Shown here: in pieces, positions 1-32,768 of the stretch | How positions within the stretch are numbered: the first letter of the stretch is position 1 | How the letters are laid out: each line of letters begins with the position of its first letter | From: Opitutaceae bacterium | GTDB taxonomy: Bacteria > Verrucomicrobiota > Verrucomicrobiia > Opitutales > Opitutaceae | Direction: 5' to 3' | Length of the DNA: 32,768 nt | Assembly (NCBI GenBank): GCA_030648295.1 | Contig: JAUSID010000176.1 | Location: 1-32,768, forward strand | Made by a program: the position numbers and the translations under genes | Notes under the pieces: generated by a model | Seen by the model: only the letters and a program-made list of their open reading frames with translations | The model's database searches: none | Told to the model about the DNA's origin: nothing

Positions 1-21
1 CCCCGGTCGAAACGATCTCCA

Positions 22-60
22 TGCGACCGGGGGCGGTCGCGCTCCCATCCAAACCATCGC
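22..60. repeat. Half copy of palindromic repeat family B
   Basis: The stretch GCGACCGGGGGCGGTCGCGC followed by TCCCA and a CCAAAC-ATCGC tail matches, with few differences, the right-hand inner arm of the complete family B palindrome at 8025-8139. The window begins inside it, so the left half may lie upstream. Confidence 0.7.
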
Positions 61-142
61 GCACGAACGCGCCAGCATCCTCTCCGATCACCGGCGCGCA
101 AAGCGGTTGAAACTTCGCGGACGTCCGCCAGCGTCCTCGTCC

Positions 143-1069
143 ATGAACCCCGCCCCTTCGCGTCGCCAGTTTTTGAAGACAAGCCTCGGCACGCTGACGC
201 TGACCGCTGGACTCGGATCTTTATCGTCGTTTGCAGCGGATGCAGTGGCGCCCCGCAAGCGCGCGATGAAAAAGGGTTTCATGCTGAACGCGTTTCCCGG
301 AAGAGCGATGCCGGTCGCCAAGCAGTTCCAGCTGCTGAAGGAGGCGGGATTCGACGGCGTGGAGCCACGCAGCCATCTCAATCAGGACGAGGTGTTGCGC
401 GCGCGCGACGCGACCGGGCTGAGCATCCCGAGCGTCACGTGCGGCACGCATTCGCGCCTGCTGGCGCAAGGCGCGCGCAGCCAGTGGCAGGGGGGCGTTG
501 ACGGCATCCAGCAGGCGCTGCGCGACGCGAAGCGCTACGGCGCCTCCTCGATCCTGGTCGTGCCCGGACTCGTGACGGAAAACATTTCGTACGAGGAGAA
601 CTACCAGCGCACGCAGGCGGGCATTCGCGCGTGCATTCCACTCGCCGAGGAGCTCGGCGTCACCATGGCGATCGAGAACGTCTGGAATAATTTTTTGATG
701 AGCCCGATGGAGGCGGCTCGGTACGTGGACGAGTTCAAATCCGCCGCGGTCGGTTTCCATCTCGATATCGGCAACATGATGTACCTCGGCTGGCCCGAGC
801 AGTGGATTCGCACGCTCGGAAAGCGGATCGCGAAGGTGCACATCAAGGAATTCAGCCGGAAAAAAATGAACCAGGAGGGACTCCGGCAGGGTTTCCAGGT
901 CGAGTACCTCGAGGGTGACAACAACTGGCCCGCGATCATGAAGGCGCTTGACGATGTCGGCTATCGCAGCTGGGCAATCGTCGAACCGGCCTACAAACCG
1001 AAGGACGTCGAAGGCGTCGAACGGCTGAAACAGATCTCCGAACGGCTGGATCGCATCATCGCGAGCTGA
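143..1069 (+). CDS. Secreted sugar phosphate isomerase/epimerase-like TIM-barrel protein
   Basis: A 308-residue protein of the xylose isomerase-like / AP endonuclease 2 TIM-barrel superfamily. The ATG at 143 is chosen because it is followed at once by a Tat-type leader (SRRQFLK, residues 6-12, then a Gly/Leu/Ala-rich stretch to about residue 32). An in-frame TTG at 107 would add 12 residues ahead of the leader. Candidate divalent-metal ligands fall where the family has them: E178 (AIENVWN), D208 (HLDIGN), H233 (VHIKEF) and E281 (IVEP). The family isomerises or epimerises sugars and inositols; the substrate here is unknown. Export by Tat is inferred from the leader and is common for this family in Verrucomicrobiota and Planctomycetota. 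The next start (1110) lies 40 bases after the stop, so it was probably cotranscribed with the now truncated glycosidase gene. Confidence 0.85.
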   Translation: MNPAPSRRQFLKTSLGTLTLTAGLGSLSSFAADAVAPRKRAMKKGFMLNAFPGRAMPVAKQFQLLKEAGFDGVEPRSHLNQDEVLRARDATGLSIPSVTCGTHSRLLAQGARSQWQGGVDGIQQALRDAKRYGASSILVVPGLVTENISYEENYQRTQAGIRACIPLAEELGVTMAIENVWNNFLMSPMEAARYVDEFKSAAVGFHLDIGNMMYLGWPEQWIRTLGKRIAKVHIKEFSRKKMNQEGLRQGFQVEYLEGDNNWPAIMKALDDVGYRSWAIVEPAYKPKDVEGVERLKQISERLDRIIAS

Positions 1070-1109
1070 ACCGCTCCCGCTGCGCCGGGCCATTCGGTGG
1101 AATTTCCTC

Positions 1110-1322
1110 ATGACACTGCGGTTTGTGTTCCTTCTTGCAGCGAGCCTGCTTTCGGTTGGCGCCGCACCGGCCGGCAAGTTGCTGACGGCGTTGAAATCGC
1201 CCGTGTTGCTGCGCGGCGATGCCCATACCGCCTATCGCGACCCGCTGCTGGTCCACGAGCGGAGCCAGTTTCATCTTTTCTATTCGTGGGTGCGCGAGGA
1301 GGAAGACCATCTCATCTACGCC
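1110..1322 (+). pseudogene. 5' remnant of a secreted glycosidase gene (GH43/GH32-like start)
   Basis: The frame opens with a clear signal peptide (MTLRFVFLLAASLLSVGAAP) and then AYRDPLLVHERSQFHLFYSW followed by VREEEDHLIYA. An R-D-P motif followed by 'FHLFYSW' is typical of the first blade of five-bladed propeller glycosidases (GH43/GH32 clan and relatives). Similarity stops at about 1322, where the frame runs into the 3' end of recQ on the other strand. The frame stays open to 1766, but that part is low-quality sequence antisense to recQ. What remains is about 70 residues of a protein normally several hundred long. I read it as a gene truncated by rearrangement. The exact family assignment is tentative because only the first motif survives. 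Confidence 0.6.
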
Positions 1323-3253
1323 AGCACCTGCTGCACCGTCGCCATCACGTCGCCAAACGGCGATTCGCCCGCGGAGCCGAACACGGGATGGCGCGTGAGC
1401 TTCGCGGCAGTGAGCGCGGGCGAGTTGATGCCGCAGAAAAAGCGCGCGATCTGCCGCGCATTTCCGAGCGCGCGTGGATGCTGCGCGCGCAGCTCCGCGA
1501 GCTCCTGGCGCGGCGGTTCCCAGCTGAAGGCAGTGCGCTCGAGCTTCACCGGCAGATCACCACCACAGCACCCACAGTGTCCGCAATCGCGGCCAAGCTC
1601 CTCGCCGAAATACCTCAGGAGCCTTCGCACCAGACATCCCTCACCGGCCAGCAACGCTGCCACCGCTCCGACCCGCGCAATGTCGCTCTGCTCGCGGGTT
1701 GCGAACCGCCGTCGCAACTCATGCCAGGTCGCCGGCAAATCCTCGGGCACGCGTCGAACCCGATAACCCTGCCGCACACCCGCGACCTGCAGTTCCAGAT
1801 CGCCCTTTTCCTCGAGGTAATTGAGCGCCTTCACCACCCGCTCGCGTTCACCGCCCATGGCGGCCACGGCGTCGGCCAACACCACGGAATTCCAGGTGCG
1901 CCCGACTTTCGCGAGTCCGAAGAGGCGTTCGAGAAAATCCCGCCGCTCCGCATCGAACCGGTTCAGGATCTCCTCCGGCGGACGGCGAAATTTCCACTGA
2001 TACGTGGTGTAGAAGGGCGCCGTGGCCTCGATGATACCATCAAGTTCCAGGTAGGTCAGCGCCGTGGACACGACCAGCGCGCGAATATCGTGTCGCACGG
2101 ACAACTCGTAATTCGAGATGTCGAATACATCGCCGGCCGAGCGCCCGTGCAGCAATTCCCGCAGCAGGTCGCGCAACGACTCCGGTGCCGGTGTGTCGCC
2201 ATACGTGAAATTCTCGAGCACGGTGAGATCCTCCGCGGCGGCGAAAATCTCGCAGTCCGACGGCAAACCATCGCGGCCGGCACGGCCGATTTCCTGCGCA
2301 TAGTTCTCCAGGCTCTTCGGCAGGTTATAATGATAGACCGCGCGGATGTCGGCTTTATCGATTCCCATGCCGAACGCGATCGTGGCGACGACAATCCGAT
2401 CGGTCGCCGCCATGAACCGATTCTGCACGATCTCGCGCTGCTCCGATTCCATGCCGGCGTGATAGGCCTCCGCCGCAAAGCCCGCCTTGGCCAGCGCCGT
2501 GGCGACCGATTCGGAGGTTTTTTGCAAAGTAACGTACACGATGGTTGGTCCCGGCAGCCGGGACTTCAGTCGCTCGATTAACAGGTGAAGCCGGCGTCGC
2601 GGCGTGCAGGCCGTGACGCGGAGGTGAAGATTGGGACGATAAAAGCCCGTGTGCACATATGCCTCTGGTACGATCGCGAATTCGCGGCAGATGTCCTGCG
2701 CGACCGCAGGCGTCGCCGTCGCCGTCAACGTGAGCACACGCCCCACTTTCAATTCCCGGGCGTAGCGCGCCAGCTTCAGGTAATCGGGACGGAAGTTGTG
2801 CCCCCACTCCGAAATGCAGTGTGCCTCGTCGATGACGAGGAGATCGATCGCGAGCGTCTTGAGCCGGGCGAGAAACCGCTCGTTGGAGAAACGCTCGGGC
2901 GCGACATAGAGCAGCTTCAGCCGGCGCTCGCGCAAGGCGTTTTGGATCTCCTCGAACGCCTCGCGACTCACGCTCGAGTCAAGCCGCGCCGCCTCGATGC
3001 CGCGGGAGCGGAGGAAATCGGTTTGATCCTTCATCAGCGCGATCAAGGGCGAGACGACGACGGTGAGCCCCTTCAGCAGCAGTGCCGGCAGCTGGTAACA
3101 CAGACTCTTGCCGCTCCCGGTGGGAAAAACCGCGAGGGCCGACCGGCCGGCGAGCAGATGCGTGATGACGGCCTCCTGACCCGGCCGGTAGTTTGCGAAA
3201 CCGAACCGTTCGCGCAGGAGCGTGCGCGCGGCGTCGAGCTGATTTGGCGGCAT
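1316..3253 (-). CDS. recQ: ATP-dependent DNA helicase RecQ
   Basis: A 645-residue superfamily 2 DNA helicase that unwinds DNA 3'-5' in recombination and repair. The order of motifs is complete: Q-motif region (YRPGQEAV, 22-29), Walker A (PTGSGKS, 44-50), DEAH box (142-145) followed by the aromatic-rich RecQ loop (CISEWGHNFRPDY), motif III (LTATATP) and motif VI (QEIGRAGRDG). A RecQ zinc-binding region follows, with a Cys near residue 540 and a CGHCGCC cluster near 558-566, then a winged-helix-like part. There is no clear HRDC domain; the C-terminus ends with a short 'HPVFG...PFGDVMATV' segment. The ATG at 3253 lies three bases after the stop of the antitoxin gene upstream, suggesting translational coupling. 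Its TAG stop overlaps the end of the truncated glycosidase remnant. Confidence 0.95.
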   Translation of the reverse strand: MPPNQLDAARTLLRERFGFANYRPGQEAVITHLLAGRSALAVFPTGSGKSLCYQLPALLLKGLTVVVSPLIALMKDQTDFLRSRGIEAARLDSSVSREAFEEIQNALRERRLKLLYVAPERFSNERFLARLKTLAIDLLVIDEAHCISEWGHNFRPDYLKLARYARELKVGRVLTLTATATPAVAQDICREFAIVPEAYVHTGFYRPNLHLRVTACTPRRRLHLLIERLKSRLPGPTIVYVTLQKTSESVATALAKAGFAAEAYHAGMESEQREIVQNRFMAATDRIVVATIAFGMGIDKADIRAVYHYNLPKSLENYAQEIGRAGRDGLPSDCEIFAAAEDLTVLENFTYGDTPAPESLRDLLRELLHGRSAGDVFDISNYELSVRHDIRALVVSTALTYLELDGIIEATAPFYTTYQWKFRRPPEEILNRFDAERRDFLERLFGLAKVGRTWNSVVLADAVAAMGGERERVVKALNYLEEKGDLELQVAGVRQGYRVRRVPEDLPATWHELRRRFATREQSDIARVGAVAALLAGEGCLVRRLLRYFGEELGRDCGHCGCCGGDLPVKLERTAFSWEPPRQELAELRAQHPRALGNARQIARFFCGINSPALTAAKLTRHPVFGSAGESPFGDVMATVQQVLA

Positions 3254-3256
3254 AGC

Positions 3257-3505
3257 TCATTCCGCAAGCTCGGCCGCCGGCCGGCTTGCCCCCTCGCCCG
3301 CCTCCGCCGCGCGAATCGCCGCCATCGCGTCGGGATCCGCAAGCAGTTCCATCGTTTCGGCGATGGCGGCCAGCCGCTCCGCGCCGATGACATGGGCGAC
3401 CGGCCGATCATGGCGGGTAAGCGTGGCGAGGTCGCCCCGTTCGGCGGTGCGCACCACCGCACTGAGCCGCCGCTGCGCCTCTTTGATCGTGTATGCCTTT
3501 TTCAT
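3257..3505 (-). CDS. Phd/YefM-type (prevent-host-death) antitoxin, no toxin adjacent
   Basis: An 82-residue protein that fits the Phd/YefM antitoxin family: MKKAYTIKEAQRRLSAVVRT opens the DNA-binding/dimerisation fold, 'LTRHDRPVAHVIGAE' is the typical central strand pair, and 'ETMELLADPDAMAAI' is the typical C-terminal helix. Family members repress their own operon and neutralise a RelE/Doc/YoeB-type toxin encoded just downstream. Here no toxin follows: the next gene, three bases after the TGA, is recQ. No other small toxin-like gene is visible nearby. It could be an orphan antitoxin that survived loss of its toxin, or a repressor recruited to the recQ promoter. The family call is confident; a regulatory role on recQ is inference. 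Confidence 0.8.
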   Translation of the reverse strand: MKKAYTIKEAQRRLSAVVRTAERGDLATLTRHDRPVAHVIGAERLAAIAETMELLADPDAMAAIRAAEAGEGASRPAAELAE

Positions 3506-3635
3506 GCAAAAAGGGTGCTCGCGTCCCCTGGCCCGTCAAGCGCACCTGGGAATCAGCTGAGTGTTCAGCGGCCGGCCGATGAGTGTCGGCACGTCTTCAC
3601 CGCTCATCCGACTCCACGGCTTGGAAATCTTGAAA

Positions 3636-3663
3636 TCGGGCATCTGGCATCGGGCATCTGGCA
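3636..3663. repeat. Tandem duplication of a 14-mer
   Basis: TCGGGCATCTGGCA occurs twice head to tail without mismatch (3636-3649 and 3650-3663). Confidence 0.9.
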
Positions 3664-3769
3664 ATTTCCAATCCGTCGGTTGTTCGGCGGCGCGCATTTC
3701 TCAGCAGTCACTTGAAACCGCGAATCTTCGCTCATCGCCAGAAATCAAAGGCGTGTGCGCGGTGTGCGT

Positions 3770-3790
3770 GCTTCGCCTAATCGGCGAAGC
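3770..3790. other. Perfect hairpin in the trpC-phd gap
   Basis: GCTTCGCC, a five-base loop TAATC, then GGCGAAGC. No T-tract follows on either strand, so this is not a standard intrinsic terminator. Confidence 0.6.
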
Positions 3791-3936
3791 GCGAAGATGG
3801 CAGGGGAACTGTGAATTCCTCATTAGCGTCAATTAGCGCAGATTCGCGGTTAAAGCCGGTTTTGTTCGCTTGGTTGCGCTCCGCTGCATTGGTCCTCTGT
3901 GTCGCATCCAAAACCGCGCTTGGCGATGTGGTCCAG

Positions 3937-4737
3937 CTAGGACACCCGAAAATCCGCGATCAGCTGCGCGGGATCGTCGGCTTTCATCAACGCTTCGCCG
4001 ACGAGGACGGCATGCGCGCCGGCGGCGCGGGCGCGGGCCGCATCTGTCCGGGTGACGATCCCGCTTTCGCTCACGGCGGTGACCTCACGCGGAAATTGCG
4101 GAATCAACCGTTCGCTGAGGCCGAGATCCGTTTTGAAAACGGCGAGATCGCGGTTGTTCACACCGATGACGCGCGCGCCGTGTCTCACCGCCCGCTCGAG
4201 TTCGTGTTCGTCATGAATCTCGAAAAGCGAATCCAAGCCCGCCGCCGCCGCCGCATCCGAGAGTGTCGCGATCTCGGCATCCGTCAGCGCGCGGACGATG
4301 ACGAGGATCGCGCTCGCGCCCGCCTGGCGCGCCTCCAACACCTGGAGCGGGTGGACCATGAAGTCTTTGCGCAGGCACGGTCGCGCGGGTGGTGTCGCAC
4401 AGAAGTGCGCCGTCACGTCACGGAGATCCTGCAGGGTGCCGCCAAAAAACTTCTCATCCGTGAGCACCGACAGCGCGTCCGCGCCGGCCGCCTGGTAGCG
4501 CTTCGCCTGGTCCAGCGCGGAGGCCCCCGTCTTGATGTCGCCGGCGGACGGCGAACGGCGCTTGATTTCGGAAATCACGGCGAGCGTGCCATCTGTGCGG
4601 CGCAACGCCTGCGCGAACGAGGGCGGCCGCGGCAGCGCGGCATTCGCCGCGGCGAGCTCGGCCGGCGTCACGTCGCGGAGCAACGGCGCGATTTCGCGCC
4701 GCTTCCACGCCATGATTTCCGTGAGTTTGTCCGCCAT
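3937..4737 (-). CDS. trpC: Indole-3-glycerol phosphate synthase
   Basis: A 266-residue (beta/alpha)8 enzyme that closes the indole ring in tryptophan synthesis, converting CdRP to indole-3-glycerol phosphate with loss of CO2. Family catalytic and binding residues are visible: E57 and K59 in SEIKRRSPS, K124 in LRKDFMVHP, E173 in LFEIHDEHE, N195 in GVNNRDL, and E224-S225 in VSESGI. The start at 4737 (MADKLTEIMAWKRREI) matches the usual N-terminus of the family. An in-frame GTG at 4755 would add six residues (MSSLIS) with no better ribosome site. It stands alone: no other trp gene is in the window. It is divergent from mazG with about 97 bases between the starts, so the two promoters must share that gap. 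Confidence 0.95.
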   Translation of the reverse strand: MADKLTEIMAWKRREIAPLLRDVTPAELAAANAALPRPPSFAQALRRTDGTLAVISEIKRRSPSAGDIKTGASALDQAKRYQAAGADALSVLTDEKFFGGTLQDLRDVTAHFCATPPARPCLRKDFMVHPLQVLEARQAGASAILVIVRALTDAEIATLSDAAAAAGLDSLFEIHDEHELERAVRHGARVIGVNNRDLAVFKTDLGLSERLIPQFPREVTAVSESGIVTRTDAARARAAGAHAVLVGEALMKADDPAQLIADFRVS

Positions 4738-4834
4738 CGAGATTAAGGACGACACACGACCCGGTGAAAAACGAGGCCAGAGTTTTTCGGGTTTTTTCGT
4801 GTCTTTCGGCGCGGTCGTGGTTCACCTTGCGGCG

Positions 4835-5509
4835 ATGAGTGCAATGGACGATCTGCGCCGGACCATGGCCCGGCTGCGTGCGCGGGATGGCTGCCCTTGG
4901 GATCAGGAGCAGACGCACGCCTCGCTCGTCCGCTGCCTAATCGACGAAGTCAGCGAACTGATCGACACGATCGATCGCGAAGATTACCCGCACATGCGCG
5001 AGGAACTCGGCGACGTGCTCATTCAGGTCGTGTTTCACGCGCAAATCGCGGCAGAAAAGGGGTTCTTCACGTTCGAGGACGTGGCACGCGACATCAACGA
5101 GAAGCTGATCCGGCGCCACCCGCACGTGTTTGGAACCGGAAAGCTCGAGACTTCCGAGCAGGTGATTGTCGAGTGGGAGAAGATCAAGGCGACGGAGAAA
5201 AAGAATGGCCCGGCCGCCGGTGAAGACAGCGTATTCAAACCTCTGCCACCGCGATTGCCGGCGCTGATGTTCGCGGAGGCGGTTTGGAAGCAAATGACGA
5301 AAAAGCAGCTGCCGGTGGACGGATTGGTGGACATGGCGCAGGTGAAGGCGCTCGGCGCCGAGTTGGATGATGAGAGCCTGGGAAAAATGTTGTTCGAGAT
5401 CACCGCGGCGGCGCGTGCCAAAGGCCTCGATCCCGAGGGTGCGCTCCGACTGCACGCGACCAGGCTCATGCGCGAGGTCGAACAGCGCGTTCAGGCGGCC
5501 GCCAAGTGA
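4835..5509 (+). CDS. mazG: Nucleoside triphosphate pyrophosphohydrolase MazG
   Basis: A 224-residue all-alpha NTP pyrophosphohydrolase that removes pyrophosphate from (often damaged) nucleoside triphosphates. The N-terminal domain carries the MazG signature: GCPWDQEQTHASL (19-31), the metal-binding E38-x-x-E41 in DEVSE and E57-x-x-D60 in EELGD, then 'FTFEDVARDINEKLIRRHPHVFG'. The second half (LPALMFAEAVWKQMTKKQLP and 'LFEITAAARAKGLDPEGALR') corresponds to the second, non-canonical MazG repeat, so the protein is slightly shorter than E. coli MazG (263 aa). The start at 4835 is chosen because sequence upstream overlaps trpC antisense and lacks similarity; an ATG at 4844 is equally possible. The gene lies upstream of the recombinase gene on the same strand with a repeat-filled 205-base gap. 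Confidence 0.93.
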   Translation: MSAMDDLRRTMARLRARDGCPWDQEQTHASLVRCLIDEVSELIDTIDREDYPHMREELGDVLIQVVFHAQIAAEKGFFTFEDVARDINEKLIRRHPHVFGTGKLETSEQVIVEWEKIKATEKKNGPAAGEDSVFKPLPPRLPALMFAEAVWKQMTKKQLPVDGLVDMAQVKALGAELDDESLGKMLFEITAAARAKGLDPEGALRLHATRLMREVEQRVQAAAK

Positions 5510-5540
5510 CGAAAGTCATGCGGTCTTTCGGATTGGTTTT

Positions 5541-5666
5541 CCTGGGAGCGCGGGCGTCCGGCCCGCAACCGCATGGCGGAGGACTTTCTACTTGCGGCTC
5601 GAACGGTGACGCCGTTGGCATCCGACATACTCGCTTCGATGCGGGCGGGACGCCCGCGCTCCCGGG
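5541..5666. repeat. Palindromic repeat family A, complete pair of arms
   Basis: Left arm 5541-5567 (CCTGGGAGCGCGGGCGTCCG then GCCCGCA) and right arm 5638-5666 (TGCGGGCGGGACGCCCGCGC then TCCCGGG) are near-perfect inverted copies, separated by about 70 bases. Five further partial or complete copies occur in the window, all between genes. Confidence 0.85.
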
Positions 5667-5714
5667 AAACGGATTTTCCGACGCACGGGATCGAGTGAAA
5701 TCCGGGCGACTGCG

Positions 5715-6698
5715 ATGACCGCTGACTCGGATTCACTTCCCGCCACGTCGCACTCTGAAACGCCTGCGGTTGAAGTGCCGGCCGAAGTCATTCGCGACTG
5801 GTGGCAACCGTTCGAGGATCATCTCGCGAAGGAGCGGCGGCTGTCGCGCTACACGGTTCGGAATTACCGGCAGGCGTTCGAGGATTTCCATCGGTGGCTG
5901 GCGGATCCGCAGGTCAACCTGTGGGCGCGCGGGCTGGATGCGCTCACGGCGCGTGATATTCGCGATTTCGTGATTGAGGCTCAGCGGCGTTTCGATCGAC
6001 GCACGCTGCACAATCACGCGTCGGGCCTGCGCACGTTTTTCAAATTCTGGATGCGTCGCGGCCGGCTGGCGCGGGATCCTTTCCTTGCCGTTCCGCTGCC
6101 GAAGCTCGAAAAGCGGCTGCCGAAATTCCTGACCGAATCGCAGATGAAGCTGCTGCTCGCCGGTCCGCAGCGGTTGCTCGAAAATGAATCGATCGACGCG
6201 CACTCGGCCTGGCGGGACCGGCTGGCGATGGAGCTGCTCTATGGCGGTGGACTCCGCGTCAGCGAACTGGTGGCGCTTAATCATGGCGCAATCGACATGG
6301 ACTCGGGCGTGGCGCGCGTGCTGGGCAAGGGTCGCAAAGAGCGTCTGTGTCCGTTGGGTGCGGTTGCTCTCGCGGTGTTGAAGAAATTCCGGGCCGAGTT
6401 TGCACCCAATGCGGCGCCCTCGACGGCCGTGCTGGTGAACCCGAATGGATCGCGGATGAAAGTCGGCGCCGTGCAGCTGATGCTCAAGCGATACCTCGCG
6501 CTCGCGGGGCTGCCGATGGACATCACACCACACAAACTACGACACAGCTACGCGACTCATCTGCTGAATGCCGGTGCGGATTTGCGGCTCGTGCAGGAAC
6601 TGCTCGGCCACGCGCAGCTCGCGACGACGCAGGTCTACACCCACGTGAGCGTGGCACGGCTCAAGGAAATCTACGCCAAGGCCCATCCGCGCGCGTGA
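5715..6698 (+). CDS. Tyrosine recombinase, XerC/XerD type
   Basis: A 327-residue tyrosine recombinase. The N-terminal SAM-like core-binding domain spans about 28-125 (FEDHLAKERRLSRYTVRNYR, 'LRTFFKFWMRRG'). The catalytic domain follows with all six expected residues: R181 (GGLRVSEL), K205 (GKGRKER), H273 and R276 (HKLRH), H299 (LLGHAQL) and nucleophile Y308 (QVYTHVS). The length, the LLYGGGLRVSEL and 'TPHKLRHSYATHLLNAGADLR' segments and the absence of mobile-element genes alongside fit a chromosomal Xer recombinase resolving chromosome dimers at dif, probably XerC. I do not give a symbol because XerC and XerD cannot be separated from one window. The first 25 residues are a low-complexity extension. 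No dif site was recognised. Confidence 0.93.
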   Translation: MTADSDSLPATSHSETPAVEVPAEVIRDWWQPFEDHLAKERRLSRYTVRNYRQAFEDFHRWLADPQVNLWARGLDALTARDIRDFVIEAQRRFDRRTLHNHASGLRTFFKFWMRRGRLARDPFLAVPLPKLEKRLPKFLTESQMKLLLAGPQRLLENESIDAHSAWRDRLAMELLYGGGLRVSELVALNHGAIDMDSGVARVLGKGRKERLCPLGAVALAVLKKFRAEFAPNAAPSTAVLVNPNGSRMKVGAVQLMLKRYLALAGLPMDITPHKLRHSYATHLLNAGADLRLVQELLGHAQLATTQVYTHVSVARLKEIYAKAHPRA

Positions 6699-6699
6699 G

Positions 6700-6714
6700 C
6701 CCGGCAGGGCCGGG
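6700..6714 (+). terminator. GC hairpin directly after the recombinase stop codon
   Basis: CCCGGC, loop AGG, GCCGGG begins one base after the TGA. There is no T-tract, so intrinsic termination is uncertain. It may act as a 3' end barrier. Confidence 0.3.
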
Positions 6715-6733
6715 GTGCCAAGGGCGGGGGAGC

Positions 6734-6809
6734 AGAGACAGGAGACAGGGGACAGCGAACAGGTGACAGCGGCATGCGTCTCCCGAGTCTTCCCCGTCTT
6801 CCCGTCTTC
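6734..6809. repeat. Degenerate short-period repeats between convergent genes
   Basis: First a run of imperfect GGGGACAGCG / GGTGACAGCG units (6734-6772), then a pyrimidine run of GTCTCCCGAGTCTTCC / CCGTCTTCC units (6778-6808). The second run closely resembles 11165-11217. Both precede the stop codon of a minus-strand gene. Confidence 0.6.
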
Positions 6810-7835
6810 TCAGACGTAACGGTAATATTCCGAATGCGGGCCGGGCCCGACCCAATTCGGACGGCGGGGGAACAGCGGGGCGTATTTTTCCGCCAGGGTG
6901 CGAACCGCACCGATGTCGGACTCGGTGGCCGGCCGGTATCCGATCGCCGAGGTGATCGACTTGTCGGCGAGATCGGTGAATGAAATCGGGAGCGCCGTCA
7001 CCACTGGGTCCAGCGAGAGCGTGAACCGTAACGCGAGGTCGATTTCGCTCTGATCCTCGATCGGCTTGTACCAATAATTGTTCCGCGTCTTCTTCTCGCC
7101 CGGCTTCCACGAACCGGCGGAAATCGGTTTGATTGCGATCACGGCGGCGCCGCTCTTGCGCGCCAGGGCCAGCACCTCGGGATCGAACTTGTGCGTGAAA
7201 TGCTCGATGAAATTCACCGGGTACATCACGGTGTCGAACTTGTACCGCTCGAGCAGCGCGAGGGCCGCCTCCTTCGTGTGGGCGGAGAACCCGAGCGCGT
7301 GAACGAGTTTTTCTTCGCGCGCTTTCAACAGCGTTTCCATCGCGCCGCCGGGCGCGAAGGCCTTTTCCACGTCGTCCTTCGTGGACATGACGTGCATCTG
7401 GTAGAGATCGAAGCGGTCGGTCTTCAGCCGCGTCAACGAACGCTCCAGTTCGCTGCGCGCACCGGCCGCGTCGCGCATCTTGGTCTTGCACGACAGGAAA
7501 ATCTGATCGCGCGGAATGCCCTGCAGCGCGATGCCCATCTTGATCTCGGAGTCGCCATACGCGGGCGCGACGTCGTAGTAGTTCACGCCACGCTTGAACG
7601 CCGCATGCACGGCCTCGTTGGCGGCCTCCTGCGCCACCTTCGACAGGGCCAGTCCGGGATAACCAACGATCGAGACCGCCCGGCCGGTGCGGCCGAGAAT
7701 CCGGCGCGGCAGTCCACTCGCATGCGGGATAAGTTTTCGGGTGCTGTCCGCCGGATCAGCGAACAAGGGGCGAAAACCAAGGGCGACGCCGCCGGCCGCT
7801 GTGCCGACGGTTTGGAGGAAGACGCGACGTTTCAT
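6810..7835 (-). CDS. Aldo/keto reductase family protein with Tat-type leader
   Basis: A 341-residue protein. Residues 1-27 (MKRRVFLQTVGTAAGGVALG, ending ...LFADP) form a twin-arginine-like leader, so export is likely. The mature part is an aldo/keto reductase barrel opening with 'RRILGRTGRAVSIVG'. The catalytic tetrad is visible: D88 and Y93 (YYDVAPAYGDSE), K117 (LSCKTKM) and H148 (LYQMHVM). The family uses NADPH to reduce carbonyls or oxidise sugars and alcohols. Cys-rich ferredoxin-like C-terminal motifs seen in some relatives are absent. It is convergent with the recombinase gene. The ATG at 7835 is the only sensible start because it begins the leader. The substrate is unknown; exported AKRs are common in Verrucomicrobiota and Planctomycetota, often with carbohydrate genes. 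Confidence 0.88.
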   Translation of the reverse strand: MKRRVFLQTVGTAAGGVALGFRPLFADPADSTRKLIPHASGLPRRILGRTGRAVSIVGYPGLALSKVAQEAANEAVHAAFKRGVNYYDVAPAYGDSEIKMGIALQGIPRDQIFLSCKTKMRDAAGARSELERSLTRLKTDRFDLYQMHVMSTKDDVEKAFAPGGAMETLLKAREEKLVHALGFSAHTKEAALALLERYKFDTVMYPVNFIEHFTHKFDPEVLALARKSGAAVIAIKPISAGSWKPGEKKTRNNYWYKPIEDQSEIDLALRFTLSLDPVVTALPISFTDLADKSITSAIGYRPATESDIGAVRTLAEKYAPLFPRRPNWVGPGPHSEYYRYV

Positions 7836-8024
7836 GACGTGCAGGATTTAAGGATAACCAAGCTGCCCGCGACGCGCGGGAAAGCATGATGGAAGAAGAC
7901 ATCACCTCGAAAATCCGCAAGCTGCAACGGGCGCGCGCGGCCGCGCTCCGCGCGGCGGTTTTGGGTTTCGGGTTCTGGGTTCCGATCCCAGATCGCTTTC
8001 ATGATGAGACTAACCGGCATGGAT

Positions 8025-8139
8025 GTAGGAGCCTGCTTGCAGGCGACTGGGAGCGCGACCGCCCTCGGTCGCATGGTGAGCGTTGCGACCGGGGGCGGTC
8101 GCGCTCCCAACCAAACAATCGCCCGCAAGCGGGCTCCTA
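8025..8139. repeat. Complete nested palindrome, repeat family B
   Basis: A 115-bp near-palindrome. The outer arms begin GTAGGAGCCTGCTTGCAGGC (left) and end GCCCGCAAGCGGGCTCCTAC (right). The inner arms are TGGGAGCGCGACCGCCCTCG and CGGGGGCGGTCGCGCTCCCA. A related half copy is at 22-60, and a diverged relative lies at about 32268-32312. Confidence 0.85.
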
Positions 8140-8247
8140 CAAGAACGAGAAATTCGTCTCACCTTGATCGCAAAGTGGAATAACGACCGGTGCTGGGTCT
8201 TGGGTTCCAAGTTGTACGGGGCATCACGAAAGCGGACCGGATCGTGT

Positions 8248-8267
8248 GGACGGCGCAGAGGCCGTCC
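8248..8267. repeat. Small hairpin GGACGGC/GCCGTCC
   Basis: GGACGGC, loop GCAGAG, GCCGTCC: perfect 7-bp stem, flanked on the right by CTCCAC. Possibly a dispersed element, but only one copy is in the window. Confidence 0.5.
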
Positions 8268-8431
8268 CTCCACGACAGGACAATGGAAATAAAAACATAT
8301 CGCGGCGTGCAGACCGCTTCTCGTTCAGCAATCCGTTGGTTTGGTCCTGCTCCTTTCTCCCTGCTCCCTTCTCCGCGGCGCATGAGACAATCCGAGTGAT
8401 TACTTCGATGCCGCTGCGCCGCTGTGTCTCC

Positions 8432-10906
8432 TCACCACGTCAGCCGGCGAGCAGTACCGTTGCCGGCGCGATCGTAAAGGATGACTTCGACGGAGGTCGC
8501 GTTCGAGACGCGGGCGAAGGGCACGTCGAGTGAGAAGGTTTCTTCCCGCCCATCGCGCACGCCATCCGCCGGTTGCTCGACCGTCTCGCGGACGCCGTTG
8601 TTGAAGACAACCTCGATGCCATCGAGCAGCGAGAGCTGATCGCGACCGCGAACCGTGATAACCACGGAATCTGCGGACCGTCGAGCCGTGGTTTCCAGCG
8701 CCTCGGGCGACGTGTGGTCGATGATCATGTCGTCTGTCTCGAAGGTCTGCGAAAGCCGCTCATCGACCGTTCGCGGCGCCGTTTCGGTGGCGACGAGCCG
8801 GGTGAAGTAGACGCCATCCGGCAGGTGGGCGGTGTCGAACTGGGCAAAGCTGTCCTTCGTCGCGGCGGCGACGTCCGTCCAGTTTGCATCCCCATCGCGG
8901 CGAATCGAGAAAGTGGAGACAAAGTTGTCGCCGTCGGGATCGTTGACGGTCCAGAGCACAACCTGCGCGCCGGGGGCGGGCACGACCTGGCTGCTGAGAA
9001 AAGTGCGGCGCCGGTCGTCCTCGCCGCGAGGCGGCTCGAGCAACCGGTTGAGCGAAACCACGGGTGAAGCCGCCTGTTCGGTGGCAGCGATGAGCCCGAA
9101 CCCGGGCGTGAGCACGCGGAAATCCTGCAATTGCGGGCGGCGGTTTTGCGGCAGCGAGTAGAGCGATGCGCGATCAATCTCGAATCCTGCGGGCAGTGGC
9201 GGATTGGCCGGAGCCGCGGACGCCGTTGCGGTTTGCTTCGAAGGCGCGGCCGCCGGTTGCTTGGACGCAGCGGCCGGCACGGTCGCCGTCGTCTTTGATG
9301 GCGCGGCGGCCGACGCTGCGCCGGTTGCGGTCGCGCTTGCGGCCTTCGTTTTCTTTTTTGAAGGAGGTGGCTGGGTTGGTGCCGCCGGAGTGCCACCCGA
9401 TGGCACCATTGCTGGCGCGCCATCGGCGATCCGCAGCCGGAGTTTGACATAGCGGCCGCGCAACGCGCCCGCGCGCCAGCCGCCGTCCGTCTCAGGCCGC
9501 AACTGGGTCCACGGTCCCCAACCCTCGACCTCATCGCTGCCGTTGCTGGTCCTGACTTCGGGCAGCAGGTACTGTTCGCCGATATCGCGGAGCCGGTTGA
9601 AGCGGAGCGCGCCGAGCAGGGCGGGAGTGCCGAGATCGATCCGGCGCGATTCCGCCTCGCGGACGCCGGTGGCGCCAAAATCGAGCAGCGCAAAACCGGC
9701 CGTGTTGTTGCGCACCACCAGAAACTTCCCGTCATCGTCCGTGATGGGCGCGATGGCGTTCAGTTGCGACGAGATGCTGCCCGCAAATGTGAGCGACAGC
9801 CTGGCTTTGAGATCGTAACCGACGAGTTCGCCCTGTTCTCCTCCGGCGACAATCAAGAGATCACCCCGCCGCAGCACCCGGTAAAACGCCGTGCTCGCGC
9901 GTGCCATGAGGATTTCGGGAAAACCATCGGCGGGAAACCAAACGAGCGAGCTGCGGCCGCCGAAGCGTTCGACCTGCGCCGGCGGCGGAGTTTCATCGCG
10001 GTGCTCGCGAGCCGGCGGACCACCCTTGGTCGACGCCGGGGGCGGTGTGATGCGTGACTCCGCACCGCTGGAGGAAAACACGAGCGTCGCGTAGACGCCG
10101 CCATCGGCTGCCGGAAGGAGGTCCGTGACCTCGGCGTCGCGATTTTCCTGCAGGACGACCGGCGATCCTCCGCCTTTTGGAAACACATACACATTTCCGC
10201 GCGGCGCGGAGCCGGCGGCAATCCGACCGTCCGCGAGGGCTGCAATGCGCCGGACATTCCGATCGCGGATTTCGCCAAACACCGTGATCCCGCGGTCCGC
10301 CAGGATTTTCGCGTCGGTAATCTTGTCGAGGATGAGCCCGACGGTGGCGAATTTGGCGATGTCGATTTTGTAAATCCGGCCCGGATTTCCCGTGGCTGCG
10401 AGCGCAGTGTTTTCGTCCAGGATCAGCAGGTCGAAAATTGAATCAACGGGCAGCAGCGCCCGCGCGACGGGCTTTTCGTCGCGGATCAGATACAGCGCGC
10501 CCTTTGGCGAGGTCCCGGCGAGCAGCGAACCATCGGGAAGTCGCTTCACGGCGAACACCTGAGGATCGTCGAGCTTGGCGTAATCGCGCGCCCTGAACCC
10601 CGGCTTTTTTGCGTCCAAGGTGAGTTCGACGATTCGGCCATCAGGGCCGGTACCGACGAGCCATTTCGCCGGATCCGGCGTGGGCTCGAGCGTCCAAAGC
10701 AGATCGGCCGGGGAGGGGACGTGGAGTTCGATCAGGATCGGGCCGCTCACGAGCCGGCCGTCGGAGCGTGAGGCGAGACCTTTCAGGTTTCGACTTGGGA
10801 CATCGCGAAAGAAATCGATGTCGGTTTTCTTCGAAAGCGGTTCGGCGATGGCCGCCACGGACACGGCCAACGCACCGCCAAGGAGGAGAATATTCCGGCG
10901 AAACAC
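8432..10906 (-). CDS. Large secreted propeller-like protein of unknown function
   Basis: An 824-residue exported protein that I do not recognise as a named family. It has a signal peptide (MFRRNILLLGGALAVSVAAI, cleavage probably after AIA at about 21). Residues about 75-430 contain repeated 'ADGRIAAGSAPRGNVYVF' and 'LPDGSLLAGTSPKGALYLI' type units, which suggest a beta-propeller. Residues about 440-500 (GWGPWTQLRPETDGGWRAG, 'RGRYVKLRLRIADG') look like a beta-sandwich. A linker rich in Ala, Pro, Thr and Lys spans about 505-572. The C-terminal part contains Ig/FnIII-like strands (VVLWTVNDPDGDNFVSTFSI, 'DGVYFTRLVATE', 'ILYDRAGNGTARRLTW'). The family likeness is to sensory or adhesive surface proteins. 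It lies 311 bases downstream of the S55-like gene on the same strand. Confidence 0.8.
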   Translation of the reverse strand: MFRRNILLLGGALAVSVAAIAEPLSKKTDIDFFRDVPSRNLKGLASRSDGRLVSGPILIELHVPSPADLLWTLEPTPDPAKWLVGTGPDGRIVELTLDAKKPGFRARDYAKLDDPQVFAVKRLPDGSLLAGTSPKGALYLIRDEKPVARALLPVDSIFDLLILDENTALAATGNPGRIYKIDIAKFATVGLILDKITDAKILADRGITVFGEIRDRNVRRIAALADGRIAAGSAPRGNVYVFPKGGGSPVVLQENRDAEVTDLLPAADGGVYATLVFSSSGAESRITPPPASTKGGPPAREHRDETPPPAQVERFGGRSSLVWFPADGFPEILMARASTAFYRVLRRGDLLIVAGGEQGELVGYDLKARLSLTFAGSISSQLNAIAPITDDDGKFLVVRNNTAGFALLDFGATGVREAESRRIDLGTPALLGALRFNRLRDIGEQYLLPEVRTSNGSDEVEGWGPWTQLRPETDGGWRAGALRGRYVKLRLRIADGAPAMVPSGGTPAAPTQPPPSKKKTKAASATATGAASAAAPSKTTATVPAAASKQPAAAPSKQTATASAAPANPPLPAGFEIDRASLYSLPQNRRPQLQDFRVLTPGFGLIAATEQAASPVVSLNRLLEPPRGEDDRRRTFLSSQVVPAPGAQVVLWTVNDPDGDNFVSTFSIRRDGDANWTDVAAATKDSFAQFDTAHLPDGVYFTRLVATETAPRTVDERLSQTFETDDMIIDHTSPEALETTARRSADSVVITVRGRDQLSLLDGIEVVFNNGVRETVEQPADGVRDGREETFSLDVPFARVSNATSVEVILYDRAGNGTARRLTW

Positions 10907-11217
10907 AGCGATACACGGAAGCGTACCCGCGCGAAACGCAAGGCGCCGCGCGCGGCGCGCAGAGGAGCGGAGGAGCGGAGGGACGGTGCGTCGGTGGTCG
11001 GTGAAGCGGTGGGCGGTGAATCGGTGATACGTTGAGTTGGTGAAACGGTGTTCGGCGGGCCGGTTTACCGTTTCACAACTTCACTCAGTATCGTAACCCG
11101 ACCATCTGCTCATCCGACCATTCGACGATCTGCTCATCCGAGCCTCTGACCATCTGTCTCGCCCGTCTTCCAAGTCTCCCGAGTCTTCCGCGTCTTCCAA
11201 ATCTTCCCGTCTTCGGT
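10907..11217. other. Gap of degenerate short-period repeats
   Basis: No gene. Four kinds of imperfect short units fill it in order: GGAGGAGCGGAGGGACGG (about 10965-10985), GGTGAAGCGGTGGGCGGTGA-like units (about 10990-11065), 'CATCTGCTCATCCGA' units (about 11103-11158) and GTCTTCCNA-like pyrimidine units (11165-11217). Confidence 0.6.
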
Positions 11218-12996
11218 CTACTCGATCACCTTCAGCGGTCGGCGGACGATCGTGTTCAGCAATTTCCCGTCGAGGACGTGTATTTCCCAGAGCGGGAGCA
11301 GTGCGTCGCGTTTACGGAAACGCGCCTGGTCCGAGGCACGCGCGATGCGCTCGATTGAGCCGGGCGCGTCAGGCGTTGCGACGGTCTGGTCACTGAAAAG
11401 CGCGGTCTTTTCGACCACCGCTATGCACACGCCGTCGGTTGGCCGGTCATCGCGCATCGCGGCGAGGTATGCTTCGAAGCTGCGGAGCTCCGACGCGGAA
11501 ATCACGCGCGGCCGCCCGGTCATCTCGTCAAGCGCGCGGCCCGGGGCGAGGACGACTTCGAGTTGCTTGCCGGCCCACGCCGGGTCGACCGCCAGATCGA
11601 TCACCTGCCGGTTGGCATCGCCCTGCCAGTTGCGCCACGCGAGCGTGACCTGCACGGTTTCGCCTGCACGCGCCGTCGTGCGCGAGAGCTGAAACATGTC
11701 GAGCGTAACCGCGGGATTGTCTTCCAGCGGTTCCACCGCAAAGGCCACGTGGTCCGGGAAAGTCTTGGCGTAGGGATTCTGGAGATTCGCGGCCAGGCCC
11801 TGCACGAACTCGTTCAGCCCCTGGGCAAAACCTTGCGGGCCCGAATAGAGCGTCTGGAACGAAAGTTTCTGCTCCGCCGGGAAACTCACGTTGCTGCTGA
11901 GCCGGAAACCTTTTGCCAGCCCCGCGTCGTTCGAACCGAGAATCGCCTGTGACACGCCGGCGGCGACGAGCAGGGGCGTGAGCTGCTGCTGGCGCGCAAC
12001 CGAAAAACGCAGGGTGCGCGCGGCGCCGTTAGCGCGCTTCACCGTGACCTGCACGTCGGTCATCTTGGGCCCGTCACCCAGCGTGCCGGACACCGCAGAC
12101 AAACGGTCCTGCGTGATGGTCCCGATCACCTGGCCGGTGTTCGCGATCTTCATCGAGCTCATCTGCGACGGCAGAATGGTGACGATCTCCGCGGCGCACA
12201 TCGGCAGTTCCACGTTGCCCAGCGAGAGCATGGGATGACCGAAAGCCGTGATGTCCGCGCCATCGACGCGTGAAACGGTCCCGGTGCCAGCGAGCGTGAT
12301 GTCGCCGGTGGCGAGCGCGACGGCAACGGCGCCGCCAGGTTGCAGCGTCGGGGCTTTTGGCGCTGCCAGTTCCTGGTCCTGCGATTGCAACTTTGCGACC
12401 GCCGGCTGTGCGCCGGCGGAGCCCTGCGTGCTGCCGCCGAGCGCGGTCGTGGCCAGACCCAGGGCCGCGAAGCGGGGAGCAAAAAGATCGGCCACCACGG
12501 GACTCAGCCCGCCGAGCGTGAAGACCGGCTGGAGTGATTTGTACGGCGAGTCCGAAAGCGGAACCGCCGCGAGATTCGCCGGCTGGGCATGCGTGCGATC
12601 GCGAACCTCCGCCAGGTCAGCCGCCGGCGTGAAGCCGGCAAACCGCACCGTCTCGAATCGTTGAATCTGATAACTCAGCGCGCCGGCAAGTTTGCCTTCA
12701 ATATAGAGGGGACTTCCGCTCATGCCCGCGACCGCACCCATGTTCTGCACGCGATCGTCGGTCAGCTGGCAGACGATCAGCGACTTGCCGGGGCCAAGCG
12801 CGTTACGCAGGACGCCCGTGACTTCGACCGCGAAAGGCTCCGGCTCGGTGCCGCGAAAAACGGTCCAGACTTCGCCGTGCTGACCGGGCTTCAGATCATT
12901 GAGCGCAATTATCGGCGCATCAACCGGCTGCTGGGCAAACGCGCTACAGGCGAGCGCGGCGAGGAAGAGTAGGGAACATGGGGTTCGGCGCATCAT
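11218..12996 (-). CDS. Secreted SpoIVB/S55 peptidase-like protein
   Basis: A 592-residue protein from the ATG at 12996 (12993 is also possible). A longer start at 12996+21 would place MLSNVDR ahead of the signal peptide. The leader is MMRRTPCSLLFLAALACSAF with cleavage after AFA. Residue S93 sits in GMSGSPLYIEGKLAGALSY, the serine nucleophile motif of the S55 (SpoIVB) peptidases. H254 sits in ITAFGHPMLSLGNVELP, which resembles the family's 'GHG/GHP' histidine motif. The last third (VTLAWRNWQGDANRQVIDL onwards) is a separate beta-rich region. SpoIVB itself works in sporulation signalling; proteins like this one occur in non-sporulating Acidobacteriota and Verrucomicrobiota and their targets are unknown. 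Whether it is proteolytically active is not shown. It is followed on the same strand by the propeller-like gene. Confidence 0.8.
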   Translation of the reverse strand: MMRRTPCSLLFLAALACSAFAQQPVDAPIIALNDLKPGQHGEVWTVFRGTEPEPFAVEVTGVLRNALGPGKSLIVCQLTDDRVQNMGAVAGMSGSPLYIEGKLAGALSYQIQRFETVRFAGFTPAADLAEVRDRTHAQPANLAAVPLSDSPYKSLQPVFTLGGLSPVVADLFAPRFAALGLATTALGGSTQGSAGAQPAVAKLQSQDQELAAPKAPTLQPGGAVAVALATGDITLAGTGTVSRVDGADITAFGHPMLSLGNVELPMCAAEIVTILPSQMSSMKIANTGQVIGTITQDRLSAVSGTLGDGPKMTDVQVTVKRANGAARTLRFSVARQQQLTPLLVAAGVSQAILGSNDAGLAKGFRLSSNVSFPAEQKLSFQTLYSGPQGFAQGLNEFVQGLAANLQNPYAKTFPDHVAFAVEPLEDNPAVTLDMFQLSRTTARAGETVQVTLAWRNWQGDANRQVIDLAVDPAWAGKQLEVVLAPGRALDEMTGRPRVISASELRSFEAYLAAMRDDRPTDGVCIAVVEKTALFSDQTVATPDAPGSIERIARASDQARFRKRDALLPLWEIHVLDGKLLNTIVRRPLKVIE

Positions 12997-13173
12997 TCTA
13001 TCAACGTTCGAGAGCATCCGAAAATTTGTGGCGTTTGCGAGCCATGATTCGTGTCCAACTGCCGGTCAGGGAGAGACCGGGAAAGATTCGTATTTTCAGT
13101 TGAAAAATTGCGGAGTCGTGGGGGGAGGTGGGGCGAATTTCCTAGGGCGGGCGCGCGGCAACTGACTTGGTTT

Positions 13174-13238
13174 CCCCGGGAGCGCGGGCGTCCCGCCCGC
13201 AATGGACGAATGCGGGCCAGAGGCCCGCGCTCCCAGGG
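13174..13238. repeat. Palindromic repeat family A, compact pair
   Basis: Left arm CCCCGGGAGCGCGGGCGTCC then CGCCCGCA; right arm from 13211, TGCGGGCCAGAGGCCCGCGC then TCCCAGGG. Only about eight bases separate the arms, compared with about 70 in the copy at 5541. Confidence 0.85.
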
Positions 13239-13305
13239 CAGCCGCAGATGGCTCCGTTTTTCGAACGGGAAACAGCCGATGTTCCTGTTCTGAGTTCCCT
13301 CAGGC

Positions 13306-13333
13306 ATCTGCGGCTGGAAGCCGCAGCCACTTC
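13306..13333. repeat. Repeat family C, copy 1
   Basis: ATCTGCGGCTGGAAGCCGCA followed by GCCACTTC; contains the hairpin CTGCGGCT-GGA-AGCCGCAG. The same 28 bases occur in inverted orientation at 24733-24760. Confidence 0.85.
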
Positions 13334-13346
13334 CGGCCACGGTGCT

Positions 13347-15278
13347 CTACTCGGATTTCTTTTTCTTTCCGCCCTTGGCTTTCTTTGGCGCCGACTCGGA
13401 CTCGGCCGACGGCTCCTTGCCGGTGATGTTCGCGATCTGCCGTGGAGGATACGAATTGAACCGCGCATCCGGTGATTTGCCGGTGGGTTTCATGGTCCCG
13501 ACCAGCTGGTGCAACGGCGCCGCCTTCGGGCCGATGGCCTGGATCGCGTTGAGCGTCGCCATCGTGACAAAGACGCCATTGCGATCCGGTGGCGCCAGCT
13601 CGCCGAGCACGGCGAGCGCCGGCTGCAAATCCGACTCCGCGCCGAACCGGGCGAGGGCCTCCGCCGCCGGAATCCGCACGAACGGCGAGCTGTCCTTGAG
13701 CGCGGCTCGCAACGCCGGTTGTCCTGCCGCGACGCCCGCCTGTCCGCGCATCAGGAATCCGATCGCGCCCCAGTAGCGGACCGCGCCGTCGGCATCGGTG
13801 ATCAGGGCGTTCAGCTTCTTCGTCGCGGGATCGTTGATCTGCGATGCCGTTTCGGCCGCGTCCAGGATCCGGTCGAACGGATACTTCGGATCATGCGCCA
13901 TGTCGTACGGCGATTTTCCGGCCGAGCGCGCGTGCATCTCGCCCTCGGGCAGCAGGCAGACATCGCGCACGGCCGCCAGGTGCGCGCGTCCGGCCTTCCG
14001 GAACTTTTCCAGAACCGCGCGGTGCGGCGGCGAACTGGCGAGGTTGTTCACCTCGTCGCGGTCGGCCTGCAAATCGTAGAGCTCCTCCGGCGCTTTCGGC
14101 ACCTGCCAGAAAAGCGACTGCGCCGGGGTCGTTTTCCCGGCGTCGAACCGCTCGCGCCAGATTCGCGTTGTCGGCGTCTCGAACTGGTACGTCACATGCT
14201 GGCCCTGCGAGACCTGCGGGTAATAGTTTCGCAGATACACGTAGCGTCCGTCGGTGACGCTCCGGACGCCGTCCACGCACTCGTCCATCCGGCCGCGGCT
14301 ACCGTAGAGGAAAGGCTGCGGCGCCGATTGAAACGGACCGGCGAAGGCGTGGCCCTGCATCCACGCGGGAGGCTTCACGCCCGCGATGCTCACGAGCGTC
14401 GGCGCGAGATCCACGAAGCTTACCATGCGATCCGACTTCCCGCCGGGCGCGTATTCCTTCGGCGCAAGCTGCCGCCATTTGGGCGGGAAATAGACCACCA
14501 TCGGTACCTGTAATCCCGAGTTCGAGGGCCAGCGTTTGCTGCGCGGCATCCCGCTGCCATGGTCGCCATAATAAAACACGATCGTGTCCTCGGCGAGTCC
14601 CGCGGCTTCGAGCTCCTTCAATCGCGCGCCGGCATCGGCGTCGGCCTCGCTCACCTTGTCGTAATATTGCGCCCAATCCCGCCGGACTTCGGGGATGTCG
14701 GGATGATACGCCGGCACGCGGACCTTGGCCGGATCGGTGATCAACTTGTGCCCACGGGTCCGGATCTGGCTCTCGTGGCTCTTGGTCGAATTGAAAATGG
14801 CGAAGAACGGTTTCCCATTCGGCCGGTTTTTCCAGTGCGCGTTGCCGGAGGACTCGCCCCACGTGCCCTCGGGTTTCTTGAGGTTGTAATCCTCCTTGCT
14901 CATGTTGGTGCAGTAGTAGCCCGCTTCGCGCAGCAGCTGCGGGTACATCTTGGTTCCGGCTGGCATCGGGACCATCGATCGCATGTGGACGCCGCCCGTG
15001 CTGGTGGAATACATGCCGGAGATGATCGTCGTACGGGCGGGCGCACAGACGGGGTTGTTCGACCACGCGTGCTTGAAAAGCATGCCCTTCGCGGCGAGCG
15101 CGTCGACGTTCGGCGTCCGCGCGAGCTTGTCGCCATAGCAGCCCATCTCAATGCCGTGATCCTCGCTCGTGAGCCAGAGGATGTTGGGTTTGTCGGCGGC
15201 GCAGGCGAGGCTGCCGAGGGCGAAACCGGCGCCGATCAGCGAGGCGGCGCGGAGAAGTTTGAGGCGAACGTGTTTCAT
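13347..15278 (-). CDS. Secreted sulfatase with HEAT-like C-terminal region (heparan N-sulfatase-like)
   Basis: A 643-residue S1-type sulfatase that hydrolyses sulfate groups. A signal peptide (about 1-27, ending LACAA) precedes 'KPNILWLTSEDHGIEMGCYG'. The Cys-type active site C78-A-P-A-R82 should be converted to formylglycine. D40 lies in the metal-binding strand, and GMYSTSTGGVHMRS follows, a pattern seen in bacterial proteins annotated as heparan N-sulfatase. After about residue 470 comes a helical region (SSPFVRIPAAEALARFG, 'NGVFVTMATLNAIQAIG') that looks like HEAT-type repeats, which makes the protein longer than ordinary sulfatases. The last dozen residues are Lys-rich (KKAKGGKKKK). It is divergent from the second sulfatase gene across a repeat-filled gap. 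Substrate unknown. Confidence 0.93.
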   Translation of the reverse strand: MKHVRLKLLRAASLIGAGFALGSLACAADKPNILWLTSEDHGIEMGCYGDKLARTPNVDALAAKGMLFKHAWSNNPVCAPARTTIISGMYSTSTGGVHMRSMVPMPAGTKMYPQLLREAGYYCTNMSKEDYNLKKPEGTWGESSGNAHWKNRPNGKPFFAIFNSTKSHESQIRTRGHKLITDPAKVRVPAYHPDIPEVRRDWAQYYDKVSEADADAGARLKELEAAGLAEDTIVFYYGDHGSGMPRSKRWPSNSGLQVPMVVYFPPKWRQLAPKEYAPGGKSDRMVSFVDLAPTLVSIAGVKPPAWMQGHAFAGPFQSAPQPFLYGSRGRMDECVDGVRSVTDGRYVYLRNYYPQVSQGQHVTYQFETPTTRIWRERFDAGKTTPAQSLFWQVPKAPEELYDLQADRDEVNNLASSPPHRAVLEKFRKAGRAHLAAVRDVCLLPEGEMHARSAGKSPYDMAHDPKYPFDRILDAAETASQINDPATKKLNALITDADGAVRYWGAIGFLMRGQAGVAAGQPALRAALKDSSPFVRIPAAEALARFGAESDLQPALAVLGELAPPDRNGVFVTMATLNAIQAIGPKAAPLHQLVGTMKPTGKSPDARFNSYPPRQIANITGKEPSAESESAPKKAKGGKKKKSE

Positions 15279-15397
15279 CGAGTGAGCAGGCGGTGCGGCC
15301 GGGTTGAACAGTACGAGCGGTCCCGCAGGGGGACGTCAGCTCGAACAATGGCGCAGCGGTGATTTCCAATGCAAGCGTGCGAATGCAGTCGGCTTTC

Positions 15398-15423
15398 GTA
15401 GCAGCCGAGGTGACGAGGCTGGA
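15398..15423. repeat. Repeat family D, left half
   Basis: GTAGCAGCCGAGGTGACGAG then GCTGG; identical over at least 23 bases to the left arm at 15591. The 12 bases upstream (CAGTCGGCTTTC) are also shared with that copy. Confidence 0.85.
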
Positions 15424-15446
15424 GTTTTTGGGTTCCCGATCGGTAA

Positions 15447-15525
15447 TGGAGCCGCGGCGCCCCTGCCGCCGTGGATGTGAGCACAAGGTTCTGCCGTCTG
15501 ACGCGGCGAGGGCGCCGCGTCTCCA
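15447..15525. repeat. Palindromic repeat family F, complete
   Basis: Left arm TGGAGCCGCGGCGCCCCTGC (15447-15466, continuing CGCC) and right arm GCGGCGAGGGCGCCGCGTCT then CCA (15503-15525) are imperfect inverted copies. Half copies occur at 21175-21200 and about 24714-24732. Confidence 0.75.
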
Positions 15526-15590
15526 GTGAATGATCGTTATTCGCACGCCACTGCGTATCGGAACCATTCAGTCGAACACAGTCGGTTTTC

Positions 15591-15660
15591 GTAGCAGCCG
15601 AGGTGACGAGGCTGAACCTTTCGCGGCAGCGGATGCCAGCCTCCTCACGTCGGCTGCTAC
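15591..15660. repeat. Repeat family D, complete copy
   Basis: Left arm 15591-15615 (GTAGCAGCCGAGGTGACGAG then GCTGA), about 20-base loop, right arm 15635-15660 (GCCAGCCTCCTCACGTCGGC then TGCTAC). This uninterrupted copy is the reference for reading the interrupted copy at 17246-17460. Confidence 0.9.
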
Positions 15661-15776
15661 GGATGCTGGCCATACTCCGCGCAAACTCGCGTGGACGCTT
15701 GCGTGACGCAGCAGAAGAGCGCTGAAATCACCGGCAGGATGCTTGTGCTGCTTTCGCCTCCGATTCTGTTCGAACC

Positions 15777-17147
15777 ATGAAAACCAACGTCCGCCTGCTG
15801 CTTGCGCTGCTCGGCTTGTCCGCCGCGCTGACCCTTCGCGCCGCCGAGCCCGCCAAACCGAACATCCTGCTCATCGTCTCCGATGACCAGGGTTATGCCG
15901 ACACCGGTTTTCAAGGCTCCAGGGATATTCCGACGCCGCACCTCGATAAGTTGGCCGCGGCCGGACTGCGGTTCACCAATGGCTACGTCACGCATCCCTT
16001 CTGCAGCCCGACGCGGGCCGGGTTGATGACCGGCCGGTACCAGCAGCGATTCGGCCACGAGCGGAATCCGTTCTACGATCCGAGCAACCGCGCCGAGGGA
16101 TTGCCGATGTCGGAGACGCTCCTTCCCGCCCACCTGCGGCGCGTCGGATACATGACGGGCTGGATTGGCAAGTGGCACCTTGGCGCTGCCCCGGAGTTCT
16201 CGCCGCTGAAACGCGGGTTTGTCGAAACCTATGGGTTCATTGGCGGCGGCCACCGTTACCGCGAGTGGACGGTGAACCCGGCCGTTGAATACACGGTGCC
16301 GATCGAGCGGAATGGCTCGCCCGCGCCGGTACCCGAGCATCTGACGGCAGCGTTGGGTGAGGAAGCCGCGGCGTTCGTCCGCCGCCACCGGGCGGAGCCG
16401 TGGTTCCTCTATCTCGCTTTCAATGCGCCGCACACGCCGAACGAACCGGCGCCGGAGCGGCTGGCGCGATTTGCGACGATCAAGGATCCGCTGCGCCAGA
16501 AGTATGCTGCGCAGGTCAGCCTGATGGATGACGCCGTCGGTGCCGCACTCACGGCGCTGCGCGACACCGGACAGGAGCGCCGCACGCTGGTGTTTTTCTT
16601 CAGCGACAACGGCGGGCCCGTCGGAATCAACGGCTCCAGCAATGAGCCGCTCCGCGGAGCGAAGGGTAGCGTCTACGAAGGTGGCGTGCGTGTTCCTTTT
16701 CTCGTGTCGTGGTCGGGACGCATTCCGTCGGGCCGCAGTGACGATCGCGTCGTCAGCTCCGTGGATGTGTTCGCCACCGCGCTGGCGGTTGCCGGGGCGC
16801 CGATGCCGGCGGATCGAAAATACGACAGCGTCAACCTGCTGCCCTTTCTCACCGGCGAAAAATCCGGCCAGCCGCACGAGCGGCTGTTCTGGCGCAACGC
16901 CGCACTGCTCGCGGTCCGCGAAGGAAACTGGAAGCTCGTGCGGCAGGCCGCCCAGCCGGATGAACTCTACGACCTCGCGACTGATATCGCCGAGTCCCGC
17001 AATGTCGCCGCCGCAAATCGCGACGTGGCCGCACGACTGGCCGCCGCGCTCGACGCCTGGAACAAGGAGCTGATCGCTCCCGTTTTCCCCGGCGCGCAGG
17101 GACGAAAGGGAAAAGCGAAAAGCGGGACGGCGAAAAAGAAAGAGTAG
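15777..17147 (+). CDS. Secreted arylsulfatase-type sulfatase
   Basis: A 456-residue S1-type sulfatase. The signal peptide (about 1-23, ending LRAAE) precedes 'KPNILLIVSDDQGYADTGF', where D36-D37 are metal ligands. The Cys-type active-site motif C76-S-P-T-R80 is followed by AGLMTGRYQQRFGHERN. Further conserved pieces are GWIGKWHLG, 'FLYLAFNAPHTPNEP' and 'FFFSDNGGP' (second metal site), then the small C-terminal domain with 'EGNWKLVRQ' and 'ELYDLATDIAESRNVA'. The size is typical of the family. The last 15 residues are strongly basic (RKGKAKSGTAKKKE). It needs formylglycine maturation by an enzyme not encoded here. Nearest relatives are usually called arylsulfatase A; the natural substrate is probably a sulfated carbohydrate, inferred from the neighbouring glycosidases. 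Confidence 0.95.
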   Translation: MKTNVRLLLALLGLSAALTLRAAEPAKPNILLIVSDDQGYADTGFQGSRDIPTPHLDKLAAAGLRFTNGYVTHPFCSPTRAGLMTGRYQQRFGHERNPFYDPSNRAEGLPMSETLLPAHLRRVGYMTGWIGKWHLGAAPEFSPLKRGFVETYGFIGGGHRYREWTVNPAVEYTVPIERNGSPAPVPEHLTAALGEEAAAFVRRHRAEPWFLYLAFNAPHTPNEPAPERLARFATIKDPLRQKYAAQVSLMDDAVGAALTALRDTGQERRTLVFFFSDNGGPVGINGSSNEPLRGAKGSVYEGGVRVPFLVSWSGRIPSGRSDDRVVSSVDVFATALAVAGAPMPADRKYDSVNLLPFLTGEKSGQPHERLFWRNAALLAVREGNWKLVRQAAQPDELYDLATDIAESRNVAAANRDVAARLAAALDAWNKELIAPVFPGAQGRKGKAKSGTAKKKE

Positions 17148-17214
17148 CGGAACGCGTGAGTCTTTCGCCAAGACCGAATCGATGACCAATCGACGCAGAT
17201 CATGGCGGTTCGTT

Positions 17215-17242
17215 CCTGGGAGCGCGGGCCTCCGGCCCGCAA
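17215..17242. repeat. Repeat family A, left half only
   Basis: CCTGGGAGCGCGGGCCTCCG followed by GCCCGCAA. The expected right arm is absent; a family D arm begins four bases later. Confidence 0.8.
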
Positions 17243-17245
17243 TGT

Positions 17246-17459
17246 CGTGGCAGCCGAGGTGACGAGGCTGGCGCTTTCGACTGATCGGATGCCAGCCTCC
17301 TTACCAGACGGGGTGAAAGCACATCAATTCCACCCCAGCGTGTCATTCTGAGCGTAGCGAAGAATCCAGCAGCGTGATCGCATGCGTGTATCCTGCTGGA
17401 TTCTTCGCTGGCGCTCAGAATGACCGGCTTTTCACACCGTCTCTTATGTCGGCTGCTAC
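17246..17459. repeat. Repeat family D, interrupted copy
   Basis: The left arm starts at about 17246 (GTGGCAGCCGAGGTGACGAG). The right arm is split: GCCAGCCTCCTTA at 17291-17303 and TTATGTCGGCTGCTAC at 17444-17459. Joined, these reproduce the uninterrupted right arm at 15635-15660 apart from two C-to-T changes. Confidence 0.8.
17304..17442. mobile_element. MITE-like 139-bp element inside a family D repeat
   Basis: Ends are inverted copies: AGACGGGGTGAAAGC (from 17306) and, read on the other strand from 17442, AGACGGTGTGAAAAGC (one mismatch, one indel). The flanks carry TTA (possibly CTTA) on both sides, consistent with target duplication. The centre is a long hairpin, TCATTCTGAGCGTAGCGAAG (17343 onward) against CTTCGCTGGCGCTCAGAATG (ending near 17422). 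It has no coding capacity, so a transposase would have to act in trans. Confidence 0.65.
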
Positions 17460-17486
17460 GCAAGGACGGCTCGCTGGCGCTCGCCG

Positions 17487-19388
17487 CTACTTTTTCGAGC
17501 CCGCCGTTCCCGCTTCGGACGCTTTCGGCATTCGATCGAAGGGCGGCATTTTTCCGCCGTGCACTTCGAGCAGCCGGCCGTGCGTCAACCGCGCGGCGTC
17601 CACAAGTTCCCGATACGGCTGGTCCGTCACATCGATGAACCCGATTGCGTAGTTCTCGCCATCGCTCCGTCCGGTCGCCGGTTGATCGAGCCACTGGAAC
17701 CAGTGGGCGCCGATCAGGGCCGGGTGCGCCGCCGCCTGCTCGACGTAATACCGATACGCCACACCGCGCTCCTCCTGGTTCATCGCTTGGACAAGTCCGG
17801 GCGCGAGGCCGCGCTCCGGCGCGCCGATGTGAAATTCGCCGATGAGCAGCGGCCGGCCGACGAGCGCGTGAATGCGCTCGAGCGCGGCGCGCGTCGGCGC
17901 GTTTCGGTAGATGTTCACGCTGAAAACGTCGAAGCCGCGCGTGATCGCGAGGAGATCGTCAAGCGGGCTGCCGCCGAACCGGATGCCGAGATTCAGGTGA
18001 TTGGGCGCGTGCCGGCGCGTCGCGGCATTGATCACGGCGAGATAGCGTTCGAACGCCGCAAGCACGAACGCTTTTCTCCGCTCCGGCGTGTCGCCCGTGG
18101 CGAGGTGTTCCTTGAGTCGCCGCTGCATCTCACCGGGACGTCCGGCGAGGATCAGGTTCACGAGCTGGCTTTCGCGATTCGGCCACGAGGGCTCGTTACC
18201 GATGAAGTAGCCGAGCAGGTAGCGATCGTCCTTCCTCGGGCCGAGCTGCGCCGCCGCAACCTCGTCGACGCGCCGCGGGAAATCCTCGGCATAAACGTCC
18301 GGCAGTCCCATCAACGACTCGGCACCGGCCCAGCCCCGCAGCATCTGGGCATACGGCACTCGCGGTTCGGTCGCGGCTTCGAGACTGCGCGGCCCCCAAT
18401 AGTGAATCGTGTTGATGCCCCAGGCACGCAATCGCTGGGTGGTGAAGTCCGCCCAATGGGATCGCGCCTCGCCACCGAACCGGCGCTGAAGATTCCAGGT
18501 GTAAAACGAACTTCCGCCCAGGCTGCTGCGTCCGCCGGGCTGAACCGCCGCGAGGTCGCGCGGAGGCAGCGCCGCGAACAGGTCCTCGCGCCCCTGTACC
18601 CGCGTACCGGACGCGGTGCCCACTCCGTTCATCCCGGACGAAAAGAAAAGGTGTCCCTCCGGACAGACGAACCACCACCGGCCGTCGATCTGCTCCACGC
18701 GAAAGAATCCGGTCGGCCGTGCCTTCGTATCCGGAAACCCACCATACGGGCATGCTGACGCCGGCGTGGCCTTCAACGTCCCTTCCTCCTCCGCCCACGC
18801 GGCTTTCAGCGCGCCGATGGTCCGCACTTTGCCCGGCCAATCCAGCGGGCGATACTGGCCGAACTCGTCAATCAATGGTTTGCCATCGAGCACCGCATCG
18901 CCGGGATCCGTTCTTGCGAGCGCGACCGAGCGCAATTCGAACGTGGGCCGGCCGACCGGCTGGCTCATCGCAACCGTGAGCCCGCGCACGCTGGTCGTCG
19001 GCCCATGGTTGCCGCCGATGTTGATCCAATAGGAGCTCCGCGGCTGGTTGTACGTCGCCGCGAGGTCGGCGGCATTTCCGGGCGGCTGCCGGTAGAATCG
19101 CAGCGGAATCGATGCGCGCACCCACACGCCGGCGAAAGGGCCGATCCGTTTTGAGAGGCGGCCAGTCGCTATATCGATCGTTAACTCGAACCGCTGCGAC
19201 GATGAAGCCCTGAATTCGAGGACGAGAAATTCGTATCCCGTCCAATCCGCCGGCAAACCAGGATCGAGCTCAGCGAGCGGCCATTTGTGCTCCGAGCGTG
19301 CACCGCCGAACTCAACGCGAATCGGCAGCGCGGCCGAGGCGACGCTGGCAGTGAACAGTGCGAGCAGCCACAGTATCGACGTTTTCAT
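17487..19388 (-). CDS. Secreted GH50-like (agarase-type) glycoside hydrolase
   Basis: A 633-residue exported glycosidase. Signal peptide about 1-19 (MKTSILWLLALFTASVASA). The N-terminal 180 residues look like a carbohydrate-binding beta-sandwich. The catalytic barrel starts around 'TGFFRVEQIDGRWWFVCPEG'. Likely catalytic acids of clan GH-A are E399 (GYFIGNEPSWPN, acid/base) and E518 (LLIGEFHIGAPERG, nucleophile). The stretch 'HWFQWLDQPATGRSDGENYA' then 'GFIDVTDQPYRELV' is very like the GH50 beta-agarase family. GH50 enzymes release neoagarobiose from agar. The assignment to the family is moderately sure; agar as substrate is not. It sits between two sulfatase genes, which fits a role in attacking a sulfated galactan or related polymer. 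The protein ends in GSKK. Confidence 0.85.
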   Translation of the reverse strand: MKTSILWLLALFTASVASAALPIRVEFGGARSEHKWPLAELDPGLPADWTGYEFLVLEFRASSSQRFELTIDIATGRLSKRIGPFAGVWVRASIPLRFYRQPPGNAADLAATYNQPRSSYWINIGGNHGPTTSVRGLTVAMSQPVGRPTFELRSVALARTDPGDAVLDGKPLIDEFGQYRPLDWPGKVRTIGALKAAWAEEEGTLKATPASACPYGGFPDTKARPTGFFRVEQIDGRWWFVCPEGHLFFSSGMNGVGTASGTRVQGREDLFAALPPRDLAAVQPGGRSSLGGSSFYTWNLQRRFGGEARSHWADFTTQRLRAWGINTIHYWGPRSLEAATEPRVPYAQMLRGWAGAESLMGLPDVYAEDFPRRVDEVAAAQLGPRKDDRYLLGYFIGNEPSWPNRESQLVNLILAGRPGEMQRRLKEHLATGDTPERRKAFVLAAFERYLAVINAATRRHAPNHLNLGIRFGGSPLDDLLAITRGFDVFSVNIYRNAPTRAALERIHALVGRPLLIGEFHIGAPERGLAPGLVQAMNQEERGVAYRYYVEQAAAHPALIGAHWFQWLDQPATGRSDGENYAIGFIDVTDQPYRELVDAARLTHGRLLEVHGGKMPPFDRMPKASEAGTAGSKK

Positions 19389-19400
19389 GACAGGTTGGAG

Positions 19401-19461
19401 CCTGGGAGCGCGGGCATCTTGCCCGCAACGGTTGAATGCGGGCGGGACGCCGCGCTTCCGG
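19401..19461. repeat. Palindromic repeat family A, compact pair
   Basis: Left arm CCTGGGAGCGCGGGCATCTT then GCCCGCAA; right arm from 19436, ATGCGGGCGGGACGCCGCGC then TTCCGG. The right arm has lost one base relative to other copies (GACGCCGCGC instead of GACGCCCGCGC). Confidence 0.8.
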
Positions 19462-19472
19462 ACGCGGCGGCG

Positions 19473-21035
19473 CTAGTCGTGCTTCGCAGCCTTCTCCCTC
19501 GGAGCCCGCTTTTCCCGCGGGCGCTTTTTGACCGGCGCATCGGCTGCGGCAGCAGGCGAATCATCCCATTTGGTCTGAACTCCCGGCATTATTGGCAGCG
19601 GCGCCGTTTGCGCGAGCCACGCCTCGAGCTGCCGGTTTAGCTCGGCCTGGATCTTCGCGTACTTCGGATCACCCGCGAGATTCATGTCCTCACGTGGGTC
19701 ACGCTGCATGTCGTAGAGTTCATACGGCGCCTCCGACCCGCGGCCGCGCGTCTGGATCAGCTTGAATTCGGGCGTCCGGATCATGCACGAGCCGCGCTCG
19801 GCGAACGCGCGGTTCTTCCAGCCCGCCGTGTTCCCGGCCACGAGCGGCGCGAGATCCATTCCCTGGAAACCGGGATCACGGGGCAGGGGGCGGCCAATCA
19901 GATTCATCAGTGTCGGCATGACATCGATGTTCTCGACGATTTCGTTGACGACTTTGCCGCGGTTGAATGTGGCCGCAGCCGGGTGGGACGCCGGCACTTT
20001 CATCAGCAGCGGAATCCGGCTCGAGCCCTCGTGCATCACGCCTTTGAACCAGCGGCCGTGATCGCCGAGCATGTTCCCGTGGTCGGCCGAGAAAATGATG
20101 ATCGTGTTTTCGTCCAGCCCGTCCTTCTTCAGCCGCGCGAGCAGCCGGCCGACGTTGTCGTCGACCATCTGAACCTTGGCGAAATAGGCCGCGGTCATGG
20201 CGCGAACGATCGCGGGGTCGGCCACCTCGTGCCGGTTGTCCGCCGTGCGTTTCGTGCCCGTGGAGGTTTTCTCCGGCAGCGGCGGGATGGGGACCTTCGC
20301 CGGATCGAACATCCGCCGGTACATCTCGACCAGCAGCGAGGGGCTGTGCGGCTCGAGGTAGCTGACGTACAGGAAAAACGGCCGCGAACGATCGCGTTTG
20401 TCGAGATATTCCTCGGCACGCGCCGTGGTCCAGAACACCTGCGTGTCCTCCGGTTGCACCTCGATCGTTGCGAGGTCCTTGCCGAGCGGATCGTCGGGAA
20501 ACGGACTCGAGCCCGGCATCTTCATCGCGTTGACGTCCTTGCCGTATTTGGCGCGGACGTGTTCGGGCCAGCGCGGAAGCTTGCCCGGTCCCTCGTTGCG
20601 ATCCGACCAGAAGTAGTCGAACCCGTAAGCGGGCCCGCGCGGACTGAAGTGCAGCTTGCCGCTGATCGCGGTCTCGTAGCCCTCTTTTTTCAAAATCGCC
20701 GGGAGCACGACCTGGCCGGGCAGCGGCGTGGCGTCCTCGCTGTTGTCGATCGCGCCGTGCACGTGGGCATAGCGGCTGGTGAAAAAGCTGTAGCGCGACG
20801 GTCCACAGATCGGCGCGACGGTGTAGGCGGTCGCGAATCGGGTGCCTTCGCGGGCGATGCGATCGAGGTTGGGGGTTTTGACGAGAGGATGTCCGGCGCA
20901 GCTCATGACGTTCCACCGCATCTCATCGACCATGATGAAAAGGATGTTCGGCGGTCGCGATCCGGCGGCGCCGGCGGCGAGCCGCGGCAGCGCAAAGAGC
21001 GTGAGGATCAGGACGAGACGGGCACCGGTGATCAT
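19473..21035 (-). CDS. Secreted sulfatase, choline-sulfatase-like subgroup
   Basis: A 520-residue S1-type sulfatase from the ATG at 21035, chosen because it begins a good signal peptide (MITGARLVLILTLFALPRLA, then AGAAG). Sequence further upstream is a repeat copy. 'PPNILFIMVDEMRWNVMSCA' gives the first metal ligand region (D37, followed by E38 rather than the usual D). The Cys-type motif C77-G-P-S-R81 is followed by YSFFTSRYAHVHGAIDN. Later conserved pieces: SGKLHFSPRGPAYGFDYFWS, 'FLYVSYLEPHSP', 'IFSADHGNMLGDHGRWFKG' and 'AYELYDMQRDPREDMNLAG'-like tail motifs. The last 20 residues are Arg/Lys-rich (KKRPREKRAPREKAAKH). The closest broad subgroup is choline-sulfatase/arylsulfatase-like; substrate unknown. 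It is divergent from the small secreted protein gene at 21213. Confidence 0.93.
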   Translation of the reverse strand: MITGARLVLILTLFALPRLAAGAAGSRPPNILFIMVDEMRWNVMSCAGHPLVKTPNLDRIAREGTRFATAYTVAPICGPSRYSFFTSRYAHVHGAIDNSEDATPLPGQVVLPAILKKEGYETAISGKLHFSPRGPAYGFDYFWSDRNEGPGKLPRWPEHVRAKYGKDVNAMKMPGSSPFPDDPLGKDLATIEVQPEDTQVFWTTARAEEYLDKRDRSRPFFLYVSYLEPHSPSLLVEMYRRMFDPAKVPIPPLPEKTSTGTKRTADNRHEVADPAIVRAMTAAYFAKVQMVDDNVGRLLARLKKDGLDENTIIIFSADHGNMLGDHGRWFKGVMHEGSSRIPLLMKVPASHPAAATFNRGKVVNEIVENIDVMPTLMNLIGRPLPRDPGFQGMDLAPLVAGNTAGWKNRAFAERGSCMIRTPEFKLIQTRGRGSEAPYELYDMQRDPREDMNLAGDPKYAKIQAELNRQLEAWLAQTAPLPIMPGVQTKWDDSPAAAADAPVKKRPREKRAPREKAAKHD

Positions 21036-21104
21036 GACGGAAGTTGCCGACGAGGATGGCCGCTGCGCCCCCGCGGCATCAATCCGGATCGTGGTGATTC
21101 CTGC

Positions 21105-21134
21105 ATTGCGGGCCAGACGCCCGCGCGCCCAGGA
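21105..21134. repeat. Repeat family A, single right arm
   Basis: ATTGCGGGCCAGACGCCCGC followed by GCGCCCAGGA. No partner arm within 100 bases. It lies upstream of the sulfatase start at 21035 and overlaps no supported gene. Confidence 0.75.
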
Positions 21135-21174
21135 TGCGTCATGCGCGAACCGCATTCGGTTCTCCAGCCCCTGA

Positions 21175-21200
21175 ATGGAGCCGCGGCGCCCCCGCCACGG
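21175..21200. repeat. Repeat family F, half copy
   Basis: ATGGAGCCGCGGCGCCCCCG then CCACGG, matching the left arm at 15446-15470 with few changes. It lies just ahead of the likely GTG start at 21213. Confidence 0.7.
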
Positions 21201-21212
21201 CCATTCGCTCGA

Positions 21213-22094
21213 GTGTTTCCATTTCGTGCCGCGGTTTGCGGCGCCCTCCTTATGGCGTTGCCCGCCGTGTTGCCGGCGGGCGAGGCCGCGATGGAAAAAC
21301 TGCCGCTGGTGGACTCACGCGATCCAAAGGTGTGGTCGACCGCCGAGTCCACGGTCCAGCCCACCCCCGCGCGTACGAAGATCGGCGATACGTCATGGTT
21401 ATGGCATGTGCAGGTCGACCATCTGGCGGGCGAACCGAAATATCCCATCGGTTGGCCGCGGCTCGCCCATTCGATTCCCGCCGGACCGCGCCGGGACTGG
21501 TCGGACTGGGAATTCCTGCACCTGTGGATCTACGTCGATACGCCGCGTGACGCTCTTCCGCGCGAGCCGGCCGGGCTCGGGCTGCACACGCCGGATCGCG
21601 CCGGCGCGTTCAACCGCCCGCTCACGGAGCTCCGGAAGGGTGAGTGGGTCGAACTCAAGCTTCCGCTCACGCAGATTCCGCGGCACCACGATGTGCGGCA
21701 GATTCAGTTTCATATCGCGGAGTCGAATTACCGGCACGGCGACATCGTCGATTTTTATATCAACGACCTCGCCTTGCTCCGGTATGCCACCCCCACGCTG
21801 CTCGGAGTCGCGGCGGAAAGTGCCGTGATGTTTGCCGACGCGCGTCAGATTCCGATCATGCTTCAGCTCGCCGGCGTGAAGCCGGCGCAGCATGCGGTGG
21901 TGGAATGCGAACTGCGCCGTGTCGGCAAGGTGTTCGCGCGCACCGGCGCGCATGCGCCTCGCGGAAACTTCCGAGTCGTGCTGGCGCCAGGATCCGCCGC
22001 CCTCGCTCCGGGCGATTACGAGATCAAGGCGCGGATTGCGGGCGCGCCAGCCATCACGGCGAAACTCCGGCTCGTCGAGTCGCCGTGGAAATAA
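21213..22094 (+). CDS. Small secreted beta-sandwich protein (sugar-binding-like), function unknown
   Basis: A 293-residue exported protein. The GTG at 21213 is chosen because it starts a compact signal peptide (MFPFRAAVCGALLMALPAVL, then PAGEA) directly after a repeat copy. An ATG at 21141, preceded by AGGA, is in frame and would add 24 residues encoded by the repeat. The mature protein reads as beta-strands: 'DTSWLWHVQVDHLAGEPKYP', 'WEFLHLWIYVDTPR', 'GEWVELKLPLTQIP', 'RQIQFHIAESNYRHGDIVDF' and 'YINDLALLRY', similar in style to galactose-binding or CBM-type sandwiches fused to secreted glycosidases. The second half (ALAPGDYEIKARIAG) looks Ig-like. I do not recognise a named family. It lies 269 bases upstream of the DUF4091-like gene on the same strand and may work with it. 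Confidence 0.7.
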   Translation: MFPFRAAVCGALLMALPAVLPAGEAAMEKLPLVDSRDPKVWSTAESTVQPTPARTKIGDTSWLWHVQVDHLAGEPKYPIGWPRLAHSIPAGPRRDWSDWEFLHLWIYVDTPRDALPREPAGLGLHTPDRAGAFNRPLTELRKGEWVELKLPLTQIPRHHDVRQIQFHIAESNYRHGDIVDFYINDLALLRYATPTLLGVAAESAVMFADARQIPIMLQLAGVKPAQHAVVECELRRVGKVFARTGAHAPRGNFRVVLAPGSAALAPGDYEIKARIAGAPAITAKLRLVESPWK

Positions 22095-22160
22095 CCGATC
22101 CCTGAATGAGTCCGATCCCACACTTCAGTCCTATTTCATCCCGGATACGTGGCCTTCTGA

Positions 22161-22223
22161 CCCGGGGCGCGGGCTTCCGGTCCCCTTCAAAACATTGCGG
22201 GCGAGACGCCCGCGCTCCCAGGG
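22161..22223. repeat. Repeat family A, one diverged and one good arm
   Basis: Right arm ATTGCGGGCGAGACGCCCGC then GCTCCCAGGG (22194-22223) is well conserved; the left arm CCCGGGGCGCGGGCTTCCGG then TCCCC (22161-22185) is diverged. Confidence 0.75.
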
Positions 22224-22363
22224 CGGACAGGCTCCTCATGACACGATCCATGAGATTGTTGCTTTCTTGCGCGCAAATTCATTGGTGGGAAAACCGTCGG
22301 TCGAAATTTCCCCTGCTCCATTCTCCCTGCTCCCTTCTCGTGCCAGGAGCGGCGCACCACAAC

Positions 22364-24688
22364 ATGTGCCCAACACTTTGGTCGCGGTTGCGCCGCCCTG
22401 GGTACGTGACGGGCTGCGTGCTGCTTCTGGCGGTCGTCGCGACGGCCGCGCCGCTGCGATTCGACTTTGGTACGAACGACTCGCAGGTATGGACCGGCTT
22501 CACGCGTGCCACGCCTGCGAACGTGTGGGCCTCGGACGCTGCGTTTGGCTGGCGCTCGGCGGCCGGGCTCAGCGCAAAGGTTCGTGCCTACACCGCGCCC
22601 GTGCACGACGCCCGCCGCGGCTCGGACCAGCCGCCGCCGATGTGGACAAATCCAATCACCGAGGACGCGATTGTCGGCACCGCGGAAAACGCCTTCCTGC
22701 TGCGGGCGCCACCCGGCGAGTATCAGCTGTATGTCGTCTGCGGCACCAGCGACCCGTCGATGCGCAGCCAGTTTTTCGATTTCACCGTTCAGGTCGGCGG
22801 CGAGCAGCAGCGCGTGCAGATCGACGGTCCGTATCAATTTCGCACCTTGCGGTTTCGCGCGAAGGTGGGCAACGAGCCGCTTGCCGTGACCTTTTCGCCG
22901 CGGAGCAAGTGGGCGGTGAATGCGATCGTCGCGTGGACCGGCGCGGATGCGAAGGAGGTCGAGACCGGGATCATCACGCCGTTCGAGGAATGGACGTTTC
23001 GGCTGCCGCCGGTGGAATGGGCAAAATGGCAGCTGGAGGCGGAGCCACCGACTGGTCCGACGCCGACGCCCAGTGCGGCGGATCAGAAGCGGGGGTTCGT
23101 CGTGTATGGGCGGCATTATCTCGAATGCGTTTATCCGCACAGCCGGCCGCGCGAGGAGGAGTTGAATCCCGAGCTGAAGCTGTTCGCGTCGCCGGGCGAA
23201 CACGCGACCACCGCCGTCACGGTGTTGCCGCTCGTGGATATTGCGGGGGCGAAGGTCGCGGTCAGTGCGCTCGGGCCCGTACCCGCGAAGGAGATCGACG
23301 TCCGGCACGTTCGCTTCATGCGGGCCCGGCCGAACTACACGACGCTTTACCGTTATCGATGGGTGCCGGACGTGCTGGAGCGATTCGAGCAGCTCGAGTT
23401 GAAAGCCGGCGAGAATGGCCGGTTCTGGATCACCATTCGCGTGCCGGACGACGCGCCGGCCGGAAACTACCGCGGCACCGTGACGTTCACCTGCTCGACC
23501 GGAACCGCGTCCATTCCGGTCCAGCTGCGGATTCTCCCGATCCGGCTGCGCGACGATCCGGAAAAGATTTTCGGCATCTATTACCGGCATCCCTACGATC
23601 AGATGGGGGCGGCCCCGGACGAGGTGTCGAAGGAATATTTCCGCCGGAAGGCGGACCGCGAGCACGCGGACATGGTGGCGCACGGCACGCGCAACGTCGT
23701 GCTCAGCGTGTCGGCGCGACCGGCCGACGCGACGGGCAAGTTCAGTTTCAACTGGGAACTGCTCGCGGCGAAGCTCGAGCTGGGGAAGAAACACGGGTTC
23801 GTCGCGCCCGTGGTGCTGGGAGTTCCGACGGAATCGATTTACGAGAAGCACGTGGGTGAGCGGCCGGGCTCGCACCTGCGTGGCGTGAAGCCGCCGCCGC
23901 CCGCGTTCGCCGCCGAGGTCACCGCGATGGTGCGGGCGATCGAGGCCGAGCGCGTGCGCCGCGGCTGGCCGGAGTTTCTTTATTACCCGATCGACGAGCC
24001 CGGGACCGACGCGGCGTCCATCAGCTTCATGGTTACCGTGCTGAAGGCCTGCAAGGCGGCCGGTATCCGCACGTATGTGACGGCGGATCCGACGCGAGAG
24101 CAGTTCCAGCCGCTGCGGCCGCACATCGACGTGTGGAGCACCCAGCCGTTCGCGCCGGAGCGCGAGGTGGTGCTCGCGGATTCGAAGGCGCGCGGCGTCG
24201 AGTACTGGTGTTATCCCAACCACGTGAATGGCGAGAACGATCACACGCCGGTGGCCGGGGCGCGGATGACATACGGTTTCGGGTTCTGGCGGTCGGGATT
24301 TCGGACGCTGATTCCGTGGATCTACCAGTCGAGCACGGGCAATCCGTTCAATTACCTGGATGGCGCCTCGATGGATTTCTTCAATCGCAGCGAGCCGGAC
24401 GGCACGCCGGTTCCGGTGGCGATGTGGGAGGGCTACCGTGCCGGGTATAACGATTATCGCTACGTCTACACGCTCGAGCAGCTGATCGCGGAAGCGAAAC
24501 GCAGCGGGAAACCGGCCGCGCAAGAGGCCGCCAAAGCGGCGGAGCAGGAGCTGCGCAACGTGTGGAACGCGATTCGCGTGCAGCCGAAATACAAATACGA
24601 CGACCTCTGGTCACCGGAGGAGTTCGATGTTTATCGCTGGCTCGTTGCCCGCCAGATCCTGGCCATCCAGTCCGCGCTCGGCCGCTGA
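22364..24688 (+). CDS. Secreted DUF4091/GH123-like glycosidase candidate
   Basis: A 774-residue exported protein. The ATG at 22364 begins MCPTLWSRLRRPGYVTGCVL and a hydrophobic leader ending in TAAPL. An AGGAG lies about 14 bases upstream. Residues about 25-175 (LRFDFGTNDSQVWTGFTRAT, 'PPGEYQLYVVCG', 'AVTFSPRSKWAVNAIVAW') resemble a malectin-like or PA14-type sugar-binding sandwich. An Ig-like stretch follows (VRVPDDAPAGNYRGT-type). The C-terminal half is a barrel-like region with 'GIYYRHPYDQMGA', 'EFLYYPIDEPGTD' and 'GFRTLIPWIYQSSTGNPFNY', the style of DUF4091 proteins, which are related to GH123 hexosaminidases. The adjacent D544-E545 pair in PIDEPG fits the Asp-Glu catalytic pair of GH123. 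An ending 'WSPEEFDVYRWLVARQI' closes it. Activity and substrate are not established. Confidence 0.8.
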   Translation: MCPTLWSRLRRPGYVTGCVLLLAVVATAAPLRFDFGTNDSQVWTGFTRATPANVWASDAAFGWRSAAGLSAKVRAYTAPVHDARRGSDQPPPMWTNPITEDAIVGTAENAFLLRAPPGEYQLYVVCGTSDPSMRSQFFDFTVQVGGEQQRVQIDGPYQFRTLRFRAKVGNEPLAVTFSPRSKWAVNAIVAWTGADAKEVETGIITPFEEWTFRLPPVEWAKWQLEAEPPTGPTPTPSAADQKRGFVVYGRHYLECVYPHSRPREEELNPELKLFASPGEHATTAVTVLPLVDIAGAKVAVSALGPVPAKEIDVRHVRFMRARPNYTTLYRYRWVPDVLERFEQLELKAGENGRFWITIRVPDDAPAGNYRGTVTFTCSTGTASIPVQLRILPIRLRDDPEKIFGIYYRHPYDQMGAAPDEVSKEYFRRKADREHADMVAHGTRNVVLSVSARPADATGKFSFNWELLAAKLELGKKHGFVAPVVLGVPTESIYEKHVGERPGSHLRGVKPPPPAFAAEVTAMVRAIEAERVRRGWPEFLYYPIDEPGTDAASISFMVTVLKACKAAGIRTYVTADPTREQFQPLRPHIDVWSTQPFAPEREVVLADSKARGVEYWCYPNHVNGENDHTPVAGARMTYGFGFWRSGFRTLIPWIYQSSTGNPFNYLDGASMDFFNRSEPDGTPVPVAMWEGYRAGYNDYRYVYTLEQLIAEAKRSGKPAAQEAAKAAEQELRNVWNAIRVQPKYKYDDLWSPEEFDVYRWLVARQILAIQSALGR

Positions 24689-24732
24689 CGGATGCAGCAG
24701 CTAGTCCTGCCACCGGCCGCGGCGCCCCCTCC

Positions 24733-24760
24733 GAAGTGGCTGCGGCTTCCAGCCGCAGAT
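24733..24760. repeat. Repeat family C, copy 2 (inverted)
   Basis: GAAGTGGCTGCGGCTTCCAG followed by CCGCAGAT: the exact reverse complement of the 28 bases at 13306-13333. A half family F arm (GCCGCGGCGCCCCCTCC, about 24716-24732) abuts it on the left. Confidence 0.85.
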
Positions 24761-24945
24761 CGGATCCGAGTGAGTGTCCCATCGTCCGGCAATTTTTCGC
24801 CGCTGCCATGCACTCGTGTCAATCGCGGTGGGTTTGTTCAAATTGCGCCGGCTCGTGCCTGCTGACGACGCCCCGATTTCACGTATTACGTTAAAAGGAA
24901 GATTGGCGTTGAAAGCTGGACGGTGAGGCCAAAGAGAAACGCCGC

Positions 24946-25824
24946 ATGCGCGTGCTTTGTGTCCATGCCCACTTCGATGACTTCGAGTTTGTCGCGGCGG
25001 GAACGTTCGAGTTGCTGCGCCGCCGGGCGGCGCCGGATTTCCGCGCCCGCGTAGTGGTGTGCACCGACAGCCGGTCCGGTCATCATTTCCGGACCAGCGC
25101 GGAAACGGCGGGGGTGCGGCACGCGGAGCAGCAGGCGAGCGCGGCCATCGGCCACTACGAGTTCGAAGTGTTGAAGAAGCCCGACGGGAAGCCGTTCGAG
25201 CGCGGCTGCCACACCCTGAGCGACGAACTTCTTGCCGCGCTCTGGCAATCGATTCGCGACTTCGAGCCGGACTATCTGTTCTGCCCGCCGCTGCCGTCGG
25301 ATCCGCTCGCCGGCGTCCACCCCGACCACATCACGGTCGCCGAAGCGGTGCGTCGCGTCGCGTATCTCATCAATGTCCCGCATGCGTTCCTCGCCGAGTA
25401 TCCGGTGGCGGACGAGACGAAATCCCGCTGGGTGAAGACGCCGGTGATCCTGAACACGTACGACGGCTACATGGCCGGCGCGAATGCCGCGGACATCGTC
25501 GTCGACGTGGAGGAAGCCTTCGATGTGATCGCGGAGGAGTCGTGGTGCCACCAGAGCCAGATCAACGAATGGCTGCCGTGGGTGGCGCGCCATCACATGG
25601 AGCCGACGCCAAACCTTGCGGCCTGGAAAGGAAAGCTGCGCGAGCGGTTCAATCGGCAGGCGGGCGAACTCGGGCTGCCGGCCGGTCGCGCCCACGAGGT
25701 GTTCGCGCCCACTGCCTGGGGCATTGTGCCGACCGTCGAACAACTTGAACGCGATCTGCCGGTGTCCGTCGATCCTGCGCGACGCGCCCGGCTGGCGGAG
25801 CGGCTGGCGCGTTGGGGTGGGTGA
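24946..25824 (+). CDS. PIG-L (LmbE-like) family deacetylase
   Basis: A 292-residue cytoplasmic zinc enzyme of the PIG-L/LmbE family, which removes acetyl groups from N-acetylglucosamine-containing compounds or related substrates. The first metal motif is H9-F-D-D12 (CVHAHFDDFEF), where most of the family has HPDD; the Pro-to-Phe change is unusual but leaves the ligands. The second is H125-P-D-H128 (LAGVHPDHITVAE). 'DSRSGHHFRTSAETAGVRHA' and EQQASAAIG correspond to the usual R-x2-E region after the Rossmann-like start. There is no signal peptide. The ATG at 24946 is preceded by AAGAGAAA, a weak ribosome site. It lies 257 bases after the DUF4091-like gene and is convergent with the receptor gene. 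A role in using amino sugars released by the neighbouring enzymes is possible but not shown. Confidence 0.88.
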   Translation: MRVLCVHAHFDDFEFVAAGTFELLRRRAAPDFRARVVVCTDSRSGHHFRTSAETAGVRHAEQQASAAIGHYEFEVLKKPDGKPFERGCHTLSDELLAALWQSIRDFEPDYLFCPPLPSDPLAGVHPDHITVAEAVRRVAYLINVPHAFLAEYPVADETKSRWVKTPVILNTYDGYMAGANAADIVVDVEEAFDVIAEESWCHQSQINEWLPWVARHHMEPTPNLAAWKGKLRERFNRQAGELGLPAGRAHEVFAPTAWGIVPTVEQLERDLPVSVDPARRARLAERLARWGG

Positions 25825-25828
25825 GAAA

Positions 25829-25864
25829 TCGGAGGGGCGGAGGGGCGGAGGAGCGGAGGCGCGG
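25829..25864. repeat. Short GGAGGGGCGGA-type tandem units
   Basis: Imperfect units GGAGGGGC, GGAGGGGC, GGAGGAGC and GGAGGCGC follow directly after the PIG-L stop codon, between convergent genes. Similar units occur at about 10965-10985. Confidence 0.6.
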
Positions 25865-25955
25865 AAGTTCAGATCTGCGAGGTGAGCGGCGGGTGAGGTG
25901 CGGCGCCTTATCACGCGCTCGTGTCTACGCCCTCAGGCGCAACGCGTCCCGAATA

Positions 25956-28900
25956 CTAAAGATCGAACGTCGTCGTGAGGATGAAATGCCGCGGATTGAT
26001 GATACGGTAGGCGTAAACCGAGCCGTCGGGATTCACCCCGACTTTCTGGAGCCGGCCGTCTTCGAGCACGTCCTTGATGTTCAATTGCACCTTGCCGCGC
26101 ACCCGGTCGCCGAACAGCCGGAACCGGTAGCCCGCCGCCAGATCGACGTAGAACCGCGCGCGGTCCCAAAACGGTTTTGACGGGTCCAGTTCCAGCACGG
26201 CGCCGGGCAGCGCTCCGCCGACCGAGGGCGGTTTGCCGGCGAAACCGATCGACGCCTTGTCCTCCCACCGCACCGCGCCGCCGACATTGAAGTTCTTCAG
26301 CCGGCCTTCCGTGAAATCGTAGTTGGTCACCGCTGCCCACCGGTATTTGCGGACCTGCGTTCGGGGTTTGCCCACGTTTGCCACCGCCAGCGAATACGGC
26401 GCGATGAGCCCGCTCTGGTAGGCCGCTTCCGGCGTGGTGCCGGTGGATGCCGGCGTCGTCCACCACAACGCCCCGCGGCGTCGCCGGATCCCGGCACGAG
26501 GTCGCCGCGCACGGTCGTCCAGGTCGGAAGACGCTTCTGCCAGTAGTCGAAGATCTCCGGCGAAACCGTCTGATCGTAGGCGACAGCCTGCGCACCGGTG
26601 AACTTGAGCCGCCAGTTGCGCGTGGGGTTGTAGGTCGCCTCGAGTTCGTACCCTTTCGAGGTGACGTCGGTCGTACCCACGGTCTGCGGCTGAGCCAGGC
26701 CCGAATCGAGGAAGATGTTCAGGTAACTTTCGCTCACGTTCATGATCTTCGCGACGGCCGGGCGCAACTGGGCCGGCGAGGGATTCGTGATGCCCTGCGC
26801 GCTAAAACGCGTGCGCGCGAGATCCTCGGCCCACGGATAGAACGATTCCGGATCGCGGCGGCCGTTTGATTCCTGCCGGCCCTCGAGCCGGAATGTCCGG
26901 TTGCCGATCGTGCCCGCCTCGCTGCCGCGCGACATGAATTCGGTGACTTCAAACCGGTTCAGTCGCAGGTAGAGTTTTCCCTGCAGCGCGCTGACGCTGA
27001 CGCCGTAATCCTCTCCTTCGCCGTGCGGGTTCGACAGGTTGCCTTCGAGATCGATCCGCTGCCGGACGACCTGCGGGAAAAAGCTGTCGGATTGGTTGTA
27101 GTGAAAATGCAACCACGGAAGCGGCTTCACGACCGCGCCCCATGTCTTGGTGTCGCCGCGTTGCGATGCCCGCGTGGCTTCGCCCTGGTCGTCGGTCCAC
27201 GGCCCGAACCTGCCCAGAGCGTCGTAGGAAACCAGGCCTGTCGCCGGGTCCACCGCCACGCCCGCGGAGGTGCGTTCGCGCCGGCGGTCGCGCCGCCAGC
27301 CGTAGGTGGCGACGAGCCGGTCGTTGAAGAAGAAGCCCTGGGCGACGGCGTTGAGCGTGCGCAGCTCGTTGCGCTTCGCGGTGGTGTTCGTCACCTGGAG
27401 CATGTCGATCTGCGCGGGCTCCGTGGTCCAGGCGCCCGGGCTGAGGTTGTTGAACCAGCGCAAGTCGTAGGTGCCCTTGATCTCCTCGACCGGCGACGCG
27501 CCGTAGTCCACGTTGCCGCCCACGCTGTCGCCGACGTAGAAGCGCTGCACGATTGGGCTGCCGGAGATTCGGTTCGCGCGGTTCACCCACGCGTGATCGT
27601 CGGCGATGAAGGGCGAGTAACGATAGTTGACGGATCGGTTGCGGACCGTCTCGCCGTGCAGTGCGAGCCGCTGGGTGTTGATCCAGGAGAGCCAGCGCGG
27701 CAGGGTTTGCGCGGGCGTGAACTGATACGCGAAGTCGGCCGACTGGGTGTCGGAACGCGCCGGTTCGCGCACCTCCACGGTGCTGATCGACTCGACGTAC
27801 GGCCGCTTGAAGAACGGATTCGGCGTGCCGTCGAGCAGCCGTTCGTTCACGTCGACGTAAATCACGCCGTCGGTGACATCGATGAAGTTGTGGTTGTCGC
27901 GCGTGAAGTCCTGCTGGAACCAGCCGATCCGCCCGGCGAGCAGGTGCTGCGGGCGGCGCAGGAAGGTCTGCTCCAGTTCGGCCGAGTAGGTCTTCGCATT
28001 GTCCCGGCCCCAGTTGGCCGCGACATAGTTGATTTCCGACCAGTCGTAGATCGACTGGTCGCGCACGGCCGGCGGCAGGAAGAGCGGGAAGAGCGCGGCC
28101 TTGTTCCGCATCAGGAAGGTGCCCGTCTCCAGATAACGGATATTGCTGTTCTGCGTCAGGGGCGAGGGCGTGCCGGTCGTGATGAGGTTGCCGGTGCGCG
28201 CCGGCGTGAGCAGCCGCACCGCGCCGTCGTCGACCGAGGCAATCAACCGGCCGTTGATGGCGTTGCCGGTGATCAGCCCGGGCGGGAGAGAGGGGTCCTG
28301 CGCCACGGTGAAAGGGCCCGCCTTCTGCCCGTTGCCCAGCGTCACGAGCTGGGTGACGGGATCCCACGTCGGGCTGCCCGCGGCGCGCCAGTCGCTGGTC
28401 GTGTCGCGCGGCATGATCGAGTTCGGCCGGCGGTAGAAGTTGTCGTAGCGTTCGAACGACGCCCGCGCCGTCGTGTTCTTGAAGGGCTGGGCGGTGAACG
28501 TGGCGTAAAGCCGGTTGATGCGCTCCGAGGCCGGCTGGCGGGTGAAGCCCTTCGACTCGTGCACGGTCGCGAGCCGGAAGGCGAGTTTGCCCGGCAGGAT
28601 CGGCCGGTTGAGGTTCAGGCTCTCACGGTGCCCGCCCCAGTCGTCGAAGCGCAGCGTCACCGCGGCGGTGGCGCGGTGGAGGTTCGCGAGGGACGGGACC
28701 AGATTGACCGTGCCGGCGCTCGCGCCCAGGCCGAAGAGATTCGCGTTGGGGCCGCGGGAAATCTCGACCGCGTCGATGTTGTAGATGTCGACCGGAATCT
28801 TGTTGTTGATCGACTGGTTACCGAAAGCGACGTTGATGCCGCTGCCGCTCGTGCCCGCGGTACCGACGCCACGGATACGGTTGGCCGTGGCCGGATCCTG

Positions 28901-29653
28901 CTGGACGCTGTCGCCGACGCCGCCGTTGCGATTGGGCGTGAACTGGGTGAAATTATCGGTGCCCTCGGTGCTCGCCTCGTAGCGGAAGATGTCGTTGATG
29001 TCGACCGACGCCGTGTCGAGCAGCTGCTGCATCGTCACCACGGTGATGGACGCGCCGAGGTCCTCGAGTTTCGAGTTGATGCGCGTGCCGGAAAGCGTGT
29101 TCAGGGCCTGGTAGCCGCGGTCCGCATCGGCCGCGACCTGAAAGGGCGAAAGCTGGACCACCTTTTCGTCCACGGGGGGCGGGGCAGGGGTCGCGGGGGT
29201 GGCGGCGTAAAGCGAGGGGGCGAGCGTGGCGGCGAGGACGGTGCCGAGCCGGGAAAGGGGGTGGGAGTTCACGGGTCTGGGTGGGGGTGGGGACGGAGCG
29301 GGGGTGGGGCGACCGGCGCGGCGCGTGATCATGAAGGCGCCGGTGCGAGCATCTTCGACGACGATCAGAGGCGTGCCGGCCAGCATGCGGTCGACTGCCT
29401 CGCGCGGGCTATAGCTGCCCGCGACCGGCCGGGTGAGCACGCCAGCGACGGATTCGGCGGGAAACAGAATCTCGCCGCGCGCCTGGAGGGCGAACTGTTT
29501 CAACGTCTGCGCGGCATCGCCGGCGGGAAGATCGAAGGGACGCGGAGCGGTTGCGGCGCTGGACAGGATCGGGCCATGGCACAACGCGAGCCATAGCAAC
29601 GCGACGCTCGGGAGCGCGCGCGGCCACGGACGGGTGGCTCGATCGGGGAACAT
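25956..29653 (-). CDS. TonB-dependent receptor with STN domain, broken by a 1-bp frameshift
   Basis: An outer-membrane active transporter of about 1,230 residues. Order: signal peptide (about 1-34), STN domain (about 38-110, 'FDLPAGDAAQTLKQFALQA' to 'ARTGAFMITRRA'), Pro-rich linker with a second hydrophobic stretch (133-151), TonB box near 164-172 (KVVQLSPFQ), plug from about 180 (ALNTLSGTRINSKLEDLGAS), then a large beta-barrel. The STN domain passes ligand state to FecR, matching the FecR and sigma genes upstream on the same strand. The frame is lost at 26472-26475, a CCCC run on the plus strand. Upstream it reads ...VRGDLVPGSGDAAG and continues, one base shifted, as ALWWTTPASTGTTPEAAYQS through to the terminal 'HFILTTTFDL'. 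Adding one C to the run restores the whole protein. The ligand is unknown; a polysaccharide fragment is plausible. Confidence 0.88.
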
Positions 29654-29766
29654 GGTTTGGGCTGGGGAACACAGGCATGGCGGGTGGGTTAATCGCCAGC
29701 ACGATGCGTTCGCGGAGGGTTTCCGCTAAAGAAACTTTTGCCGGCCGCCGCGGCAAGCATCCATCG

Positions 29767-30876
29767 CTATTTCGCCTTCCGCAGCACGATCTCGTCGCCG
29801 TGTTTCTCGGCGCGTGCGCCGAAGCCGGCTTCCAGGAGATGCACGAATCCATCGAGATTGTCCGAGCGAAACGTCCCGCTAATCCGAATCGAGGCGAGTC
29901 CGGCGTCGACGAGCACGAGTTGGACAACGTTGCGCCGATTGAATTTCGCAATGACCTCGTCCAGCGGCGCCGCGGTGAAGTCGAGCATTCGGTCCTGCCA
30001 GGAGAGCACGCGGTCGATTTCGCCGGCCGTGAGCGTCGCGATCTGCGGCGCCCTCGGCTCCGCCGTCAGGGAAATGACCGCGCGCTGTCGCGCCGCCAGC
30101 GATGGTATCAGCGGCGTCAGTCCGCGGTCGGCCGCCAGGGGTGACGCCTCCCGGCCGACCGCGGCGCTGGCGGGCGACAGGTCCGCGGCGTCATCGGGCT
30201 CGACCTCGACGCTGCCTTCGGTCACGAGCACCTCGACCTCGGTGGGGGCAAACCGGATGTTGAACGCGGTGCCGACGGCGCGCACGGCGATGCCACCGAC
30301 CTCGACGATGAATTGCCGTGCGGCATCCCTCTTCACGGAGAAATGCGCCTCGCCGCGCACCAGCCGGATGCGGCGCTCGGCCGGGGTGAAATGCACCTGC
30401 ACGTCCGCCCCGCGGTTGAGCTCGATGATGGTCCCGTCGTCCAGCCGGCGCGGGCCGACCGTGGCGGTCTCCACCGCGGGCGCCGCCGGCAGGTTTGCGG
30501 CCGGCACGCGTTGCGGCCGAAACGACATTCCGATGCCGAGCACGACGAGCGCCGCCAGCGCGGCGGCCGCGGCCGCGAGCGGAATCCAGTGGTTGGACAC
30601 GGCGGATACGCGCGGCTTCAACAGGTCGGGATTGGGTTGTCCGCTGTCGCGCGGCCGCCAGCCGGCGAGCGCATCCAACCGGCGCCAGTGCTGCCGCATT
30701 CGCGCCAGCTCGACGCCGTGTTGGGAGTTTGCGGCAAGCCACGACGACAGCTCATCCTGCTCTTCGGCCGTAAGTCCGCGATCGCACCGCAGGGCCCAGG
30801 CGGCGGCCTCGGCAGACACATGGCCGCGTTGCGGATCGCCTGGAGCGGAATGAGCCATTTCGCGCGAGTGGCTCAC
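29767..30876 (-). CDS. FecR-family anti-sigma factor / transmembrane signal transducer
   Basis: A 369-residue inner-membrane protein of the FecR family. Order: N-terminal DUF4880 cytoplasmic region that binds the sigma factor (AAAWALRCDRGLTAEEQDEL, 'WLAANSQHGVELARM'), one transmembrane helix (97-118, HWIPLAAAAAALAALVVLGI), the periplasmic FecR domain (about 135-235, 'RRLDDGTIIELNRGADVQV', 'GEAHFSVKRD', 'VGTAFNIRF'), and a C-terminal DUF4974/STN-like domain (about 297-369, 'RMLDFTAAPLDEVIAKFNRR', ending EIVLRKAK). It should hold the sigma factor inactive until the receptor signals. The GTG at 30876 overlaps the sigma stop as GTGA, implying translational coupling; an ATG at 30858 is the alternative. 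113 bases separate it from the receptor gene. Confidence 0.92.
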   Translation of the reverse strand: MSHSREMAHSAPGDPQRGHVSAEAAAWALRCDRGLTAEEQDELSSWLAANSQHGVELARMRQHWRRLDALAGWRPRDSGQPNPDLLKPRVSAVSNHWIPLAAAAAALAALVVLGIGMSFRPQRVPAANLPAAPAVETATVGPRRLDDGTIIELNRGADVQVHFTPAERRIRLVRGEAHFSVKRDAARQFIVEVGGIAVRAVGTAFNIRFAPTEVEVLVTEGSVEVEPDDAADLSPASAAVGREASPLAADRGLTPLIPSLAARQRAVISLTAEPRAPQIATLTAGEIDRVLSWQDRMLDFTAAPLDEVIAKFNRRNVVQLVLVDAGLASIRISGTFRSDNLDGFVHLLEAGFGARAEKHGDEIVLRKAK

Positions 30877-31409
30877 GTGCGGCGCGAGCCCTCGAGGCGC
30901 TCGAAGAACTCCGCGAGTTTGCGCAAGGCGATCGTCCCTTGGGCCTCGATCGTGTGTTCACTGAGGCCGAGCTGCGCGGCCACCTCGCGTTGGGACAATC
31001 CGTAGATTTTCCGCAACGTGAGGATCTGCCGGCACCGCGTGGGCAGCGATTGGATGGCCTGAGTCAAGAGTTCGAGCTCCTGCGCGCGGGCAACCTCGCC
31101 CGCGACGTCCGAGCTCTCATCCGGGATGCCGGGCGCGTCGATTTCCGCTAAAGATTTCGTGCGCTCGACGCATCGATGCCGCAGTTGCATCAGCGCGACG
31201 TTGCGGGCGGTCGCAAAAAGAAACGCCTTCGGCGACGCGATGAAAGTGGATTCGCGAGCCTGGAGCACGCGCGCATAGGCCTCCTGCACGATATCGTCGA
31301 CGTCGAGGGTGCGGGCAAACTGCGTGCGCAACCAGCCCCGCAGCATGGGTTCGTGCGGCTGCAGATGATCGGCAAACCAGCGGAAAGATTCCGAGTCGTG
31401 GGGCGGCAT
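30873..31409 (-). CDS. ECF-type sigma-70 factor (FecI-like)
   Basis: A 178-residue extracytoplasmic-function sigma factor. Region 2 lies at about 18-85 (MLRGWLRTQFARTLDVDDIV, 'QEAYARVLQ', 'FLFATARNVALMQLRHR'). Region 4 lies at about 112-165 (QAIQSLPTRCRQILTLRKIY, 'GLSQREVAAQLGLSEHTIEA'). The length is typical. The ATG at 31409 (MPPHDSESFRWFADHL) is chosen because the frame stays open upstream into the antisense of the tRNA-Ser gene, producing the false 'GGEGGIRTPGELSP' protein start often seen in databases. With FecR and the STN receptor it makes a FecI-type surface signalling system that most likely activates this receptor operon. Confidence 0.92.
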   Translation of the reverse strand: MPPHDSESFRWFADHLQPHEPMLRGWLRTQFARTLDVDDIVQEAYARVLQARESTFIASPKAFLFATARNVALMQLRHRCVERTKSLAEIDAPGIPDESSDVAGEVARAQELELLTQAIQSLPTRCRQILTLRKIYGLSQREVAAQLGLSEHTIEAQGTIALRKLAEFFERLEGSRRT

Positions 31410-31623
31410 CGGTGGGAACGAGCCGCTGACACCGCAGCAACGCCCCGCCACCGCGTCGAGCCGAATCCGTGGCTGTGGTGTCGTCTCCTGTCGGCAGCCT
31501 TGCTTGACCGGCCGCGATTTCACACCTAGCTGTCGGCGCGCGAGAACCGGTTGAGAACCAGATTGAGCGCAAGTGTGCTCATTTGTTTCTCGCCGGCTGT
31601 TGGAAGCGCACCAAGTGAGTGTA

Positions 31624-31713
31624 GGAGAGGTGGCAGAGTGGTCTATTGCGGCGGTCTTGAAAACCGCTGTGGGTGAAAGCTCACCGGGGGTTCGAATCCC
31701 TCCCTCTCCGCCA
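31624..31713 (+). tRNA. tRNA-Ser (anticodon UGA)
   Basis: A class II tRNA of 90 bases. Acceptor GGAGAGG (31624-31630) pairs with CCTCTCC (31703-31709), discriminator G and an encoded CCA end (31711-31713). The anticodon stem-loop GCGGT-CTTGAAA-ACCGC gives anticodon TGA, decoding UCA/UCG-type serine codons. The long variable arm (GGGTGAAAGCTCACC) and the T loop TTCGAAT are as expected for tRNA-Ser. Confidence 0.97.
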
Positions 31714-31741
31714 TTTTTGCTCCGCAAAAATGGCGTCTTTT
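31711..31741 (+). terminator. Hairpin terminator overlapping the tRNA CCA end
   Basis: CCATTTTTGC, loop TCC, GCAAAAATGG, then CGTCTTTT. The 10-bp stem is perfect and is followed by a T-rich tail. Because the left arm includes the CCA, the precursor 3' end would be folded into this hairpin until processed. Confidence 0.65.
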
Positions 31742-31759
31742 CGGGAGCTGAAGGGCATG

Positions 31760-31845
31760 CCTTTACGAGGGAGATTGCCTATTATCGGGTGGGAGAAAAG
31801 TTGAGCGGAGATTTAACCGGAGGGTAGATCCCTCCCTCTTTGCCA
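31760..31845 (+). pseudogene. Decayed tRNA-Ser-like copy
   Basis: The 3' end (ATCCCTCCCTCT then TTGCCA, 31828-31845) matches the T-arm/acceptor end of the tRNA at 31696-31713 at 16 of 18 positions. The shared CTATT (31779-31783) and AACCGGAGGG against CACCGGGGG keep nearly the same spacing. The 5' half no longer pairs with the acceptor, so it cannot be a working tRNA. It may be a duplicate or an attachment-site scar. Confidence 0.4.
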
Positions 31846-31878
31846 GTTTTCTCCACTCAAGAGGAGATTCGAAGAACG

Positions 31879-32074
31879 GATTTGCCAGCTGAAGTGGCAA
31901 ATCTGGCACAAATCCGGGTTGTTCATCCCCAACAAACCGTGAACGGGCGTTCATCAACGCTGCGAAGACGGAGGCCATGAACCAGACAGTGCGGCTCGTT
32001 GGTAACGCCGTTCGCCCGTAGTTGCAGGGGATTCCTGGGCGGCGGGTGCTTCGGCGCCCGCCGTCTTTCTGTTT
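31879..32074 (+). ncRNA. Candidate structured small RNA ending in a strong terminator
   Basis: Nested complementary segments are visible by eye: hairpin GATTTGCCA/TGGCAAATC (31879-31903); a long interrupted helix formed by GAAC, GGCGTT and CAACG (31941-31959) with CGTTG, AACGCC and GTTC (31997-32013); and a terminator at 32040-32074. There is no protein-coding signal on either strand. No known RNA family was recognised and no promoter was identified, so the 5' end is a guess. Confidence 0.3.
32040..32074 (+). terminator. Intrinsic terminator
   Basis: CGGCGGGTGC, loop TTCG, GCGCCCGCCG, then TCTTTCTGTTT. A 10-bp GC-rich stem with one G-U pair, a UUCG tetraloop and a T-rich tail. No coding gene precedes it on the plus strand, so it implies a non-coding transcript or a long tRNA-region transcript. 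Confidence 0.8.
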
Positions 32075-32151
32075 ACCCGCATCGATCGGGGCCAAGGAAC
32101 TTCAACTCAACTACCAGGACTCTCTTTTAACCCTTCATGCCCGGGAGCAGA

Positions 32152-32262
32152 TCAACCATGAGCTACCGCCATAGTGTTCAGCGCGAAGCCGATCCCGTCG
32201 TCCATGATCGTCAACTTCACGATGTCGCCGCGCCGGCCGAGCGATCCTCTGGTGTCGCGCTC
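32152..32262 (-). pseudogene. Remnant of a histidine-kinase HATPase domain
   Basis: Read on the minus strand, an open stretch encodes RGDIVKLTIMDDGIGFALNT and then a TGA (32152-32154). 'V-x-L-T-I-x-DDGIGF' is the G1-box region of HATPase_c domains in sensor histidine kinases. Only about 35 residues are left, without start or ATP-lid motifs. It lies downstream of, and in the same direction as, the truncated PAS gene, so the two are probably parts of one broken kinase gene. Confidence 0.5.
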
Positions 32263-32308
32263 GACCGCGCGTGGGAGCGCTACCACGGCAACGTCGAAGC
32301 GCTCGTTC

Positions 32309-32768
32309 CTACAGTACCTGATTCAGGCGTTTGCGCTCCGTAACGTCGCGCGCAGTAGCGAACACGCCCTGCAGAGTCCTGTCCCAGTCGTAGAAGGTGG
32401 TCGCATTGTAGGACAACACAGTTTCCTTGCCATCCCTGGCGCGCGCGGTGAGCTCGTAGTTGGTGACCTTCTTTTCCCTCAGAACCAGCTTGATGATTGC
32501 CTCGGCTCGCTCCGGATCGGTGAAGTAAGTTTTGAACAGCGCGCCGATCAACTCGTCACGCGTGCAGCCGGTGAGCGCCTCCATCTGCTTGTTGACGTCG
32601 GTGATGACGCCCGATGGATTGGTGGCCACCAGCGCGTCGATGCTGGATTCGATGAGAGAGCGCGTGTAGAACTGCTTGTCGCGCAGCGCTTCCGTGCGTT
32701 CAGTCACGCGATGCTCGAGAGTTTCATTCAGTTCGCGCAGTTGTTCCTGGGCCCGGCGGCGCTCGGTC
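32309..32768 (-). CDS. PAS-domain sensor protein, partial at window end and cut short at its 3' end
   Basis: The gene enters from beyond the window. The visible part encodes a coiled-coil linker (ERRRAQEQLRELNETLEHRV then TERTEALRD), then a PAS domain ('SLIESSIDALVATNPSGVIT', 'DVNKQMEALTGCTRDELIG', 'FKTYFTDPERAEAI') and its PAC tail ('TARARDGKETVLSYNATTFY', 'FATARDVTERKRLNQVL'). In hybrid sensor kinases 'DVTERKRLNQVL' normally continues 'QEKN' into the histidine-kinase core. Here TAG follows at once, inside a sequence similar to repeat family B. The product would sense a signal but have no kinase domain of its own, unless the N-terminal part outside the window supplies one. Confidence 0.8.
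   Translation of the reverse strand, partial: TERRRAQEQLRELNETLEHRVTERTEALRDKQFYTRSLIESSIDALVATNPSGVITDVNKQMEALTGCTRDELIGALFKTYFTDPERAEAIIKLVLREKKVTNYELTARARDGKETVLSYNATTFYDWDRTLQGVFATARDVTERKRLNQVL

What the first reader, a model, noticed from the sequence alone, without database searches (positions are those of the whole stretch)
17246..17460. MITE-like element inserted into another repeat, with target duplication
A family D right arm is split into GCCAGCCTCCTTA and TTATGTCGGCTGCTAC. Between them lie 139 bases with 15-16 bp terminal inverted repeats (AGACGG.GTGAAA.GC) and a long inner hairpin starting TCATTCTGAGCG. TTA (or CTTA) occurs on both sides. The uninterrupted copy at 15635-15660 shows what the site looked like before insertion. 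This gives direct evidence that the hairpin element moves, and a relative order: D first, then the insertion.
Basis: seen in the sequence. Interest (0 to 1): 0.7.

Follow-up and report, generated by a model that had tools for sequence, protein, structure and literature searches.

The report
Mini-transposon lodged in REP hairpin loop
A 139-base non-coding transposon-like element, itself carrying a repeat hairpin, appears to have jumped into the loop of another repeat hairpin and copied four bases of it, as similar elements have done in related bacteria; it is a clear but modest variant of known mobile repeats rather than a new kind of system.

Summary
Window 17305-17443 is a 139-bp element with 15-bp terminal inverted repeats (TIRs, consensus CAGACNGTGTGAAAA) that splits a family D palindrome at its 4-base loop, TTAC on one side and TTAT on the other. 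The family carries the argument: of 60 TIR-paired elements from five genomes (own included), 30 have an exact 4-bp direct duplication (shuffled flanks: mean 6.1, maximum 14), and the sites look like loops of short GTAG-tagged (REP) hairpins. So family D is best read as a GTAG REP dimer and the element as a MITE that prefers REP loops. Two refinements. The inner TCATTCTGAGCG hairpin is a separate repeat, resembling published CGTC/TGTC-type REP dimers: of 31 complete own-genome copies examined, 11 have both TIRs, 8 one, 12 none. The same TIRs wrap other hairpins elsewhere, in 28 copies in a second genus. No transposase with these ends was found in the draft genomes searched, and no orthologous empty site among congeners. 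REP loops as IS targets and REP dimers inside palindromes are already published (PMC1525189, PMC3733652); the nested combination is a new variant.

The parts
17305..17443 (+). TIR-bounded MITE-like element, 139 bp
   Evidence: Sequence; related copies in own genome
17305..17319 (+). left TIR CAGACGGGGTGAAAG (12 of 14 consensus letters)
   Evidence: 1, 31, 64
17429..17443 (-). right TIR, GAGACGGTGTGAAAA on the minus strand (13 of 14 consensus letters)
   Evidence: 1, 31, 64
17301..17304 (+). left copy of the target duplication, TTAC (loop of the interrupted REP)
   Evidence: 1, 31
17444..17447 (+). right copy of the target duplication, TTAT (one base differs)
   Evidence: 1, 31
17341..17425 (+). 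inner long hairpin TGTCATTCTGAGCG..CGCTCAGAATGACC; reads as a head-head dimer of TGTC-tagged REPs; independent repeat
   Evidence: 2, 12, 62, 65; class by resemblance to the description in PMC3733652
17293..17300 (-). first part of the interrupted right-hand family D REP (CAGCCTCC)
   Evidence: 1
17448..17459 (-). second part of the interrupted right-hand family D REP (GTCGGCTGCTAC)
   Evidence: 1
17247..17270 (+). left-hand family D REP of the same dimer, intact (GTGGCAGCCGAG-GTGA-CGAGGCTG)
   Evidence: 61
15591..15614 (+). left REP of the uninterrupted family D dimer
   Evidence: 61
15637..15660 (-). right REP of the uninterrupted family D dimer (paralogous empty site)
   Evidence: 61
15398..15421 (+). 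single family D REP
   Evidence: 61
15777..17147 (+). upstream gene, sulfatase (PF00884), pointing towards the repeat cluster
   Evidence: 78
17487..19388 (-). downstream ORF of 633 aa without Pfam match at E 0.001, pointing towards the repeat cluster
   Evidence: 3, 78

Best explanation
The element is a non-autonomous DNA transposon (MITE). Its 15-bp ends (CAGACNGTGTGAAAA) were recognised in trans by a cut-and-paste (DDE-type) transposase encoded elsewhere, which joined it with a 4-bp stagger into the tetranucleotide loop of a GTAG-tagged REP hairpin. Shown here: TIRs, excess of 4-bp duplications, many copies, REP-loop target preference, and different interior hairpins between the same ends in different genomes. 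Inferred: a DDE transposase, cut-and-paste, and that hairpin structure (rather than the loop sequence alone) is what the transposase sees. The interior hairpin (a TGTC-tagged REP dimer here) is cargo that rides along.
For: 60 TIR-paired elements (14 in G000 with the window, 8 in G004, 9 in G011, 1 in G017, 28 in G408): exact 4-bp duplication in 30 of 60 (permuted mean 6.1, max 14 in 1000). Stem next to the loop with >=6 of 8 Watson-Crick pairs (small shifts allowed) in 33 of 60 against 5.4% of 12,082 control positions; GTAG/CTAC tag near the stem foot in 30 of 60 against 4.3% of 36,156 (77). The 30 exact duplications are mostly GTGA/TCAC (17), loop motifs of REPs. D-type sites with exact duplications in the own genome: L012 and L020, both GTAA (31). 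Elements were chosen by BLAST or TIR-pattern hits and TIR pairing, not by their flanks.
Against: No transposase with these ends was found. 30 of 60 elements lack an exact duplication, the window copy among them. L183 has outer flanks that are inverted rather than direct copies of each other, L013 possibly so. Because the targets are themselves repeats, shuffled flanks give a sizeable background: 6.1 of 60 for duplications, and 5.0 of 32 (max 11) for stems when right flanks are shuffled, against 14 of 32 observed. Matches of 5 bases exceed shuffles too at one offset (12 of 60, mean 2.4, max 9), so the exact duplication length rests on symmetry of the ends. No empty orthologous site.
Confidence: 0.85

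Rival explanations
1. Composite palindrome made by recombination or template switching: TIR-like arms, REP arms and inner hairpin are juxtaposed by repair at cruciforms, and the 'duplications' are loop sequence shared by related REPs.
For: L183 (and possibly L013) has inverted rather than direct outer flanks; L016 has a complete family D REP in place of its left TIR; half of the 60 elements lack an exact duplication.
Against: Direct 4-bp matches exceed permuted flanks by about 24 of 60 at one offset; other 4-base offsets among the best six settings give at most 13 of 60; targets with other loops (TTCC, TCCC, GAGA, GCCA, TGAA) show two copies of their own loop.
Confidence: 0.08
2. Movement by a REP-associated tyrosine transposase (RAYT, Y1/HUH), the whole thing being an oversized REPIN.
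For: 11 Y1_Tnp (PF01797) matches in the own genome; family D and other targets are GTAG REPs, the substrate class of RAYTs (PMC3733652, section 16). One of the 11 loci (L141) has a GTGGCTGCGAGCG motif as in another target REP type, one (L139) a TIR-like match at 2 mismatches, two (L133, L142) weak core-like matches.
Against: HUH transposition leaves no target duplication (established knowledge); none of the 11 loci shows family D or a TIR pair in the flanks held, some of which are cut by contig ends.
Confidence: 0.04
3. The inner hairpin is itself the mobile element and the TIRs are coincidental flanking sequence.
For: The hairpin occurs without TIRs (12 of 31 complete own-genome copies), and 25 of 95 genomes, own included, match the element, in most listed rows only over the hairpin, while TIR pairs of that set were recovered in the own genome and three congeners.
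Against: The same TIRs enclose other interiors: G408 (28 copies, by eye 27 with one GTAG-type hairpin and L284 with another), G017 L241 (28), own L111 (18).
Confidence: 0.03

Closest known systems
Bacterial MITEs (RUP, NEMIS, ERIC, Nezha etc.)
   Same: 70-300 bp, TIRs of 15-30 bp, no coding capacity, fold into strong structures (as described in the Background passage of PMC3733652 seen)
   Different: 4-bp duplication in REP loops; interior differs between genomes; parental transposase not identified
REP-targeting insertion sequences: ISPsy8, ISRm22, ISRm19, ISPa11, ISPpu9/10, IS1397 (PMC1525189; abstract, Results, and part 1 of 2 of the Discussion read)
   Same: Insert into REPs; ISPsy8 and ISRm22 at the symmetry axis, with direct repeats of 3 and 6 bp
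   Different: Those are autonomous ISs, all the examples named there being from proteobacteria; here a non-coding element with 4-bp duplication in Verrucomicrobia
GTAG REPs, reported also in O. terrae of the Verrucomicrobia (PMC3733652; abstract, passages and sections 5, 6, 7, 16 read)
   Same: Family D and the other targets: GTAG tag, short stem-loop, dimers
   Different: Family number not assigned (the figure with the consensus sequences is not held); here interrupted by the element
CGTC/TGTC REP dimers, and REP dimers inside palindromes (A. variabilis GTAG-15, H. neapolitanus CGTC-1; PMC3733652 sections 6 and 7)
   Same: Inner hairpin: TGTC tag, AT at stem start, CCA tail, head-head dimer; a REP dimer enclosed by inverted repeats
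   Different: Stem here has internal mismatches; the enclosing TIRs show target duplications and a REP-loop target
IS5-like element of congener G011 (L330 1456-2326, 871 bp)
   Same: Ends GAAGCTGTGAAAAAA, about 3 mismatches each to the MITE TIR
   Different: Flanks TAA/TCA do not show the 4-bp duplication; not shown to move the MITE (52-56)

Membership tests
MITE | short, non-coding, multi-copy | tested here: met
   139 bp; 41 places with the hairpin among the fetched own loci, 11 of 31 complete hairpins with both TIRs
MITE | terminal inverted repeats | tested here: met
   present here and, by selection, in 60 elements; the same consensus in two genera
MITE | target site duplication | tested here: met
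   exact 4 bp in 30 of 60 against permuted mean 6.1 (44); at this very site 3 of 4 bases
MITE | cognate autonomous transposon with the same ends | tested here: inconclusive
   none found, but drafts often break at ISs and lists were capped
GTAG REP (family D and other targets) | GTAG/GTGG tag, short stem-loop, many copies, dimers | tested here: met
   78 D-like half-units in fetched own loci; dimer query matches; strict tag in 30 of 60, GTAG/GTGG in 39 of 60 target sites
CGTC/TGTC REP (inner hairpin) | CGTC or TGTC tag, 8-9 bp stem starting AT, 4-5 nt loop, CCA tail, head-head dimers | tested here: inconclusive
   tag, AT start, tail and dimer fit by eye; the stem has two internal mismatches and the published consensus figure is not held
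REPIN mobilised by RAYT | RAYT gene flanked by the repeat | tested here: not met
   11 PF01797 loci show neither D nor a TIR pair (15, 29); L141 has a motif of another target REP type
IS5-family-derived MITE | TIRs and duplication of an IS5-family element | tested here: inconclusive
   30 IS5_3 loci: many of those with a clear inverted repeat have ends such as TAGGGCGTGTTTTCAAA, none has the MITE ends; L330 ends only similar (50-54)

The most novel reading that the evidence does not exclude
The TIR unit is a general carrier: it captures whatever REP dimer or hairpin is at hand (TGTC type, GTAG type, others), often keeps a length near 139 bp, and re-inserts mainly into loops of other REPs, so that repeat families without a transposase of their own (CGTC REPs) are spread by hitch-hiking and nested palindromes build up stepwise.
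Probability: 0.3. Interest if true: 0.65.

Novelty: new variant of a known kind. Interest (0 to 1): 0.45.

Why it matters
It gives a dated layer (REP first, MITE second) and a family-wide insertion rule (loop of a REP hairpin, 4-bp duplication) in uncultured Verrucomicrobia. Di Nocera et al. [quoted passage not shown] here a hairpin of that look rides inside a TIR element with target duplications, which offers one testable route. The REP-targeting ISs named in PMC1525189 are from proteobacteria; this suggests that REP loops attract transposases in a distant phylum too.

Tried and rejected
Autonomous partner by ends: TIR pattern at <=2 mismatches in own genome (73 places) and G408 (84 places), <=1 in the 27 genomes of the genus, own included, exact in 372 genomes of the order (4 of 372 match; places of a genome listed only in part). 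Inward pairs computed from the lists: own 8 short plus two long ones (C55, 2.1 kb, whose far end has 2 mismatches; C207, 3.6 kb, joining two separate short copies); G408 26 short, no long one. In the 30 loci a laxer pairing (sum <=4 mismatches) gave a few partners at 0.5-1.2 kb (L202, L211, L214, L216, L220). The ORFs of C55, L202, L214 and L220 that were scanned are ordinary genes or have no Pfam match, no transposase; L211, L216 and the C207 interval were not scanned. By protein: PF01609 in five genomes, 29 matches, all 29 loci checked; NF033580 in 200 genomes of the family, 96 with a match, 30 loci checked. No element with these ends; one similar IS5-like element (L330; 52-56).

Junction pattern REP loop plus TIR in genome contigs: 10 loci, 7 in genomes already seen (5 in G408, 2 in G004, by equal contig lengths), 1 other Verrucomicrobia MAG with a lone end (L324), 2 that look like chance (L320, L325); none in viral contigs. 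No match to the element in plasmids or phages at E 1e-5. Rfam at gathering threshold: only a tRNA in the window. A fold-based test of loop position was uninformative because controls scored similarly (24 of 32 against 489 of 829) and was replaced by direct stem counts. Orthologous empty site: listed matches in the genus cover the sulfatase gene (64-76% identity), the downstream ORF alone (G023, G022) or the hairpin; no listed row from another genome spans both sides. Viral contigs with the downstream ORF: no relative.

Full report
Observation. The sequence at 17246-17460 is as described. A family D unit on the plus strand (17247-17270) is followed by an inverted unit broken at its loop: CAGCCTCC-TTAC (17293-17304), then 139 bases, then TTAT-GTCGGCTGCTAC (17444-17459). 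The intact paralogue is the dimer 15591-15614 / 15637-15660 (61). The 139 bases begin CAGACGGGGTGAAAG and end TTTTCACACCGTCTC and fold into one long hairpin (z -9.7 as DNA, 62; -10.3 as RNA, 63).

Copies in the own genome. The window is one contig of a 9.12-Mb draft genome of 294 contigs. A search with the element gave 84 matches; merged by script on 36 fetched loci plus the window, 41 places. These searches scored only the 40 best of 117 to 282 candidates, so weak copies may be missing. Of 31 complete inner hairpins in that set, 11 have both TIRs (<=3 mismatches each), 8 one and 12 none. So the inner hairpin is a repeat in its own right. Conversely L111 carries the same ends, 138 bp apart, around an unrelated interior, and L144 is an 80-bp shortened copy.

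Relatives. With a majority sequence of the element, 25 of 95 genomes match at E<=0.001 (own included; 17 of the genus, 8 others of the family), in most listed rows only over the inner hairpin; at most 9 candidates per genome were scored and the list was cut. TIR pairs were recovered in the congeners G004, G011 and G017. An exact-TIR scan of 372 genomes of the order found matches in 4. Of 32 G408 stretches fetched, 28 gave a TIR pair, 20 of them exactly 138 bp between the conserved ends, the rest 127-158. By eye on the alignment, 27 have a GTAG-type REP dimer inside (GTAGCGGAAAGCGTGAGC...) and L284 another interior. Lengths elsewhere vary more, 78-158.

Target duplication. Elements were picked by TIR pairs only. 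Over the 32 elements of G000, G004, G011 and G017, 12 have identical 4-mers at the offset that takes one base beyond AGAC...GTCT on each side (permuted mean 2.0, max 7); over 28 in G408, 18 (5.3, 12); together 30 of 60 (6.1, 14). Sub-windows of the same four bases score 34 (3 bases) and 39 (2 bases) of 60; at a neighbouring offset 4-mers give 13 and 5-mers 12 of 60 (permuted 2.7 and 2.4), because the outer base of the element often equals the next target base. Four bases is the reading that makes both ends symmetrical. The duplicated bases differ among targets (GTGA/TCAC 17, GTAA 2, GCCA 2, TCCC 2, TTCC 2, five others once each), which fits duplication of whatever loop was hit. At the window site the two copies differ by one base.

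Target. The bases abutting the duplication are complementary across it: mean 4.75 of 8 pairs in the first 32 elements against 2.11 in 29,032 control sites, >=6 in 14 of 32 against 0.7%; with right flanks shuffled among elements 5.0 of 32 (max 11), since many targets are the same kind of REP. With small shifts, 33 of 60 against 5.4% (77). A GTAG or CTAC tag lies near the stem foot in 30 of 60 against 4.3%, GTAG/GTGG in 39 of 60 against 13.6% (77). Target types include family D (GTAGCAGCCGAG-GTNA-CGAGGCTG), GTAGCCACGAGC-GTGA-GCGAGTGG and, in G011 and G004, GTAGCCCTGCCC-NNNN-GGGCAGGG (31, 33). These look like the GTAG-tagged REPs of Di Nocera et al. 2013 (PMC3733652), who report such repeats in O. 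terrae of the Verrucomicrobia (I take this to be Opitutus terrae, from memory). In the own genome D loops are GTAA 39, GTGA 27, GTCA 8, others 4 among 78 half-units in the fetched loci. A test by whole-site folding did not discriminate.

Against a simple picture. Thirty of 60 lack an exact duplication. L183 has outer flanks that are inverted copies of each other, L013 possibly too, and L016 has a complete D REP in place of its left TIR. These look like later exchange or templated repair between palindromes; that is inference.

Mechanism. TIRs plus fixed-length duplications point to a DDE-type cut-and-paste transposase acting in trans (established knowledge of MITEs). None with these ends was found: long inward TIR pairs are few, have weak far ends or join two short copies, and those whose ORFs were scanned hold no transposase (84-91; not all were scanned). 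A G011 IS5-like element (PF13340 and PF01609 in two frames, each below the NF033580 cut-off) has related ends (52-56); none of 30 other IS5_3 loci of the family has the MITE ends. The 11 RAYT-type genes of the own genome are not flanked by family D or a TIR pair, though one has a motif of another target REP nearby. The five genomes from which the 60 elements come are drafts of 140 to 650 contigs, where multi-copy transposons are often lost at contig ends.

What is known. ISs that target REPs, two at the symmetry axis with 3- or 6-bp repeats, are published (PMC1525189). REP dimers or elements inside palindromes are mentioned for A. variabilis, T. roseum and H. neapolitanus (PMC3733652 section 7). 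In the held open-licence library, the term sets MITE+REPIN+RAYT, miniature inverted-repeat transposable+repetitive extragenic palindromic+target site duplication+hairpin+bacteria and MITEs+REP sequences+target site+insertion hot gave no paper, and the string tcattctgagcg none. Other sets gave the two papers used here and a few others seen only as listings.

Verdict. Added are the size of the duplication, the REP-loop target rule, and the separability of TIR wrapper and hairpin cargo. It is a new variant of MITE biology; interest moderate.

Noticed in passing
L016 (G000:C92:27067-27187): Left TIR replaced by a complete family D REP while the right side keeps GTAA plus a REP half; looks like templated repair or loss of one end.
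   Followed up: no
L183 (G004:C11:42510-43211), perhaps L013: Outer flanks are inverted copies of each other, giving one continuous long palindrome around the element instead of direct duplications.
   Followed up: partly
L192 (G001:C391), L194 (G020:C58): The same TGTCATTCTGAGCG hairpin lies between other inverted ends (GAGGGTGTCTAAAA / CAGAAGGCGTGGAAAA or alike), possibly a second wrapper family.
   Followed up: no
L330 1456-2326 (G011:C113): IS5-like element of 871 bp with ends GAAGCTGTGAAAAAA and flanks TAA/TCA; transposase matches split over two frames.
   Followed up: partly
L314 88-145 (G408:C70): A free-standing GTAG-type REP dimer related to the interior hairpin of the G408 elements, beside but outside the TIR pair of that locus.
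   Followed up: partly
L229, L230, L235 (G011): Versions of 78-79 bp between the conserved ends with a single small TGTC hairpin inside; minimal form of the family.
   Followed up: partly
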